DNA of 64,000 nt from Erythrobacter sp. NAP1 (lineage in GTDB: Bacteria > Pseudomonadota > Alphaproteobacteria > Sphingomonadales > Sphingomonadaceae), in the NCBI RefSeq assembly GCF_000152865.1, contig NZ_CH672390.1:1-64000 (forward strand), written 5' to 3'. Positions within the stretch are counted from its first letter, which is position 1, and each line of letters begins with the position of its first letter. The notes below the pieces were generated by a model, which saw only the letters and a program-made list of their open reading frames with translations, did no database searches and was not told the origin of the DNA. The position numbers and the translations under genes are program-made. Shown in pieces: positions 1 through 64,000 of the stretch.

Positions 1-814
1 AAGTGCCGTCGGGGCCGGGCTGGCGCAGTTCGAGGAATGCGAGGCCAAGCTCCTCGATCACCTTGGTCGCAGCGCCGAAGGTCGCGGGCGGATTGCTGTC
101 GTCGGTGCCCTGACTGTCGCCGTTGGGGGAGAGGCGGATGCCGGTGCGGTCCGCGCCCCAGACATCGACGATCGCTTCGAGCACTTCGCGCATGAAGCGG
201 GTGCGGTTTTCGGGGCTGCCGCCGTAATCGTCGTCACGAAGGTTGGTCTTGTCGCGCAGGAACTGGTCGACGAGATAGCCATTCGCGCCGTGAAGCTGGA
301 CGGCGTCGAACCCGGCCTTCTTCGCGTTTTCTGCGGCGCGGCGATAATCGTCGATCGTGCGGTTGATATCGTCCTGCGTCATCGCGCGCGCGGTCGCATA
401 TTCCTGCTTGCCGACGGGCGTGTGCGCTTCGCCCGGAGCCTTGGTCTCGCTTGCGGAGAACGGGCGCTCGCCGCCGAGGAAATGCGGGTGGACGATCCGG
501 CCCATATGCCACAGCTGCATAGCGATCAGGCCGCCTTCTTCGTGCACGCCTTCGACAATCGGCTTCCACGCTTCGACCTGCTCGTCGCTCCAGATGCCGG
601 GAGCGCTCGGCCAGCCGAGGCCTTCGGTACTGATCCCTGTCGCTTCGGTCAGGATCATGCCTGCGCCAGCGCGCTGGCGGTAATAGGTGCCCATCATTTC
701 ATTGGGCACGAACATCGGGTCAGCAGCGCGGCCACGGGTGAGCGGGGCCATGAAAATGCGGTTCCTGGCTTCGAGCGCACCCATTGTGAGCGGCTGGAAC
801 AGAGCGTCGTGCAT
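1..814 (-). CDS. NADH:flavin oxidoreductase, old yellow enzyme family (3' end cut by window)
   Basis: The start codon is at 814, preceded by an AGGAGG ribosome site, and the frame stays open to the window edge (about 271 codons, C-terminus missing). The visible protein begins MHDALFQPLTMGALEARNR. It carries old-yellow-enzyme motifs in order: an N-terminal FMN-barrel start (APLTRGRA), QLWHMGR near residue 100, HGANGYLVDQFL near residue 175 and YGGSPENR about 20 residues later. The family comprises FMN-dependent TIM-barrel ene-reductases that use NAD(P)H to reduce activated C=C bonds or nitro compounds. The physiological substrate cannot be told from sequence. It is divergent from the transporter gene at 882, with a 67-bp spacer that would hold both promoters. 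Confidence 0.9.
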   Translation of the reverse strand, partial: MHDALFQPLTMGALEARNRIFMAPLTRGRAADPMFVPNEMMGTYYRQRAGAGMILTEATGISTEGLGWPSAPGIWSDEQVEAWKPIVEGVHEEGGLIAMQLWHMGRIVHPHFLGGERPFSASETKAPGEAHTPVGKQEYATARAMTQDDINRTIDDYRRAAENAKKAGFDAVQLHGANGYLVDQFLRDKTNLRDDDYGGSPENRTRFMREVLEAIVDVWGADRTGIRLSPNGDSQGTDDSNPPATFGAATKVIEELGLAFLELRQPGPDGT

Positions 815-881
815 TGGCGAAATCCTCCTGTTGGGTTTCAATTGGCTATCCACTTGGAGGCGATAGGGCTAGGGCGCAAGG

Positions 882-1826
882 ATGGAAAAAGGCGCCGGCA
901 CAAAAGACAATCTTGCTGGACACTCGGCGGGCGAAGCAAGCGGTTTGCGAAGCGCCCTGTTGCTGGCTGCGCTGCTCGGCGGCAACGTTGCGCTCGCTCT
1001 GGGGCCGTGGTTGGTGAGGCTTGCCGATACCGGGCCGGTGAGCGCGGCGTTCTGGCGACTGTTCCTCGCGCTTCCCTTTCTGGTGGTCTTTGCATGGATG
1101 GCGGGCCAGCGCCTGACAGGGATGCCGAGGCGCACGCTGGTGCTGGTCGCCATCGGGTCGCTTGCTTTCGCAGGAGACCTTGCCAGCTGGCATATCGGGA
1201 TCGGCATGACGCGGCTTGGCAATGCGACCCTGTTCGGCAATGCGGGCTCGATCATTCTTCTCTTCTGGGGCTTCATCATTGCGCGCATGCTGCCGCGCGG
1301 ATTCGAGTGGCTTGCGATCGTCTGTGCGCTGGGCGGGGCGGGTATCCTGCTTGGGCGCAGCCTCGACATTTCGCCCGAGACTTTCATCGGCGACCTGTTC
1401 TGCATCACCGCAGGCCTGCTCTACGCGGTCTACCTTCTCACGCTTCAAGGCGAGCGCGCGCGGTTCGGGTCTTGGAGCCTGCTTGTATGGGTGAGCATCT
1501 TTGCCGCGCCCGCCTTGCTGGCGCTCGCGATTGCGCTTGGCGAGCCGGTCTGGCCGACCGACTGGACGCCGGTGATCGTGCTTTTCATCACCAGCCAGCT
1601 GATCGGGCAGGGCCTCTTGGTCTATTCGCTCGGCCATTTCCCGCCGCTCATCATCGGCCTTGCCTTGCTGACCCAGCCGGCGATTGCCGCGGTGATCGGA
1701 TACAGCGTCTTTGGCGAGGTCCTGACCGCGCTCGATATCTTGGGAATGGTTCTTCTGGGCAGCGCCCTGGTGGTGGCGCGCACGGCGCAGCGCAAATCGG
1801 GGCCGGGGATGGCTGCGAAGAGCTAG
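882..1826 (+). CDS. EamA/DMT-family drug/metabolite transporter
   Basis: A 314-residue, very hydrophobic inner-membrane protein with about ten predicted transmembrane helices in two halves, as in the EamA (RhaT/YdcZ-like) superfamily. The first helix begins near residue 24 (LLLAALLGGNVALALG). The second half ends with the typical YSVFGEVLTALDILGMVLLG segment, where a conserved Glu follows the penultimate helix. Members export amino acids, nucleotide-sugar precursors or other metabolites, and the substrate here is unknown. The last 4 bases overlap the convergent DUF2254 gene. The start is the first ATG after the divergent promoter region. An upstream in-frame start is unlikely because it would run into the oxidoreductase promoter. 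Confidence 0.88.
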   Translation: MEKGAGTKDNLAGHSAGEASGLRSALLLAALLGGNVALALGPWLVRLADTGPVSAAFWRLFLALPFLVVFAWMAGQRLTGMPRRTLVLVAIGSLAFAGDLASWHIGIGMTRLGNATLFGNAGSIILLFWGFIIARMLPRGFEWLAIVCALGGAGILLGRSLDISPETFIGDLFCITAGLLYAVYLLTLQGERARFGSWSLLVWVSIFAAPALLALAIALGEPVWPTDWTPVIVLFITSQLIGQGLLVYSLGHFPPLIIGLALLTQPAIAAVIGYSVFGEVLTALDILGMVLLGSALVVARTAQRKSGPGMAAKS

Positions 1827-3142
1827 TCTGCGCAGCGTTGCAGAAATTCGCGGTACCGTTCCTCAACCACCGCGAGATCGGGGCCTACCAACGCTTCGCG
1901 CGCTTGCTCGATCAGCAGCTTGCCCTGTTCGCGAATGCTCGCGCGGCGATCCTCGTCGCGCACGGGTCCGGCGGCATTGCCCATCACGTCGAGCATCACC
2001 AGCGCCGCGTTGGGACTGGACGCGACCGCGCTGCGGATCGAACCGAAGCCGCGCGTCAGATAGTGCTCAAAGCTGTCGTAGCGCGGGATGACGGGGCAGT
2101 CCTCTGCATCTTCTCCGCACACGTCCTTGCGCAAATCACGGCGCGCAATCTCGCTTGTCGCAGCGCCGAGCCAGTGCAGCGCGGTGATCGCGGTGAAGGG
2201 ATCGTTGATGCCCGGTGAAAGCGCGCGCAGGCCGATCTCGACCAGCTCGTCAATCAGGAATTGCGGGTCCTGCGTGGGCGTTCGCACCGATCCGAGCGTG
2301 AAGCAGGCACGGACCTTTTCCTCGATCTCATCAGGCTTGCAGCCCTTGATCTCCATCAGCGGGATGTCGCGGTGGACGAAATCGCCGGTGCGCACGCACA
2401 GGGAGAAGGTGCAATCACAGCCCCTCGCGATCTCCTCGAGATCTTCGAAGTCGATCATCTGGACGTAGCCCGTGCCCAATGCGGTGAGCGGCTCTCCTTC
2501 GACCGGTTCGCGCGCGTCGCGGAATTCGTCTTCGTCGGGATAGGTCTCGCAAATTTCGTCGAGCAGGCGCGACCCGATCCGCTTCATCACCATGTTGATC
2601 CGGATCGAGGAGGGGACGTGGTGGAGGAAGAACACCAGCACCGCGACGCACAGCACGATCAGGATATAGGCAACCAGCAGTGAGAGCTGCGGCGCAAAGC
2701 CCGGCAGCGCGCTTGCCGCCGCGTCGCTCGCAACGCTGGCGGATTCGTCTTCGGCGCGCACCGATCGCAGGACGATGATGTAAAAGACGAAGCTGCCGAT
2801 GAAGGTCGCAAGGCTGACCTGATTGCCCTTGTCCTCGAGGAAATTGGTGAGGAGGCGCGGACCGTAAGTGCCACTCGCATAAGTCACCGCGACCAGTGTG
2901 ATCGAGAACACGGTCGAAGCAACCCCGATGGTCGCGCCCGCCAGAACGGTCAGGATGTCAGCCGCGCCTTTCGGGCGGACCGGAACGATCCACTCATAGT
3001 CGTTGAGGAACTGCGTAAGCCCGCTTCGATCAAGATAAACCGTAACCAACGCAAGCGCCGCCGCCAGCAAGGCAAAGGTCGCCGGATAGAACCAGTAATT
3101 CGCGTTAAGGCGCGCCCAGAAAAAGCGGATTTCGGCGGTCAT
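1823..3142 (-). CDS. DUF2254-family predicted membrane protein
   Basis: A 439-residue protein with an N-terminal hydrophobic helix (NYWFYPATFALLAAALALVTVYL, split here as residues about 15-37). Three more membrane segments follow near residues 60-90, 110-130 and 150-175, and then a long soluble C-terminal half. This architecture, with the conserved GINDPFTA motif in the soluble domain, matches the DUF2254 family. Its function is not established. A 29-bp palindrome (3147-3175) lies 4 bases upstream of the start codon, where a Shine-Dalgarno site would be expected. It is downstream of nadA on the same strand but separated by that palindrome. Confidence 0.85.
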   Translation of the reverse strand: MTAEIRFFWARLNANYWFYPATFALLAAALALVTVYLDRSGLTQFLNDYEWIVPVRPKGAADILTVLAGATIGVASTVFSITLVAVTYASGTYGPRLLTNFLEDKGNQVSLATFIGSFVFYIIVLRSVRAEDESASVASDAAASALPGFAPQLSLLVAYILIVLCVAVLVFFLHHVPSSIRINMVMKRIGSRLLDEICETYPDEDEFRDAREPVEGEPLTALGTGYVQMIDFEDLEEIARGCDCTFSLCVRTGDFVHRDIPLMEIKGCKPDEIEEKVRACFTLGSVRTPTQDPQFLIDELVEIGLRALSPGINDPFTAITALHWLGAATSEIARRDLRKDVCGEDAEDCPVIPRYDSFEHYLTRGFGSIRSAVASSPNAALVMLDVMGNAAGPVRDEDRRASIREQGKLLIEQAREALVGPDLAVVEERYREFLQRCAD

Positions 3143-3146
3143 AGGT

Positions 3147-3175
3147 CAACAAACGCACGAATTGCACGTTTGTTG
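3147..3175. promoter_or_regulatory. Perfect 9-bp inverted repeat between nadA and the DUF2254 start
   Basis: CAACAAACG (3147-3155) and CGTTTGTTG (3167-3175) are exact inverted arms around an 11-base spacer. The arms are AT-rich compared with the GC-rich surroundings. The element sits between the nadA stop and the DUF2254 ATG (both minus strand) and covers the expected translation-initiation region of the latter. It could be a protein-binding operator, a weak terminator for nadA (no T-run follows on the minus strand) or an RNA hairpin masking the start. It is directly visible; the role is inferred. Confidence 0.5.
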
Positions 3176-3179
3176 CCAA

Positions 3180-4181
3180 TCAATCCGCCTTGAACGGCAC
3201 CTGCCCGAGATCGCCCATGCCGACCGTGCCGCTTGCCATCTCGAGCATGCGGTCGAGGCTGGCCTTGGCTTTGAGGCGCAGGTCTTCGTCGATTTCGATG
3301 CGCGGTTCGAGATCGCGCAGGGCGGTGTACATCTTCTCCATGGTGTTCAACGCCATGTAGGGGCAGATGTTGCAGTTGCAGTTGCCGTCCGCACCGGGCG
3401 CACCGATGAAGGTCTTCTCGGGAAGCGCCTTCTCCATCTGGTGCATGATGTGCGGTTCAGTTGCGACGATAAGCGTGTCGCCTTCGAAGTTCTTGGCGAA
3501 GTTCAGGATTGAGCTTGTCGACCCGACGTGATCGGCGTGTTCGATGATCGCGGGCGGGCATTCCGGGTGCGCGGCGATCGGCGCATCGGGGTGCTGTTCC
3601 TTGAGCTTTAGGAGCTCGGTCTCGCTGAAAGCCTCGTGTACGATGCACACGCCCGGCCACAGAAGCATCTCGCGATTGAAATTGCGGCTGAGCCAGCCAC
3701 CAAGGTGGCGGTCGGGACCGAAGATGATTTTCTGCTCAGGCGGGATTTGCGACAGGATCGTCTCCGCGCTGGAGCTGGTGACGATGACGTCGGAAAGCGC
3801 TTTCACCTCGGTCGAGCAGTTGATGTAGGTGAGCGCGATGTGATCGGGATGCGCTTCGCGGAAAGCCTTGAACTTGTCCGGCGGGCAGCTGTCTTCGAGG
3901 CTGCAGCCTGCATCCATGTCAGGCAGGATAACGGTCTTTTCGGGCGACAGGATTTTGGCCGTGTCCGCCATGAACTTGACGCCGCAGAACAGGATGACGT
4001 CGGCGTCGGTTTCGGCGGCCTTGCGTGACAGTTCAAGGCTGTCGCCCACGAAGTCGGCGATATCCTGAATATCGGGGGTCTGGTAATAATGCGCGAGGAT
4101 GACCGCGTTGCGCTCCTTGCGAAGCCGATTGATCTCGGCCAGCAAATCGTCGCCGGTGGGCACTTTGGTCTCGATGCTCAT
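3180..4181 (-). CDS. nadA: Quinolinate synthase A
   Basis: A 333-residue protein. NadA condenses iminoaspartate with dihydroxyacetone phosphate to quinolinate, the second step of de novo NAD synthesis, using a [4Fe-4S] cluster. Diagnostic features are HYYQTPDIQDIADFVGDS near the N-terminus, the cysteine segments GCSLEDSCPPDKF and NCSTEVKA, the GPDRHLGGWL motif, and the C-terminal NCNCNICPYMALNTMEKM cluster ligands. No nadB or nadC is adjacent, so the pathway is scattered. It is divergent from the acyl-CoA synthetase gene, with a 108-bp spacer. Confidence 0.97.
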   Translation of the reverse strand: MSIETKVPTGDDLLAEINRLRKERNAVILAHYYQTPDIQDIADFVGDSLELSRKAAETDADVILFCGVKFMADTAKILSPEKTVILPDMDAGCSLEDSCPPDKFKAFREAHPDHIALTYINCSTEVKALSDVIVTSSSAETILSQIPPEQKIIFGPDRHLGGWLSRNFNREMLLWPGVCIVHEAFSETELLKLKEQHPDAPIAAHPECPPAIIEHADHVGSTSSILNFAKNFEGDTLIVATEPHIMHQMEKALPEKTFIGAPGADGNCNCNICPYMALNTMEKMYTALRDLEPRIEIDEDLRLKAKASLDRMLEMASGTVGMGDLGQVPFKAD

Positions 4182-4289
4182 GCGCGTATCCCCAATAACT
4201 ATCTTGCGCCCGACATAGGGATTGATGCGCTGATTTGCGAGTGTTTTGCGCAGCGCCCCGTGCTAGCTTTCCTTTGGGGAGGGAACCGT

Positions 4290-5897
4290 ATGTATGAGCT
4301 AGACCTCGAAGAGGCGTATTTCCCGGCGCAGACCGATACCGATTACAAGGAGCGCACGATCGAAGGCGAATTGCGCGCTCAGGTTGCCGAGCGACCGGAC
4401 GCGATGGCGCTGCGCGAACTGCTGGCAGACGGAAACATTGGCCGCGAATGGACCTATGCGCAGCTGCTTGAGGATGCCGGGCGCTGTGCGCGGGCATTGG
4501 CCTCGCGCCATGCGGCGGGCACGCGGATCGCGATCATGGGCGGCAATTGCCCCGAATGGGTGCTGGTTCAGTATGGCGCGGCGATGGCAGGCCTGACGCT
4601 GGTGACGGTGAACCCCAGCTTCATCGCGCGCGAGGTGCGATATGTGCTCGAACAATCGGGCTCGGGAGCGGTCTATTATCAACCCAATGTGCGCGGCACG
4701 GCGCTTCGCCCCATCGTTGACGAGGCTGCGGCAGGCCTTCCAGCACACGACCACATCATCGACATCACCGACCACGGCGAGCTATTCGCGGGCGAGAAGG
4801 ATGGCGAACTTCGCCCGACCGGCCCGCACGACATCGTGATGATCCAGTATACGAGCGGGACGACCGGCTTTCCCAAGGGCGTGTTGCTGCACCAGCATGG
4901 CCTCGTTCAATCGAACCGCGACGTGTTCGTTCGCTGGAACCTTGCGCCCGGCAAGACGGTGATGTGTCCGTTCCCGCTGTTCCACACGGCGGGCAGCGCG
5001 GTCTGCGTTCTTGGCGTGATGGCACACGGTGCTTGCCTGCTGCTTGTCTCAGTCTTTGATCCGGTCGCGGTGGCCAAGGCGATCGAGCGCGAGAAGCCGG
5101 AAATCCTCGGCGGTGTGCCCACCATGATCTTTGCGGTCATTGAGGCGGCCAAAGCGACCGGCACCGATGTCACCGGCCTCGAGACTGTCGTGAGCGGCGG
5201 CGCTATGGTGCAGCCTGCTCTCAACAAGGCGGCGATTGAGACTTTCGGCGTGCCGATCCTGATCGTCTATGGCCAGACCGAAACCTATCCCGGCATCACC
5301 GCCGTGTGGCCGGGCGATAGCGGAGAAGAGCTGTTCGAAACTATTGGCCAGCCCATCGCGCATATCGAGGTCGCAATCCTCTCGCCGCAGGACAATTCGA
5401 TCCTCGGCATAGGGGAGCAGGGCGAGATCTGCATGCGCGGCTACAACCAGATGGTGGGTTACAACGACAACCCGCAGGCGACGGCTGAAACGATCGACGC
5501 AGAGGGCTGGCTGCACACCGGCGATCTGGGGACGATGGCCGCGAACGGTTATCTTAAGATCACCGGACGCGTGAAGGAGATGATCATCCGCGGGGGAGAG
5601 AACCTGTTTCCTGCCGAGATCGAGGCCGCGATGCTCGAACATCCGGCCATCGCCGAAGCCGCGGTTGCAGGCGTGCCGGACGAGAAGTGGGGCGAAATCG
5701 TGGCCTGCTTCATGCGCCCGACTGACGGTGCCGAACGTCCGACCGACGACGAATTGAAGGCCTTTATTCGCGAAAGGCTCTCCCCGCAAAAGACCCCGGC
5801 GCACTGGGTCTGGATGAAGGAATTCCCGCTCACCGGATCGGGCAAGATCCAGAAGTTCCAGCTGGCAGAGAGTTTCGCGAAAGGCGAGCTTGGCTAG
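4290..5897 (+). CDS. AMP-dependent acyl-CoA synthetase (fatty-acid-CoA ligase family)
   Basis: A 535-residue adenylate-forming enzyme that would activate a carboxylic acid (probably fatty or aromatic) to its CoA thioester through an acyl-AMP. The P-loop-like core YTSGTTGFPKG lies near residue 190, YGQTETYPG near 330, the hinge region GRVKEMIIRGGENLFPAEI near 430 and the catalytic lysine in GSGKIQKF near the C-terminus. The ATG at 4290 is chosen because GGGGAGGG precedes it by 5-8 bases and homology begins there. The open frame extends upstream to 4089 but would overlap the start of nadA. The acid specificity is not readable by eye. Confidence 0.92.
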   Translation: MYELDLEEAYFPAQTDTDYKERTIEGELRAQVAERPDAMALRELLADGNIGREWTYAQLLEDAGRCARALASRHAAGTRIAIMGGNCPEWVLVQYGAAMAGLTLVTVNPSFIAREVRYVLEQSGSGAVYYQPNVRGTALRPIVDEAAAGLPAHDHIIDITDHGELFAGEKDGELRPTGPHDIVMIQYTSGTTGFPKGVLLHQHGLVQSNRDVFVRWNLAPGKTVMCPFPLFHTAGSAVCVLGVMAHGACLLLVSVFDPVAVAKAIEREKPEILGGVPTMIFAVIEAAKATGTDVTGLETVVSGGAMVQPALNKAAIETFGVPILIVYGQTETYPGITAVWPGDSGEELFETIGQPIAHIEVAILSPQDNSILGIGEQGEICMRGYNQMVGYNDNPQATAETIDAEGWLHTGDLGTMAANGYLKITGRVKEMIIRGGENLFPAEIEAAMLEHPAIAEAAVAGVPDEKWGEIVACFMRPTDGAERPTDDELKAFIRERLSPQKTPAHWVWMKEFPLTGSGKIQKFQLAESFAKGELG

Positions 5898-5960
5898 GCC
5901 GTTTGGAACTGGCGCGGCGATGCGCGCGTTTAGACCCGTATCAGGCAAGGGAGAATGCAT

Positions 5961-6404
5961 GTGAGCGCGCTCAGAAAAGGACTTTACACACTCGCCGGTC
6001 TCGGCGCGCTTGGGATTGGAGGCTTCTTCACGCTTGGTCTTGTCTCGCAAGACGGCTCTGCACCCGGTCTCGTCGATGGTCGCCTTACCCCTTGTCCCGA
6101 CAGCCCGAATTGCGTCAGCAGCGAAGAAGGCACCAGTGCTGAAAAATCGGTCGAACCGCTGCCACCGGGCGCATGGGACGAAGTGCCGCAGGCGATCGAG
6201 GAGATGGGCGGGACTGTCACGACGAACACTTCGGATTACATCGCGGCCGAGTTTAAATCGTCCTTCTTCGGTTTCGTCGACGATGTGGAGTTTCGCAAAG
6301 GTGATGACGGCGTGCACGTGCGCTCCGCCTCGCGCGTCGGCTATTCGGATGGCGGCGTGAACGGAGAGCGGGTGAAAGCGCTGCGCCGGGCGCTTAGCGA
6401 ATAA
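5961..6404 (+). CDS. DUF1499-family protein, membrane anchored
   Basis: A 147-residue protein with an N-terminal hydrophobic segment (LYTLAGLGALGIGGFFTLGL) and the DUF1499 signatures CPDSPNCVSS and SRVGYSDGGVNGERVKALR. The family has no established function and is common in proteobacteria. Two starts are possible: ATG at 5955, one base after an AAGGGAG ribosome site, or GTG at 5961, seven bases after it. The spacing favours GTG. The last 11 bases overlap the convergent DUF4230 gene. Confidence 0.85.
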   Translation: MSALRKGLYTLAGLGALGIGGFFTLGLVSQDGSAPGLVDGRLTPCPDSPNCVSSEEGTSAEKSVEPLPPGAWDEVPQAIEEMGGTVTTNTSDYIAAEFKSSFFGFVDDVEFRKGDDGVHVRSASRVGYSDGGVNGERVKALRRALSE

Positions 6405-7116
6405 GTTCGGTTTCGACGCCCGCTTCGGGCAGGTCGGTTGGTTCATCGCCAAAGCGCACGTCCACGCTGGCGTTTTCGAAGCCTGCCACCTGAAGCGGGA
6501 TTGCGAGGTTTTGCCTCACCGCCTCGCGCGCAGCCGTGCGGGCAAGGGCCAAAATTTCAGGGTTCTTCGCAAAGGCGAGCGCGCGGCGCTCGGCCTGCTC
6601 GGAATTGTTGGCGGCGAGGTCTTGCGCGGCCTGCCGCGTGACCCAAACGCCTTCTGTGAAAACCCGCGCCTTGGCCTCGTCGAGATTGGGGCGCGAGGTC
6701 TGCAAGGGCGGTAGCGTGACGGTCAGCGTCTCGGCCTCCGCGTCCCATGCGAAGGCCTCTTCGTCGATGCCTGAAAAGTCGATGCGATAATCGACGCTAG
6801 CCGGAATGATCGTTGCCTGCCGCGTCTCCAGCAGGTCGACGCCTGCGAAGCTGCGCGTGTCGATGCTCTCGGCGACCACTTCGAAGCGGCTGGAGAAGAC
6901 GATCAGCGAGTTCTGCCTTTCGAAGGCCAGCATCGCGCTTGCGACCGGATCGCCTTCTTCCTGATAGAAATAGGCGCGCCAGGCGAGGAACAGGCACGCG
7001 ACCAGAAGAAGCGCGGCCGCGAGGCTGAGCATTCGCTCGCCATGCGCGTTGAGCTTGCCTCCGTCTTGCTTGATCGCAGGCGTCACCTCGCTTGCTTTCT
7101 TCAGACCGTCCGCCAA
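6394..7116 (-). CDS. DUF4230-family protein
   Basis: A 240-residue protein with one N-terminal transmembrane helix (LSLAAALLLVACLFLAW, about residues 30-46) and a soluble domain of the DUF4230 type, which has no known function. Its start lies 16 bases inside the end of the upstream MBL hydrolase gene on the same strand, so the two are probably translationally coupled. Its 3' end overlaps the convergent DUF1499 gene by 11 bases. Confidence 0.8.
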   Translation of the reverse strand: MADGLKKASEVTPAIKQDGGKLNAHGERMLSLAAALLLVACLFLAWRAYFYQEEGDPVASAMLAFERQNSLIVFSSRFEVVAESIDTRSFAGVDLLETRQATIIPASVDYRIDFSGIDEEAFAWDAEAETLTVTLPPLQTSRPNLDEAKARVFTEGVWVTRQAAQDLAANNSEQAERRALAFAKNPEILALARTAAREAVRQNLAIPLQVAGFENASVDVRFGDEPTDLPEAGVETELIR

Positions 7117-7979
7117 ATCTCGCCCTCTTTGGTCGCAAGTCCGCGCTTTTCGAGGTCGATCAGATGCGCGGTCACGCTCATCTCGGCGGCAGGGATGAGG
7201 CGCTCGTCGAGGCCCTTGTACATGTGCGGGATGAAGGCGCTGACGCGGCGCGCTTCCTCGCCAAGCAGACGCAAGATCTGGTTCTCGCGCTGGCGGCGAT
7301 GGCCGATCATGCCGCGCACCAGCTGGCGCGGCTTTGTGATCGCCTCGCCATGGGCGGAGTGGTAGACCGTGTCTTCGCGCGCCTGCAGCTTTTCAAGGCT
7401 TGCCATGTAGTCGCCCATGTCGCCATCGGGCGGGATGACAACGCTGGTCGACCAGCCCATCACATGGTCGCCGGTGAAGAGCGACCCGCTCTCCTCCAGC
7501 GCAAAGCACAGATGGTTCGACGTGTGGCCCGGCGTTGCAACCGCGGTCAGCGTCCAGCCGGTCCCGCGCATCTGCTCGCCATCTTCGAGCACCCGGTCAG
7601 GTTCGTAGCTCGTGTCGAAAGCCTCGTCTGCGCGCGGCAAATTGGTCTTGAGAACCAGCGGCGCACAGCCGACCACTGGGGCTCCGGTTTTCTCGGACAA
7701 AGGCGCTGCGGCGGGCGAATGGTCGCGGTGCGTATGCGTGCACATGATCGCGGTGACTTTGCGCTCCCCAACGGCGGCGAGGATCGCCTCGATATGTGCA
7801 GACTCGTTCGGGCCCGGATCGATCACCGCGCAATCGGGACCATCGAGCTGCCCGACCACATAGGTTTGTGTCCCGGTGTAGGTGTAAGGCGATGGATTGG
7901 GCGCCAGCACCCGCGTCACAAGCGGTTCGACCTGATCGGCAAGCCCCGTGGGCCATGGCTTGGGAGGAATGGGCGGCAT
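7101..7979 (-). CDS. MBL-fold metallo-hydrolase (LACTB2/glyoxalase-II-like)
   Basis: A 292-residue metallo-beta-lactamase-fold enzyme. The metal site THTHRDHS is near residue 90, followed by the second-metal ligands in TPGHTSNHLC and FTGDHVMGWSTSVV. The C-terminal part (from about residue 225) resembles the winged-helix extension seen in LACTB2-type hydrolases. The substrate is unknown; hydrolysis of a thioester, ester or nucleic acid is possible for the family. The start ATG at 7979 leaves a 54-bp divergent spacer to glpK. A longer open frame exists upstream but is antisense to glpK. It overlaps the DUF4230 start by 16 bases. Confidence 0.9.
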   Translation of the reverse strand: MPPIPPKPWPTGLADQVEPLVTRVLAPNPSPYTYTGTQTYVVGQLDGPDCAVIDPGPNESAHIEAILAAVGERKVTAIMCTHTHRDHSPAAAPLSEKTGAPVVGCAPLVLKTNLPRADEAFDTSYEPDRVLEDGEQMRGTGWTLTAVATPGHTSNHLCFALEESGSLFTGDHVMGWSTSVVIPPDGDMGDYMASLEKLQAREDTVYHSAHGEAITKPRQLVRGMIGHRRQRENQILRLLGEEARRVSAFIPHMYKGLDERLIPAAEMSVTAHLIDLEKRGLATKEGEIWRTV

Positions 7980-8033
7980 GGGCTTGCATATGGGCTGAAG
8001 CGTGGCAGAAGTCACGCCCAAGAGAGGGATCAA

Positions 8034-9506
8034 ATGTCTGATTACATACTCGTCCTCGACGAAGGCACCACGTCGACCCGCGCCATGCTGTTTGCGAGCG
8101 ATGGCGTGCTTGTCGCGAGCGCGCAGGAGGAACTGACCCAGCATTATCCGCAAGCTGGCTGGGTTGAACATGACGCGAGCGAGATATGGGAAAAGACCTT
8201 GAAATGCGCGCTCGAGGTGATCCCAAAGGCGGGCGGCCCTGCGATGATCGCAGGCATCGGCATCACCAACCAGCGCGAAACGGTGGTAGCTTGGGACAAG
8301 GAAACGGGTCAGCCGCTTACCCGCGCCATCGTCTGGCAGGACCGCCGCACCGCTCCGTTTTGTGCCGAGCTTCGCGCAGGCGGCCATGAAGAGGCGGTGC
8401 AGCGTAAGACCGGCTTGCTGCTCGACCCCTATTTCTCAGGCACCAAGATGCGCTGGATGCTCGATAACGTCCCCGAAGTGCGCGCCGCAGCCGATGCTGG
8501 CACGCTTGCCTTCGGGACGGTTGAAAGCTGGCTGGTGTTCAAGCTGACTGCTGGCAAAAGTCACATCACTGACGCCAGCAATGCGAGCCGCACCCTTCTT
8601 ATGGGCCTCGCGGATGATGGCTTCGACGAGGGGCTTTGCGAGCTTCTCGGCGTGCCGATCTCGGCGCTGCCTCAGGTGGTCGATATGTCGGGAAGCCTCG
8701 CTGAAACCGATCGTTCGGTCCTTGACGCGGCTATCCCGATTGCGGGTCTTGCTGGCGATCAGCAATCCGCGACCATCGGGCAGGCTTGCCTTTCACCGGG
8801 CGAGACAAAGGCGACGTACGGAACGGGGGCGTTCGTGCTCACCAACCAAGGCGAGAACATTCCGCTCTCGGCCAACCGAATGCTCGGCACTGTCCTGACG
8901 CAGCTGGATGGCAAGCGAACCTATGCGATCGAAGGCTCGGTTTTTGTCGCGGGGAGTCTCGTTCAGTGGTTGCGCGATTCCCTTGGTATCGTCGAGGTCG
9001 CGAGCGAGACCGAGAAACTCGCTCGTTCGATCCCGGACAGCGGCGGCGTCACCATCGTGCCCGCTCTGTCAGGGCTTGGCGCGCCCCACTGGCGAGCCGA
9101 TGCTCGCGGGGTCATCACAGGGCTAAGCTTTGCGAGCGGCAAGCCGCAACTGGCGCGCGCCGCGCTCGAGGCGATGGCGCACCAGACCTACGATCTCGCC
9201 GATGCTTTCGCCGCCGATGGTGCTGCGTGGCAGACGCTGCGCATCGACGGCGGGATGGCCGCGAACGACTGGATGGCTCAGGACCTTGCCGACATGCTGG
9301 ATGTAACGGTCGAGCGCCCTGGCTTCATCGAGACGACGGCATTGGGGGCGGCCATGCTCGCAGCGGCGGGCGTGGGGCTTTACCCCGATCTTGCGAGCGC
9401 TGCTGAAAAGATGCGCGGTGAGCTTACGAGCTTTGCGCCATCTATGAGCGAGAATGTGCGCGAGGAGCGTTTGGCGCGCTGGCGCAAGGCTCTTGAAGCG
9501 GTCTAG
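8034..9506 (+). CDS. glpK: Glycerol kinase
   Basis: A 490-residue FGGY-family kinase that converts glycerol to sn-glycerol 3-phosphate with ATP. The N-terminal phosphate-binding segment is DEGTTSTRAMLF (most homologues have DQGTTSSRA). Glycerol-binding and domain motifs follow: TNQRETVVAWDKETG, WQDRRTAP, AGDQQSATIGQA, YGTGAF and DGGMAANDW. The length is typical. The ribosome site AGAGAGGG precedes the ATG. No glpF or glpD is adjacent. The TAG stop lies inside a short repeated motif (CTAGCGAGGAC), described separately as a copy of the intergenic hairpin family. Confidence 0.97.
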   Translation: MSDYILVLDEGTTSTRAMLFASDGVLVASAQEELTQHYPQAGWVEHDASEIWEKTLKCALEVIPKAGGPAMIAGIGITNQRETVVAWDKETGQPLTRAIVWQDRRTAPFCAELRAGGHEEAVQRKTGLLLDPYFSGTKMRWMLDNVPEVRAAADAGTLAFGTVESWLVFKLTAGKSHITDASNASRTLLMGLADDGFDEGLCELLGVPISALPQVVDMSGSLAETDRSVLDAAIPIAGLAGDQQSATIGQACLSPGETKATYGTGAFVLTNQGENIPLSANRMLGTVLTQLDGKRTYAIEGSVFVAGSLVQWLRDSLGIVEVASETEKLARSIPDSGGVTIVPALSGLGAPHWRADARGVITGLSFASGKPQLARAALEAMAHQTYDLADAFAADGAAWQTLRIDGGMAANDWMAQDLADMLDVTVERPGFIETTALGAAMLAAAGVGLYPDLASAAEKMRGELTSFAPSMSENVREERLARWRKALEAV

Positions 9507-9537
9507 CGAGGACGAAGCCGCACATGCGGTTTCGCAT
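9503..9537 (+). repeat. Partial copy (D) of the intergenic hairpin-repeat family
   Basis: CTAGCGAGGAC (9503-9513) is followed by a hairpin whose arms GAAGCCGCA and TGCGGTTTC (9514-9533, one G-T pair) close a two-base loop, then GCATA. The same linker followed by a different but also self-complementary stem is found at 10273 and 27859. The first bases include the glpK TAG stop. It lies between the convergent genes glpK and DUF1465, so it may act as a bidirectional transcript end. Confidence 0.6.
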
Positions 9538-9546
9538 ACAAACCAC

Positions 9547-10008
9547 CTACCCCAAATCCTCGATCCGGCGTTTCAGCCGGCTGTGGATCGCGCGCGCAGG
9601 CGATGCCATTTCGAACCCGCAGCGCCACGCTTCATCGAGCCGAGCGATGCGTTCATGCAGCCGCTCCGTTTCGGCGATAAGTGCGCAAGTTTCCGGTTCA
9701 AGCACCTCGAGTGCCTTGGGGTCCGCGCCCCGGTCCGAAGGCAGGGTGCCGTGCAGGCGCACTTGCGTTTCGCTGAGCTCGCCAGAGAAAAAGGCGCGCT
9801 GGTTTAGCAGCCATGCGAGCACATGCATCATGCGCGTCGTTGTCTTGAGGCCCTCGGTTGAAAGCGCCAGCCTGATGTCGGAGGCCTCACCGTTCTCCGG
9901 CTCGCGCGTGCCCAGCGCAAACACCGCTCGCACCTCGTCGGCCAGCAGCAGCGCCTCGCTGTAGAGCGCCTCGATAATCGGGCGTGAAAGATTGGAAGTG
10001 CGTGACAT
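9547..10008 (-). CDS. DUF1465-family protein
   Basis: A 153-residue, mostly helical protein without signal peptide or membrane segment. The pattern ALYSEALLLADEVRAVF near the start, STEGLKTTTRMMHVLAWLLNQ in the middle and SRLKRRIEDL at the C-terminus fit DUF1465, a family restricted to alphaproteobacteria and without an established role. In this order it commonly sits beside YdcH-like genes and ptsP in sphingomonads, as here. Confidence 0.85.
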   Translation of the reverse strand: MSRTSNLSRPIIEALYSEALLLADEVRAVFALGTREPENGEASDIRLALSTEGLKTTTRMMHVLAWLLNQRAFFSGELSETQVRLHGTLPSDRGADPKALEVLEPETCALIAETERLHERIARLDEAWRCGFEMASPARAIHSRLKRRIEDLG

Positions 10009-10130
10009 TCAGGGGTTTCGCTACGCCTCACGGGGCCGCGTTACCAGCTGCCCATGGTTACTATACCGTTGTCGTTTCTGTGGCGTCCCGTTGCGGTACA
10101 TTATGAGGGCGCGTTTAACGCTTTGTTAAA

Positions 10131-10190
10131 TTCGCCCGCTGCGGGCGCGCAGTCGCGCTTGCGACGCCTGCGGCGTCGATTTAGCGCGAC
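10131..10190 (-). repeat. Inverted partial copy (A-left) of the intergenic hairpin-repeat family
   Basis: Two adjacent hairpins can be seen: CGCCCGCTGCGGGCG (10133-10147) and GACGCCTGCGGCGTC (10163-10177), the latter after CTTGC. Read on the minus strand the order becomes hairpin, GCAAG, then the CGCCCGCAGCGGGCG hairpin, which is the order found on the plus strand at 10209-10310 and 27793-27895. A-left and the full copy at 10209 therefore face each other as an inverted pair about 20 bases apart. Confidence 0.65.
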
Positions 10191-10208
10191 CTCATTTGTG
10201 GAGCACTG

Positions 10209-10310
10209 GTTTCGGCTGCGCTGAAGCCGCAAGGCCGACTGGCCGCCCGCAGCGGGCGCGGCTTGCCGCGCATCTAGCGAGGACTTGCCCCCGGATGGGG
10301 GCACGCAAGG
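10209..10310 (+). repeat. Full copy (A) of the intergenic hairpin-repeat family
   Basis: In order: hairpin ending AGCCG, GCAAGG linker, CCGACTGG, palindrome CGCCCGCAGCGGGCG, a short second palindrome around CTTGCCGCGCAT, linker CTAGCGAGGAC, then hairpin TGCCCCC-GGAT-GGGGGCA and a terminal GCAAG. The copy at 27793 has the same order and linkers but different stem sequences that still pair. Together with A-left it fills most of the 304-base gap between DUF1465 and the downstream YdcH gene. Confidence 0.7.
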
Positions 10311-10312
10311 TA

Positions 10313-10510
10313 TCACGCGATGATATCGGGCAGCAGCGTGTCCTCGATGATCGCTATCTGATCCTTGAGGCGCAGTTTGCGCTTCTTGAGGCGGGCGATC
10401 TGCAGCTGATCGGTCGAACCTGCATCGGTCAGCGCGGTTATGGCGGCGTCGAGGTCACGATGCTCGGTGCGCAGCAGTTCGAGCCGTTTGAGAAGCTCCT
10501 GCTCATTCAT
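10313..10510 (-). CDS. YdcH/DUF465-family small protein
   Basis: A 65-residue charged helical protein (MNEQELLKRLELLRTEHRDL, then RLKKRKLRLKDQIAIIE). The spacing of Glu-His-Arg-Asp-Leu and the Lys/Arg-rich C-terminal helix KKRKLRLKDQI are typical of YdcH (DUF465). These are short coiled-coil proteins of unknown function. A second, divergent member lies 0.3 kb away on the other strand at 10804. Confidence 0.85.
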   Translation of the reverse strand: MNEQELLKRLELLRTEHRDLDAAITALTDAGSTDQLQIARLKKRKLRLKDQIAIIEDTLLPDIIA

Positions 10511-10557
10511 GTCGCAAACGAATCGTCCTCGTGGCTAAAGGGCCATAACTGATCGGT

Positions 10558-10689
10558 TCATGCGCCATCTTGCCGCCATTCGCCAAGGGCTTTTGCGCGG
10601 CTGTGCATATGCTCCTCGGACTGATCCGCGCTAGGTAGTGACCGCAGGTCGTCTCGGGATTTGGCGCGGTTCGCCGATTCACCTTTCAT
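10558..10689 (-). CDS. Possible small protein of 43 residues
   Basis: An open frame begins ATGAAAGGTGAATCG at 10689 and ends in TGA at 10558. The product (MKGESANRAKSRDDLRSLPS and so on) is hydrophilic, charged and free of cysteine, unlike most antisense frames nearby. AAAGGG lies only 3 bases before the ATG, which is tight for a ribosome site. It has no recognised family. It lies in the 293-base spacer between the two YdcH genes, which otherwise holds nothing I can name. It is a tentative call. Confidence 0.3.
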   Translation of the reverse strand: MKGESANRAKSRDDLRSLPSADQSEEHMHSRAKALGEWRQDGA

Positions 10690-10803
10690 CAGCCCTTTGC
10701 AAGTTAACTGTGTTTGTGATTGTATCGAGATGTGCGGCCCGGCCGCTTGATGCCGAGTCGCTCCCCGGGGGCATCCCCCCGACACAAGCAAAGGAGAACG
10801 CTT

Positions 10804-10971
10804 ATGGCATCGTCCGCATCTACGTCTCACGTGAATGCTCTCCAATCCAAACATGCAGGCCTAGAGGCCAAGCTCCGCGATGAGCTTGCTCGGCCCGCTC
10901 CCGATACGGCGATGATCCAGGCTCTCAAGAAGCAAAAGCTCAAGCTAAAAGAAGAGATTGCGCGCTGTTAG
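10804..10971 (+). CDS. YdcH/DUF465-family small protein (second copy)
   Basis: A 55-residue protein starting MASSASTSHVNALQSKHAGL and ending in the helix ALKKQKLKLKEEIARC, the YdcH pattern with a KKQKLKLKEEI signature equivalent to KKRKLRLKDQI in the neighbour at 10313. AAAGGAGAA sits 7 bases before the ATG, a strong ribosome site. The upstream spacer carries a C-rich/G-rich palindrome (CCCCGGGGG around 10763). Function unknown; it precedes ptsP by 114 bp. Confidence 0.82.
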   Translation: MASSASTSHVNALQSKHAGLEAKLRDELARPAPDTAMIQALKKQKLKLKEEIARC

Positions 10972-11085
10972 CGGCGCGCCGGTTACCCCGCCGACCAAAC
11001 CAACCAAAATGGCGCCGACGAAGTGCGCGGCGCTTCATGCAAGGCTTTGCTTTTGCAGAGCTGAGGGCCTAGTCAGGTCCAAGTC

Positions 11086-13356
11086 ATGACTGCCGCCGCT
11101 TCCGCCAGACAAATCCTCACCCGCCTTCACGAAGTGATGGCCTCGCGCCTTCACGCTCAGGGCAAGCTTGACCAGGTGGTCGAGATCATCGGCGAATGCC
11201 TGTCGAGCGAGGTGTGCTCGATCTATCTCCTGCGCGAAGGCATGCTGGAACTCTATGCAACGCGCGGTCTCAACAAGACGGCTGTGCACGTCACCCGCAT
11301 GGCGATTGGCGAAGGACTGACCGGCACGATTGCCGACAACGTCGAAACGCTCAATCTCGCCGAAGCGAAAGCGCATCCCGACTTCAGCTACCGCCCCGAA
11401 ACGGGAGAGGACAAGTTCCACTCCTTTGCAGGCGTGCCGATCGTTTATCGCGAGCGGGCCGTGGGCGTTCTGTGCGTCCAGCACGTCGATCCGCGTCGCT
11501 ACGAAGAGGTCGAGATCGAAGCGCTCCAGACCACCGCGATGGTCCTGTCCGAACTCATCACCAACGCTGAACTGGTCGACGAGGAAGAAGCGCTCAGCCT
11601 CTCGCCGCAGCAATCGGGCACTCAGACTTTGTCGGGGCTGACCCTGGTGAGAGGGCTTGGCGCCGGGGTTGCCGCCTATCACCAGCCGCGCGTGCAGATC
11701 ACGCAGGTCATGGCCGACGATATCGAGGCTGAGCGCCAGCGTGTTTACCGTGCCTTCGACAAGATGCGCGAGCAGATCGACGGCCTCACCAACCAGGCCG
11801 ACTTTGGCGTGGGCGGAGAGCACGAGGAAGTGCTCGAGACCTACAAGATGTTCGCTTACGACGAAGGCTGGTCGCGGCGTATCAACGAGGCAATTGATTC
11901 AGGCCTCACCGCTGAGGCCGCGATCGAACGCGTGCAACAGCACACCCGCATGCGCATGCGCGAGATCGACGATCCGCTGCTCGCTGACCGGATGCACGAT
12001 CTGGAAGACCTTGCAAACCGCCTGCTGCGGATCGTGTCGGGCCAGATCGGGACCGCCGCGCAGCAAGGGCTTCGTAATGATACGATCCTGATCGCGCGCA
12101 ATCTGGGTCCTGCTGAATTGCTCGAATATGATCGCCGGCGATTGAAGGGCGTGATCCTTGAGGAAGGCTCGCTCACCGCGCATGTCGTGATCGTCGCGCG
12201 CGCGATGGGCGTGCCCGTGCTGGGCCGGGCGAGCCGCGCACGCTCGACCATCCGCGAAGGCGATGAAATACTTCTCGACGCAACCGCCGCCACTGCGACA
12301 GTGCGCCCTTCAGGGCAGATGGCCGATGCTTTTGCGCAGCGTTTCGCCAAGTCGAAAGAGCGCCAGGCCGCCTACGCTGAACTGCGCGATGTGGAACCCT
12401 TCACCCGCTGCGGCACGCGCGTGACTGTGATGATGAATGCAGGGCTGCGCGACGATATGAGCGCGCTGGCCATGACCGGCGCGGACGGGGTCGGCCTGTT
12501 CCGGACCGAGTTTCAGTTCCTCGTTTCCGCCACGCTTCCTCAGCGTGAGAGGCAATTGAAACTCTACCGCGATGTGCTCGATGCGGCGGGCGACAAGCCT
12601 GTGATCTTCCGCACAGTCGACATCGGCGGCGACAAGTCGGTGCCCTATCTCGCTTCCGACATTGCCGACAATGACGAGAACCCGGCAATGGGCTGGCGCG
12701 CACTTCGCCTCGCGCTCACCCGCGAAGGGCTGATGAAGGCGCAGGCCCGCGCGCTGCTTGAGGCGGCAGCGGGGCGCTCGCTTTACGTCATGTTCCCGAT
12801 GGTCTCCGAAGTCTGGGAGTTCGACGCGGCCAAGAAGGTGTTCGACGAGCAGCTCGAATTTCTTCGCTCGAAAAAGAAGATGGTGCCTGAACAAATCCAC
12901 TTCGGTGCCATGCTCGAAGTGCCAGCGCTCGCCGAGATGCTCGACCTTCTCGTCCCGCGCCTTTCCTTCCTGTCGATCGGCACTAACGACCTGACGCAAT
13001 TTCTGTTTGCAGCGGACCGGGGGAATCCGGCGCTTGCCGAACGCTACGACTGGCTCAGCCCGCCGATCTTCCGGTTCTTGCGCCGCGTGGTGCAGGGCAC
13101 GGTCGGAAGCAACATTGACCTTGGCGTATGCGGCGAGATGGGCGGTCGCCGGCTTGAAGCGCTCGCGCTTCTGGGCATCGGCGTGCGGCGCCTGTCGATC
13201 ACTCCGGCGGCGGTTGGCCCGATCAAGGAACTGGTGCGCAAGGTCGATCTGGCCGAGATCACCGATGCGATGAATCAGTGGCTGTCAGAACCCGGCGTCA
13301 ACCTGCGCGAAGCATTGGCGCATTGGGCCGCTGAACGCGAAATCGAAACGGAATAA
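11086..13356 (+). CDS. ptsP: PEP-protein phosphotransferase of the nitrogen PTS (EI-Ntr)
   Basis: A 756-residue protein. The N-terminal GAF domain (about residues 1-165) is followed by the EI-type PEP-utilising region. The phosphorylatable histidine is in EGSLTAHVVIVARAMG near residue 365, and the TIM-barrel motifs include TGADGVGLFRTEFQF, DIGGDKSVPYL, RALRLALTREGL, SIGTNDLTQFLFAADRGNP and CGEMGG. EI-Ntr transfers phosphate from PEP to NPr, and the GAF domain links it to nitrogen or other small-molecule sensing. No carbohydrate EII genes are near, which supports a regulatory rather than a sugar-uptake role. Confidence 0.96.
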   Translation: MTAAASARQILTRLHEVMASRLHAQGKLDQVVEIIGECLSSEVCSIYLLREGMLELYATRGLNKTAVHVTRMAIGEGLTGTIADNVETLNLAEAKAHPDFSYRPETGEDKFHSFAGVPIVYRERAVGVLCVQHVDPRRYEEVEIEALQTTAMVLSELITNAELVDEEEALSLSPQQSGTQTLSGLTLVRGLGAGVAAYHQPRVQITQVMADDIEAERQRVYRAFDKMREQIDGLTNQADFGVGGEHEEVLETYKMFAYDEGWSRRINEAIDSGLTAEAAIERVQQHTRMRMREIDDPLLADRMHDLEDLANRLLRIVSGQIGTAAQQGLRNDTILIARNLGPAELLEYDRRRLKGVILEEGSLTAHVVIVARAMGVPVLGRASRARSTIREGDEILLDATAATATVRPSGQMADAFAQRFAKSKERQAAYAELRDVEPFTRCGTRVTVMMNAGLRDDMSALAMTGADGVGLFRTEFQFLVSATLPQRERQLKLYRDVLDAAGDKPVIFRTVDIGGDKSVPYLASDIADNDENPAMGWRALRLALTREGLMKAQARALLEAAAGRSLYVMFPMVSEVWEFDAAKKVFDEQLEFLRSKKKMVPEQIHFGAMLEVPALAEMLDLLVPRLSFLSIGTNDLTQFLFAADRGNPALAERYDWLSPPIFRFLRRVVQGTVGSNIDLGVCGEMGGRRLEALALLGIGVRRLSITPAAVGPIKELVRKVDLAEITDAMNQWLSEPGVNLREALAHWAAEREIETE

Positions 13357-13467
13357 GGGCAGGCTGCCTCTGGTTAACGACCGTTTGGGGCGCTCTGGCT
13401 CATGCTCCCGGCTTTTCGAAATCGCCCGCTTGACTCCTGACCGGGTGGGAAGCTTCTTGCATCCACA

Positions 13468-14379
13468 ATGAAAATGCAAAATAACCACGATAACGTGGAT
13501 CGGGTCATGGATAACGAACAGGACAGCTCTCTCGAGGACGATGGGGTGGCGGAAGACATCACTTCCGACACGGCTGGCGGCCGCTTGCGTGAAGCGCGCG
13601 AGGCCAAGCGCCTTGATCTTGCGCATGTTGCCGCCGAAACGCGCATTCCGCTCAGACATCTCGAGGCGATTGAGTCGGGCGATTATGCCTCGCTGCCTTC
13701 GCGCACATATGCAATCGGCTTCACCCGCAATTACGCCCGCGTGGTCGAACTGGATCCCGAACAGATCGTCGGCATGGTTCGCGAAGAACTGGCCGACGGA
13801 CAAGCACGCCAGTCGGCAATGCAGGGCGGGATGGAGCCGGGCGATCCAGCCAAGCTTCCTTCGTCCGGACTTGCATGGTTCGGCGGAATTGCGGCGCTGA
13901 TTTTCGCCATTGGCGCGTTCGCCTTTGCAAGCACCTATTTCGGTGCGGGCGCTGACCTTCCGTCACTGATCGCGCAGGACGAGACTGCGGCTGACACAGC
14001 TGATGCCGCTGGCGAGACCGAGCTTGCTGCGAATGACGAGGGCGCGGCTGACGCGACCGGAGCCACCGCGCCACTGCCCGACGGGCAGGTCGTTTTCACG
14101 GCCACGGGCGAGGGCGCTTGGGTGCGCTTTTACGAAGAAGGCGGAGAGCGCCTTTATGAAGGCGTGATGGAAGAAGGCGACACCTACGAAGTGCCGCTCG
14201 ACGCCGACGATCCGCGCCTCAACACCGGACGCCCCAACGTGTTTGAGATCACCATCAACGGCCAGACGGTTCCGCCGCTTGCCGAGGAAATGGTGCCAGT
14301 GGGCAATGCGCCGGTTTCAGCCGCCGCTCTGCTTGCGCGTGCCGACACTCCGGACGAGCCGCAACTCACCAACAACTGA
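13468..14379 (+). CDS. RodZ-like helix-turn-helix membrane protein (DUF4115)
   Basis: A 303-residue protein. A HTH_25-type domain (about residues 36-105: GGRLREAREAKRLDLAHVAA ... AIGFTRNYARVVELD) is followed by one transmembrane helix (LAWFGGIAALIFAIGAFAFA, about 134-153), an acidic Ala-rich linker and a C-terminal DUF4115 domain with GEGAWVRFYEEGGERLYEG. This is the cytoskeletal RodZ layout, which links MreB to the cell-wall machinery, though many alphaproteobacterial members are untested. It is followed by the CpoB-like gene and tilS on the same strand. Confidence 0.85.
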   Translation: MKMQNNHDNVDRVMDNEQDSSLEDDGVAEDITSDTAGGRLREAREAKRLDLAHVAAETRIPLRHLEAIESGDYASLPSRTYAIGFTRNYARVVELDPEQIVGMVREELADGQARQSAMQGGMEPGDPAKLPSSGLAWFGGIAALIFAIGAFAFASTYFGAGADLPSLIAQDETAADTADAAGETELAANDEGAADATGATAPLPDGQVVFTATGEGAWVRFYEEGGERLYEGVMEEGDTYEVPLDADDPRLNTGRPNVFEITINGQTVPPLAEEMVPVGNAPVSAAALLARADTPDEPQLTNN

Positions 14380-14533
14380 GCGAGCACCGCTTAACTCTCA
14401 TACCCCACATTCCCCCGTTTAGTGCGCTTACGGGGTCGACTTGAACGCACCGCTTCGCCACAGATTCCGGTCATATTCATGCGCGTCGCTCCACGATGCG
14501 CACATGCCAATGAAAGAGGGAGCCTGAACCACC

Positions 14534-15541
14534 ATGACCCCCGCAAAACCTTCGAAATCCCTGGTCCGCCAGACCTTTCCCGCGCTCGGCGCATTCGTCG
14601 CCGCAGCCGTGGTTGTCACCATGCCGGTGCCTTCGATGGCACAGGACAATGCCGAGGCGCGCCTGCGCCGGGCCGAAGCCGAAATCCGCGCGCTGCAACG
14701 CGCCGTATTTCCGGGCGGAGACGGGCGTTTTTTCGAGCCGCAGATTACCGCTGATGGCACGAGCACCGGCCCGACCACCTCGAGCGCGCCTTCGACAACC
14801 GCTGTGACCGACATCCTCGCGCGGCTCGACGCGATCGAACTGCAGCTTCAGCGCCTCACTGCTCTGACCGAGGAAAACACCAACGCGCTTGGCCTGTTGG
14901 GTGAGCGGGTGACCGGGCTCGAAGCGCGCGCTGTCGAAGCGCCGATGATTGCGGCTGAAACGCCCGTGGACACCCCTGCCGAGATGGGCAGCGATGAAGG
15001 CGAGGACGAAGACCAGCCTAGCGCCGCCGAGAGCAACCTTGCTGCCATGACCGGAGCGAGCGAAGCGGAAACGCAGGCCCCCGCGGCTAACGGACCAAGT
15101 CCCGAACGCCTCGCCGCGGTTCAGGAGATCACCAAGCCGCAGACGGACGATCCGGCTGACGATGAATATTCCTACGGCTTCCGCCTGTGGAATGCCGGTT
15201 TCTATCCGGAGGCACGCCAGCAGCTTGCCTCTTACGTCGAGCAGCACCCCGACCACTTCCGCGTCACCTATGGCCGCAACCTGCTTGGCCGCGCATTCCT
15301 TGATGATGGAATGCCCGAAGAGGCGGCGCGTTGGTTCCTGCGCAACTACCAGGCCGATCGCACTGCGCGCCGTGCGCCGGACAGCCTGCTGTACCTCGCC
15401 GAGAGCATGATCGCGATGGGCGACACCCGGCGTGCCTGCATTGCGCTTGCCGAGTTTGGCGACACTTATCCGGCTGTTGCGACCGGACGGCTTGCCGACC
15501 AGTATGAGAGCAATCGTCGCCGGGTGAACTGCGAGGGCTGA
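14534..15541 (+). CDS. CpoB/YbgF-like periplasmic TPR protein
   Basis: A 335-residue protein. The N-terminal signal segment ends at PVPSMAQ (about residue 36), and a short coiled coil follows (RLRRAEAEIRALQR, then ILARLDAIELQLQRL). A low-complexity acidic linker leads to C-terminal tetratricopeptide repeats (from about residue 205, YSYGFRLWNAGFYPEARQQL). This is the CpoB (YbgF) layout: a trimeric coiled coil plus TPRs coordinating outer-membrane constriction with septal wall synthesis in E. coli. The tol-pal genes normally next to cpoB are absent here, so the assignment is by architecture. Confidence 0.75.
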   Translation: MTPAKPSKSLVRQTFPALGAFVAAAVVVTMPVPSMAQDNAEARLRRAEAEIRALQRAVFPGGDGRFFEPQITADGTSTGPTTSSAPSTTAVTDILARLDAIELQLQRLTALTEENTNALGLLGERVTGLEARAVEAPMIAAETPVDTPAEMGSDEGEDEDQPSAAESNLAAMTGASEAETQAPAANGPSPERLAAVQEITKPQTDDPADDEYSYGFRLWNAGFYPEARQQLASYVEQHPDHFRVTYGRNLLGRAFLDDGMPEEAARWFLRNYQADRTARRAPDSLLYLAESMIAMGDTRRACIALAEFGDTYPAVATGRLADQYESNRRRVNCEG

Positions 15542-15570
15542 TTGGTCCGGTTCCCGGGCGCAAGGGGGCG

Positions 15571-16596
15571 CTGATTGATACGCATATCGACCTTGAGGCG
15601 ATTGATCCTGAACTGATCGCGCGCTTTGACGCTGCGCTCGACCGCCTTTGCCCTGACGAAGATTGGGACGGACCGCTGGGTCTCGCGGTCTCAGGCGGCC
15701 CTGATAGCTTTGCGCTCTTGTTGCTCGGCGCTGCGGCACGTCCGGGCGACATTGCGGTGATGAGCATCGACCATGGCATTCGGCCCGAAGCCGCTCGCGA
15801 GGTCGCTTTCGTCGAAACCATCTGCCAGTCGCTGGATGTCCCATTCACGTCGGCCAAGGTGACGCTGGGTGCAGGCAACCTGCAGGCAAAGGCGCGTGAG
15901 GCGCGTTACGCAGCGCTCGTCCAATGGGCCGCGCAGCAGAAGATCGGTCACGTCGCAACGGCGCATCACATCGACGACCAGGCAGAAACGCTTCTGATGC
16001 GGCTTGCGCGTGGGAGCGGGCTTCCGGGTCTAGCAGGAGTGCGTGAATGGACGCATCTGCCGGGCAGCGACGTGCCCCTGATCCGCCCGCTCTTGGGGTT
16101 TCGCAAGGCCGAGTTGGAGGCGGTTGTAGCGAGCGCGGGAATCACGCCAGTGAGCGATCCCTCCAATGAAAATCCCGCATTCGACCGCGTGCGCGTGCGC
16201 CAGCATCTGGCTGAGCACGACTGGCTCGACGCTGAAGCGCTGGCGACAAGCGCGCATCATCTTGCCGAAGGGTGGCGCGCGCTAGAATGGTATGCGCAGC
16301 TCGATTGGGAAGAGATGGTCAGCCGCGAGGACACACCGGAGGGCGCTCCGCAATACCGGTATTACTGTAATGTTCCGCGCGCGATCCAGATCGAGACTGT
16401 GAGCCGGATCGTGAGCGCGCTTGGTGGCCGGGTCAGCCGAAGCGAAGCGGGCAACGCTGCCGACCGGCTCTGGCGCGGCGAGAATGCCTCGCTCGGAGGC
16501 GTGCTGGGGCGCTGCGAAATAGAGAAAGTTGAAAAAGTCGGTGTCGAAATGCGCGTCTGGCGGTTCTCACCCGAACCGCCAAGGAACACGCACTAA
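15571..16596 (+). CDS. tilS: tRNA(Ile)-lysidine synthase with a non-standard start codon
   Basis: TilS modifies C34 of the CAU anticodon of tRNA-Ile to lysidine with ATP. The PP-loop SGGPDS is encoded at 15691-15708, with SIDHGIRPEA and ATAHHIDDQAETLLMRLARG downstream, all typical. No ATG, GTG or TTG exists in this frame between the upstream stop (15505) and the PP-loop; the first one (TTG 15718) lies after it and would remove the catalytic motif. Candidates are CTG at 15571 or ATT at 15574, the latter 5 bases after AAGGGGG. Initiation may be coupled to the CpoB-like stop at 15539. Expected length is about 340 residues. Confidence 0.88.
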   Translation: MIDTHIDLEAIDPELIARFDAALDRLCPDEDWDGPLGLAVSGGPDSFALLLLGAAARPGDIAVMSIDHGIRPEAAREVAFVETICQSLDVPFTSAKVTLGAGNLQAKAREARYAALVQWAAQQKIGHVATAHHIDDQAETLLMRLARGSGLPGLAGVREWTHLPGSDVPLIRPLLGFRKAELEAVVASAGITPVSDPSNENPAFDRVRVRQHLAEHDWLDAEALATSAHHLAEGWRALEWYAQLDWEEMVSREDTPEGAPQYRYYCNVPRAIQIETVSRIVSALGGRVSRSEAGNAADRLWRGENASLGGVLGRCEIEKVEKVGVEMRVWRFSPEPPRNTH

Positions 16597-16600
16597 CGGG

Positions 16601-17536
16601 TCACGACATGATCTTGTCGCCGAGGCCGATCATCTTGCCACGGGTGATCACGACCTTGTCGCCGCGCCCCGCAATTGCGAACAGCTTTTCGGCAAAGGGA
16701 TCGGGCACGCCGATACAGCCGTGCGAGGCGTAGCCGTTCATCACTGGCGAGCCGTGGATCGCGATACCGTCCCACGTAAGGCGCAGCGTCCAGGGCATCG
16801 GCGCGTTGTTGTACTTCTCCGATACGTTGTCGCGTTCCTTGGTCAGGATCGGAAACGTGCCGAGCGGCGTCGGGTGCGACTGTGTGCCGAGCAGCGCCAC
16901 TGCCGTGCCGATCTCATGCCCGTCGCGGAATACGCTGATGACGCGCGCATCGAGGTCGACCGTCATGACGATCTTGCCCGTCGCCGGAGCGCGGCTTTCG
17001 TCCCAGTACCAGTCGCCGTAACGGATCGTGCCTTCAATCGGCAGGATCGACTTGATCACAAAGGGATCATCGCTCTGGACGACCGGTACGGTCTGGACCT
17101 GCGGCTCGGAAATCATCCGGGTTGCGGGCCCGCGCGGCGGCTGTGTGTTGGCCGAGGCGTATTGCGCGGGGACGGTATTGTAGGTCACTTCGTCGAAATC
17201 GTAGGCGCTGCCGGTCACGATGGCAGGCGCTTCGTCGGGCGTTTCGCTCGGCGCATTGGCAAGCGCGTTCACCGATGCGGGAGCTGGTGGAAGTTCAGGC
17301 AGATCGTCGGTTGCCGTGTCGATACCGTAGGGTTGCGGAAGGCTCGGATCGACCACCAGCGAAGCGCCGCCCGTTGTCGGGTCGATGGCGCGGATTGCGT
17401 CTTCGGCGTCGGCGGCAACCTGCACGGCTGCATCGGCGGCGTCATCGGCGCTGGTCTGAGCAAGCGCGAGTGACGCGCCCCCGGTCAGCGCGGCAATCCC
17501 GGCGAGCGCGGTGAGGCGGAAATTTGTGAAAGCCAT
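16601..17536 (-). CDS. L,D-transpeptidase (YkuD family), exported
   Basis: About 311 residues with an N-terminal signal segment (LTALAGIAALTGGASLALAQ). A low-complexity Asp/Ala-rich region is followed by a YkuD catalytic domain whose His and Cys lie in IAIHGSPVMNG and YASHGCIGVPDPFAEKLF. The usual Arg after the catalytic Cys (SHGCIR) is Gly here. Such enzymes cross-link peptidoglycan (3-3 bonds) or anchor lipoproteins. An alternative start at 17557 adds seven residues; the ATG at 17536 is preceded by AAGGG at 9 bases. Convergent with tilS. Confidence 0.88.
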   Translation of the reverse strand: MAFTNFRLTALAGIAALTGGASLALAQTSADDAADAAVQVAADAEDAIRAIDPTTGGASLVVDPSLPQPYGIDTATDDLPELPPAPASVNALANAPSETPDEAPAIVTGSAYDFDEVTYNTVPAQYASANTQPPRGPATRMISEPQVQTVPVVQSDDPFVIKSILPIEGTIRYGDWYWDESRAPATGKIVMTVDLDARVISVFRDGHEIGTAVALLGTQSHPTPLGTFPILTKERDNVSEKYNNAPMPWTLRLTWDGIAIHGSPVMNGYASHGCIGVPDPFAEKLFAIAGRGDKVVITRGKMIGLGDKIMS

Positions 17537-17669
17537 ATGCAAAAACCCTTGATCCATTGCTGCGCATTATGGCGTTAAATGAACCCGGCTACCAGTGGCT
17601 AACCCGGCGGCGTCCCTCCGGGGGACGTGCGCGGGGGCGAATCGTTAACGTTGCCCTTGTTTTGTGCGC

Positions 17670-20459
17670 TCAGCCATGCGCTCCGAACTGGTTGGCAATC
17701 GCAATGCTGAGACGCAGCATCAGCGAATAAGCGCGCTCAATCGGGTCGATATAGTCGCGCGTGATCGCGGCATAGCCCTCGGCCTGCGCGTCCGGATAGT
17801 CGGCAGGCGCGTCCATCGCGAAGTCGGAAGGCGAGGGGAAGTGCGTGGGGAAGGCGCGGCGCATCTGGGCAAGCGCGTCTTCGATGCGGAGGCTGAATAC
17901 CATTTCCAGCACGTCCTCGCGGCTGACATCGTTAGCGCGGCTGAAGACCGGGACCGACACGGCGCGAAGGAAGATGTGCTGCATAAGCGCAAGCCTCAGC
18001 GCCTGAGCTGCGCCTATCATCCGGCGCGTTTCCTCGACCGGGATCGACGGTTCGGACGGGGGAAGCTGTTCAAGCAGGCGGTGATACTTTAGCGCATCGA
18101 CCCGCAGGCGCGAGGCAAGACGCCGGAACACGCCGGTGCGGTCGTCCTTGGTGAGATACTCAGCCAAAACCTCGCACGCAGCCGAAAGATGCGGCTCGGT
18201 CCCGCGATAGGGGCGGCTTGCCCAATAGGCCGAATTGAACAGCTCGCCATGCGCTGCAACGGTCTTGATGCTCGCAAGCGAGTTGGACGCGCGCGCAAGG
18301 CGGAGCAATTGCTGTCCACGCTCGCTTTCCTGCAGGAGCGCTGCGACCTCCTCATAATTGCCATCCGCCGCGCTTCCGATCCCGGCGATGATATTCACCG
18401 GGAAGCCAAGTTGCTGGAGGATCGAATTGTGCGGGATCGCGCGGATCTGGCGCAGATTCATGTCACGGTCCGCGCTAAGGTCCGACTGGCGGCGCGAAAC
18501 GCGGCTGCCGGTCGAATTGAGCAGGCCGAGGCCGAAGGCGGTGACCGCGCGGCTGTAAGTCTGGCTGCGCAGGTGAGCGCGCTGATGCGCGCGGATCGCG
18601 CGGTAGAAATCGAGGCTGAGATCGGTGCGCGCGTAGAACGGATCGTCGCAGACCTCGCTCTTTTCCGGCGCATCGGTGATGATCCGCGTCAGCGTCGCGC
18701 GGGCAAGCGCGGGGTTGGCAAACAGCAGATATCCGTCGCCGCCCTGAAAGCTGACTTCGGGTTCGAGCTCAATCCCGTGACGGTGGAACCGGCTGCGCGC
18801 CCACGGGCTGAGCGGCCAGGTCAGGCGGTCGGCAAAGCCGCTGGGATGCGCGCCGCGGCCCATGCTCTCGCCATGCGTGTTGAAAATGAGCGCCGCGACG
18901 TCTTTCAGCCCGTTGCGCTCCATCGCCTGCGCGAGCCGCCCTTGAAGGCGCTCGATCGCGAGGCTTGCAGGAATTTGCCCGACGAACCGCCCGGCATCGG
19001 AAAAGCCGGTCTGGATGCAGACGCGCCCGCGGGTCCGCGCATAGTCCTTGTACTGGTCCTCTGCGCAAAGCGCTTCGAGGAACCGCCCGCCATGCTCAAG
19101 CGCGCTTTCGGTTTCGAACAAAGGCGAGACGTCGACCTTGTCCTCGATCCCGAACAGGCGGGCGAGATACAGGGCGGCAAGGATGGTTGAGGGCTGCTCG
19201 CATTCGGCGATCAGCATCCGGATCGGCGTGTCCGCGTCGATATGGCCAAGGATCTGCGCCATCGCGAGGAATTGCCGCGTCGCGGTTGAGCTTTCGATGG
19301 CGAGCGAGGCGAAATTGGTGCGCTTGGGCTCAACCTCGGAAAGCATCCGGCGAAGCGTCGCCATCGCGCCCTTGCTGGCGAGGTCGAGGCCCGATTGCTC
19401 GCCCAGATGCGTGCGGATCGCGTTGTGCAGCTGCTTGGCGTTCACGCGGAAATGGACATGCGCCATGCCAAGCCCATCGGCGCGCATCGCGGCGGCGAGG
19501 GTGAGGAGGTCGATGGCGCGCTCGGTATCGTCGCTCGACTCGGCTTCCTGTTCGAGCCTTTCGATCACGCCGCTGAGCGAGGTCAGCTTTGCCGGATCGT
19601 CGGCTGTCAGTCGGTTCGCGGCGGCGGAAAGCTTGTCCGCATCGCTCAGGTCATCGGCGAAGTCCTTCGCACCGCGCGCGGCATGCTCGGCAGCGGCGGC
19701 AAGCGTTTCGACGAGCTCGTGCCCAGCGTCGATGGCCTTCAGATCTGCCGCATACCGCTCCAGCCGCTCGGCCTTTTCCGACAGGCGAAAACGGATCGAG
19801 GTGTACCACTTGATGTCGGTGCGCCCGTCCATGTCGTATCCGACCCAGGTCGCGAAGCGGAACGGGAGTGGCTTGGAAATCTTCCATTTCGATGGCCAGC
19901 AGGCTGCTGCATGGACCAGCGCCTCGCGCACGATCTGGCTGCGCGCATCTTGCGCATTGGCGATCGCTGCCATCGCCTGTTCGTGTTCGTAATCGAGCGT
20001 CACGGCAGGGCGCGGCTCGCTGGTGGCGCAGGCATCGCATGACAGCTTTGCCCCCGTCGCGGCGGCCTCGGCGACGACCGCGGTGTGTGCAGGCGTCATC
20101 AGGAAGGTCGGGTGCGCGGTGAAGACCGCGTGCAGGCTAGGCACCTCCCATTGCGCTCGGAAGGCGTCGAAATCCTCGCCGGGGCCAAGCGCGCTTTTGA
20201 GGGCGGCGGTGTTTGCCTGCGGTTCGACCGGCGCGACCAGTCGCTCAAGCCGCTTGGCGCGGGCCTTGAGCGAAGTGCATTCCATCTCCACCACCAAGTC
20301 TTCGAGCGCGTCGAGGTCCATCACGCCGCCTTCGAGCGCGCGCGAGAGGTCGAGGCCCAGCTGGAACACCGGATTGAACAATGGCGTCTCGCGCGTGCGG
20401 GCGTGGAGTTCCTGCAGCCGCTGCGAAAGCGAGCCGAGCGTGGTCAGCGGAAGGGTCAT
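17670..20459 (-). CDS. Phosphoenolpyruvate carboxylase homologue with altered active-site motifs
   Basis: A 929-residue protein that matches PEP carboxylase along its length. By eye, TAHPTF (114-119) corresponds to TAHPTE, GYDMDGR (207-213) to GGDRDGN, PLFET (446-450) to the substrate-site PLFET, GFSDAGRF (485-492) to GYSDSAKD, and FNTHGESMGRG (526-536) to FHGRGGSIGRG. So the histidine is kept in the first motif, but the usual lysine is Arg and the His and Arg of HGRGG are Asn and His. Canonical enzymes make oxaloacetate from PEP and bicarbonate. Activity of this variant is uncertain. It is the last gene of the zwf-edd-glk operon and overlaps glk by 4 bases. Confidence 0.8.
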   Translation of the reverse strand: MTLPLTTLGSLSQRLQELHARTRETPLFNPVFQLGLDLSRALEGGVMDLDALEDLVVEMECTSLKARAKRLERLVAPVEPQANTAALKSALGPGEDFDAFRAQWEVPSLHAVFTAHPTFLMTPAHTAVVAEAAATGAKLSCDACATSEPRPAVTLDYEHEQAMAAIANAQDARSQIVREALVHAAACWPSKWKISKPLPFRFATWVGYDMDGRTDIKWYTSIRFRLSEKAERLERYAADLKAIDAGHELVETLAAAAEHAARGAKDFADDLSDADKLSAAANRLTADDPAKLTSLSGVIERLEQEAESSDDTERAIDLLTLAAAMRADGLGMAHVHFRVNAKQLHNAIRTHLGEQSGLDLASKGAMATLRRMLSEVEPKRTNFASLAIESSTATRQFLAMAQILGHIDADTPIRMLIAECEQPSTILAALYLARLFGIEDKVDVSPLFETESALEHGGRFLEALCAEDQYKDYARTRGRVCIQTGFSDAGRFVGQIPASLAIERLQGRLAQAMERNGLKDVAALIFNTHGESMGRGAHPSGFADRLTWPLSPWARSRFHRHGIELEPEVSFQGGDGYLLFANPALARATLTRIITDAPEKSEVCDDPFYARTDLSLDFYRAIRAHQRAHLRSQTYSRAVTAFGLGLLNSTGSRVSRRQSDLSADRDMNLRQIRAIPHNSILQQLGFPVNIIAGIGSAADGNYEEVAALLQESERGQQLLRLARASNSLASIKTVAAHGELFNSAYWASRPYRGTEPHLSAACEVLAEYLTKDDRTGVFRRLASRLRVDALKYHRLLEQLPPSEPSIPVEETRRMIGAAQALRLALMQHIFLRAVSVPVFSRANDVSREDVLEMVFSLRIEDALAQMRRAFPTHFPSPSDFAMDAPADYPDAQAEGYAAITRDYIDPIERAYSLMLRLSIAIANQFGAHG

Positions 20460-21451
20460 GGCTGCGGCTCCTCAAGATGGGTCTGGGCAAATGCGGCGGC
20501 TGCACCGAGCAGGCCGGGTTGCGGGTGGGTGATGAGCTTGACGGGGAGCGTCGCCATCAGGCCAGCAAAGCGCCCCTTGGCGGTGAAGCGCGAGGCGAAG
20601 CCCGATGCGCGGATCGTCTCGCGAATGCGGTAGCCAAGGCCCCCCGCAATCACGACGCCCTTGGCGCCCTGAACCAGCGCGATATCGCCAGCAACCGATC
20701 CCAGCGCGAGGCAGAAGCGGTCGACGGCGGCGGCAGCGAGGCTGTCCGATCCGTCAGTCCCGGCGGTCCAGATTTCAACGTCGCTTAATTCGCGCACGGC
20801 TCGCCCTTCGATAGCGGCAAGCGCGTGGAAGATATCGACTATGGCAGGACCTGAGACGACGCGCTCGTCTGAAACGCGCGTGTGTCGTTTGCGCAGGCGA
20901 GCAAGGATTGCGTCTTCGATCGAGTCGAGTGGTGCAAAATCGCCATGCCCGCCCTCGGTCGCCTGCACGCGGTACGAGCCGTCGGGGCGTCGGTAGAAGT
21001 ATGCAACGCCAAGCCCGGTGCCCGGTCCAAGCACGCTGATCGTGCCGGGTTCGGGGAAAGGCTCGTCCGGTCCAGCGAGGTGCAGGAATTCCTCGTCAGG
21101 CGCGCGCGCGGCGGCGTGAGCGACGGCCTCGAAATCGTTGACGATGACGTGGTTTGTACAGCCCAGCTTGCTCTCGATCAGCGGCGGGCGGATGATCCAC
21201 GGATTGTTGGTAAAGCGGATGATGTCGGGCTTGATCGGTCCTGCCACCGCCATCGCAAGCTGGTCGGGGATGGTGCCGCCCATCTGGCTCGCGAAATCCT
21301 CCCACGCGGTCTGAAAGCTCGCATGGGTTTCGGTGTGGATCGTGACCGGTTCGCCTAGCGCGATCGCGCCATCGGTATGAATGGTCGCGATCGCAAAGCG
21401 GGCATGCGTGCCGCCGACATCGACGGTGACGATATCCGTGCTTCCAGCCAA
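20456..21451 (-). CDS. glk: Glucokinase
   Basis: A 331-residue protein of the bacterial glucokinase family. The ATP/phosphate-binding segment VDVGGTHARFAIA is at the N-terminus, with AVAGPIKPD, the glucose-binding NDFEAVAHA and the GPGTGLGVAY segment following. It phosphorylates cytosolic glucose to glucose 6-phosphate, feeding the Zwf and Edd reactions encoded just upstream in the same operon. The start is 4 bases after the edd stop and the stop overlaps the ppc-like start (ATGA), suggesting translational coupling. Confidence 0.96.
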   Translation of the reverse strand: MAGSTDIVTVDVGGTHARFAIATIHTDGAIALGEPVTIHTETHASFQTAWEDFASQMGGTIPDQLAMAVAGPIKPDIIRFTNNPWIIRPPLIESKLGCTNHVIVNDFEAVAHAAARAPDEEFLHLAGPDEPFPEPGTISVLGPGTGLGVAYFYRRPDGSYRVQATEGGHGDFAPLDSIEDAILARLRKRHTRVSDERVVSGPAIVDIFHALAAIEGRAVRELSDVEIWTAGTDGSDSLAAAAVDRFCLALGSVAGDIALVQGAKGVVIAGGLGYRIRETIRASGFASRFTAKGRFAGLMATLPVKLITHPQPGLLGAAAAFAQTHLEEPQP

Positions 21452-21455
21452 GGCG

Positions 21456-23261
21456 TTACAGTCCCGCGCTGGCGAGCATCGCTGACGCGCCTTGCTCGGC
21501 GCCGTCGGCTTGCGCTTGCATCATGCGGTAAAGCTCACGCCCGACGCCCCATTCGGGTTCGGGATCGCGGGCCGCTTCGCGCGAATCGAAGTCGGCAGTG
21601 GTCGAAAGCTCGCCCGTCTCCGCACACACCTTCACCATGTCGCCATCGCGCAGGTAAGCGAGCGGGCCGCCGCCGACAGCCTCGGGCGTGATGTGGATCG
21701 CGGACGGCACTTTACCCGATGCGCCCGACATGCGGCCATCGGTGACGAGTGCGACCTTGAAGCCCTTGTCCTGCAACACGGCAAGCGGAGGGGTGAGCGA
21801 GTGGAGTTCGGGCATGCCATTTGCGCGCGGGCCCTGAAACCGAACGACGACCACGACATCGCGGTCAAGCTCGCCCGCCTTGAAGGCTTTCGTCACGTCA
21901 TGCTGGTTCTCGAACACGCGGCAAGGCGCTTCGATGGTCCAGCGCTCTTTTGCGACCGCCGATGATTTGAAGCAGGCGCGGCCAAGATTGCCGGTCAAAA
22001 GCTTCATCCCGCCGTCGTGCTGGAAAGGCTCTGCCACCGGGCGAAGCATCGTGTCGTCGCGCGTCTCGGTGACGCGGGCCCACTGGAGTTTGTCGTCCTG
22101 CCAGACGGGTTCTTGAGTGTAGGCTTCAAAGCCCTCCTCCCACACGGTGAGGATGTCGGCGTGCGCAAGGCCTGCGCCCAGAAGCTCGCCGATCACGTAA
22201 CCCATTCCGCCTGCATGGTGGAACTGGTTCACATCGCCCGAGCCATTGGGATAGACCCGCGCGACGAGCGGCACGACGCTCGAAAGCTCTGCAAGGTCGG
22301 TCCAGTCGAGGATGACCCCTGCAGCGCGCGCCATGGCGGGGATGTGGATCGCGTGATTGGTCGAACCGCCCGTTGCGAGCAAGCCGATAGCGGCGTTGAT
22401 GATCGCCTTTTCATCGACCACCTGCGCCAGAGTGCGCTCTGTCGTCCCGGCAAGCTGAGCAACCCGGTGAACCGCCGCCCGGTCCAGCGCCTGGCGCAAT
22501 TTCGTGCCCGGCTGGACGAAAGCCGCGCCCGGAACGTGCAGCCCCATCATCTCCATCATCATCTGGTTGGAGTTGGCGGTGCCATAGAATGTGCAGGTGC
22601 CCGGCGAGTGGTAAGAGCCAAGCTCGCTTTCGAGAAGCACGTCGCGACCCACTTCGCCGCTTGCATATTTCTGGCGGGTTTCCTGCTTCTGCTTGTTCGA
22701 AATCCCGCTCGGCATGGGGCCGGAAGGGACGAAGATGGCGGGCAGGTGGCCAAAGCGCAGCGCGCCGATCATCAGGCCGGGTACGATCTTGTCGCAGATG
22801 CCAAGATAGGCCGCGCCGTCATACATCTGGTGGCTGAGCGCAATCGCGGCGGCCATGGCGATATTGTCGCGGCTGAAGAGCGAAAGCTCCATCCCGTCCT
22901 CGCCCTGCGTGACCCCGTCGCACATGGCAGGCGTGCCGCCTGCGACCTGAGCCGTTGCGCCGACTTCGCGCGCATAGATCTTCATGCGGTCGGGATAGCG
23001 GCCATAGGGTTGGTGCGCGGACAGCATGTCATTGTAGGCCGACACGATCCCGATATTGGGACCGCGCCCTTCCTTCATCGCGTCCTGATCCTCAAGCGCG
23101 CCCGCAAAGGCGTGGGCGAGCACCGAGCACGAGACCTGCTCGCGTTCTGGGCGGCGGTCGGCCTCGCGCTTCATCAGGTCGAGATAGCGCCCGCGCGACG
23201 GCTTCGAGCGTTCGATAATCCGCTGCGTCACCCGGTGGATGGTGTCGTTGAGGTTACTCAT
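21456..23261 (-). CDS. edd: Phosphogluconate dehydratase
   Basis: A 601-residue IlvD/Edd-family [Fe-S] dehydratase converting 6-phosphogluconate to 2-keto-3-deoxy-6-phosphogluconate, the defining Entner-Doudoroff step. Visible signatures are [40 protein letters not shown] and [20 protein letters not shown], whose cysteines bind the cluster. The start overlaps the zwf stop by 8 bases. Edd is distinguished from dihydroxyacid dehydratase by length and by the operon. No eda (KDPG aldolase) or pgl is present in the window. Confidence 0.96.
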
Positions 23262-24714
23262 GCCAGCTTACTCCGTCGCGTTCGGTGAGCGCGATTGCCG
23301 CGCTCGGTCCCCAACTGCCTGCGGTGTAGGTCTTTGGCGTGACGCCATTGGCTTCCCATTCGGCGCGGATCGCGTCGATCCAGTGCCACTGCGCCTCGAC
23401 CTCGTCGCGGCGCACGAATAGTGTCTGATCGCCCTTGATGAGGTCAAGCAGCAGGCGCTCGTAAGCGATCCGGCGCTGCGTTTCGGCAAAGGCCGATGGC
23501 ATCGCGATCTTGAGCGGCACTTCGCGCAGGCGCACTCCGTCTTCGTCGAGGCCCGGGACTTTCGCCATCAGCGAGAGCGTGATGTCCTCTTCGGGCTGGA
23601 TACCGATGAGAAGGTGGTTGGGCTGAAGCCCTGCGCCCATGCTTTCGAAGATCGAGTGCGGGACGCAGCGGAACTTGACCAGGATTTCGGTCACGCGCTC
23701 GGGCAGGCGTTTGCCGGTGCGAAGGTAGAAGGGCACGCCCTTCCAGCGCCAGTTGTCGACATGCGTCTTGATCGCGGTGAAGGTTTCGGTGTTGGAGGGC
23801 TTGCCCAGTTCCTCGTCATAGCCCGGCACCGCCTGTCCGTTGACCGCACCTGCGCGGTACTGACCGGTGACGGTTTCACTGGCGACAGCCTTGCGCAGCG
23901 CGCGCAGGACCTTGACCTTTTCATCGCGCACGGCGGTCGCATCGAAGCTCGTCGGCGGCTCCATCGCGACCAGCGCGAGCAGTTGCAGCATGTGGTTCTG
24001 CACCATGTCGCGCAGCGCGCCTGCATCGTCGTAGAATGTGACGCGCCCCTCAAGGCCCACCGTTTCGGCGACGGTGATCTGCACATGCTCGATGATGTTC
24101 GAATTCCAGATCGGCTCGAACAGAATGTTGGCAAAGCGCAGCGCGAGGAGGTTCTGCACCGTCTCCTTGCCAAGGTAATGGTCGATGCGGAAAATGCGCT
24201 CTTCGGGGAACGCGCCCGCCACCGCGTCGTTGATTTCAGCGGAGCTTTCCAGATCGGTGCCTAGCGGTTTTTCAAGGCACATGCGCACCTTCTCACCCGT
24301 CAGCCCCGCATGTTGCAGCCCGGCAATCGTCGGGCCGAACAGGCTCGGCGCGGTCGAGAGGAAGATAGCAAGGCCGCCGTTCTCCTCATCACTCTGGCCG
24401 ACTTCCGCGACCTTGGCGGCAAGCGCATCAAAGCCCTCGACACTCGACGCATCGAGCGGCTGGTAGCTCAGCCTGTTGAGAAACTGCGCCATGCTGCCAC
24501 GGCGTTCTGCTGGCAGGAACTGCTCCAGCGCCTCACGCGCCATGTTGCGAAACTCGCCGTCGTCGATGTCGCTTCGCGCCGTGCCGATAATGGCGAGGCG
24601 TTCAGGCAGAAGTCCGTCGGCGTCGAGAGCACACAGGCTCGGCAGCAGCTTGCGCCGCGAAAGGTCGCCCGTCGCTCCGAACAAGAGCAAGCGGTCAGCA
24701 GCAAATTCAGTCAT
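23254..24714 (-). CDS. zwf: Glucose-6-phosphate dehydrogenase
   Basis: About 486 residues. The dinucleotide-binding motif [18 protein letters not shown] is at the N-terminus. The active-site peptide [13 protein letters not shown] is near residue 180, with [11 protein letters not shown] and [20 protein letters not shown] later. It oxidises glucose 6-phosphate to 6-phosphogluconolactone with NAD(P)+. It is the first gene of zwf-edd-glk-ppc-like. An ATG at 24726 lies four codons upstream; 24714 is preferred because GGGGAT precedes it by 5-8 bases and family members start MTEF-like. The upstream region to 24800 holds the likely operon promoter. Confidence 0.96.
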
Positions 24715-24800
24715 TCTGATCCCCAATATTCAAGTGGGGCGTAACGTCATGTCAGGACACCTGCAACGAAAGAATTGTTGCAGGTGCGAAAACGTAAGAT

Positions 24801-25610
24801 TCAGTCTCCAAACGCTACGGAAACCTTGCTGTATTCGAATTGCATTGGGCCGAAGGTGGTGATGAAGGAGACGTCGGCGGCATCGCGCCCGATGCCGATT
24901 TTCACCGCGCTTGCAAGGTCGGCCATTCCGGTTGCGTCAACAAGCTGCCAGCTGCCTGCGCCTTCACCTTCACTGCCTTGCGGATCGGCGAGGAAGACCT
25001 CGGCCACGGCATGGAAATCCTGCGGCGTGACGCCGGGCGCATAGCAGGCGACATAACGTGCGGGGATGGAAGAGGCGCGGGCGAGCATCACCAGGACATG
25101 CGTGTAATCGCGGCAGATGCCGGCGCGCGCGATGAAACTGTCGCTCGCACTGGTGGACGCGTCGGAGATGCCGGGTGTGTAAGTGAAGTTCTGCTCGATC
25201 CAGTCGCGGATGGCAGCGATGCGCGCACCGCCGCTTGTCCCTGAGAATTCGGCTGAGGCGAGCGCCTGGTACTGGTCGGCCCGGCAATAACGGGAATCGA
25301 GCAGGAATTTGACCGTCTCGCCCGGCAGCATGTGAGGCGGCAGAGCGGCGAGGCTCGAAAGGTCGTGCAATCGGCGCTGGACGCGGACGTTGGCCTCATA
25401 CTGCACCTCGATCCGGCCCTGTCCCTCGAGCCAGATACGTTCACCGATATCGTCCTGCGCGGCAACGCGCGCGAGGTGCTCTGTCGGCGTGATGGAAGTC
25501 GCTGTGTCGATCAACTCCTGCTCAGGCAAGGATGCCGCTTCGAACTGAAGCAGCGCCGAGGTTGGCTGGTCGAAGCAGAAGGCGAAGCGGGAGGAGACGA
25601 GAACGGACAT
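24801..25610 (-). CDS. Transglutaminase-like domain protein
   Basis: A 269-residue protein without a signal peptide. The N-terminal beta domain is followed by a transglutaminase-like cysteine-protease core with the triad Cys in ARAGICRDYTHVLVMLAR, His in DFHAVAEVFL and Asp in WQLVDATG. Prokaryotic members are often amidases or peptidases rather than cross-linking enzymes, and the substrate is unknown. It stands alone. Its upstream region (25611-25858) carries a 20-bp periodic direct repeat that may control it. Confidence 0.87.
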   Translation of the reverse strand: MSVLVSSRFAFCFDQPTSALLQFEAASLPEQELIDTATSITPTEHLARVAAQDDIGERIWLEGQGRIEVQYEANVRVQRRLHDLSSLAALPPHMLPGETVKFLLDSRYCRADQYQALASAEFSGTSGGARIAAIRDWIEQNFTYTPGISDASTSASDSFIARAGICRDYTHVLVMLARASSIPARYVACYAPGVTPQDFHAVAEVFLADPQGSEGEGAGSWQLVDATGMADLASAVKIGIGRDAADVSFITTFGPMQFEYSKVSVAFGD

Positions 25611-25738
25611 ATACTTACCTAACGCATGACAACACAGCGGTTCCGAGGCGTGCGCATTTTCCTACTCGCCGCGCGCTTGATAGGGCAGCTTGCATGGCAG
25701 TCGCGCGCCCCATTTGTTCTGGACACTTGCCTGGTGTG

Positions 25739-25809
25739 AAAGTGACACCTGAGCGCTCAAAGTCACACTTCACACTGCAAGGTGACACTTTTCGCATCCA
25801 AGGTGACAC
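25739..25809. repeat. Four-unit direct repeat of GTGACAC with 20-bp periodicity
   Basis: Units start at 25739 (AAAGTGACAC), 25759 (AAAGTCACAC), 25779 (AAGGTGACAC) and 25800 (AAGGTGACAC), so spacing is 20, 20 and 21 bp, about two helical turns. The sequence between units is not conserved. The array lies in the 248-bp region between the transglutaminase start and the rimO stop, both minus strand. That places it 129-199 bp upstream of the transglutaminase ATG. Iterated sites on one helix face suggest cooperative protein binding. Confidence 0.6.
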
Positions 25810-25858
25810 AAGAGCGGGTTTTGCCCCTGGACCGTGTAACATGCGGTCCACTTCTCGC

Positions 25859-27259
25859 CTAAACGTCTGTAATCACGCCATAAAGGTCGTGAGCATCGGC
25901 GTCTTCAACCTCGACGTCAACGATCGCGCCGGGTTCGAGCGTTTCGGGTACATTGCGCAGGTAAACCGCACCGTCGATCTCGGGCGCGTCGGCCTGGCTT
26001 CGTCCGGTTGCGCCAATGTCGCCGTCCTCATCGGGTTCGCCCACATCGTCGATGATGACGGGCAGGGTCTTGCCGACCTTGGCTGCGAGCTTGGCGGCGG
26101 AAATGCGCTCGGTCACTTCCATGAGACGGGCGTAGCGCTCTTCCTTGACCTCTTCGGGCACGGGGTTCGGCAGGTCGTTCGCCGCCGCGCCTTCTACGGG
26201 CTCGAAACGGAACGCGCCGACGCGGTCAAGCTGCGCTTCCTCGAGCCAGTCGATGAGGTACTTGAAGTCGTCTTCGGTCTCGCCGGGGAAGCCGACGACG
26301 AAGCTGGAGCGCACGGCGATCTCGGGACAGATTTCGCGCCATCCCTTGAGGCGTTCGAGCACCTTGGCCTCGTTCGCCGGACGCTTCATCGCCTTGAGCA
26401 CGTTCGGGCTCGCATGCTGGAACGGGATGTCGAGATAGGGCGTCAGCAGTCCCTCGGCCATCAGCGGGATGACCTTGTCGACGTGGGGGTAGGGGTAAAC
26501 GTAGTGGAGCCGCGTCCACGGAGCCTTGCCTTCAGCGGTGCGCAGTTGGCCAAGCTCACGGGCGAGGTCGGTCATGTGCGCGCGCACTTCGCGCGTGTCC
26601 TGTCCCATTGGCCACGGCCTCGCCTCGTGCCGCGTATCGACGCCGTAGGCGCTGGTGTCCTGGCTGATGACCAGCAGCTCCTTCGTGCCTGCCGCGACCA
26701 GCTTCTCCGCCTCGCGAAGCACCGCGTCGATCCGGCGACTGGCGAGCTTCCCGCGCAGCTGCGGGATGATGCAGAAGGCGCAGGAGTGATTGCAGCCCTC
26801 GGAGATCTTGAGATAGCTGTAATGGCGCGGCGTCAGTTTGACGTCTGGCTGCGGGATGAGGTCGATATACGGGCCCTGCGATGGCGGGGCGTGTTCGTGA
26901 ACGGCCTCGACGACCTGCTCGTACTGGTGCGCGCCGGTGACGGCGAGAACCTGCGGGTGAGCGGCGCGGATCGCCTCGGCCTCATCGCCCATGCAGCCGG
27001 TCACGATAACGCGACCGTTCTCGGCAATGGCTTCACCGATGGCGGCAAGGCTCTCTTCCTTGGCGCTGTCGAGGAAGCCGCAGGTGTTGACCAGCACGAC
27101 GTCGGCGCCCGCGTAATCGGCGCTCATCGCATAGCCGTCTGCGCGCAGGCGGGTGAGGATACGCTCGGAATCGACCAGCGCCTTGGGGCAGCCGAGCGAG
27201 ACCATGCCGACGCGCTTGGCGTCCGCCAATTGACGGGGGGTCGTGGTGGCAGTTGTCAT
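25859..27259 (-). CDS. rimO: Ribosomal protein S12 methylthiotransferase
   Basis: A 466-residue radical-SAM enzyme that methylthiolates an aspartate of ribosomal protein S12. The N-terminal cluster-binding domain has [27 protein letters not shown] and VTGCMG. The radical SAM motif is [18 protein letters not shown], and a C-terminal TRAM domain runs from about residue 385. The [12 protein letters not shown] form distinguishes RimO from MiaB. It is divergent from the DUF1761 gene at 27369. Confidence 0.96.
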
Positions 27260-27368
27260 GATGGCCGCGCCCTTACACCGGATGTTGAGGAAGTGCCAGA
27301 GTGTGCAGCTTTCCTACATCGCCGCATCGCGCTACCAAGTGCACCGGGTCGATCAGGGGAGAAGAGAG

Positions 27369-27767
27369 ATGGGCGATTTCGCATTATGGCCGGTGCTTGC
27401 GGGCGCGGCGGCGTTCTTCGTGGTCGGAGCGATCTGGTACGGGGTGCTGTTCGGCAAGGCGTGGCAGCGCGCGGCGGGCATGTCGGACGAAGACGTACAG
27501 GGCGGCAACATGGCTCTCATCTTCGGGCTGACATTCGCATTCGAGATGCTGATCGCAATGGTGCTGTGGCACCTGATCGCGCGCACTTCGCCAGAGCCAC
27601 ATGTGGTGATGATGATGTCGATCGGTTTCGCGGTCGGAGTGATGATCCCGGCGGTCGGGATCAACTACCTTTACCAGCGAAAGAGCGGGATGCTGTTCGC
27701 AATCGACTCAGGCCACTTCATCGCGGGCATGGCGGCGATGGGCGGGGTGTTCTTGTTGTTCTTGTAA
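27369..27767 (+). CDS. DUF1761-family membrane protein
   Basis: A 132-residue protein with four predicted helices: WPVLAGAAAFFVVGAIWYG, ALIFGLTFAFEMLIAMVLWH, MSIGFAVGVMIPAVG and the C-terminal AGMAAMGGVFLLFL. This is typical of DUF1761 (unknown function). The ATG at 27369 is preceded by GGGGAGAAGAGAG. A longer frame upstream would overlap the rimO start and is not favoured. The 134-bp gap to the convergent K+ channel gene is filled by hairpin repeat copy B. Confidence 0.82.
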   Translation: MGDFALWPVLAGAAAFFVVGAIWYGVLFGKAWQRAAGMSDEDVQGGNMALIFGLTFAFEMLIAMVLWHLIARTSPEPHVVMMMSIGFAVGVMIPAVGINYLYQRKSGMLFAIDSGHFIAGMAAMGGVFLLFL

Positions 27768-27792
27768 GCCGGTGATCCTATTGGTCAGCGGT

Positions 27793-27895
27793 GGATCGAA
27801 CCCGTCGGGGTTCGCAAGGCCGACCGGCCGCCCGCAGCGGGCGCAGCTTTGCTGCGCGTCTAGCGAGGACGCTCACCCGGATGGGTGAGCGCAAG
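27793..27895 (+). repeat. Full copy (B) of the intergenic hairpin-repeat family
   Basis: In order: hairpin CGAACCC-GTCG-GGGTTCG, linker CAAGG, CCGACCGG, palindrome CGCCCGCAGCGGGCG, a short AGCTTTGCTGCG palindrome, linker CTAGCGAGGAC, then hairpin GCTCACCC-GGAT-GGGTGAGC and a terminal GCAAG. Linkers and loop match copy A (10209-10310). The outer stems differ on both sides so that pairing is kept. It occupies the space between the convergent DUF1761 and K+ channel genes. Confidence 0.72.
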
Positions 27896-27901
27896 ACAAC
27901 A

Positions 27902-29005
27902 CTACTCGCCGTTGCCGTTGCCGTTGCCGTTCCCATTGCCGTTGGTCGAGGGCACGATCTCGACGATCACGTCGCCGGGCTGGAGGTTCTGGCACTCCTC
28001 CTCCCAGAAGCCGATGGCGCGGCCATTGCGATAGACGCGAAGGCCCCTGCCGCCGGTCGAAAGCTCGGTGATCGAGCAACCGCATTCCTCTTCGGTCACA
28101 ACACGCTCGACAAGGTGAACGCGGCCCGAAACCGAAGCGAGGTCGGCGAGGTAGTCGGCGATATGCGGGCCGTTGGCGGAGCCTGCGAGAAGGAGACCGG
28201 TGAAGCGCACCGGGTTGATGACGTTGTTTGCACCCGCCTGCCGCGCCAGCAGTTCGTTGTCGTCGGCGCGCACCACCACGCTGATCGGCACCTTGGGAGC
28301 GAGGTGGCGAACGGTGAGCACGATGAGGATCGAGGTGTCGTCGCGGCCTGCCGAGACAAGCACGTTCTTAGCCATCGACACGCGGACGGCCTTCAGCGTC
28401 TCGTCTCGGGTTGCATCGGCGGCAATCACGTTGACGCCGAGCTTCTCGGCTTCCTTGAGACGCTCCTCGCTAGGGTCGACCACGACGATGTCGTCGGCTT
28501 TGGTTCCCCGTTCGATGAGTTCCTCGACGCTTTGCGAACCCGACACGCCATAGCCGAGGACGACCACGTGATCCGAAAGCTTCTCCTGGATACGGGCCAT
28601 GCGCCACTTCTCCCAGCTGCGTTTGATGATGAAGTTGTAGGCTGTGCCCACGAAGATGAAGAACACCGCGAAACGGATCGGGGTGACGATGATCGCTTCC
28701 TTGAGCCGCGCGCTGTCCGTGACCGGGGCTATGTCGCCAAAGCCGGTGGTCGTGATCGAGATCATGGTGAAGTAGACCACATCGAGGAAGCTCACATCCC
28801 CATCGACGCTGTCGACCAGGCCGTCGCGGTCCCACCAATGGATCATGACGACGATGAAGATGAGGAACAATGCGGCGCCAAGTCGGATCGACAGGTCGCC
28901 CCAGACCGGCAGCTTGACTGCACGCCTCAGCGGCTTGAGCCGCTTTTGCACCGGATGCCTGCCCCGCTGGTTCGAGATCGTCGTCTGAGGTTCGCGCTTC
29001 GCCAT
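27902..29005 (-). CDS. K+ channel with TrkA-N regulatory domain and NG-repeat tail
   Basis: A 367-residue protein. A first helix (IRLGAALFLIFIVVMIHWW) is followed by the pore helix and selectivity filter SITTTGFGDIAPVTDSARL near residue 85, and a second helix (RFAVFFIFVGTAYNFII). A cytoplasmic TrkA-N/RCK Rossmann domain (VVVLGYGVSGSQSVEELIE) and a C-terminal segment complete it. The layout is that of a two-helix RCK-gated potassium channel. It ends in Asn-Gly repeated six times then Glu, encoded by a GTTGCC hexanucleotide run at 27905-27945, which is unusual. It is the last gene after surE and serS on this strand. Confidence 0.9.
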   Translation of the reverse strand: MAKREPQTTISNQRGRHPVQKRLKPLRRAVKLPVWGDLSIRLGAALFLIFIVVMIHWWDRDGLVDSVDGDVSFLDVVYFTMISITTTGFGDIAPVTDSARLKEAIIVTPIRFAVFFIFVGTAYNFIIKRSWEKWRMARIQEKLSDHVVVLGYGVSGSQSVEELIERGTKADDIVVVDPSEERLKEAEKLGVNVIAADATRDETLKAVRVSMAKNVLVSAGRDDTSILIVLTVRHLAPKVPISVVVRADDNELLARQAGANNVINPVRFTGLLLAGSANGPHIADYLADLASVSGRVHLVERVVTEEECGCSITELSTGGRGLRVYRNGRAIGFWEEECQNLQPGDVIVEIVPSTNGNGNGNGNGNGE

Positions 29006-29017
29006 GAGCCTCTTGAA

Positions 29018-29782
29018 TCAGCCCTCGAACCGCGATGCAAGAGTGTCGAGGCTGCTGTAATGCGTCAGGTCGAGATGCAGCGGCGTGACCGAGACGAAGC
29101 CGTCGTCGATTGCCTCAAGATCGGTGCCGTGGTCGAGCGTGTGTTCGATCGGGTCGAGGCCGAACCAGTAGTACTGGAAGCCGCGCGGGTCGCGTCCTTC
29201 GACAACCGTGCCGCGGGCATAGTCGTGGAAGCCTTGACGCACGACGCGGATGCCCTTGACGTCCTCTGCGGCGAGCGGCGGGAAGTTGACGTTGATGAGC
29301 GAACGATCCGGCATCGGCGCATCGAGCAGCGGCTCGATCACACGCTTGCCCCAAGCAAGCGCAGCGCGGAAGGTGTCCTCGTCCGCTGCTCCGTTGCGGG
29401 CATAGACCTGGCTCAGCGCGATCGAGCGAATGCCCGCAAGCGCGCCTTCCATCGCTGCCGAAGCGGTGCCCGAATAGGTGATGTCATCGCCAAGGTTCGC
29501 GCCGCGATTGACGCCTGACAGGATGAGGTCGGGCGCTGCATCGACGACCTTGCGAAGACCCATGGTGACGCTGTCGGTTGGCGTGCCCGTGACCGAGAAG
29601 CGCCGCTCGCCATGCTTGCGCAGGCGCACGGGGCGCGTGAGCGTAAGCGCGTGGCCCATGCCCGATTGCTCTTCGTCAGGAGCGCAAATCCAGATGTCGT
29701 CGGTAAACTCGCGCGCGATCGCCTCAAGCACTTCGAGCCCCGGCGCGCGTATGCCATCATCGTTCGTCAGGAGGATACGCAT
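29018..29782 (-). CDS. surE: 5'/3'-nucleotidase SurE
   Basis: A 254-residue metal-dependent phosphatase acting on nucleoside monophosphates and polyphosphate. Signatures are ILLTNDDGIRAPGLEVL at the N-terminus with the metal-binding DD, SGVNRGANLGDDITYSGTASA near residue 90 and TDSVTMG between them. The start codon overlaps the serS stop by one base (TGATG). It is probably co-transcribed with serS, a common arrangement in alphaproteobacteria, usually followed by pcm, which is not seen here. Confidence 0.96.
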   Translation of the reverse strand: MRILLTNDDGIRAPGLEVLEAIAREFTDDIWICAPDEEQSGMGHALTLTRPVRLRKHGERRFSVTGTPTDSVTMGLRKVVDAAPDLILSGVNRGANLGDDITYSGTASAAMEGALAGIRSIALSQVYARNGAADEDTFRAALAWGKRVIEPLLDAPMPDRSLINVNFPPLAAEDVKGIRVVRQGFHDYARGTVVEGRDPRGFQYYWFGLDPIEHTLDHGTDLEAIDDGFVSVTPLHLDLTHYSSLDTLASRFEG

Positions 29783-31062
29783 CAGGCGGCAGGTTCCAGC
29801 TTCGTCACGCCGCCCATATAGGGAGCGAGCGCTTCGGGCACCAGCACGCTGCCATCGGCCTGTTGGTAATTCTCAATGAGCGCCACCAGCGTGCGGCCCA
29901 CCGCAAGGCCGGAGCCGTTGAGAAGGTGGAAGTACTCGCTCTTCTTGGAGCCTTCCGGGCGATAGCGTGCGTTCATCCGGCGCGGCTGGTACGTGCCGCC
30001 ATTGGAACACGAGCTGATCTCGCGATAAGCGCCCTGGCCCGGCAGCCACACCTCGATGTCATAGGTCTTCATCATCGCCGCGCCCATGTCACCGGAGCAC
30101 AGCGCGACGACGCGGTAATGCAGACCGAGCTTTTGCAGGATGCCTTCTGCGATGGCGGTGATGCGATCGAGCTCCTCCTCGGCCTTCTCAGGCAAGGAGG
30201 CAACGATCATCTCGACCTTTTCGAACTGGTGCTGGCGAATAAACCCGCGCGTGTCGCGGCCCGCTGCGCCTGCTTCGCTGCGGAAGCAGGGCGTGAGCGC
30301 TGTCAGGCGCATCGGAAAATCGCTCTCGGCAAACAGCTGTTCGCGGAAGGAATTGCCAAGCACCATTTCGGACGTCGAAATCAGCAAACGCCCGTCGGTT
30401 GTGCGAAACAGGTCTTCGCCAAACTTGGGGAGTTGTCCCGTTCCATACCCCGCCTCTTCGTTGATCAGAAGCGGCGGGTTGCATTCGGTAAAGCCATGCT
30501 CGCGCGTGTTGTTGTCGAGCATGAATTGGCCAAGCGCCCGGTGCAGCCGCGCCATATCGCCGCGCAGGAACGTAAAGCGCGCACCGGAAATCTTGGCGGC
30601 GGTTTCGAAATCCATGCCGAGCGCAGGCGCAATGTCAGCGTGCTCTTGCGGATCGAAAACGAAGCTTGGCTTCTCACCCCATTCGCGCAGGTAGACGTTG
30701 TCGTCCTCATCCTCGCCATCGGGAACCGACGGGTCGAGAAGGTTCGGCAAAGCGAGCATCATGTCATCGAGCCGCTTTGCGACCTCGCGCTCGCTCTCCT
30801 CGAGTGCGGGCATGTCGGCCTTGATCTGCGCAACTTCGGCCTTCAGCGCTTCGGCAGCGTCCTTGTCGCCTTTGCCCATCGCCGCGCCAATGGCTTTCGA
30901 GGCTTCGTTGCGGCGGCTCTGCGCCTCTTGGAGCTTCGTCGTGAGCGCGCGGCGTTCCTCGTCGAGTGCGAGAATTTGCGCTGCAACCGGCTCAAGCCCG
31001 CGCCGCGCCATGACGGCGTCGAACTCGTGCGGATTGTCCCTGATCATACGGATATCGTGCAT
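29782..31062 (-). CDS. serS: Serine--tRNA ligase
   Basis: A 426-residue class II aminoacyl-tRNA synthetase. An N-terminal coiled-coil arm (about residues 25-105) contacts the long variable arm of tRNA-Ser. Catalytic motif 2 is FRSEAGAAGRDTRGFIRQHQ and motif 3 is GSGLAVGRTLVALIENYQ. The length is typical. Upstream 31063-31202 contains only a short stem around CGCCCT/AGGGCG and the divergent promoter for the gene at 31203. Confidence 0.97.
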   Translation of the reverse strand: MHDIRMIRDNPHEFDAVMARRGLEPVAAQILALDEERRALTTKLQEAQSRRNEASKAIGAAMGKGDKDAAEALKAEVAQIKADMPALEESEREVAKRLDDMMLALPNLLDPSVPDGEDEDDNVYLREWGEKPSFVFDPQEHADIAPALGMDFETAAKISGARFTFLRGDMARLHRALGQFMLDNNTREHGFTECNPPLLINEEAGYGTGQLPKFGEDLFRTTDGRLLISTSEMVLGNSFREQLFAESDFPMRLTALTPCFRSEAGAAGRDTRGFIRQHQFEKVEMIVASLPEKAEEELDRITAIAEGILQKLGLHYRVVALCSGDMGAAMMKTYDIEVWLPGQGAYREISSCSNGGTYQPRRMNARYRPEGSKKSEYFHLLNGSGLAVGRTLVALIENYQQADGSVLVPEALAPYMGGVTKLEPAA

Positions 31063-31202
31063 GGGCGCCAGCCTATGCCTTGTCGCCCTCGCGATGAAAA
31101 GGGCGAGTTTACCGCAATCGCAAAACGGTCCGCCGAACCGCTTGAAAGCAAAACGGAACCTTCGCGCTGCGTCGCCATTAATGAGGGGTAAGGAGAACTC
31201 AC

Positions 31203-31595
31203 ATGCTTAGGAACGTCATCGGAGCCCTCGTCGGCTCGCAAGTCACCAAACAAGTCCCCATCGCAGGCGGAACCGCAGGCGCGCTGCTGGGTAGCGCAAT
31301 CCCGTTTGCGCTGAAGCGGATGAGCCTGCCTACAATGCTGGCTGTCGGCGCAGGCGGCTACTTCTTGAAGAAGTACCGCGACGACAAACGCGCTCGCGAA
31401 AGCGAAGTGCAGATTGCAGGCACAAGCATCGACGGCGAGAGCATGGATGCACTGCCCGAGACCAAGCCCGCCCGGAAAACGAAGAGCAAGGCGAAGAGCA
31501 CCTCGCGCAGCCGCAAGGCCGACATGGCCGGTTCACCGCCCGCACCGTTGGTGAATGGTGGCGGTATCGGGATGCCGACTGTCCCGACCAACTAA
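31203..31595 (+). CDS. Hypothetical protein with Gly-rich N-terminus and basic linker
   Basis: A 130-residue protein of no family I recognise. The first half is hydrophobic and Gly/Ala rich (VPIAGGTAGALLGSAIPFAL, LPTMLAVGAGGYFLKKY), compatible with one or two membrane-inserted helices. The second half has a Lys/Ser/Arg-rich stretch (KTKSKAKSTSRSRK) and a Pro-rich end. A GGTAAGGAGAA ribosome site precedes the ATG, supporting a real gene. A strong hairpin terminator follows at 31620. Confidence 0.7.
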   Translation: MLRNVIGALVGSQVTKQVPIAGGTAGALLGSAIPFALKRMSLPTMLAVGAGGYFLKKYRDDKRARESEVQIAGTSIDGESMDALPETKPARKTKSKAKSTSRSRKADMAGSPPAPLVNGGGIGMPTVPTN

Positions 31596-31619
31596 TCCCG
31601 ACCAAAAACCGAATGCAGT

Positions 31620-31650
31620 AGCGCGAGCCGGTCCCCGCCCGGCTCGCGCT
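31620..31650. terminator. Bidirectional hairpin terminator
   Basis: AGCGCGAGCCGG (31620-31631) pairs exactly with CCGGCTCGCGCT (31639-31650) around a 7-base loop, a 12-bp perfect stem. TTTGTGT follows on the plus strand; on the minus strand the downstream side reads TACTGCATTCGG then a T-run. It separates the convergent genes at 31203 and 31672. Confidence 0.75.
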
Positions 31651-31671
31651 TTGTGTATCTGTGGCCGAAGC

Positions 31672-32439
31672 TCAGGGCAGGTCGAGCTGCACCCGCGATG
31701 CGAGCGCGGAGACCTGACCGGCAGGCGCGGGTTCGCCTTTGGGAAACGGCCCGTCCTCCCGCCACAGGCCCAGCATCTGGTCAAGCGTCTCGCGCACCGA
31801 AGCAGCACCCGGCGCATCGAGATCGTCGGCGATGCGGCGCGCGACCGTGACGAAGCCCCATGCATCCTGATATTCGGCCGGGTCGGTGATCGCTCCGTCA
31901 GTCACTGCGATTGCGTATTCCTCGCTCGCGGTATCCATGAGAAAACGGATCTGCGCTGCCGGATCGCCCCCGGCAGCTTCGCGCATGGTTTCAAGATTGG
32001 CTTCGGCAGCGGCGAGCTGCGGTTCGACTTCGGAAGCGGGACGGCCCGCTTCGAGCGCTGCCGACACCTCCTCGAAGGGCGCAGGATCGAAGCCCAGCGC
32101 ATCCAGACCCGCTCTCTCATCGGCATGTGTTTCTGACACGGGGTGCAGAAGGTGAGGCGCAGCCGCTTCGTTCTCACCAGCGCGATAGAGCGCAAGGCCT
32201 GCCTCGACATGGCCTGCCATGAATACGAGTCGTTGCTCTACGGGCAAAGCGCCGGCTTCGCCGCCCTCTCCACCTTCGCCTCCTTCACCGGCCTCGCCGC
32301 CTTCGCCTGCACTACCAGCCTCTCCAACCTGTGCTGCTTCGCCGCCTTCGCCAGCCTCACCGCCGCATCCGGCAAGCCCTGCGCCGACCAAAACGGTCGC
32401 AAGGCCAAGCGCGCCCCAGGTCTTCATCTCGACTTTCAT
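31672..32439 (-). CDS. Lipoprotein with long Gly/Glu-rich tract
   Basis: A 255-residue protein. The signal segment ALGLATVLVGAGLAGC ends in a lipobox with Cys25. A tract of GlyGluGly/GluAlaGly units follows (about residues 26-63), and then a helical, acidic domain with no family I recognise (VEQRLVFMAGHVEAGLALYR onward). The start is at 32439 with GAGAAGG seven bases upstream; a longer open frame upstream has no protein-like character. The role is unknown. The repeat tract could act as a flexible spacer from the membrane. Confidence 0.72.
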   Translation of the reverse strand: MKVEMKTWGALGLATVLVGAGLAGCGGEAGEGGEAAQVGEAGSAGEGGEAGEGGEGGEGGEAGALPVEQRLVFMAGHVEAGLALYRAGENEAAAPHLLHPVSETHADERAGLDALGFDPAPFEEVSAALEAGRPASEVEPQLAAAEANLETMREAAGGDPAAQIRFLMDTASEEYAIAVTDGAITDPAEYQDAWGFVTVARRIADDLDAPGAASVRETLDQMLGLWREDGPFPKGEPAPAGQVSALASRVQLDLP

Positions 32440-32523
32440 TGAACCTTCTCCGACTCTATCGCATGGTCTGGTCATGCCATAATCGTGGAGGGGGCAAGTG
32501 CAAATCATCATTGGACGGCTGCC

Positions 32524-33201
32524 ATGATCCTCAGCATCGCTGCGATCACTGACGAGGTGAAACTCGCTGAAATTGACGGCAAGCTCGGCGCGCTTACATG
32601 GCAGGATGGCCGCGCAACCGCAGGTGCGGTGGCGCGCGAGGTGAAGCGCAATTCGCAGGCTGTCATGAGCGACACTGCGTGGCGCGATCTCAGCGCGTTG
32701 CTGGGGCCAACGATCGCGGAGAACGCGGTCGTAAAGGCAGCGGCAAGACCCCGTCGCATTTCGAATCCGATGGTGAGCAAGACCGAGGATGGCGGGCACT
32801 ATGGCGCGCATGTCGACAATGCAATCATGGGCACCGGCAACGCCCGAATGCGCACCGACATCTCGTTCACGCTCTTCCTAAGCGATCCGGAAAGCTACGA
32901 GGGCGGCGAACTGGTCATCCACACCGCAGGGATGACTCAGTCGATAAAGGGCAAGCCGGGTGAGCTGATCCTCTATCCCTCAACCAGCATCCACGAAGTG
33001 CGACCCGTCACCAGCGGCACCCGGATCGTGGCTGTCGGTTGGATCGAAAGCACGATCCGCGACGATCATCAGCGCGAAATGCTGTTCGATCTGGAAAACC
33101 TTCGCACCACATTGCGACAAAAACTGCCGGGCGGATCGGCGGAACTGCTCACGATCGACAAGACGATCGCGAACCTGCTCAGGATGTGGGGGCAGGTTTA
33201 G
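32524..33201 (+). CDS. Fe(II)/2-oxoglutarate PKHD-type hydroxylase (PiuC/YbiX family)
   Basis: A 225-residue protein of the PKHD hydroxylase family. The iron ligands are H and D in HYGAHVDNAIMG near residue 97 and a later His in STSIHEVRPVTSGTRIVAVGWIES, with the Arg that binds 2-oxoglutarate. PiuC homologues are often linked to iron uptake, but no TonB receptor is adjacent here. The ATG at 32524 is favoured over an in-frame ATG 13 codons upstream because homology begins at MILSIAAITD. The last 23 bases overlap the convergent membrane-protein gene. Confidence 0.9.
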   Translation: MILSIAAITDEVKLAEIDGKLGALTWQDGRATAGAVAREVKRNSQAVMSDTAWRDLSALLGPTIAENAVVKAAARPRRISNPMVSKTEDGGHYGAHVDNAIMGTGNARMRTDISFTLFLSDPESYEGGELVIHTAGMTQSIKGKPGELILYPSTSIHEVRPVTSGTRIVAVGWIESTIRDDHQREMLFDLENLRTTLRQKLPGGSAELLTIDKTIANLLRMWGQV

Positions 33202-33913
33202 CGCTGGCTGGCCTTGCGTGAGGACGCTTGGTCTTCAAGGTAAACCAGATGATGAGGCTGACACCCACGATGCTGGGGCCGGCCCAGATCAGCGGGTTAA
33301 AGACGTGTTCGGGAACCCAGCGGATCAGTCCAACCGACATGAAGGCGGTGTAGGCCGAGATACCCATGCCGATGAGTGCGCGAAAATGCTCGCCGACGTA
33401 GGACTTGGGTGAAGGCACTTCACTGCGCCAGATGAATAGCTGTTGCAGGCTCATCGCGATTATGCCGAGCAGTGCGACCGCCATCATCAGCACCTCTGCG
33501 ATGCGCGCGCCATAGATGCCGCATTGCAGTGCCGAAAGGATCACTGCCGCGATCACAACTTGGTAGCGGAAGCGCCTCAGCTGCGTGCGATCACGGCCAT
33601 GCTTCACGACAGCGAGCCCGTAATCGGCGAACCCGATGGTAAGCAGGCCGAGATAGAGCATCATCCAGCCGAACAACCCGTCAAACAGAACCCGGTCGGT
33701 GACCGACGGGATGCGCTCTTCAGGGCCGTAGAGCGAGAGCAGCGCCATGGCGACGGCAAGCGCGCCTGCGCCCATGAAACCGTAGCAGGCGATGCGCCCC
33801 CAGCGTCTGTGGTTCATCGCGCCCTTGCGAGTCGCGATCGGTACCCAGAACGCGATGAGCCCGGTCGCTCCGGTGATCACGTGCAGGACGACGAGGATCT
33901 CGAACAGGTGCAT
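33179..33913 (-). CDS. Multi-pass membrane protein, DUF2306-like
   Basis: A 244-residue protein with about seven hydrophobic helices. The first is LFEILVVLHVITGATGLIAF, followed by a conserved-looking MNHRRWGRIACYGFMGAG segment with His and Arg at the membrane edge. It resembles DUF2306-type membrane proteins by eye, and the function is unknown. An imperfect operator-like inverted repeat (33924-33941) lies 10 bp upstream of its start. The 3' end overlaps the hydroxylase gene. Confidence 0.65.
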   Translation of the reverse strand: MHLFEILVVLHVITGATGLIAFWVPIATRKGAMNHRRWGRIACYGFMGAGALAVAMALLSLYGPEERIPSVTDRVLFDGLFGWMMLYLGLLTIGFADYGLAVVKHGRDRTQLRRFRYQVVIAAVILSALQCGIYGARIAEVLMMAVALLGIIAMSLQQLFIWRSEVPSPKSYVGEHFRALIGMGISAYTAFMSVGLIRWVPEHVFNPLIWAGPSIVGVSLIIWFTLKTKRPHARPASAKPAPTS

Positions 33914-33923
33914 ACACCCGACA

Positions 33924-33941
33924 TGTACAGTTTTCTGGACA
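33924..33941. promoter_or_regulatory. Operator-like inverted repeat
   Basis: TGTACAG (33924-33930), TTTT, CTGGACA (33935-33941) forms 7-bp arms with one mismatch and a 4-base centre, a geometry common for TetR-type dimers. It lies between the membrane-protein start (33913) and the beta-galactosidase stop (33969). No regulator gene is nearby. The 11-mer TTCTGGACACT also occurs at about 25717, next to the 20-bp repeat array. Confidence 0.35.
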
Positions 33942-33968
33942 CTATTCGAAGCGATTTATGACCGGGCC

Positions 33969-35837
33969 CTACACCTCGCGCCAACTGGTCTTTGCATTGA
34001 GGTAGTCCGAACGCACGATGATGTTGCCGATCTGACGTTCGCGAATGCCTTCGGGCATTTGTTGCACAGGCAGCTTCGCATCGCGGGCTGCACGTTCAAG
34101 GACGCTCGCAAATCCGCTGCGATCGGGCCAGGTGGTGCATAGGCGAACCTTGCCATGCTTCCAGCAAAGGACCTGGTCCTTCTCGCCTTCCATCTCGGCC
34201 TCGGCCTCGCCCGAATAGTAATCGTACCACCCGCCTGTGACGCCATGCGATCCGCGCTCGTCGAGTTTGTCGGGCAGGCTCTCGCTCAGCGTGATCGTGC
34301 CACCGACCAGCGGCTCCAGCTTTCCCGGCGCGAGGTTTGGCGGGATGCCGAAGTCGTCGTCTCGGCTGCCGGTGCGCGGACCGATCACGATCTCGCCGTC
34401 ATACTCTTCCAGCGCCGCGACCAGAGCGTCGGGAACAATCGGAAGGCAGGGAATGACGACCATGGGATAGTCAGAAAGATCAGCATTCGGCGAGATGATG
34501 TCGATGTTGAGCCCGAGCCTGCGCAGCGCCGTGTAGCAGGCGAACGCCGCCCAAAGCGCTGAACGCCCCAGACCCTGCGGCTGGATTTGCGTGATCCATT
34601 CTGCATCGTAGGCGAAGACGATTGCCGCGTGCTTCGGCGTCGCTTGTTTGTCGAGGCCCTGAAATTCGGAGAGCGCTTCAGCGGCCTCGCGCGCTTCGGC
34701 CAGTGCCGGGGCAGGCTCGCCATCGGGACGAAGAAGCCCCGCATGCATTTGCTCCTGCGCCCTTGGGAATTGCCGCCAGCGGAAATAACTCACCATCTCC
34801 GCCCCGTGCGCGAAGGCCTCCATCGTCCATAGCTTGACCATGCCGGGCAAAGGCGCGGGATTGTAGTGCGCCCAATTCACTGGCCCCGGCTGCTGTTCCA
34901 GCACGCTCCAGCGCCCGTCGATCGCCGCTCCGCGATACAGGTCGTGATGAAATGCGGCGATGTCCGGGTGGCCCTGACGCGCGTAGGTTCGCTTGTCTTC
35001 CTCGCAGAAGCGGAACATTTCGAGGAAGCCGAGCGGGTAGCTGTCCCACCCCAGCACGTCGATATCGGCGGCAAGGTCGTGGTGATCGTAGCCGGTGTAG
35101 AATCCCATCGCGTTATGCGTGATATCGCGCCCCGGCGAGCACTCGCGCAGGATATCAACCTGTGCGCGATTGAAGGCGATCACCTGGTCGGACGAAAAGC
35201 GGCGGAAGGCCAGCCAATGCGCAGGGTTGGCTTCCGTCACGGTGAGGTTGGGCAGTTCGATCTCTTCGAAGCTGCGATACTCCATGCTCCAGAAGACATT
35301 GCCCCAGGCCGCATTGAGCGCCTCGATGCTTCCATAGCGATCCGCCAGCCAGACGCGGAACGCATCGCGGGCTGCTGGCGAGAAGGTCTGCACTGTATCG
35401 TGGCAGCCATATTCGTTGTCGGTCTGCCACGCGACGATGCCGGGATGCTTGCCATATCGCTCCGCCACAGCGCGCGTGATGCGAGCAGCCTCGGCCCGGT
35501 ATCCGGCATGGCTGAAGCAATAGTGCCGCCGCGAGCCAAACCCGCGTGGCTTGCCCTCGAGGTCTAGCGCCACCATGTCGGGTATCTGGTCGACCACCCA
35601 TTTCGGAGGCGTTGCGGTGGGTGTGCCCATGATGATGCCGAGGCCCGCTTCGTGCAGGGTTTCGACCGCGCGGTCGAGCCAGTCCCAGTCGAAGCGCCCC
35701 GGCTCAGGCTCGATCCGGCTCCACGCAAATTCGCCGATGCGAACGCGGGTAAGACCAGTTTCGCGCATCTGGGCCGCGTCGAGCGCCCATCGTTCTTCCG
35801 GCCAGTGCTCGGGATAGTAGCAAACGCCAAGATCCAT
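33969..35837 (-). CDS. Beta-galactosidase, glycoside hydrolase family 42
   Basis: A 622-residue cytosolic enzyme (no signal peptide). The family 42 start is VCYYPEHWPEERW, the general acid/base Glu is in WQTDNEYGCHDTV near residue 148 and the nucleophile Glu is in SVLEQQPGPVNW near residue 310. A trimerisation domain and a C-terminal beta domain follow. It releases beta-linked galactose from oligosaccharides. No transporter or regulator gene for galactosides is adjacent. It is followed on the same strand, after a 55-bp gap, only by the unrelated membrane protein. Confidence 0.93.
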   Translation of the reverse strand: MDLGVCYYPEHWPEERWALDAAQMRETGLTRVRIGEFAWSRIEPEPGRFDWDWLDRAVETLHEAGLGIIMGTPTATPPKWVVDQIPDMVALDLEGKPRGFGSRRHYCFSHAGYRAEAARITRAVAERYGKHPGIVAWQTDNEYGCHDTVQTFSPAARDAFRVWLADRYGSIEALNAAWGNVFWSMEYRSFEEIELPNLTVTEANPAHWLAFRRFSSDQVIAFNRAQVDILRECSPGRDITHNAMGFYTGYDHHDLAADIDVLGWDSYPLGFLEMFRFCEEDKRTYARQGHPDIAAFHHDLYRGAAIDGRWSVLEQQPGPVNWAHYNPAPLPGMVKLWTMEAFAHGAEMVSYFRWRQFPRAQEQMHAGLLRPDGEPAPALAEAREAAEALSEFQGLDKQATPKHAAIVFAYDAEWITQIQPQGLGRSALWAAFACYTALRRLGLNIDIISPNADLSDYPMVVIPCLPIVPDALVAALEEYDGEIVIGPRTGSRDDDFGIPPNLAPGKLEPLVGGTITLSESLPDKLDERGSHGVTGGWYDYYSGEAEAEMEGEKDQVLCWKHGKVRLCTTWPDRSGFASVLERAARDAKLPVQQMPEGIRERQIGNIIVRSDYLNAKTSWREV

Positions 35838-35840
35838 GGT

Positions 35841-36944
35841 TCAGCGCTGGCCCAGCTTGCGAAGGTGGTAGTCGTGATCGCCAAAAATCGCATCATAAGC
35901 GAGCAGGCGCTTGTGGTAGTGCCCGACGTTCAACTCATCGGTGAGGCCAAGGCCGCCATGCACCTGGATCGCCGACTCTCCGATTTCGCGCCCCAGTTTG
36001 CCCAATTGGCCCTTCAGCACATGGATATCGCGAGCCGTGGCAGCGCCCGAATTGGCGAGCGCAGTCGTATAGGTCAGCGTGGACATCGCCTTGGCGTAGG
36101 CGATCTTCATGTCGGCAAGCCGGTGCGCGATCGCCTGGAACATGGCAATCGGCTGGCCGAATTGCTTGCGCGTCATCGCGTAATCTGCGGTGATTTCGAG
36201 CAAGGCGCCCATAGCGCCAAGCGCTTCGGCAGAAAGGACGATGATCGCCTGCGCGACGATGCGCTCGAGCGTGTCGGTAGCATCCTCGATCAGGACTGCA
36301 TCCTTGCCGATCTGGACATCGTCGAAGCGGATGTTGGCTGCACTGCGCCCGTCTATGGTGGTGTAGGGTGATATCGAAAGGCCGTCCGCATTCGCATCGA
36401 CAAGGAACAGTGCGAGCTTGCCGGAGGCTTCATGTTTCGCGGCAACGACAAGCACGTCTGCATCGCCGCCTGCGATAACGATCCGCTTTTCGCCGGACAG
36501 CGCGAAACCATCAGTGTCAACGCCAGCGCTCGTCGCAATCATGCCGGGTGATGCGGTGCCGTTGCCTTCCTCGTACGCGAACGCTGCGATGGCTTCGCCG
36601 CTCACGATCCTCTCGATCCATTCCGCCGCCTTGGGATTCGCACTCGACGCAAGCGCAGCGCCGGAAAGCATGATTGCGAAGGCATAAGGTTCGACGACGA
36701 GGTGTTTGCCGAAGCTCCTCGTGAACGCGACGAGATCGCTGATCGAGCCTCCAAGCCCGCCGTGCTCCTCGCTGAAGGGGAGGGCGAGCAAGCCAAGCTC
36801 GGCAAACTGCCCCCAAACATCTGCCGACCAAGGCGCATCGGATGCGACGAGCGCTTTGCGCGTATCGAAATCATAGTTCTTCTCAAGATAACGCGCGACG
36901 CTGTCGGTGAGCATGACCTGTTCTTGCGAATAGCTGAAATCCAT
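35841..36944 (-). CDS. Acyl-CoA dehydrogenase (second of a pair)
   Basis: A 367-residue flavoprotein of the acyl-CoA dehydrogenase family: an N-terminal helical domain (MDFSYSQEQVMLTDSVARYL), a middle beta domain (SGEKRIVIAGGDADVLVVAA) and a C-terminal helical FAD domain (MTRKQFGQPIAMFQAIAHRL, then QVHGGLGLTDE). Compared with many family members, the consensus middle-domain segments are divergent. The partner dehydrogenase ends 4 bases upstream, so the two likely form a heteromeric enzyme. This pattern is common for side-chain dehydrogenases of steroids, bile acids or branched acids; the substrate here is unknown. A start at 36965 would overlap the partner. Confidence 0.88.
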   Translation of the reverse strand: MDFSYSQEQVMLTDSVARYLEKNYDFDTRKALVASDAPWSADVWGQFAELGLLALPFSEEHGGLGGSISDLVAFTRSFGKHLVVEPYAFAIMLSGAALASSANPKAAEWIERIVSGEAIAAFAYEEGNGTASPGMIATSAGVDTDGFALSGEKRIVIAGGDADVLVVAAKHEASGKLALFLVDANADGLSISPYTTIDGRSAANIRFDDVQIGKDAVLIEDATDTLERIVAQAIIVLSAEALGAMGALLEITADYAMTRKQFGQPIAMFQAIAHRLADMKIAYAKAMSTLTYTTALANSGAATARDIHVLKGQLGKLGREIGESAIQVHGGLGLTDELNVGHYHKRLLAYDAIFGDHDYHLRKLGQR

Positions 36945-36948
36945 CGGC

Positions 36949-38160
36949 TCAGGCTCCCGCCGCAAGGCTGCGCGCGATCAGGTCGCGTTGGACCTCGTTC
37001 GATCCCGCATAGATCGTGGTCGCCCGGCTGTTGAGGTAGAGCGGCATGGTGATGAGGTCGAATTCGCTCCCCTGCGGCTCGACGTTCGATCCCACACGTA
37101 AAGCTTCCAACTGGCGGGCGAGGCCGCCCACGCCCGATACCCTGCTCATCATAACGCTGGCGCGTTGGATAAGTTCGGAATTGATCGTCTTGTTCATGGA
37201 AGGGAATGCCGGGTCGCGCGCGATCTCGTGGCCGCTGATCGCCAGCTTTTCGAGATGGCTGAGCGAGATGACATCGGCCTCCAGCTCTCCAAAATCGCGC
37301 TGGAACACCGGGTCGTCGGCCAGCATCCCGCCAAATGGCGAGGGCGTTTGTCCAGCGGCTTCGCGCGCGCGCTCAAGATAGCGCATCAGGGTCGGGCTCG
37401 CCGCATTGCCGCCACCGCGCTCGTGCTTCAGCAAGTGTTTGGCGACGCTCCAGCCTTGGTTCTCCTCGCCCACGCGGCCTGATTGCGGAACGCGGACATT
37501 GTCGAAGAAGACCTCGCATTGTTCGGGAAAGCCATCGAGGCCGTAGATCGGGCGCACTTCCATGCCGGGATAGTCCATTCGGTCGAGCAGCAGGAAGGTG
37601 ATGCCAGCCTGTTTCTTGCCGTCGGTGCTGGTCCGCACGAGCATGAACATGCGGTTCGCGTGGTGCGCGTAGGTCGTCCAGATCTTCGAGCCGTTGATGA
37701 TGTAATCGTCGCCATCCGCCTCCGCGCGGCAACTGAGGGAAGCGAGATCCGACCCCGATCCCGGTTCGGAATAGCCTTGTGCCCAGAAATCTTCGCCTTT
37801 CAGGATCGGCGGCAGGTATTTCGCTTTCTGCTCCTCGGTCCCAAGATCGATCAGAAGCGGTCCCACCATGCCAAGGCTCTGCGGCAGGAGCGGGGGCAGG
37901 TCGGCCTTTCGGTACTCCTCTGCGAAGATGAAGCGTTGTTCGACGCTCCATCCTGTCCCGCCATATTCCTTGGGCCAATGCGGCGCAGCCCAACCCTTTT
38001 GGTACAGGATCTGATGCCAGGCCATGCACTGATCGAAGGGTGCAAAAACGCTTGTCGTCTTCCGGCCCGCCTCGCGAATGGCGGGTGTCGGCGCGGTGGC
38101 AAAGAACTCCGCGACCTCGCGCCGGAAGGCTTCGAGCTCTGGCGAAAACTCGACATTCAT
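36949..38160 (-). CDS. Acyl-CoA dehydrogenase (first of a pair)
   Basis: A 403-residue acyl-CoA dehydrogenase. The middle-domain signatures WAQGYSEPGSGSDLASL and IINGSKIWTTYAHHA and the C-terminal ATTIYAGSNEVQRDLIA are typical. A catalytic base of the usual Glu type is not obvious by eye. The GAGAGACACC ribosome site sits just before the ATG at 38160; the open frame continues upstream without protein-like sequence. It is co-oriented and nearly contiguous with the shorter dehydrogenase, supporting an alpha2beta2-type complex in beta-oxidation of a special acyl-CoA. Confidence 0.9.
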   Translation of the reverse strand: MNVEFSPELEAFRREVAEFFATAPTPAIREAGRKTTSVFAPFDQCMAWHQILYQKGWAAPHWPKEYGGTGWSVEQRFIFAEEYRKADLPPLLPQSLGMVGPLLIDLGTEEQKAKYLPPILKGEDFWAQGYSEPGSGSDLASLSCRAEADGDDYIINGSKIWTTYAHHANRMFMLVRTSTDGKKQAGITFLLLDRMDYPGMEVRPIYGLDGFPEQCEVFFDNVRVPQSGRVGEENQGWSVAKHLLKHERGGGNAASPTLMRYLERAREAAGQTPSPFGGMLADDPVFQRDFGELEADVISLSHLEKLAISGHEIARDPAFPSMNKTINSELIQRASVMMSRVSGVGGLARQLEALRVGSNVEPQGSEFDLITMPLYLNSRATTIYAGSNEVQRDLIARSLAAGA

Positions 38161-38447
38161 CAGGTGTCTCTCTCGTCTCAGTTTGAGCTTCTTACCATGA
38201 ACGAAGGGCGCGCTTAGGCAAGTCCAAAGCGTATGTTGGCTTGTCGGTGTAATGCAGCGTTCGAATATCGCGGAGGCATCGCCGCCCGGATTGAACCAGC
38301 CTTTTGTCGCGCATTCATTGAGCGGGTCCTCCGCTTCTTTTCGCACGTAATATTGTCCCGTTCTGGGCCTTTAGTGCCCGTCCGGCCGTGTTGACTCGCT
38401 GTTTTGATCGTTTACGTCGGTTTGAGCGACGCGTTTCGGGGGGAATT
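38161..38447. other. Divergent promoter region, no gene seen
   Basis: This 287-bp gap separates the minus-strand acyl-CoA dehydrogenase operon and the plus-strand caspase gene. A TTGACT hexamer at about 38392 could be a -35 element for the caspase gene, but no good -10 partner is clear. A GGGGGGAA ribosome site ends the region. I see no RNA gene or long repeat in it. Confidence 0.4.
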
Positions 38448-40139
38448 ATGGCGTCAAACCGGGTGTCAGTCTTGTCAATTCTAGGGGCCTTAGCGCTTGG
38501 CCTTGTACCTGCGCTGGCTGCAGCGCAGGCTGGCGGTACACCTGTGCGCGAAGGTGATGCTGGAACACGAGAGCAGGGCGCCCGGGTCGTGCAGCCCTCC
38601 GCAGCCGATATCGGCATCACGGCAATGATGCAGATGCTGCGCGATGAAGGCATCGATATCGATGCTCGCATGGCCCGCGCCCGCACCGATTGCCGCGCAA
38701 GGATTACAGGTCAGGCGACGGACGAAAGCGCTGAAAAGATCGAGCGCGACATCCAGCAATGCATCGTCGGGGAAGAGGGCATAGTCTACGCCCGAGCCAT
38801 CAACGAAATGAACGCGAACCGCGTCAACACGTTCAATGACGCGATGTCGGAATACAACGCTCAAGTCGCAGAAGCCGAACGCAAGGAGCGCGAGTACGAG
38901 CGCGAGCTACAGGGTCATAGCGCCGAAGTCGCTGAGATCGAGCGCCAGCAGCAGCAGTATGAGCGCGACATGGCAGCGCACAGGCAGTTGCTTGCGCAGC
39001 GGGGACTGCCGGTTTCAGGCGAGGCTCAATCGTCTGCGCAGGTGGCGCAATCCTCACAGCCACAAGGGCAAACGCCGGTCTCCGAACCGGCACAGCCCAC
39101 CGAGCAAGCTGTATTGGCTCAAAGTACACCGGCCGAGCGAAGCACGTCTTCTGCTGGTCGAATGCCTCAGGCTCAAGGATCTGCGCCAGTCCAGTCGCGG
39201 CCCCCCGTGCGCATGGCAAGAGCCGATCCGCCGCCTCCGGCTGCGTCACAGCAAGTGCCTCGGGAGACCGCGCCTGAGCGCGTAATCTCCAATCAGTCGA
39301 CGCCATCAAAGAAAGCCCAGATCGCGGGCAACAGGGCAAGCGCTTCGCGCGGATCGCCCACCGTTCCCGGCCGCGGCAGGATGCTTTCTCAGGGGCCGGG
39401 CGCATCCACCCAAGAGGAGATCGAGCTTGCGATCATGGAAGCGAGCGGCCCGCGGATCGCGCTCGTCATTGGCAATGAGCAATATGCAGGCTCCATGGGA
39501 GCGCTTTCCAATCCCGTGAACGATGCGGTGCTGATCGGAGCCACGCTTCGCAGCCTGGGTTTCGATGTCGAGATACTCACCGACGCAACGCAAAGGCAGA
39601 TGAAAGAAGCCGTCCGCCGCCTGGGTGATCGCCTGCTTGCGGCTGGTGAGAACGCAACGGGCCTGTTCTATTATGCAGGACACGGGGTGCAATCCAAGGG
39701 CGCGAACTTCCTCATCCCTGTCGGCTCGGTCGTCGATTCCGAAAGCGATCTTGAGCTCGAAGCGGTGTCAGCCGATGCGATCCTTGCGCAGATGGAAGAG
39801 GCTTACATCTCAACCCGCATCGTGATCCTGGATGCCTGCCGCAACATGCCGTTGCGCCGCCGCACTAGGAATGGCCTGCGGGGGCTGGCGCGCATGGAAA
39901 CGCCCAATGGCAGCTTCGTTGCCTATTCCACCTCGCCGGGAAGCACGGCGGCAGACGGTGGAGGCATTCACAGCCCCTTTGCAGAGGCTCTCGCGACCCA
40001 GATGCTGGTCCCTGACAGGCCAATCGAGGTCACATTTCGGGAGGTCAGGCGACAGGTCGTCGAGATGACCAGCGGGGACCAGGTGCCGTGGGATTCGTCT
40101 TCGCTGCTCGAAACCTTCAGCTTTTCCGAAAGCCGCTGA
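38448..40139 (+). CDS. Secreted caspase-family (metacaspase-like) peptidase with coiled-coil N-terminus
   Basis: A 563-residue protein. The signal peptide (ILGALALGLVPALAAAQA) is cleaved near residue 27. A Gln/Glu/Arg-rich coiled coil (about 136-182, NAQVAEAERKEREYERELQG) and a long Pro/Gln/Ser linker (about 185-320) precede a peptidase C14 domain that starts at RIALVIGNEQYAG. The catalytic His412 is in FYYAGHGVQSKGANFLIP and Cys464 in IVILDACRNMP, both intact. Such caspase-like proteases cleave after basic residues; substrates in alphaproteobacteria are unknown. A hypothetical gene follows at 48 bp. Confidence 0.88.
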   Translation: MASNRVSVLSILGALALGLVPALAAAQAGGTPVREGDAGTREQGARVVQPSAADIGITAMMQMLRDEGIDIDARMARARTDCRARITGQATDESAEKIERDIQQCIVGEEGIVYARAINEMNANRVNTFNDAMSEYNAQVAEAERKEREYERELQGHSAEVAEIERQQQQYERDMAAHRQLLAQRGLPVSGEAQSSAQVAQSSQPQGQTPVSEPAQPTEQAVLAQSTPAERSTSSAGRMPQAQGSAPVQSRPPVRMARADPPPPAASQQVPRETAPERVISNQSTPSKKAQIAGNRASASRGSPTVPGRGRMLSQGPGASTQEEIELAIMEASGPRIALVIGNEQYAGSMGALSNPVNDAVLIGATLRSLGFDVEILTDATQRQMKEAVRRLGDRLLAAGENATGLFYYAGHGVQSKGANFLIPVGSVVDSESDLELEAVSADAILAQMEEAYISTRIVILDACRNMPLRRRTRNGLRGLARMETPNGSFVAYSTSPGSTAADGGGIHSPFAEALATQMLVPDRPIEVTFREVRRQVVEMTSGDQVPWDSSSLLETFSFSESR

Positions 40140-40186
40140 CACGGCCCAGTATTGATCTTCCGACTATCCTGGTGCCAACAGGCGCA

Positions 40187-40588
40187 ATGCAACCTTACAC
40201 CCGCGCAATCATAGCCGCATCCACCTTCGCCGCGATCACCGGCAAGACGGTTGCCGGCATCTACGATCACACTTCGCGCCGTAATCTCAAGATCGCAGCA
40301 GAATGCCGAGGCAATCGGCTGCAAGGCTTCGATGGCGAGCGAGGCGTAAGGTTCGGCGGGACGCTCCCCGAATTGTACGATGAGGGCGAGAAGACCCACG
40401 TTTCATTCGAGATCGTCGGCGACAAGGCAAAGGGTCACGATCGAGCGAGCGCGAGCGACTATTCCGCTCATGTCGAGGACGGCCTGGTACAGCTATACGA
40501 CTACGCCGCGGGCGCTTGGTTCGCTTACGATATCCAAGGACCGAACACCGGCGAAACCTATCACCGCGATACTGAAGCAGGGCGTTAG
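40187..40588 (+). CDS. Hypothetical protein downstream of the caspase gene
   Basis: A 133-residue protein (MQPYTRAIIAASTFAAITGK) with a short hydrophobic N-terminus that could be a signal or anchor. The rest is a beta-rich soluble region (KIAAECRGNRLQGFDGERGV, then WFAYDIQGPNTGETYHRD). I do not recognise a family. It follows the caspase gene on the same strand with 47 bp between, and could be co-expressed. No clear ribosome site precedes the ATG, so the exact start is uncertain. Confidence 0.5.
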   Translation: MQPYTRAIIAASTFAAITGKTVAGIYDHTSRRNLKIAAECRGNRLQGFDGERGVRFGGTLPELYDEGEKTHVSFEIVGDKAKGHDRASASDYSAHVEDGLVQLYDYAAGAWFAYDIQGPNTGETYHRDTEAGR

Positions 40589-40602
40589 CGCTCGTTGAGG
40601 AG

Positions 40603-40677
40603 TGGTGGGCGCGGCAAGGATTGAACTTGCGACCCCACCCGTGTGAAGGGTGTGCTCTACCACTGAGCTACGCGCCC
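40603..40677 (-). tRNA. tRNA-Val(CAC)
   Basis: A complete cloverleaf on the minus strand. The acceptor GGGCGCG pairs with CGCGCCC and an encoded CCA follows. The D-arm is GCTCAGTGGTAGAGC, the anticodon stem CACCC/GGGTG encloses loop TTCACAC with anticodon CAC, and the T-arm contains TTCAATC. It is downstream of sppA on the same strand. A TTGCAA-N17-TAAACG box pair about 60 bp upstream could be its own promoter. Confidence 0.95.
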
Positions 40678-40783
40678 GTCCGTGCTTGAGCGGGCTGGTG
40701 AAGCCGCTTGGACAGGGGCGGGCGTTTACTGTGGCGCAGGCGCTATTGCAAGCTTCACTTTAGCGAGCTTCGGCCTGCCGACC

Positions 40784-42673
40784 CTAGCGGCCCAGCCACG
40801 CTCCAACGAGCTCAAACAAGCTGCCTCGCTCGCGCAATGTCATGGGCCGCGCTTCGCTGGGGCATTCGAGGCAATAGGCTTGTACGCCTCGTGTCCCGGC
40901 AAGCAGCTGAGCATCGCGCGTGATCTGGCCCAGAAGCGCCTCACGCTGGTGTGCGGCGAGCGAGAACAGATCGCCCGAGCCGATATTCGCGGCAGGCGCT
41001 GACGTGTCAGTCATCAGCTGACGAATGAGGGAATCGTAGCTGGCTTCCTGCGAGCCGAGGAACCGCGCGCTCCACGATCCTTCTTCCAGTTCGGCTTTCT
41101 CGGCCACCCAGTTGATAGCATCCTGAAGTCCGCCGAACTGGTCGACAAGACCAAGCTGGCGCGCAGTGCCGCCGTCCCAGACCCGGCCCTGCGCCATGGT
41201 ATCGACCTGCTCGACAGTCAGTCCGCGCGCTTCGGCTACGCGGGTGAGGAAGTCGCTGTAAGTATCCGAAACGCCCGCTTGGAGGATCGCATCGACCTCG
41301 GGTGAGAGGCCCGCGATGAGGTCGGGCTGACCCGACAGCGGCGTGGTGCGAAAACCTTCTGCATTGACACCGATCTCTGCGGCTGCGTCCTCGAAGGTCG
41401 GGATAACGGCGAAGACACCGATGGAACCAGTGATCGTCTCGGGCTGCGCGAAGATACGGTCGCTCGACGTTGCGACCCAGTAGCCACCGCTCGCAGCGAC
41501 GTTGGCGAAGGAGACGGCGACGGGGATGTCCTTGTCGCGGAAGCGCTGGACCGCGCGGCGAATTTCCTCCGAGGCTAGGACCGATCCGCCGGGCGAGTTA
41601 ACCCGGACCACGAGGCCCTTGATGTCATCGGTGGCGAGCGCATCGTTGAGAAGGCCTGCGATCCGCGCACCGCCTGCTGCGCCCGGACCTGCATCGCCAT
41701 CGACGATGGTCCCTGCAACAGTCACGACCGCGATCTCTCCGCTGGAATCGCCATTGCCGATATCGGCCAGGAAGGGTCGAAGGTCGCTCTTGGCATAGGT
41801 GCCCGGTTTCTTGGTCGAGGTGTCTTCGCCGACGATCTCTGCAACGCGGGTTCCGAACTCGACGGAGTCTCCGAGGTTGTCGACCAGCCCCGCTTCGAGA
41901 GCAGCTTCTGCAAGGTCGCCCGATGACGCTTCGACCCATGCCACCGGATCGCCGATCACGCGGTCGAGATCGAGCGATGGGCGGGCCTTCTTCACATTCG
42001 CCTGCCATTCCTCCCACAGCGCGCCGTAAAGCGCCTCGCGGTTTTCGCGCGCGGCGTCGGACGGACCGTTGAGGATATAGGGTTCGACCGCCGACTTGAA
42101 TTCGCCCACGCGGTAGACGCGGGTGTTGATGTTCAGCTTGTCGAGCAATTCTGCGTAATAGAGGTTTGCGCCGCCCGGCCCTGCTATAATCGCCCCGCCA
42201 AGAGGATCGGCCCACACTTCGCTCGCATGCGCTGCAAGGTGCATGTGGTCGTCGCCATAAGCGACCGCGTAAGTGAGGACCGGCTTGTCGGCCTTGCGCA
42301 CGCGGTCCATCGCTTCGCCGATAGCTTGCATGTGCACCTGACCGCCGCCGACGAAGGCGCTCATGTCCATAACGACCGCCTTGATGCGATCATCGCCCGC
42401 TGCTGCGTCGAGTGCACGGACAAGGTCGCGGGCCTGCAGTTCTACAGGCGGCGCACGGCCACTGAGTAGCGTTGCCACGGGATCGACCGCAGCGCGTTCC
42501 TCGACGACATATCCTGACATGTCGATGTAGAGCGCGCCTTCGCGCACCTGGCCGGGATTGGGAGTGGCCGACAGGATGCTGAAAAGGGCGAGGAAGAACA
42601 GCAGGAGGAACACGATGACCATCGCGTCCTTGATCCCGACGATGACTTTCCATGCCTTGCCGATAAAGCTCAT
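40784..42673 (-). CDS. sppA: Signal peptide peptidase SppA, 67K type
   Basis: A 629-residue inner-membrane serine protease that degrades released signal peptides. The N-terminal transmembrane helix is AMVIVFLLLFFLALFSILSA. Two tandem protease-like domains follow: the catalytic Lys lies in YRVGEFKSAVEPYILNGPSD of the first and the nucleophile Ser in ANVAASGGYWVATSSDRIFA of the second, as expected for the E. coli-type long form. A GSIGVF motif follows the Ser. It is divergent from pyrB. Confidence 0.94.
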   Translation of the reverse strand: MSFIGKAWKVIVGIKDAMVIVFLLLFFLALFSILSATPNPGQVREGALYIDMSGYVVEERAAVDPVATLLSGRAPPVELQARDLVRALDAAAGDDRIKAVVMDMSAFVGGGQVHMQAIGEAMDRVRKADKPVLTYAVAYGDDHMHLAAHASEVWADPLGGAIIAGPGGANLYYAELLDKLNINTRVYRVGEFKSAVEPYILNGPSDAARENREALYGALWEEWQANVKKARPSLDLDRVIGDPVAWVEASSGDLAEAALEAGLVDNLGDSVEFGTRVAEIVGEDTSTKKPGTYAKSDLRPFLADIGNGDSSGEIAVVTVAGTIVDGDAGPGAAGGARIAGLLNDALATDDIKGLVVRVNSPGGSVLASEEIRRAVQRFRDKDIPVAVSFANVAASGGYWVATSSDRIFAQPETITGSIGVFAVIPTFEDAAAEIGVNAEGFRTTPLSGQPDLIAGLSPEVDAILQAGVSDTYSDFLTRVAEARGLTVEQVDTMAQGRVWDGGTARQLGLVDQFGGLQDAINWVAEKAELEEGSWSARFLGSQEASYDSLIRQLMTDTSAPAANIGSGDLFSLAAHQREALLGQITRDAQLLAGTRGVQAYCLECPSEARPMTLRERGSLFELVGAWLGR

Positions 42674-42805
42674 TGCGTCTGCGTTTCCCTGTCTTGCGTG
42701 TCCCAGTTACGACTGAGGTAGGCTGGATGGACGCAAAGTTCCATGGGGAACCGCATGCGTGATGGGTTGAGCGTTCGATAGCACTCGACTAAGGGCGTGG
42801 CTTTG

Positions 42806-43834
42806 ATGGACAACACGCCAACTTCGAGCGCAGCTGACCGCTTTCCCGCGGGTCGGCTCGCCTTTCCGCATCGCGATCTCACCGGCATCGGCCAGCTTGA
42901 ACGGCATGAGATCCTCTATCTTCTCGATCAGGCGGCACAGTGGGTCGAGCTGAACCGGCAGCGCACAAAGCACACCGAGCTCCTTTCCGGTCTCACTATC
43001 ATCAACGCCTTCTTCGAGAACTCGACCCGTACGCTCCTGTCCTTCGAGATTGCGGGCAAGCGGCTGGGTGCGGATGTCGTCAATATGCATGCCGCGCAGT
43101 CGAGCGTGAAGAAGGGCGAGACGCTGATCGACACGGCGATCACATTGAACGCCATGCGCGCCGATGCCATCGTGATCCGCCACGGGTCGAGCGGGGCGAC
43201 ACAGCTGATCGCGGACAAGGTCGATTGCCCGGTCTTGAACGCAGGCGATGGTCAGCACGAACACCCGACGCAAGGCCTTCTCGACGCGCTGGCTTTGCGC
43301 GAAGCTCTGGCGCAGCAAGGGCGGGGCAGCCGCGATGCGCTCGCTGACTTTACCGGTCTCACCATAACGATCTGCGGCGATATCCTGCACAGCCGCGTCG
43401 CACGCTCCAACATCCTGTGCCTTCAGGCGATGGGGGCAAGTGTGCGCCTGTGTTCCCCCCCTGCGCTGATGCCGCGAGGGGTTGAGGCGATGGGCGCGCA
43501 GCCCTTCCACGACTTTGACGCAGCCCTCGACGGCAGCGATGTCGTGATGATGCTGCGCCTCCAGTCGGAGCGCATGGCGGGTCAGTTCATCCCTTCGGCG
43601 CGCGAGTATCACCATCTCTACGGCCTCACTCGGGAGCGGCTGAAGCGCGCGGCGCCCGATGCGCTCGTCATGCATCCCGGCCCCATGAACCGGGGTGTCG
43701 AGATCGACAGCGACGTTGCCGATATGCTCGACCGTTCGATCATCACCAGCCAGGTGGAGATGGGGGTCGCGATCCGCATGGCCTGCCTCGACGTGCTGAC
43801 GCGAAGCGCGCGCGGTGTGGAGGGCTGGTCATGA
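42806..43834 (+). CDS. pyrB: Aspartate carbamoyltransferase catalytic chain
   Basis: A 342-residue enzyme of pyrimidine synthesis that carbamoylates aspartate. Substrate motifs are [20 protein letters not shown] (carbamoyl phosphate), [18 protein letters not shown] and LQSERM, with [11 protein letters not shown] near the C-terminus. A GTG at 42797 lies three codons earlier; ATG at 42806 is preferred because AAGGG (42791) then has normal spacing. The stop overlaps the next gene by 4 bases (ATGA). No pyrI regulatory chain gene is present, consistent with the PyrB/PyrC'-type arrangement. Confidence 0.96.
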
Positions 43835-45066
43835 AGCAGGCACGGCCACTTACCATCACAGGCGGCAAGCTCGTCACACCCGGCGGCGTCGAAGCGGGCG
43901 CACTGCGCATGGCCGACGGCCTGATCGAGGCTGTGGGCGCTGACGTCAGCGCCCGCGATGGCGACGAAGTGATCGACGCTAAGGGCAAGCTAATTGCGCC
44001 CGGCATCGTCGATTTCGGCGTATTCGCGGTCGACAAGCCCGCCTTCCATTTCGGCGGCATCACGCGCGCAGCGTTGATGCCTGACCAGTCCCCGCCGCTC
44101 GATTATCCGAGCCGGGTCAACTACATTGCCAAGAGCGGGAAGCCCGATCTGTGGGTTCATCCGCTTGCCGCCGCGACACGCGGGCTCGAAGGGGCCGAAC
44201 TCGCCGAGATTGCACTGATGCGCGATGCGGGCGCGCGCGGTGTGGCGACCGGGCGCAAGTGGATTGCCGATAGCGGCGTCATGCTGCGCCTGTGCCAGTA
44301 CGCCGCGATGCTGGGCCTCGTCGTGGTCGCCCATGCCGAGGATAGCGGGATCGCGGGCGAGGCTGCTGCGACCGCAGGCGAGGTCGCAACGCGCCTCGGC
44401 TTGCCGAGCGCACCTGCCGAAGCAGAGACCCTGGCGCTCGCACGCGACATCGCGATTGCCGAGATGAGCGGGGCGAGGGTGCACTTCCGACAGGTCACTA
44501 CGGCAGCGGGCTTCGACCTCGTGCGCTCAGCCAAGGCGCGCGGCGTGAGCGTGACCTGCGGGATAACGCCTGCGCATTTCATGCTCTCAGACCTCGCGAC
44601 AGCCGACTTCCGCACATTCACGCGCCTCTCGCCGCCCCTGCGCAGCGAGGCCGACCGCCAGGCCGCACGCGCTGCGATCGCAGATGGGACGGTCGATGTC
44701 ATCTTGAGCGGCCACGACCCGCGAGGGCCAGAGGACAAGCGGCTCCCCTTCGCCGATGCGGCTCCCGGCATGGCGGGGGCCGAGACGCTGCTCGCCATGG
44801 TGCTGGGGCTGGTGCGCGATGAGGTGATCGACCTGGGCCGCGCTTTTGATCTGCTCGCCGCCAATCCGGCGAGGCTGCTCGGCGTTGAGGCGGGAGCGTT
44901 AGAGGTCGGACGCGAAGCCGATGTCGCGCTGATCGATCCCGACGCACCCTGGTTTGTCGACCGAACCAAGATGGAAGCCACTGCCGACAACACGCCCTTC
45001 GACCGCCAAGGCGCGCAGGGGCGGGTGAGGGCGCTTATCAAGGGCGGTGTTTTGGTCGAGCTTTGA
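43831..45066 (+). CDS. Dihydroorotase-like protein lacking catalytic residues (PyrC'-type)
   Basis: A 411-residue amidohydrolase-fold protein of the class I dihydroorotase group. The metal-binding HxH motif expected after APGxVD (normally DxHVHLREPG) is replaced by DFGVFAVDK (residues 61-69). The catalytic Asp segment (normally TDHAPH) reads SGHDPR (293-298), and the HxST histidine position is Gln in [13 protein letters not shown] at 168-171 is kept. It is translationally coupled to pyrB (4-base overlap). In Pseudomonas a similarly inactive PyrC' is needed to assemble aspartate carbamoyltransferase, so a structural role is inferred. Confidence 0.85.
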
Positions 45067-45253
45067 GCTGCGGTTGGACCACGCAAGTGGGTGGTTTGGA
45101 AAAACGGGATTGGAAGTAAGTCTCTGATATAAAGACACAATGCTTGTAGGAGGTGTGACTTTCCGATCAGCTTTCGATTTCCCGCGATTTGCGCTGCGTG
45201 ATGGGCTGTCTTGTACAGATCGGGCGCAGAGTAGGAAAACCAGCATCCATGCT
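45067..45253. other. Intergenic region after pyrC', nothing recognised
   Basis: This is the first part of a 390-bp gap between the convergent pyrC' and SPOR-TPR genes. It is somewhat AT-richer than its surroundings (for example TTGGAAGTAAGTCTCTGATA around 45110) and contains no convincing open frame or terminator that I can see. The remaining part holds hairpin repeat copy C. Confidence 0.4.
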
Positions 45254-45356
45254 CTGAGATCGCCCATCCGGGCGATCATCCTCGGCGCTGTTCCTTCGCT
45301 TCGCTACGGGCGCCTGCGGACGGGCGGTCGCCCTTGCGACACCGCTGGTGTCGAAG
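45254..45356 (-). repeat. Full copy (C) of the intergenic hairpin-repeat family, minus strand
   Basis: Read on the minus strand: hairpin CGACACC-AGC-GGTGTCG, CAAGG linker, GCGACCG, a diverged CCCGTCCGCAGGCGCCC segment, a GCGAAGCGAAGG region, AGCGCCGAGGAT (compare AGCGAGGAC), then hairpin GATCGCCC-GGAT-GGGCGATC (45258-45277). Order, linkers and the CCCGGATGGG loop match copies A and B. A further GGAGCC-CGAA-GGCTCC stem and GCAAG follow at about 45391-45416 on the plus strand. Confidence 0.6.
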
Positions 45357-45456
45357 CGCCTGGTTCCGCGGCCACACAAAAATCACCCCCGGAGCCCGAA
45401 GGCTCCGAGGGCAAGTTTCGCTGAAGCTCTCAATCAAGAGAGGATGAGAAAAATCT

Positions 45457-46923
45457 TTAGCGAGCGGCGATCCGCACGCCGCGATCGACCGCGCCTGCTG
45501 GCGGGTTCGATGCGGAGTAAGCGAAGCAGCCGGTGCCGCCTGCCTTGAGCGTGTTGCACATCGAGCGGGCGCTGCGCGAACCGAAACCGGCGGCAGCCAC
45601 GCGGAAGTAGGTGCGGCCGTTGACCAGCGCTTCGGTGATCACGACGTCGCGGCCCTTGAGGTCGGGATAGCGGCGCTGGAACTGCGCCCACTTGTTCTCG
45701 GCAACCTGGCGGCTGTCGAATGCGCCAAGCTGGACGAGGTGAGTGGCTGCCGAACCGCTGGCAACCGCCATGCGGCGCTGCTGCGGAGCGGGCGCTGCCT
45801 GAGGAGCGCGCGCGGGCGTGCGCTCAGCTGCGGCTGGAACGTTCTGGACAACCGCGTTCGATACGAAACGCGGCGCACCGCGTGACGGTGCCGCTGCGAC
45901 CGCAGGCATGCGGACCGGCGCAGGAGCGGCGGTGGTCGGCGAAGGAGCGGGCTTGGGAGCCTCTGCGACGCGGACCGGAGCGGCTGCTCCTTCATCGGGA
46001 TCAACCGACTGCACGACCGGATCGCTTTCAAAGCTTACGGTGTCGATACCCGCGATACCGAATGGCAGCGGAACGTCGCTGGCAGGCTCGGCTGAGGCGA
46101 CCGCGACAGGTGCTTCTTCAGTTTCGACGACTTCAAAATCGCCTTGTTCTTCGGCTTCGGCAACCATGGTCGCCATGGCCGGGAAGTTCGACAGGGCAAG
46201 GCTTTGCGGAAGGCCGGTGTCGTAAGCCGGGGTTACGCCAAGCAACGTGGCCACGCGCACCTGATAATCTTCCGGACGAGCGGTCTCTGCCCATTCAGCC
46301 ATGCGAGCTTCGATCTGGTCAACCGGCACGTCCTCTGCCGCCATCACGCGCGCTGCGGGCCAGTTGCCAGCAAGTGCATAGGCGTAGGCGAGATTCTGGC
46401 GCGCCTTCGGGCTGTTGTGGCCCTGACGCACGGCATTGATGAGATATTGCACACCGCGATCCGGCTGTCCTGCAAGCGCAAGCGCAAGGCCAAGATCAGC
46501 GGGCGGAATACCATCTTCGAAAGCCGAAAGCTGGGCGAGGGCTGCACTGTTCTCGCCGGTTGCAACCTTTGCCAGCGCATAGCTGAGGACGGTGCGCGGA
46601 TCGCTTTCGCCAAGCTCGATCGATTCGCCAAATGCGGTCGCTGCAGACTGGAATCGACCGGCTTCAAGATAGGCTGCGCCAAGCATCGCACGATAGCCCG
46701 GATTGCGCGGTTCGGCGAGAACGGCAGCCTCGGCATGCGTGATGGCATGATCGACCTTGCCCGCTTCCAGCGCAGCCTGAGCCTTGGCGAAGGACGCCTG
46801 TGCAGGTGGCGCGGTCCCGGCGCAGCTTGCCAAAGCAAAACTGGCCAGCGCGGTGCTGACAAAGAGGCCGAGCTTGCGGCCGCTTGAGGCGCTTTCGGTA
46901 AATGCTTGGTTACGGCTGGCCAT
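45457..46923 (-). CDS. SPOR-domain lipoprotein with TPR repeats
   Basis: About 488 residues. The signal segment ends in a lipobox (ALASFALASC) near residue 33. Tetratricopeptide repeats cover about residues 45-190 (AQAALEAGKVDHAITHAEAA). A long Ala/Pro/Val linker leads to a C-terminal SPOR domain (THLVQLGAFDSRQVAENKWA) with a Cys pair in SMCNTLKAGGTGCF. SPOR domains bind denuded septal peptidoglycan. AAGGAAA precedes the ATG at 46923; an ATG eight codons earlier is less likely. It is third in the parA-RHH-SPOR run. Confidence 0.85.
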   Translation of the reverse strand: MASRNQAFTESASSGRKLGLFVSTALASFALASCAGTAPPAQASFAKAQAALEAGKVDHAITHAEAAVLAEPRNPGYRAMLGAAYLEAGRFQSAATAFGESIELGESDPRTVLSYALAKVATGENSAALAQLSAFEDGIPPADLGLALALAGQPDRGVQYLINAVRQGHNSPKARQNLAYAYALAGNWPAARVMAAEDVPVDQIEARMAEWAETARPEDYQVRVATLLGVTPAYDTGLPQSLALSNFPAMATMVAEAEEQGDFEVVETEEAPVAVASAEPASDVPLPFGIAGIDTVSFESDPVVQSVDPDEGAAAPVRVAEAPKPAPSPTTAAPAPVRMPAVAAAPSRGAPRFVSNAVVQNVPAAAERTPARAPQAAPAPQQRRMAVASGSAATHLVQLGAFDSRQVAENKWAQFQRRYPDLKGRDVVITEALVNGRTYFRVAAAGFGSRSARSMCNTLKAGGTGCFAYSASNPPAGAVDRGVRIAAR

Positions 46924-46992
46924 GTTGGTTTCCTTCAATTTAACCATGTTTGTCTGCGGCTTGGTTGAATGGGTTGGGTCTTCGTTGAAAAA

Positions 46993-47616
46993 TCAGGTTG
47001 TCTTGAGCTGCGTGCCCATTTGCTTGCCCATCTTCTGGGCGAGGGCATCGAGGTCTTCGATTTCCGACAGCATCGAATCGAGCGCCTGAGTGACGAGCGA
47101 TTGCGCGCTCACACCCTGCATGGTCGCAGCGAGACGAAGCTTGAGATGACGTTCGGTGTCGAGACGCAGGGTAAAGGCTGCGCGGCGGGCATTGGCTGCC
47201 GACTTCCTGGTTTTTGCCTTGGGCTTGGCAGCCTTGAGTTTGACTGGCGCCTTGGCAGGTGCCTGCTCAACCAGCGATTCTTCAATGGTCTCTTCACGGA
47301 CACTGCCGGTCGCCGCATCCGCGAGGATCCGGTCCGCGAGATCGCGCTGCTGACGGTGGACGAGCGGGCTCTCGACGTCGTTGTCTGCCTTGGCTTCCGC
47401 GTCAGGTGCTGCCGCGGGGTTGATCGAGACGATGTTCGCACCGTCCTGCGATGCGTCGTCGTCATCCTGACCCATGTCGTTCCAGCCCAGATCTTCGAGC
47501 TGTTCAGGCTCGACCATCTCGGGAAGGGGGGCGAGTTGCGGACGCATGGCGGGCTTTGCTCCACCCTTGCGTGCGAGCAAAGTCGGTCCAAGCGAGGCGA
47601 AGCTGGCTTCGGACAT
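46993..47616 (-). CDS. Ribbon-helix-helix-type DNA-binding partner of ParA (putative)
   Basis: A 207-residue protein. The N-terminal two thirds are acidic and low complexity, with a basic Ala/Lys/Pro patch at about 120-145. The C-terminal part (RRAAFTLRLDTERHLKLRLA, then QGVSAQSLVTQALDSML) has the beta-strand, helix, helix pattern of ribbon-helix-helix proteins. ParA systems often pair with such centromere-binding proteins, and its start is 14 bp after the parA stop. Assignment as a ParB-like or adaptor partner is inferred. The N-terminal part matches no family I know. Confidence 0.6.
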   Translation of the reverse strand: MSEASFASLGPTLLARKGGAKPAMRPQLAPLPEMVEPEQLEDLGWNDMGQDDDDASQDGANIVSINPAAAPDAEAKADNDVESPLVHRQQRDLADRILADAATGSVREETIEESLVEQAPAKAPVKLKAAKPKAKTRKSAANARRAAFTLRLDTERHLKLRLAATMQGVSAQSLVTQALDSMLSEIEDLDALAQKMGKQMGTQLKTT

Positions 47617-47630
47617 CGCTCAGCGCTCCC

Positions 47631-48386
47631 TTACTGGGCCACCCGGCGACCGAAGCCGCCACCGGGACGATGCACGCCGCCTTGCGAATTGGCTGCACCT
47701 GGGCCCGTGCCCGGTGCTGCAAAGACGGTACGGCGGAAATTCTTCTCGAGCCGGTCGGAAATGTACTTCCACAGCGCCGTGATTTCGGCTGCGGAGCGAC
47801 CTTCGGGCTCGACTTCCATGACCGTGCGGCCATCGATCATCGATGCGGCGAAATCGGTGCGGTGGTGAAGCGTGATCGGTGCAACGGTGCCGTGCTGCGA
47901 AAGCGCGACGGCTGCCTCTGACGTGATCTTTGCCTTGGGCGTCGCGGCGTTGACCACGAAGACCAGCGGCTTGCCGGCACGCTCGCACAGGTCGACCGTT
48001 GCGCCAACAGCGCGCAGGTCGTGCGGGCTTGGGCGGGTCGGGACGACGATAAGCTCTGCCACACCGATCACCGACTGGATCGCCATGGTGATGGCAGGGG
48101 GCGTATCGATCACTGCAAGCTTGAAGCCCTGCTGACGCAGAACGGCGAGATCGTTTGCAAGTCGCGACACGGTGGTCTGCGCAAATGCCGGATATTCCGC
48201 TTCGCGCTCGTTCCACCAATCGGCGAGCGAGCCTTGCGGGTCGATATCAATAAGTACGACCGGACCGGCGCCAGCGCGCTGAGCCTGTACAGCCAAATGT
48301 CCGGAAAGGGTCGTTTTTCCCGATCCGCCCTTCTGCGATGCCAAAGCGAGTACACGCAACGCTCGGTCCCCCTGGTTTGTGACCAT
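47631..48386 (-). CDS. Orphan ParA-family ATPase
   Basis: A 251-residue P-loop ATPase. The deviant Walker A KGGSGKTT (signature Lys) follows ALASQ near residue 18; DIDPQGSLADWW and VIDTPPAITM are the other signatures. Such ATPases position chromosomes, plasmids, chemoreceptor arrays or division proteins. It is not next to gidB or parB, so it is not the main chromosomal ParA. Co-transcription with an RHH protein and a septum-binding SPOR lipoprotein suggests a cell-division or positioning role (inferred). The last 30 residues are Gly-rich. Confidence 0.85.
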   Translation of the reverse strand: MVTNQGDRALRVLALASQKGGSGKTTLSGHLAVQAQRAGAGPVVLIDIDPQGSLADWWNEREAEYPAFAQTTVSRLANDLAVLRQQGFKLAVIDTPPAITMAIQSVIGVAELIVVPTRPSPHDLRAVGATVDLCERAGKPLVFVVNAATPKAKITSEAAVALSQHGTVAPITLHHRTDFAASMIDGRTVMEVEPEGRSAAEITALWKYISDRLEKNFRRTVFAAPGTGPGAANSQGGVHRPGGGFGRRVAQ

Positions 48387-48526
48387 CTGCGCCGCCCAAA
48401 TGCGACACTTGAAGAGGATGGATCGCAGACTACCCCTAATTTTGGGTTAACAACGTGGCCCTTACCGAACCCCGCAGGATTGAGCGGATCGCGCGCAAAG
48501 GCCTCAGGGCGTGGTCAACGATATGC

Positions 48527-48543
48527 TAACCATTATTTGGTTA
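48527..48543. promoter_or_regulatory. Inverted repeat TAACCA-N5-TGGTTA in the parA/SPOR-Sel1 divergent promoter
   Basis: Perfect 6-bp arms (48527-48532 and 48538-48543) lie 62 bp upstream of the SPOR-Sel1 start and 141 bp upstream of parA. A related GGGTTAACAACG lies at about 48444. The TAACCAT half resembles the CtrA half-site TTAACCAT of alphaproteobacteria, so cell-cycle control is possible, but this rests on similarity only. Confidence 0.35.
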
Positions 48544-48604
48544 AGAACGACGCCGTTGTATCCAGATCGCCCACACGTGGTGCACACCGTGGAGTTCAGT
48601 AAAG

Positions 48605-49639
48605 ATGGTAAATCGTAGCCTTTTCAAATCGCTCTTTGTCGCGGCCCCCATGGCAGCGCTCGCACTTTTTGCGGCGCCCGCAGCTGCCGATGTGAAAGCC
48701 GGAGTCGATGCCTGGAGCTCGGGCGATTATGACGCCGCAGTCGCCGAATGGCGTATCCCCGCTCAAAACGGCGATGCCGATGCGATCTTCAATCTCGCGC
48801 AGGCTTATCGTCTCGGTCGCGGGGTCAATGCCGACATTTCCCGTGCGCGCCAGCTTTATGCAGAGGCCGCCGAGAAGGGCCACGTCCAGGCGGCTGACAA
48901 CTACGGGCTCCTGCTGTTCCAACAGGGCGAGCAGGACACCGCGATGCCTTTAATCCGTGCCGCTGCCGATCGCGGTGATCCGCGTGCGCAGTATGTGCTG
49001 GGCCTTGCGCATTTCAATGCAGATTATGCGCAGAAGGATTGGGTGCGCGCCTATGCGCTGATGACGCTTTCCAACGGCTCGGGCCTGCCACAGGCGAGCA
49101 ATGCGCTGCAGCAGATGGATAACTACATCCCGCTGACCCAGCGCCAGCGCGCTCAGTTGCTGGCCCGTCAGCTTGAAGAAGACGCGCAGGCGCGCCGCAG
49201 TGCTCAGCTTGCGGCGGTTGATCTGGGCTCGCGTCCGGCACCACCAGCAAATGCGCCTGCCGGGACGCCGAGCCCCGCACGAGCCGTTCCTCAGGTAGCG
49301 GCAACGACACAGCAGCCGGTTCAGCCAGCACCGTCACCGGCGCCAACGCGCGTTGCTGCTCAGCAACCCGCGGTGCCGACGCCCGTATCCGCAACGCCGC
49401 GGCCTTCGGGCAATTGGCGCGTGCAGCTCGGCGCATTCGGCGTTCCGAGTAATGCCGACCGGCTCTGGTCTCAGGTGTCGAGCAATCCGGCACTGTCCGG
49501 TACGCGCAAGGCTCTGGTCCCTGGCGGCAATGTCACTCGGCTCCAGGCCGTCGGGTTTTCCAGCCGCTCCGCAGCACAGTCTGCTTGCGATGCGCTCAAG
49601 CGTCAGGGGCAGGGCTGCATCGTCGCTGGCAACAGCTAA
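48605..49639 (+). CDS. Exported Sel1-repeat protein with C-terminal SPOR domain
   Basis: A 344-residue protein. A signal peptide ends at AAPAAA (about residue 28). Sel1-like repeats cover about 33-150 (AVAEWRIPAQNGDADAIFNL, then ARQLYAEAAEKGHVQAADNY). A Pro/Ala/Gln linker leads to a SPOR domain (WRVQLGAFGVPSNADRLWSQ) with Cys pairs in SACDALKRQGQGC. The SPOR C-terminus and Cys spacing resemble the lipoprotein at 45457. It is divergent from parA, sharing a 218-bp control region, and is probably a septal peptidoglycan-binding protein. Confidence 0.87.
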   Translation: MVNRSLFKSLFVAAPMAALALFAAPAAADVKAGVDAWSSGDYDAAVAEWRIPAQNGDADAIFNLAQAYRLGRGVNADISRARQLYAEAAEKGHVQAADNYGLLLFQQGEQDTAMPLIRAAADRGDPRAQYVLGLAHFNADYAQKDWVRAYALMTLSNGSGLPQASNALQQMDNYIPLTQRQRAQLLARQLEEDAQARRSAQLAAVDLGSRPAPPANAPAGTPSPARAVPQVAATTQQPVQPAPSPAPTRVAAQQPAVPTPVSATPRPSGNWRVQLGAFGVPSNADRLWSQVSSNPALSGTRKALVPGGNVTRLQAVGFSSRSAAQSACDALKRQGQGCIVAGNS

Positions 49640-49742
49640 AAGCCACACTTTACTGCAATGATCACAGGCAATTTGCCTGAACGCTTTCCCTGATCCGCGA
49701 GGCTGCTACGATGCGGCACCTTAGGGATCAGGGGTAACGCAG

Positions 49743-51035
49743 ATGAGTGACGCGATAGCGGCCGGGCCGGAAGTCTTTTCCGACGAAGCCAGCACGGACC
49801 AGGCACCGGTAAAAGCAAGCGAGAGAATTTCGAGCCTCGATTTTATCCGCGGGATCGCGGTCATGGGGATCCTCGCGGCCAACATCGTCGCCTTTGGCCA
49901 GCCCTTCAACGCCTACATCTACCCAGAAGCCTTCATCGGCGGAGCAGGCGATCCGGGCGGCTGGATGTGGATTGCGCAATTCATCCTCGTCGATGGCAAG
50001 ATGCGCGGCCTTTTCACCATCCTGTTCGGTGCAGGCATGTACCTGTTCATGGAGCGGACCTGGGCACGCGGGGGGACTCGCAAGCTGCAATTGTGGCGAT
50101 TGTTCATCCTGCTGATCTTCGGTCTGATCCACTTCTTCTTCATCTGGATCGGAGACATCCTCGCCATGTACGCGCTGATAGGCTTCATCGCGGTCGCGTG
50201 CATGCGCTGGACGGTCAAATCGCAGCTTGTCGTTGGCCTCGTCGGTTATTTCTTCGGCGCGCTTTTGTATCTGGCGATGTTCTCCTTCCCGTATCTCGTC
50301 GTTGATACCTCGGTGGGTGACATGCCCGAAATGGCCGAAGCGCGCGGAGCGATGGAAGAGGGTATCACAGCTGCTCTCGAAGACGATGCCGAGATGACCG
50401 AGATCAAGCAGTCTGGTGATTATGGTGCCTTCGTCGAGCGCCGCGTGAGCGAGGAAGGAGCGATGGTCCTAGCCAATCCGGCGCTGTTCTTCTTCGAAAC
50501 ATTTCCGCTTATGCTGCTTGGCATGGCGCTTTATCGCCTCGGCTTCTTCAGCGGCGCGTTCAATCGATCGAAGATGGTCATGTGGGGTTGGATAGGCGTG
50601 ATTGGCGGGGGCCTCGCTCATCTCGGACTTGGCCTGATCGTCAAACAGGCCGGCTTTACATTCTACGCCGGAAACGCCGCGTTTCTCGGCTGGAGCCCGC
50701 TGCCGCGTCTCGCAATGGTGCTGGGGCTGGCGGCGCTGCTCGTCACCTATTCGCCCGCATGGACCGGGTGGCTGGCGGAGCGCGTTCGAGCGGCGGGCAG
50801 GGCGGCTTTCACAAATTACCTCGGCACATCGATCGTAATGCTCTTCGTGTTTCACGGCTGGGCGCTGGGGCTGTTCGGTGAGCTCAATCGCCCGCAATTG
50901 TATCTCGTCACCGCTCTCACATGGGTCCTTATGCTGGCATGGTCGAAGCCGTGGCTTGATCGTTATCGCTATGGTCCGCTGGAATGGCTGTGGCGTTGCC
51001 TCACCTATCGCCAGCTCTTCGCCCTCAAGCGATAA
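49743..51035 (+). CDS. DUF418-family multi-pass membrane protein
   Basis: A 430-residue protein with about ten hydrophobic helices. The N-terminal SSLDFIRGIAVMGILAANIV is the typical start of the DUF418 group (YeiB-like), and the C-terminal segment FTNYLGTSIVMLFVFHGWAL followed by LYLVTALTWVLMLAWSKPWL matches the DUF418 domain. An inserted soluble acidic loop lies at about 200-240. The function of the family is not established. AGGGGTAACGCAG precedes the ATG. Confidence 0.87.
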   Translation: MSDAIAAGPEVFSDEASTDQAPVKASERISSLDFIRGIAVMGILAANIVAFGQPFNAYIYPEAFIGGAGDPGGWMWIAQFILVDGKMRGLFTILFGAGMYLFMERTWARGGTRKLQLWRLFILLIFGLIHFFFIWIGDILAMYALIGFIAVACMRWTVKSQLVVGLVGYFFGALLYLAMFSFPYLVVDTSVGDMPEMAEARGAMEEGITAALEDDAEMTEIKQSGDYGAFVERRVSEEGAMVLANPALFFFETFPLMLLGMALYRLGFFSGAFNRSKMVMWGWIGVIGGGLAHLGLGLIVKQAGFTFYAGNAAFLGWSPLPRLAMVLGLAALLVTYSPAWTGWLAERVRAAGRAAFTNYLGTSIVMLFVFHGWALGLFGELNRPQLYLVTALTWVLMLAWSKPWLDRYRYGPLEWLWRCLTYRQLFALKR

Positions 51036-51049
51036 CTGGCGACACGGCC

Positions 51050-51811
51050 CTATTCCGGGGCGAGCATGTAGGCGGCCATCACAGGCTCGTCTTCGTCAGG
51101 TAAAGCGGTAAGTGCTTCGAACACAGCCACACCTATCGCGCATTGCTGCGTCGCGGTGAGCGCTTCCATCTGCTCGGTCGAACCCAAGGCGGCCTGAAGC
51201 GGCGGGGCCAGCCCGGTTGCTGCAATCGCGTTGCCGAATTGCTGGAGGTCCTGCTCGTTCGGGTCGGCATAGTCGGATGGCATCTGTCTGCCAGCTGACG
51301 CCGCGCGCACCATCGCGGCGTTTCTTCTCGCGATTGCCGAGGTCGCTTCGAGGTTGTCAGGGTCGATGGTGATCCACTCGCCCATGGTTAGCTGCGCGCA
51401 TTGCGGCGTCGCTGCGCTTTGGAGGCTCTTGTAGAGCGCATGTTCGGCCTTGCTCCAGGCGAGCAATTGTCCAGATGGAGCGCGCACCGCATCGGGCGCG
51501 ACACGTTCGAAAAAGGTCTGAAGCCAGCGGGCGCCGACCTGCTCAACCACGGCCTCGTCGCTGCGCTGTTGTGGGTCGATGGTTTCGATCTCGCTCACCA
51601 GTGCGGCGAAGTCGTCGGGATACTCCTCGAGGATCGTACGCCACAATTCTTCCTGACCCGATGTGCTCAGGATGCTCGCCTCGATCGCGGCGCGTTCGCT
51701 ATCGGGCGGGGCAGAGCATGCTGCCAACGCGAGTGCGAGAGCAACGAGAGGAGCCTTGCTGCAAGCGTGCCATTTGCTGTTTCGGCTGCGCGTCACGACC
51801 CATGATCCCAA
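51050..51811 (-). CDS. Hypothetical lipoprotein
   Basis: A 253-residue protein with a lipoprotein signal (KAPLVALALALAAC, Cys32). The rest is helical and acidic, with no family I recognise. Two Cys residues later (ATPQCAQL and ATQQCAIG) may pair. Convergent with the DUF418 gene and divergent from bfd. The exact start is unclear: GTG codons 5 and 6 codons in are alternatives that still keep the signal segment. Confidence 0.6.
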   Translation of the reverse strand: MGSWVVTRSRNSKWHACSKAPLVALALALAACSAPPDSERAAIEASILSTSGQEELWRTILEEYPDDFAALVSEIETIDPQQRSDEAVVEQVGARWLQTFFERVAPDAVRAPSGQLLAWSKAEHALYKSLQSAATPQCAQLTMGEWITIDPDNLEATSAIARRNAAMVRAASAGRQMPSDYADPNEQDLQQFGNAIAATGLAPPLQAALGSTEQMEALTATQQCAIGVAVFEALTALPDEDEPVMAAYMLAPE

Positions 51812-51998
51812 AAGTGCAACGACACGCCATGGCCGTCACTGAGCCAGTCTAGTCGAGCGGCGCAACGGAGCAATTGCAAAAGAGCGTGGCAGGCATCCGG
51901 GCCGCGTGGTCGATTTTCGCGCGAATGACGCTTGCTATTGAGAAAGAGTTGCATATATTCCTTTTTGCAAACGCCTCGCAGGAGAGATTCGCGCCGCC

Positions 51999-52214
51999 AT
52001 GTACATCTGCATTTGCAATGCCATCCGGGAAACCGACCTTCGTGCGGCCGCTTTGACGAGCGGCGGCGACGCTGAGGCGACGTATGCAACACTCGGCAAA
52101 CGTCCGAATTGCGGCCAATGCCTTGCAAAGGCTGGCGAAATTCTGGAGCAGGAACGCGCCCTTGTTGCAAACCTCGATCCAGCGCGCAGGGAATGCGAGA
52201 AAGTCGCATTATAA
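51999..52214 (+). CDS. bfd: Bacterioferritin-associated ferredoxin-like [2Fe-2S] protein
   Basis: A 71-residue protein with the Bfd four-cysteine pattern: CIC at residues 4-6 (MYICICNAIRETDL) and NCGQC near residue 38, a [2Fe-2S] site. In Pseudomonas and E. coli Bfd donates electrons to bacterioferritin to release stored iron. The bfr gene follows 160 bp downstream on the same strand. An imperfect TTGCA-N12-TGCAA repeat lies in the 187-bp upstream region, which is AT-rich and could hold an iron-responsive operator. Confidence 0.88.
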   Translation: MYICICNAIRETDLRAAALTSGGDAEATYATLGKRPNCGQCLAKAGEILEQERALVANLDPARRECEKVAL

Positions 52215-52374
52215 GTTTCTGAAGCGCAATTGCGAACGGATCGCAAAGCCCTGATTTTAAACGAAAAATCTCTGCCATCCCCTTGCACATAGGGGGTGCG
52301 AGGCCCTATATGTCTCCTTGCCGGCGCCAGTGCATTGACCTGGCGCAAACTCAAATTTGCAAGGAAAGAGAGCC

Positions 52375-52878
52375 ATGAAGGGCGATCCGAAAGTCATCGA
52401 ATACCTCAACAAGGCGCTCACGAACGAGCTGACCGCGATCAACCAGTACTGGTTGCACTATCGCGTGCTTGCCGACTGGGGCATCTCCAAGCTTGCCGAA
52501 TACGAGCGCAAGGAATCGATCGAGGAAATGCACCATGCCGACCAACTGGCAGAGCGCATCCTGTTCCTTGAAGGGCTTCCCAACTTTCAGGCGATACACA
52601 ACCTGAAAGTCGGTGAGAGCGTCGAGGAAATCCTGAAAGCCGATCTCGCGCTCGAGCACGAGGCAATCCCGCTCCTGCGCGACGCAGCCGAATACGCCAA
52701 GAGCGTGCGCGATTACACGTCAGAGAAGCTGTTCGAAGACATCCTCGCCAACGAGGAAGAGCATGTCGACTTCCTCGAAACGCAGTTCGACATGATCGAG
52801 CGTATGGGCCTGCAGAACTACAACCAGCTGCAAAGTGCACCCGCTGGCGAAGGGGAAACCGGCGCGGGCGCCAAGTAA
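52375..52878 (+). CDS. bfr: Bacterioferritin
   Basis: A 167-residue haem-containing ferritin that stores iron. The di-iron ligands sit where expected: Glu18, Tyr25, Glu51 and His54, with the second pair in EHEAIPLL and NEEEHVDFLE. Met52, the axial haem ligand, is in IEEMHHADQLAERILFLEGL. The acidic-free C-terminus is Gly/Ala-rich. The ATG at 52375 is preceded by AAGGAAAGAGAG; a frame extending six codons upstream lacks a ribosome site. It forms an iron-storage pair with bfd. Confidence 0.96.
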   Translation: MKGDPKVIEYLNKALTNELTAINQYWLHYRVLADWGISKLAEYERKESIEEMHHADQLAERILFLEGLPNFQAIHNLKVGESVEEILKADLALEHEAIPLLRDAAEYAKSVRDYTSEKLFEDILANEEEHVDFLETQFDMIERMGLQNYNQLQSAPAGEGETGAGAK

Positions 52879-52904
52879 TCGAGATCGCCCTTAGGCGTCG
52901 CTTG

Positions 52905-52939
52905 AAAAAGGCGGAGGCTCTTTAGCCCTCGCCTTTTTT
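52905..52939. terminator. Bidirectional terminator after bfr
   Basis: AAAAAGGCGGAGGCT pairs with AGCCCTCGCCTTTTT around a TTT loop, with two non-Watson-Crick positions and T-runs on both strands. It lies between the bfr stop and the DUF2721 C-terminus and overlaps the DUF2721 stop codon at 52922, so it probably ends transcripts from both directions. Confidence 0.75.
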
Positions 52940-53416
52940 CTTGCGCCAACGCTGTTCACGCGGGCCTTCGGACGCCATCAGCGTTTCGCGAAGGAACGAG
53001 AACAGACCGATGATGAGAAGCACAACAGTTGTCACCCACAAGACCGCAACGATCGTGCCCAGCCGCGTCTCGATATAGGCGGAGACGAACAGCAGCGCGA
53101 TGACGATGCTGATGACGACAGCCGCCGCAGTGGCGAACTTGATCGCGCTGCGGGCCAGAACCCGGCGGCGCTTCAGCCAATCGAGTTCGCGCTTTTGTTC
53201 CGCCGTGTGATGGTCGTCCGATGTTTCGCACAGCCGCTCGATTCGTCCGGCGATCCAAGTGACCCGCGCCATGATGACATTCATGATGCTGCCAATCCCG
53301 ACCAGCAGGAACGCCGGCGCGAGGCTCAGCTGTACGGCGCGCAGGACGCGAGGGGTGTCGGCGGTGCGCTCAAGCAGGTCTGTGGCAATATTGGTGGCTA
53401 GTAGGAGGTCGAGCAT
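52922..53416 (-). CDS. DUF2721-family membrane protein
   Basis: A 164-residue protein with three hydrophobic segments (LSLAPAFLLVGIGSIMNVIM, SAIKFATAAAVVISIVIALL and TIVAVLWVTTVVLLIIGLFS). A charged loop with KRELDWLKRRRVLARSAI precedes the second. This is the DUF2721 layout, with function unknown. Its start overlaps the der stop by one base, implying co-transcription with der, and the bfr terminator overlaps its end. Confidence 0.85.
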   Translation of the reverse strand: MLDLLLATNIATDLLERTADTPRVLRAVQLSLAPAFLLVGIGSIMNVIMARVTWIAGRIERLCETSDDHHTAEQKRELDWLKRRRVLARSAIKFATAAAVVISIVIALLFVSAYIETRLGTIVAVLWVTTVVLLIIGLFSFLRETLMASEGPREQRWRKKKGEG

Positions 53417-54843
53417 CAGTTCTTCGACGATCCTCCGGAGTAGTTACCGCCTCCACCGCGATTGGCGTTGTAGGGGTTCTTAGGAGATTTGAGCGTCACG
53501 CGCACCGGCACCGCTTCGAAACCAAGCTTGGAGCGGATGCCGTTCACCAGATAACGCTCATAGCTCTTGGGCAAATCGTCGAGGCGTGATCCGAAGATTA
53601 CGAAACGCGGCGGGCGGGTGCCGGCCTGCGTAATATAGCGCAGCTTGATCCGGCGGCCTCCGGGTGCGGGCGGAGGATTGGCGTCAAGCGCGTCGTCGAA
53701 CCAGCGGTTGAGCGCGGCGGTGGGCACACGCTTCGACCAGCTTTCGCGCAAGGTGAAAGCCGCGCCGAGCATGGCGTCGAGGCCCTTGCCGGTCTTGGCG
53801 CTCACCGAAAGCACCGGCAGCCCGCGCACCTGCGCCAGCCCATCGTGAAGCGCCTGCTTGATCCCGTTGAACAAGGAGGAGGCTTCCTCGGCAACGTCCC
53901 ACTTGTTGATTGCGACCATCAATGCGCGGCCTTCCTCGAGCGCGAGCGATGCGATCTTGAGGTCCTGGTGCTCAAGCCCCTGTGTCGCGTCGAGCAGCAG
54001 CACGACGACTTCGGCAAAATCGACCGCGCGTCGCGCATCGGCGACGGAGAGCTTCTCGATCTTTTCGACCACATTGCGCTTCTTGCGCATGCCTGCGGTG
54101 TCGATCAGCCGAATCTCGCGAGTTTCGCCCGACTTCGGATCAGTCCATTCCCAGTCGATCGCAATCGAATCGCGCGTGATGCCAGCTTCCGGGCCGGTCA
54201 GCAGGCGATCTTCGCCAAGAAGCCGGTTGATGAGCGTCGACTTACCCGCATTGGGCCGTCCGACAATCGCGAGCTTGAGCGGGCCCAGCGGCGCGTCCTC
54301 GTCTTCGCTCTCTTCGATTTCGTCTTCGACTTCTGCGGCGTCGGCCTTTTCCCCGATGATTGGCCAAAGCCCACCGAACAGGTCTGCAATGCCTTCGCCG
54401 TGCTCAGCCGACACTGCGAGCGGCTCACCAAAGCCGAGCGAGTAGGCCTCAAGCACGCCGCTTTCGCCTGCGGAACCCTCCGCCTTGTTCGCAACCAGCA
54501 CGATCGGCACGTCATGTTCGCGCAAATAGCGTGCAATCTCTTCGTCGAGCGGGGTCAGTCCAGCACGCGCGTCGACCACGAAAAGCGCCGCATCAGCGCC
54601 CTCGAGGCTCGCCTCGGTCTGCTTGCGCATGCGGCCGGGCAGGGTGAGCTCGTCCTCATCTTCCCAACCGGCGGTATCGACGATGGTGAATTTCAGCCCC
54701 GCAATCTCGGCATCGCCCATGCGGCGGTCGCGCGTCACGCCCGGCTGATCATCGACCAGCGCGAGTTTCTTGCCGACGAGCCGGTTGAACAGCGTCGATT
54801 TGCCCACGTTGGGGCGTCCGATGATGATGACCTGGGGTTTCAT
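53416..54843 (-). CDS. der: Ribosome biogenesis GTPase Der (EngA) with Gly-rich tail
   Basis: A 475-residue tandem GTPase needed for 50S assembly. The two G domains start IIIGRPNVGKSTLFNRLVG and AIVGRPNAGKSTLINRLLG, with switch sequences DTAGWEDE and DTAGMRKK, and a C-terminal KH-like domain follows (LRYITQAGTRPPRFVIF). The last 15 residues (NRGGGGNYSGGSSKN) form a Gly/Ser tail not usual in Der. The ATG at 54843 is chosen because it begins MKPQVIIIGRP and the extra upstream frame is not conserved-looking. Confidence 0.96.
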   Translation of the reverse strand: MKPQVIIIGRPNVGKSTLFNRLVGKKLALVDDQPGVTRDRRMGDAEIAGLKFTIVDTAGWEDEDELTLPGRMRKQTEASLEGADAALFVVDARAGLTPLDEEIARYLREHDVPIVLVANKAEGSAGESGVLEAYSLGFGEPLAVSAEHGEGIADLFGGLWPIIGEKADAAEVEDEIEESEDEDAPLGPLKLAIVGRPNAGKSTLINRLLGEDRLLTGPEAGITRDSIAIDWEWTDPKSGETREIRLIDTAGMRKKRNVVEKIEKLSVADARRAVDFAEVVVLLLDATQGLEHQDLKIASLALEEGRALMVAINKWDVAEEASSLFNGIKQALHDGLAQVRGLPVLSVSAKTGKGLDAMLGAAFTLRESWSKRVPTAALNRWFDDALDANPPPAPGGRRIKLRYITQAGTRPPRFVIFGSRLDDLPKSYERYLVNGIRSKLGFEAVPVRVTLKSPKNPYNANRGGGGNYSGGSSKN

Positions 54844-54894
54844 TTGCACACGCAAGTGGCGCTTCACTCGCCACTTGGCAAGCAAACGGGCCGA

Positions 54895-55182
54895 TTAGCC
54901 TTCCTTCTTAGCAACCGGCGGATTGTCGCCGAGATCTTCGTACCATGCCTCGACAGGACCGGTCAGCTTGATCGTCAGCGGCTGACCCTTGCGGTCGACG
55001 GTCTTGCCCGCCTGCACCCGGACCCAGCCTTCGGAAATCGAGTATTCCTCGATGTCGGTGCGCACCCGGTCCTTGAACTTGATGCCAACGCCGCGCTGAA
55101 GCACTTCGGCGTTGAAGTGTTCGCTGCGCGGATTGACCGAGAGGTGGTCGGGCGGGAGATCGTTTTTTTGTTCTTCAGACAT
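54895..55182 (-). CDS. DUF3297-family protein
   Basis: A 95-residue soluble protein. The segments PPDHLSVNPRSEHFNAEVL and GVGIKFKDRVRTDIEEYSIS are typical of DUF3297, whose function is unknown. The start MSEEQKND at 55182 is preferred to a longer frame beginning at 55257, which would be Ala/Cys-rich and lack a ribosome site. It is upstream of der on the same strand with 51 bp between. Confidence 0.85.
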   Translation of the reverse strand: MSEEQKNDLPPDHLSVNPRSEHFNAEVLQRGVGIKFKDRVRTDIEEYSISEGWVRVQAGKTVDRKGQPLTIKLTGPVEAWYEDLGDNPPVAKKEG

Positions 55183-55221
55183 GGGCAGCGCCCATAGGGC
55201 CGCTTTGCCGGCGAAACAAGC

Positions 55222-55265
55222 GCGCACATCACTTCGCACATCTATCACTGCGCACACTTATCACT
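55222..55265. repeat. Short tandem direct repeats upstream of DUF3297 and tRNA-Leu
   Basis: TCGCACATCTATCACT (55234-55249) and GCGCACACTTATCACT (55250-55265) are tandem 16-mers differing at 3 positions. A shorter related copy, GCGCACATCACT, occupies 55222-55233. They sit in the 179-bp divergent gap between DUF3297 and tRNA-Leu. The purpose is unknown. Confidence 0.45.
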
Positions 55266-55361
55266 ACTCTGGGCGCTTGCCCTTTTGCGCCAACGTCTCT
55301 AGAGGCCATCGGCAACGCGCGCGGGGACCTTTCGGTTTCCCGCGCGGCTTCGTTCGGGCAG

Positions 55362-55446
55362 GCGGGCGTGGCGGAATTGGTAGACGCGCTGGTTTTAGGT
55401 ACCAGTATCGCAAGATGTGGGGGTTCGAGTCCCTTCGCCCGCACCA
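55362..55446 (+). tRNA. tRNA-Leu(UAG)
   Basis: A class II cloverleaf with acceptor GCGGGCG/CGCCCGC and encoded CCA. The anticodon stem CTGGT/ACCAG encloses loop TTTAGGT with anticodon TAG. A long variable arm (TATCGCAAGATGT) and T-loop TTCGAGT follow. Total length 85 nt with CCA. A TTGCCC-N17-TAGAGG box pair about 40-65 bp upstream is a possible promoter. It lies just upstream of tig. Confidence 0.96.
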
Positions 55447-55505
55447 ACTTCGCCCTGGCTCGCTGATCCCCTCGATCCATATTAGAAGGCACAAGTTCAC
55501 TACTC

Positions 55506-57077
55506 ATGGCTATCAAGCAGACCACCAACGAAGGCCTCAAGCGCGCCTATGTGATCACTCTGAGCGCGAAAGAGATCTCGGACAAGATCGACGCGGAGAT
55601 CAAAAAGGTCGCCCCGCAGGTGAAGATGCCGGGCTTCCGTCCGGGCAAGGTGCCGGCAAACCTCGTCAAGAAAATGCACGGCGAGCAGCTTCACGGCCAG
55701 ACGCTCAACGACATGATCCGCGATTCGGTCGATTCGCTGATCAAGGACGAGGACCTGCGCCCGGCCATGCAGCCGGCGGTTTCGCTCAACGAAGACTACG
55801 AAGAAGGCAAGGATGCCGAAATCACGGTCGAGCTCGAAGTGCTCCCGCAGGTCGACGCGCCCAGCATCGAAGGTCTCAAGCTTGAAAAGCTGACCGTTCC
55901 GGTTTCGGATGAGCAGATCGAAGAAGCGATCGCTGGCATTGCCGGTCAGAACAAGAGCTACAAGGACGCTGCCAAGACCAAGAAGGCAGCCGACGGCAAC
56001 CAGCTCATCATCGACTTCGTCGGCAAGCTTGGCGACGAGGAATTCGAAGGCGGCAAGGCCGAAGATGCTGCGCTGGTTCTCGGCTCGGGTGCGTTCATCC
56101 CCGGCTTTGAAGAGCAGCTGGTCGGCGTGAAGGCAGGCGATGAGAAGACCATCACCGTGACCTTCCCCAAAGATTACCAGGCCGAACACCTCGCCGGTAA
56201 GGAAGCAACCTTCGACGTCACCGTTAAGGCGGTGAAGGTCGAAACCGAGACCAAGATCGACGACGAGTTCGCCAAGAACCTCGGCCTCGACAGCCTCGAG
56301 AAGCTTCAGGAAATCATGAAGGGTCAGCTCGAACAGCAGACCGCTGGCCTCACGCGTACGCAGATGAAGCGTTCGCTGCTCGACCAGCTGGCTGCGGGTC
56401 ACGACTTCGAAGTGCCTTCGAAGATGGTCGATGCCGAGTTCGAACAGATCTGGGCCCAGCTTCAGCAGGAAGCCGCCAAGGAAGAAGATCCCGAAGCCGC
56501 TCTCAAGCAGATCGAGGACGAGAAGGACGATTACAAGGGCATCGCCGAACGCCGCGTGCGCCTCGGCCTTCTGCTTTCCGAAATCGGTCAGGCAAACGGC
56601 GTCGAAGTGACCGGCCAGGAAATGAACATGCTGATCCAGCAGGCCGCTGCTCAGTATCGCGAAGAAGATCGCGAGCGTTTCGTACAGTACATCCAGCAAG
56701 AGCCGATGGCTGCTGCCCAGCTGCGCGCACCGCTTTACGAAGACAAGGTCGTCGACTTCCTGTTCGACAAGGCCGATGTCACCGAGCGTGAAGTGACCGC
56801 CGAAGAACTGCAGGCCGCAATCGAAGCGGACGAGGAAGCCGAAGCGGAAAAGGCCAAGGCTGCGCCGAAAAAGAAGGCTCCTGCCAAGAAGCCTGCTGCG
56901 AAGAAAGCGCCGGCGAAGAAGGCTCCGGCCAAGAAGGCAGACGATGCCGAGGCAAAGCCGGCCGCCAAGAAGGCTCCCGCCAAAAAAGCACCGGCGAAGA
57001 AGCCTGCCGCTAAGAAGGCCCCGGCCAAAAAGCCGGCTGCCAAGAAAGCTCCGGCCAAGAAGAGCGCCGACAAGTAA
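55506..57077 (+). CDS. tig: Trigger factor with long Lys/Ala-rich C-terminal tail
   Basis: A 523-residue ribosome-associated chaperone and prolyl isomerase. The ribosome-binding signature [16 protein letters not shown] is near residue 42, the FKBP-type domain with [18 protein letters not shown] is near 195 and the C-terminal arms end at about 450. Family members are usually about 430-450 residues. Here about 72 extra residues (452-523) form repeats of [10 protein letters not shown], like histone H1 or bacterial HU-extension tails. A tight terminator follows at 57098. Order tig ... clpP-clpX is partly conserved. Confidence 0.95.
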
Positions 57078-57097
57078 GCTTCATCACCGCATAATCA

Positions 57098-57138
57098 CGA
57101 AAGGGCCCGGCCAGCGCATGCTGACCGGGCCCTTTTCG
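57098..57138. terminator. Rho-independent terminator after tig
   Basis: CGAAAGGGCCCGG pairs with CCGGGCCCTTTTCG, with an inner CAGC-GCAT-GCTG hairpin and an A-run before and T-run after the stem. The stem is nearly perfect and can act on both strands, ending tig and the convergent antiporter gene (stop at 57153). Confidence 0.9.
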
Positions 57139-57152
57139 TATTTGCCGGAGCG

Positions 57153-58481
57153 TTACTGCGCCGCCTTGGCTTCTTCGACTTCGCCCTCGCGGTAGATGTC
57201 TTCGCCCGTGTGATCGACATGGTAGCCGCCACGCTCGACAAAGCGCACCAGCGGCCCGGCAAGCAACCCATGGACCACGATCGATACAAGGATCGCGAAG
57301 CTGACCGTCGCCCACAGCACATCGAGGCCCTGAAAGTCGCCAGCATTCTGGCCGTAGGCAAGGTAGTAGATCGACCCCATCCCCCGCACTCCCAGAAACG
57401 CGATGGCGAACTTGCCATAGGTGTGCAGCCCGCAACGTGCGAGGCCCAGCATCCCGCTGATCGGGCGCAGGATGAAGATCAGAGCGAGCCCAATAAGGGC
57501 GGCAGGCCAGGTCAGCGCGTCGAGCACTCCGCTTCCCAGCATCATGCCAAAGCCGAGCAGGACGAGAATCAGCACGATGTGTTCGAGCTGGTCGATGAAG
57601 TGGTGGCTGATCCGGTGGTATTCGCTGCGGTTCTCAAGCTGGCGCGCGACGACGCCAGCGACGAAGACGGCGAGAAACCCGTATCCCTCGATAAGCTCTG
57701 CGATGGCATAAGCGCTGAGAAGAGTGCCTAGCACCACAAGCCCTTCACGCGTTTGGTAGCGGGGACCTTCTTCCTCGAACTCGTCCATCGGTGTGTCGGC
57801 TTCGAATTCGAAGACGTACCAGCCGCCGATCCGCCCGATGGCCCAGCCGATGGCCAGTCCTGCTGCTATACGCCAGACAAGGTCGAACCCGGCCCATTCA
57901 AGCGTCCAGTTGCCCAGGCTCGTCATGCCGATCGCTGCGATCGCGAGATAGGTGAATGGAAAGGCGAGGCCATCGTTGAGCCCTGCCTCGACCGTTAGGC
58001 TGAAGCGCACATCGTTGCGTTCATCCTGCATCGGTGGGCCGACCTGCACGCTGCGCGCGAGCACCGGGTCGGTGGGCGCCAGGGCCGCCCCCAGAAGGAT
58101 CGCGCTCGCCGGTGTCAGGGCCAGCGCCCACCAGCCGAGAAAGGCAACGCCAGCAATGGTGAGCGGCATCGCGACTGCAAGCATCGGCCAGATTTGCCCC
58201 CAATTCGTCCAGCTGACAGGCCTGTCGATCGCGATGCCAGCCGAAGCGAGCGAAACGATCACGATGAATTCGGTCACATATTCGAGCGTCAACGCATCGA
58301 AGCTGTCGGATGCTGGATTGAGCGAGGGCAAGTCGACCGGGAGGAGCGTGATCAGAAACCCCGCCAGCACGTAGACCATAGGCAGGCTGAGCGAGAATCT
58401 GGCGAGCTTTCGCTCAAGCGCAACGGCAAGCACGAGCGCCACGCCAAACGCTGCAATCATGAAAATGCGGGGTTCGACCAT
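57153..58481 (-). CDS. Cation:proton antiporter (CPA1/NhaP-type)
   Basis: A 442-residue multi-pass membrane protein with about 12 helices, starting MIAAFGVALVLAVALERKLA. Typical segments of Na+(K+)/H+ exchangers are VEAGLNDGLAFPFTYLAIA (the essential Asn-Asp pair), GAALAPTDPVLARSVQ and LGVRGMGSIYYLAYG. It has a soluble Tyr-containing acidic tail with no TrkA domain. It exchanges Na+ or K+ for protons; the ion cannot be told from sequence. It is convergent with tig across the shared terminator. Confidence 0.92.
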   Translation of the reverse strand: MVEPRIFMIAAFGVALVLAVALERKLARFSLSLPMVYVLAGFLITLLPVDLPSLNPASDSFDALTLEYVTEFIVIVSLASAGIAIDRPVSWTNWGQIWPMLAVAMPLTIAGVAFLGWWALALTPASAILLGAALAPTDPVLARSVQVGPPMQDERNDVRFSLTVEAGLNDGLAFPFTYLAIAAIGMTSLGNWTLEWAGFDLVWRIAAGLAIGWAIGRIGGWYVFEFEADTPMDEFEEEGPRYQTREGLVVLGTLLSAYAIAELIEGYGFLAVFVAGVVARQLENRSEYHRISHHFIDQLEHIVLILVLLGFGMMLGSGVLDALTWPAALIGLALIFILRPISGMLGLARCGLHTYGKFAIAFLGVRGMGSIYYLAYGQNAGDFQGLDVLWATVSFAILVSIVVHGLLAGPLVRFVERGGYHVDHTGEDIYREGEVEEAKAAQ

Positions 58482-58535
58482 GCCTTTCTCTACGCGCAGG
58501 TCGGGGTCGAGGTTCCCGAACCTACGCCTAGGGCG

Positions 58536-60062
58536 TCACTCGGGCGACCAGCGGCGGAAGGAAGGGCGCGGCAATTCGGCCGTGCGCGCTCTTTCATAGG
58601 CTGCGCCCACTTTCAGCACATCGTGATCGGCCCATTTCGCGCCGAAGAAGCTGATCCCGACAGGCAACCGCTCGACATGCCCCATAGGCACGGTGAGATG
58701 CGGATAGCCTGCAATCGCGGCAGGCGAGCCGAAACCGATCGAGCCGTTGAACTGGTCTCCGAGCACGAGGTCGCTCATCCATGCAGGCCCCCTGGTGGGT
58801 GAGACTAGGAACCGCACGTCGTTGTCGGCCATCAGCTTGTCGAGCGTTTCTTCGCCTGCGATCCGGATCGCGTTGGCGCGGGCTGTCTCATAAGCCTCGC
58901 GGTCGGTCGTGGCTTCGGCGGTCTGGAAAATGCCTTGGTCGAACCAGCGCATTTCCGTGTCCGCGTTGGCTTCATTGAACGCGATCAAGTCGGCAAGCGT
59001 GCGCGGCGTCTCTGCGCCTTCCATCTCCGGGATCGAGGCGAGGTATTTGCCCATTTGCTCCCGCAGCTCAAACAGCAGCACGGTGAAGCTGTCGCGGTAC
59101 ATTTCAGAATTAGGCTCGAACTCGATATCGACCAGCACGGCCCCTGCGTCGCTAAGATCTTTCAAGGCCGCTTCGAACACCTCTTCGACCTGTTCGTTGT
59201 TTCCAACCTGCTCGCGCATGACGCCAATGCGAACCCCTTCGAGGCTGAAATCGCCAAGGCCCGCCGTGTAGTCTGCGATGCGCGGTACGCCGATTGTCGC
59301 TGCGTCTGCCTCGTCTTCACCAGCCATGGCGGAAAGCAGAAGCGCCGCGTCATAGACCGTCCTCGTCATCGGCCCTGCGGTGTCCTGCGTGCTCGAAATC
59401 GGCACGACATGCGTGCGGCTCACTATGCCAACCGAAGGCTTGAAGCCGACGACGCCGTTGATCGAGGCCGGGCAGGTGATCGATCCATTCGTTTCGGTCC
59501 CGATTGCGCCCCATGCAAATTCCGCCGCGACCGCCGCACCGCTGCCCGAGGAGGAACCGCAGGTGTTGCGATCGATTGCATGTGGGTTGCGGGTCAGCCC
59601 TTCGACCGCGCTCCACCCGCTGGTGGAATCGTTGGAGCGAATGTTCGCCCACTCGGAAAGATTGGTCTTGCCCAGTACCACTCCGCCAGCAGCGCGCAGG
59701 TTGGCGATAAGCGGCGCATCGCGGCCCGTCCGGTTGTTCGCCAGTGCAAGGCTGCCTGCAGTGGTCGCGAATTCGCGTGTGTCGATATTGTCTTTCACCA
59801 GCACACTGCGCCCGCGCAGGATACCGGTGGAGGCGAGCCTGCGCGCTTCGACCGGTGCTTCGACATTGTAATCAATAACCGCGTTCAATTCCGGCCCGTT
59901 ATCGTCGAGCGCCTGAATACGAAGGATGTAGTCAGTGACGCGCATGGTCTCGCCGAAGCTGTCATGCATGTGCGATGCGCTGTTCGCCTCATTCTCTTGA
60001 GCGCTGGCTGATGAAAGGCCAAGGGAAAGCGAGAGCGCTATGAGCGCAGCAGATGTCCTGAT
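58536..60062 (-). CDS. Amidase-signature enzyme, exported
   Basis: A 508-residue protein with a signal peptide ([17 protein letters not shown]). The Ser-cisSer-Lys catalytic core is present: Lys in [19 protein letters not shown], then [20 protein letters not shown] and [20 protein letters not shown]. Amidase-signature enzymes cleave a wide range of amides; the substrate is unknown. Homologues with a signal peptide sit in the periplasm. The start at 60062 (MIRTSAAL) is favoured over 60083, which precedes it by seven codons. It is divergent from clpP, sharing a 119-bp region. Confidence 0.9.
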
Positions 60063-60118
60063 CATGGGGCAGGATGCTGGCACTTTTCCGCCCTTTCCCC
60101 AAGAGCAAAGTTAATCCC

Positions 60119-60150
60119 CTTGAACAATCGACAGTCGCGTCCGACATAGA
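60119..60150 (+). promoter_or_regulatory. Possible heat-shock-type promoter of clpP
   Basis: CTTGAA at 60119-60124 and CCGACATAGA at 60141-60150 are spaced as in RpoH (sigma-32) promoters (CTTGAA, then CCCCAT-like, about 14-16 bp apart). The -10-like part is only a partial match. It lies 32 bp before the clpP start codon. Expected biology supports it, since clpP is heat-induced in many proteobacteria, but the call is by eye. Confidence 0.4.
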
Positions 60151-60181
60151 CGGTCAAACTTTTGGACGAGGAAATCCTTTC

Positions 60182-60889
60182 ATGATCGATCTGTTCGGCA
60201 ATTCCGGCGAAACCCACGGCACTCAGGGCCAGTTCGAGCGCGACCCGCTGACGGGAGCTCTGGTGCCCACCGTGGTCGAGCAGTCGAGCCGGGGTGAGCG
60301 AGCCTTCGACATTTTCAGCCGGCTGCTTCGCGAACGCATCGTTTTCGTGACCGGCCAGGTCGAGGACACGATGGCATCGCTGATCGTTGCCCAGCTGCTG
60401 TTCCTCGAGAGCGAAAATCCCTCGAAGCCGATCAGCATGTACATCAACTCGCCGGGCGGCGTGGTGACTGCCGGCATGGCGATCCACGACACGATGCAGT
60501 ACATCAAGCCGCGCGTTTCGACCGTGTGCATCGGTCAGGCTGCGTCGATGGGCAGCTTCCTGCTTGCCGCAGGTGAGCCGGGCATGCGTGTCGCGCTTCC
60601 CAATGCCCGCATTATGGTCCACCAGCCTTCGGGCGGTGCGCGCGGTATGGCCTCGGACATCGAGATCCAGGCTCGCGAGATCCTGCGCATTCGTTCGCGC
60701 ATGAACGACCTTTACGTGAAGTACACCGGCCAGAGCCTCGACGAGATTGAGAAGGCAATGGACCGCGACACTTTCCTCGAGGCTGAGGAAGCGATGAAGT
60801 TCGGCCTCGTCGACAAGGTCTTCGAAACCCGCCCTGAGTCAGGTGACGAAGGCGAAGAGGAAAAAGGTTCGGGCGGCGCGCCCGAGTAA
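60182..60889 (+). CDS. clpP: ATP-dependent Clp protease proteolytic subunit
   Basis: A 235-residue serine protease subunit. The catalytic Ser is in [15 protein letters not shown], His in [14 protein letters not shown] and Asp in [12 protein letters not shown]. It forms tetradecameric barrels fed by ClpX and ClpA. The ATG at 60182 has GAGGAAA 8 bases before it. An acidic Gly/Glu tail ([15 protein letters not shown]) extends past the usual C-terminus. clpX follows after 209 bp containing a strong hairpin. Confidence 0.97.
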
Positions 60890-60899
60890 GGCCTTAAAT

Positions 60900-60989
60900 T
60901 GAACCTTGGTAAGCGCCCCAGCATGGGACGCGCTTACCGATGGTTCAGGCCAATCTTCATAAGTGGTGCACGATTACCACGTAACGTGG
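60900..60989 (+). promoter_or_regulatory. Intergenic hairpin and palindrome between clpP and clpX
   Basis: A long hairpin spans 60900-60947. Outer arms TGAACC/GGTTCA and inner arms GGTAAGCGC/GCGCTTACC (9-bp perfect) are closed by CCCA-GCA-TGGG. It has no T-run, so it is not a classical terminator. A second palindrome, CCACG-TAA-CGTGG, is at 60977-60989. Together they occupy the clpX upstream region and could attenuate read-through from clpP or regulate clpX. Confidence 0.55.
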
Positions 60990-61098
60990 ACCAAAAATCG
61001 ACGCCGATGAGTTGATTCATCTGGCGGGAAAGATACATTTGCCGAATCCATGGGTCGGATTCTCTCAATTTGGCCCACTGGATCCGAGGACAACAGGA

Positions 61099-62361
61099 AT
61101 GACCAAATTGAGCGGATCTGACAGCAAGAGCACCCTCTATTGCAGCTTCTGCGGCAAGTCGCAGCACGAAGTGCGCAAGCTCATCGCCGGCCCGACCGTG
61201 TTCATCTGCGATGAATGCGTGGAGCTGTGCAACGACATCATCCGCGAAGAGACGAAGGCTGGCATTGCCGGCAAGAAGGAAGGCGAGGTCCCGACCCCTT
61301 CCGAAATTTTTGCAACGCTGAACGACTACGTGATTGGCCAGAACTCGGCCAAGCGGAACCTGTCGGTCGCGGTTCACAACCACTACAAGCGCCTGAAGCA
61401 CTCGGGCAAAGCCGACGGGGTTGAACTGGCCAAGTCGAACATCCTGCTGGTGGGACCCACCGGTACGGGTAAGACGCTGCTCGCACAGACGCTGGCGCGT
61501 ACCTTCGACGTGCCGTTCACGATGGCCGACGCCACCACGCTGACCGAAGCGGGTTACGTGGGTGAAGACGTTGAGAACATCATTCTCAAGCTGCTGCAGT
61601 CATCGGACTACAACGTCGAGAAAGCGCAGCACGGCATCGTCTACATCGACGAGATCGACAAGATCACGCGCAAGGCGGAAAACCCCTCGATCACGCGCGA
61701 CGTGTCGGGTGAGGGCGTTCAACAGGCTCTGCTCAAGCTGATGGAAGGGACCACCGCTTCCGTCCCGCCACAGGGCGGTCGCAAGCACCCGCAGCAGGAA
61801 TTCCTTCAGGTCGACACGACCAACATTCTGTTCATCTGTGGCGGCGCGTTTGCCGGTCTCGACAAGATCATCGCCGACCGCCTGCAGAAGCGTTCGATCG
61901 GCTTTGGCGCGCATGTCGCCGATCCGGAAAAGCGCAAGGTTGGCGAACTGCTTGAAAAGAGCGAACCTGAAGACCTTCTCAAGTTCGGCCTCATCCCGGA
62001 ATTCGTCGGTCGTCTGCCGGTGATCGCGACCCTGCACGACCTCGACGTCGATGCTCTGGTCACGATCCTGAAGGAGCCGAAGAACGCGCTGGTCAAGCAG
62101 TACCGCAAGCTGTTCGAGCTTGAGGATGTTGACCTGACCTTCACCGACGAAGCCCTCGTCGCGATTGCCGAACGCGCCATCAAGCGCAAGACCGGCGCGC
62201 GCGGCCTGCGCTCGATCGTCGAAGGCATTCTGCTCGATACGATGTTCGACCTTCCCGATATGGAAGGCGTTGCCGAAATCGTGATCGATCAGGATGTGGT
62301 CGAAGGCAAGAAAGACCCGATCCGCGTCCATGGCGGCGAGGCGAAGGAAGAAGCGGCCTGA
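61099..62361 (+). CDS. clpX: ATP-dependent Clp protease ATPase subunit ClpX
   Basis: A 420-residue AAA+ unfoldase. The N-terminal C4 zinc-binding domain is [16 protein letters not shown] with [10 protein letters not shown]. Walker A is [17 protein letters not shown], the pore loop GYVGEDVE and the sensor region [25 protein letters not shown] provides the ClpP-docking loop (IGF). The ATG at 61099 has CAGGA before it. A longer upstream frame would overlap the hairpin region. The stop overlaps the next start by one base (TGATG). Confidence 0.97.
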
Positions 62362-62705
62362 TGGTTTCAGGCGGGCCATTGCTGCTTGCAGCTGTAACCT
62401 GCCTGTTCCTCATTGCATCTGCATTCTGGGCGGAGCGTCGCTTCGCCGGATATGATCGCCTGCCCCGGCAATTCGGCTTCACTCTCAAGCCAACATCCTA
62501 CGGCCCGCGCTGGCTCATCATCTGGCTCGTGCCCGCTGTCATTATCGGCGCGATAGCTCTGGCTGTGTTCACCCCGGCGCTTTTCCCGCCGGAAAGCATC
62601 AGAGGTGAACCGGGAACCGGGGTCGTGATTGCCAGCCTTGTCGGCGCTGCTGCCCAGGTCTTCATCCTGTGGCTCCTGGTGCGCTGGGCGAACGAACAAG
62701 GCTGA
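62361..62705 (+). CDS. Small membrane protein
   Basis: A 114-residue protein with three hydrophobic segments (LLLAAVTCLFLIASAFWAE, WLIIWLVPAVIIGAIALAVF and VVIASLVGAAAQVFILWLLV). I do not recognise a family. Start overlaps the clpX stop by one base, so it is likely translated by coupling with clpX. The next gene (racemase) begins 8 bases after its stop. Confidence 0.65.
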   Translation: MVSGGPLLLAAVTCLFLIASAFWAERRFAGYDRLPRQFGFTLKPTSYGPRWLIIWLVPAVIIGAIALAVFTPALFPPESIRGEPGTGVVIASLVGAAAQVFILWLLVRWANEQG

Positions 62706-62712
62706 CTTTCGC

Positions 62713-63405
62713 TTGAAAACGATCGGTATAATCGGCGGGATGAGCTGGGAAAGCTCGGCGCAATACTACGCCATCATCAATCGGGCAGTGCGCGACCGAC
62801 TGGGCTCGCCTCACTCGGCGCGCATCCTTCTGCACAGCCTCGACTTCGCGCCGATTGCGCAGTTGCAGGCGGATGGCGAGTGGGAGGAACTGGGCGAGGC
62901 GATGGCGGACAGTGCCCGCTCTCTCGAAGCGGGCGGAGCCGATTGCCTGCTGATTGCCACTAATACGATGCACAAGCTAGCCGACGATGTTGAGGAGGCG
63001 AGCGACCTCCCGCTGCTGCATATCGCCGATAGCGCGGCGGATGCGGCCTGCGCAGAAGGGCTGACCAAAATGGCGCTTCTGGGCACAGCCTTTACCATGG
63101 AACAGGACTTCTACCGCGAGCGGCTCGAGGAGCATCACGGGCTCGACGTGATCATCCCGGAAGCCGGCGACAGGGCCGAGGTTCATCGGATCATCTACGA
63201 AGAACTGATTGCGGGCGAAGTGCTCGATGCCTCGCGAGAAACCTATCGCGAGATCATCGCAAGGCTGGTCGATCAGGGGGCGCAAGGCGTGATCCTCGGC
63301 TGCACGGAGATCATGCTTCTCATCAGCCAGAGCGACAGTCCTGTGCCAGTTTTCGACACGACTGAACTGCATGCGCTAGCCGCCGTCGACTTCGCGCTCT
63401 CGTAA
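62713..63405 (+). CDS. Aspartate/glutamate racemase family protein (YgeA-like)
   Basis: A 230-residue protein starting at a TTG codon (62713), after which KTIGIIGGMSWESSAQYY shows the family start. The two catalytic positions are in LIATNTMHKL near residue 82 (Thr where aspartate racemases have Cys) and VILGCTEIMLL near residue 196 (Cys). The Thr/Cys pair is reported for the broad-specificity YgeA type of amino-acid racemase. No ATG lies closer than MSWESS, which would cut the nucleotide-like N-terminal strand. It is co-oriented with clpX. Confidence 0.87.
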   Translation: MKTIGIIGGMSWESSAQYYAIINRAVRDRLGSPHSARILLHSLDFAPIAQLQADGEWEELGEAMADSARSLEAGGADCLLIATNTMHKLADDVEEASDLPLLHIADSAADAACAEGLTKMALLGTAFTMEQDFYRERLEEHHGLDVIIPEAGDRAEVHRIIYEELIAGEVLDASRETYREIIARLVDQGAQGVILGCTEIMLLISQSDSPVPVFDTTELHALAAVDFALS

Positions 63406-63426
63406 AAAACCACGCCCAAAAACTAA

Positions 63427-63460
63427 CCCCGCCCGGTCGTGGAGGTACGACCGGGCGGGG
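63427..63460. terminator. Hairpin terminator between racemase and fasciclin genes
   Basis: CCCCGCCCGGTCGT (63427-63440) and ACGACCGGGCGGGG (63447-63460) form a perfect 14-bp stem with a GGAGGT loop. On the minus strand the stem is followed by TTAGTTTTT, so it most probably ends the fasciclin transcript; on the plus strand there is no T-run. Confidence 0.85.
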
Positions 63461-63534
63461 CGGTTGTCGGCGCTGACCCCGGGTTGGGAGGGGGGATCGA
63501 TGGGGGCAGCGCCAGCTGTGAGAGGGTTTAAGGG

Positions 63535-64000
63535 TTAGGCGGGGAGGAACACCCCGTCGGTCACGTGGATGACGCCATTCGAGGTCTGGACGTCGGCCTG
63601 CGTCACGGCGGTGGCGCGGCCCTTGGCATCGGTGATGACGATCGTGTCACCCGACAGGCGAGCGGTCAGTTCTTCGCCTGCAAGCGTCTCGATCGTCGCG
63701 GTACCGTTGTGGCGCTTAATGAGGCTCACAAGATCGCTCGACGTCACCGAACCCGACACGGCGTGATAGGTGAGGACGGTGGTCAGCGTGCCCTTGTTTT
63801 CGGGACGAAGCAGCGTGGAAACGGTGCCGTCGGGGAGCTTTGCAAAGGCAGTGTCGGTCGGGGCGAACACCGTGAACGGGCCAGGGTTCGAGAGGGTGCC
63901 AGCGAGGTCTGCCGCGGTCACGGCTGCAACGAGCGTGTTGTGAACGCCGGTCGATTGCGCGGTCTGAACGATGTTCGGAGCCTGCGTGCTCGCGGTGCGG
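63535..64000 (-). CDS. Fasciclin-domain protein (5' part beyond window)
   Basis: The C-terminal about 155 residues are visible and the frame stays open past the window edge. The fasciclin (FAS1) hallmarks are present: HNTLVAAVTAADLAGTLSNP, GPFTVFAPTDTAFAKLP, TVLTYHAVSGSVTSSDL and SNGVIHVTDGVFLP. FAS1 domains mediate adhesion and are usually exported. The start and any signal peptide lie outside. A strong terminator lies 75 bp downstream. Confidence 0.9.
   Translation of the reverse strand, partial: RTASTQAPNIVQTAQSTGVHNTLVAAVTAADLAGTLSNPGPFTVFAPTDTAFAKLPDGTVSTLLRPENKGTLTTVLTYHAVSGSVTSSDLVSLIKRHNGTATIETLAGEELTARLSGDTIVITDAKGRATAVTQADVQTSNGVIHVTDGVFLPA

Follow-up and report, generated by a model that had tools for sequence, protein, structure and literature searches.

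A dispersed family of multi-hairpin intergenic repeats in Erythrobacter sp. NAP1 and related genomes

The window analyzed here, a stretch of 64,000 nucleotides from Erythrobacter sp. NAP1, contains several copies of a structured repeat. Read on the element's own strand, the unit follows the order H1-CAAG-H2-middle cassette-CGAGGAC-H5-GCAAAACAAA, where H denotes a hairpin; it measures approximately 110 nt and forms four or five hairpins. Copy A (10212..10308, plus strand) is flanked by two minus-strand genes, encoding DUF465 and DUF1465 proteins, and the stop codon of the DUF465 gene (10313-10510, minus strand) lies 8 nt beyond the end of its H5. Facing copy A head-to-head across a 32-bp spacer is the left half of A (approximately 10131..10179, minus strand), in which only H1, CAAG, H2, and H3 remain. 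Copy B (27796..27894, plus strand) is preceded by a DUF1761 gene (27243..27767, plus strand) ending 28 bp ahead of it; its tail is touched by the stop codon (27902-27904) of the convergent TrkA_N / ion channel gene (27902..29005, minus strand), 11 nt from H5. Copy C (45254..45354, minus strand) is an exception in its placement, the nearest facing end on the tail side, that of the plus-strand gene 43831-45066, being approximately 190 bp away. Finally, D (9503..9537, plus strand) consists of a linker and H5 only. The TAG of its linker (9504-9506) is the stop codon of an FGGY kinase gene, and the DUF1465 gene ends (9547) 13 nt past the end of its H5. D is a deletion remnant of a full copy; the closest relative, genome G021, has a complete copy where D represents the 3' half alone. 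As proposed in an earlier note made from the sequence alone, copies B, C, and D sit between convergent genes.

The CAAG and CGAGGAC motifs and positions of the tail are nearly invariant. The stem of H1 is variable and its loop is frequently CGCAG or GCA, while H2 is exemplified by GGGC GACC GCCC. The linker ahead of H5 reads CGAGGAC or close to it. H5 itself has an 8-bp stem, with G-C at the first position in 173 of 217 fixed-frame stems, and a loop of GGAT (154) or GGAG (41) among 220 linker-anchored copies; it is followed by an A-rich tail near GCAAAACAAA. The middle cassette occurs in at least three forms, as typed by eye. Type I comprises CCCGCAGCGGG, a hairpin such as GCAGCTTTGCTGC or longer, and GTCTAGCGAGGAC; type II comprises GCAGGTGC, an inner hairpin, and AACAGCACCGAGGAC; type III comprises GCAGCGACGCG... 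and ATGAGCGAGGA.

Copies A and B are both of type I. With limits set by hand, copy A is composed of H1 (10213-10229), CAAG (10230-10233), H2 (10233-10244), H3 (10245-10257), H4 (10258-10269), the linker GCATCTAGCGAGGAC (10270-10284), H5 (10285-10304), and a tail from 10305. Copy B, delimited likewise, is composed of H1 (27797-27814), CAAG (27815-27818), H2 (27818-27829), H3 (27830-27842), H4 (27843-27855), the linker GCGTCTAGCGAGGAC (27856-27870), H5 (27871-27890), and a tail (27891-27901). Copy C has a type II cassette (GCAGGCGC...GCGCCGAGGAT) and its H5 at 45277-45258. Although the earlier note described one module order for all three copies, they do not have every linker in common: C carries another cassette and has neither CTAGCGAGGAC nor a GCAAG tail. 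The CGCCCGCAGCGGGCG palindrome is exact in A and B only. All of the stems that had been quoted were found on direct reading, but H2, H4, and the A-rich tail had been overlooked.

By itself, the linker is weak evidence for a family. It occurs in the window four times with at most one mismatch against 1.1 expected, a count reached by 3 of 100 shuffles, and its exact form occurs 11 times in the genome versus six for the pattern read backwards; one of these 11 matches (L010) lacks a hairpin by eye. The palindrome is stronger evidence, with eight matches of at most two mismatches in the window against 0.64 expected and 0 of 100 shuffles reaching this number, although several of the eight are one place counted on both strands. 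We built a covariance model, R1, with 98 positions, 29 pairs, and five hairpins, using a hand-drawn structure and ten aligned copies of the NAP1 genome, including A, B, and C. The copies that had been proposed from the sequence are real: they are the top five R1 matches in the window. The three members of the training set rank first (B 109.5, A 100.6, and C 72.3 bits), followed by the left half of A (47.7 bits for the match 10091-10179) and D (25.5 bits, E 0.0014); the sixth-best match has an E of 0.03. Single-sequence folding compared with shuffles gave z scores of -3.6 for B, -2.2 for C, and only -1.1 for A. At gathering scores, Rfam reports just two tRNA genes in the window (40606-40677 and 55362-55443).

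The family extends well beyond the window. The NAP1 genome (3.27 Mb) contains 36 R1 matches at E<=0.1, the last few of them weak, in a count that rests on 150 of 5656 first-look candidates scored with R1. At E<=0.001, R1 matches all 37 genus genomes searched (NAP1 included) and none of 24 genomes from the other families of the order. Such searches of the genome and of other Sphingomonadales were advised in the earlier note. Many copies and the controls support its proposal of a family whose hairpins covary and whose linkers are conserved, and show that the family is dispersed. In a GTDB sample of the family, 55 of 249 genomes match at E<=1e-4, spread over 27 of 96 genera. The linker pattern was found in at least 113 stretches of named genomes; among the 80 listed, nearly all belong to Erythrobacter, Qipengyuania, Aurantiacibacter, Alteraurantiacibacter, Porphyrobacter, or unnamed Erythrobacteraceae/Sphingomonadaceae. 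Linker stretches from a Planctomycetaceae MAG, an Oscillospiraceae MAG, and Tsukamurella gave no R1 match at E<=1e-5. Carriage by plasmids or phages was considered and dropped, as one query (copy L042) returned zero matches against either. A known RNA family was also rejected: Rfam searches of the window and five further loci (up to E 5) returned nothing on the elements. No publication naming the family was found in the literature searched, and the earlier note likewise knew of no named family with these linkers. The repeat family is thus real and, as far as searched, unnamed.

The stems covary far beyond shuffles, including at one orthologous site. Across 96 model-aligned copies, paired cells amount to 91.5% compared with 70.0% in shuffles, and 26 of the 29 pairs have changed on both sides. 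The covariation score for these copies is 0.466 versus 0.120 when shuffled, with 0 of 500 shuffles as high, and it drops to 0.02-0.05 when partner columns are slid by 1 to 3. This alignment was fitted to R1 and thus leans towards the model, for which reason an unfitted test was run: H5 was cut in a fixed frame from all 239 distinct windows with TCTAGCGAGGA. The Watson-Crick fraction of H5 was 0.849, compared with 0.487 (maximum 0.520) when 3' arms were shuffled among copies. H5 was recognizable in 220 of the 239 windows, and when only the 113 distinct arm pairs having a GGA loop were counted, the fraction was 0.895 versus 0.521 shuffled. At the orthologous site behind a LytTR regulator gene, 14 distinct H5 arm pairs reached 0.929 versus 0.671 (maximum 0.795), as judged from 22 fixed-frame rows with at least five of eight pairs, one of which (L432) is misframed.

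The folded molecule may be RNA or, as the earlier note also allowed, extruded DNA. Folding of one strand as RNA would be expected to make G.T better tolerated than A.C on that strand. We applied this test to distinct arms of H1, H4, and H5, H2 being unparsed. The ratio of G.T to A.C favors the element's own strand in H5 (40:23, p 0.04) and H1 (14:4, p 0.03), while H4 points in the opposite direction (7:14, p 0.19). Covariation and the near invariance of CAAG, CGAGGAC, and positions of the tail would suit a dedicated structured RNA, small or protein-binding, that is expressed from each copy and uses the linkers as contacts. We nevertheless regard such an RNA as improbable: Rfam has no match, the copies stand behind unrelated genes in the few cases examined, and single sites gain, lose, and switch type.

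Placement was assessed with genes called by a simple codon-usage caller. Among the 187 copies that had neighbors called on both sides and overlapped no gene, the 3' end of a gene faces the tail side in 139, and lies within 30 bp in 117 of the latter. The H1 side, which serves as a control, has 110 genes whose 3' end points to the element, and in 43 of these the distance is at most 30 bp. Copies overlap a called gene in 18 of 220 cases. A tail-side gene was called for 209 copies and is facing in 153 and non-facing in 56; in 111 of the 153 facing copies, the stop codon starts 3-15 nt from the end of H5. Copies A and B are missing from the 153 because the caller was wrong beside both, reporting an opposite-strand ORF instead of the DUF465 gene and TrkA gene respectively, and errors in the opposite direction are possible as well. 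Gaps between convergent genes hold 78 of the 187 copies, compared with 107 of the 479 gaps that measure 100 bp or more at the same loci, element-bearing gaps counted in. Both this distribution and the gene-end position would be expected of a family of intrinsic transcription terminators. However, neither strand has a T tract after H5, given an A-rich tail on one (220 copies) and GTCCTCG on the other, and a separate terminator-like hairpin is seen by eye beside some copies; terminators are consequently a poor prospect as an explanation.

Many copies are organized in inverted pairs. Among 178 matches at 145 loci, 24 close neighbors (at most 200 bp apart) were counted, of which 23 are head-to-head, two of these duplicating another locus, and one is tandem. 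Spacers measure 12-90 bp and are mostly approximately 30 bp. Tandems were seen at L047 and L444, the latter found later together with an additional head-to-head pair (L452). The NAP1 genome has four pairs, at 10091/10212, 1564085/1564237, 3107685/3107838, and 3118337/3118448, the first being A and its truncated left partner. In 20 distinct pairs outside the window, type I is combined with type II in 17 as typed by script and 18 as typed by eye; the latter added L046 and L139, which have members marked '?', and removed L141, whose left member resembles type III. Pair L027 combines a type III member with an untyped one. No I/I pair occurs among the 20 distinct pairs typed, and II/II pairs are undersampled, since type I patterns guided the search for loci and the model was trained largely on type I copies. 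A frequent form is a head-to-head combination of type I and type II around a spacer of approximately 30 bp. Tandem matches on the same strand were observed at L457 (1199-1494, up to three) and L444 (1253-1494).

Individual sites show turnover. Of 61 genus genomes, 60 match the genes flanking copy A and 50 those flanking copy B; the best 30 loci of each were compared. At both sites, the element is present in two of the best 30 loci, namely in NAP1 and its closest relative G021 (E<=0.01), the absences being less sure where contig ends cut loci (e.g. L230, L235). We then compared 35 of the 36 NAP1 copies with G021, leaving out 2866420. Of the 34 that could be placed (1484238 was not located in the G021 stretches compared), 18 are retained, three have an empty site (187932, 414583, 2593209), and 13 are replaced, rearranged, or partly deleted. 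Other genomes (L197, L263, L358) do have an element at 187932, so that G021 may have lost it there. Conversely, the G021 copy at 3102563 is absent in NAP1, which has 12 bp instead and a facing gene that ends differently. Visual inspection of the empty sites displayed, the junctions of which have diverged, revealed no evident target site duplication, and no insertion was caught in the act among the sites compared, loss being possible at each.

The 13 changed sites include three that switched type in the same place and orientation (320870, 551187, 2921405) and two with a single copy in one species and a pair in the other (2275937, 2838226). At 551187, both species have the same 5' half, unusual H2 insert included, but differ in the 3' half; at 2275937, they have H5 and the tail in common and differ in the middle. 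Recombination between copies is the simplest reading of these mixed halves, and repeated insertion at one spot could also have produced them. Covariation in the family, which had been taken to reflect selection on the fold, has in part come from exchange of whole hairpins or halves among copies rather than from stepwise compensation, and this suggests more widely that covariation among repeat copies could arise partly by whole-hairpin swaps. In separate observations, the copy at 488896 (L034) lacks 44 internal bases that are present in the closest relative (L331), and at site 2579585 (L022 versus L410) the relative has approximately 340 extra, apparently coding, bases where NAP1 has a single copy.

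Copies that are retained appear to be constrained. Over the 18 retained copies, 99 of 1714 positions differ within the element, compared with 1921 of 16810 in the flanks, and in every one of the 18 the element has diverged less (Wilcoxon p 7.6e-6); these copies are not fully independent, as D, the half copy, and members of pairs have common flanks. To count as retained, a copy had to show no more than 16% difference and less than 20% deletion, a definition that selects for similarity and so favors conserved copies. The split between retained and changed sites is natural, with differences of 0.01-0.14 versus 0.25-0.47 (truncated copy 1555057 excepted), yet the selection bias remains: when all 28 sites whose insert could be aligned are taken, including those where it was replaced, divergence shows no difference between element and flanks (Wilcoxon p 0.55). 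The earlier claim that selection acts on the fold and not the sequence is only half right. The two-species comparison supports selection on retained copies, but several linker, loop, and tail positions are almost invariant too.

These patterns also bear on the possibility that the family is a purely selfish or relic non-autonomous repeat, which survives behind stop codons since insertion elsewhere would be harmful and whose fold is kept for transposition, through single-strand hairpins, rather than for use by the host. Site turnover, empty sites, and head-to-head pairing suit mobile DNA, and the preference for G.T over A.C in H5 (40:23) and H1 (14:4) is compatible with a strand-specific single-strand process. 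However, retained copies are approximately half as divergent as their flanks though no Y1 enzyme that could use them was found in NAP1 or in 57 of 61 genus genomes, and the spacing to the stop codon is narrow. We consider this explanation unlikely, while giving it appreciable weight.

The PF01797 (Y1) family covers RAYT and IS200/IS605 transposases. The REP-type transposase gene sought at the suggestion of the earlier note was not found: PF01797 has zero matches in the NAP1 genome, in a search that was positive in 5 of 14 control genomes. Present-day mobilization of the RAYT/IS200 type is thus unsupported for NAP1, the transposase search having covered the Y1 class. Among 61 genus genomes, PF01797 matches four and is absent from 57. 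An autonomous parent was also considered at two 8-kb loci (L071, L083) with copies approximately 1.3 kb apart, and discarded, as the interval between the copies opens with a gene that by eye resembles a phage-type capsid gene rather than a transposase. At these loci (L071 4076-5529, L083 2324-3782), the tails point inward around the capsid-like gene, which possibly belongs to a gene transfer agent or prophage.

The closest comparison is with the CGTC-tagged REPs, in which the unpaired tag (CGTC, or TGTC/CCTC) stands in front of the stem. In the present family, the minus strand reads GTCCTCG right after the H5 stem, so that CGTC is obtained there only by including the last stem base. The sections of the published survey drawn on here describe CGTC-tagged REPs as typical of alphaproteobacteria, predominantly head-to-head dimers with several families forming heterodimers, and without a dedicated transposase (Di Nocera et al. 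2013, PMC3733652). In the same sections, the unit is a single palindrome of 20-40 bp with A-T at stem positions 1 and 2 and a CCA tail, the stem of family 1 spans 8 bp and encloses a loop of 4, and most CGTC REPs between convergent genes of Sphingomonas wittichii lie at most 20 bp from ORF 3' ends (PMC3733652). They also name 'E. lithoralis' as carrying REPs inside genes, the tag type being unspecified in that text (PMC3733652). The Erythrobacter family resembles these REPs in its head-to-head pairs (23 of 24 close neighbors) with rare tandems, its position near ORF 3' ends (111 of 153 facing stops within 15 nt), its 8-bp H5 stem, and the lack of a visible Y1 transposase in the NAP1 genome. 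In contrast, its unit spans approximately 110 nt and combines several hairpins with conserved linkers instead of being a 20-40 bp single palindrome; it has a GCAAAACAAA tail instead of CCA, a first stem pair that is mostly G-C instead of A-T, and apparently no CGTC in front of the stem. As a result, the family behaves like CGTC REPs, yet we do not file it as a member, given the differences in unit size, tail, and stem base.

Likewise, dispersed palindromes, inverted pairs, and location behind genes are shared with the REP/REPIN systems associated with RAYTs, but there is no GTAG at the base of H5, as in GTAG-tagged REPs/REPINs, and no RAYT (Y1) in the genome. BOX elements are of modular build. 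They belong to another phylum, and we liken them to this family by description, not by sequence or modules. The portion of the pneumococcal study used here presents BOX as short, highly structured intergenic repeats of slow turnover (PMC3049150).

A recurrent site lies behind a LytTR response regulator gene. When 126 copies were clustered by facing gene, 63 clusters resulted, and the largest (n=14) corresponds to this regulator, with LytTR and Response_reg domains by Pfam; in L419 the regulator gene is followed by a quinolinate phosphoribosyltransferase gene. The regulator was matched in 59 of 61 genus genomes and its 3' side was read in 50. The element is present in 26 of the 50 (R1 matches at 16 of 30 and 10 of 20 loci), always oriented alike, its tail placed at the stop codon. 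As scored with simple patterns, 12 are of type I, 11 of type II (including the truncated L439), two of type III, and one is H5 only; L458, scored as none, has a nearby match on the other strand. L424, L440, and L441 (type II) and L425 (type I) have identical H5 arms and nearly all tail letters in common, which points to exchange of the middle cassette within what may be one inherited element. In the other 24 genomes, some have palindromes of other families and many have nothing evident. The notion that every genome needs a hairpin there is therefore not supported.

Taking these lines together, we favor, with moderate confidence, the view that the family is a long, modular relative of the REP/BIME class that provides hairpins at transcript 3' ends, has no known transposase, and is reshuffled by recombination. 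The role at transcript 3' ends is likely but unproven. Copies would have spread as a non-autonomous insertion by an enzyme that was lost or has so far gone unrecognized. Once behind a stop codon, the hairpins may be kept by their action on the transcript, through ribosome pausing at termination, protection of the mRNA 3' end, or both. The common linkers could then let copies recombine, so that cassettes and hairpins are swapped. A review of 1988 on REPs reportedly asks in its title 'evolution by gene conversion?'. The REP/BIME-like reading has a further published parallel (PMC12306157). Several observations stand against this explanation: 56 of 209 copies have no facing tail-side gene, copy C lacks one nearby, H4 makes the strand test inconsistent, and 16 of 34 sites are not retained.

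A more speculative extension, which we hold tentatively and think rather doubtful, is that the copies are transposase-free, self-maintaining hairpin cassettes, in which those at gene ends swap hairpins and type cassettes by recombination at the linkers. If true, cassette exchange preserves a fold behind the stop codon while the sequence is continually replaced, and the 3' ends of genes are interchangeable structural slots. REP repeats, familiar for decades, may be either parasites or tools. The present family would allow a clean test of this question, offering long units with recognizable parts, orthologous sites with and without an element, retained copies less diverged than their flanks, and a LytTR site with three exchangeable types in 26 of 50 genomes. 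Other palindromes were observed at that site. On the 3' side of the NAP1 regulator gene (L460, G000:C1, approximately 2733200-2733330) lies a palindrome, CGTCATCGC...GGCGATCCA, that looks like a classical CGTC-tagged REP rather than a copy of the present family, and a palindrome in L433 was likewise read as a CGTC-type REP; L420, L429, and L437 have another palindromic repeat there, with arms CTGAGCCTGTCGAAG.
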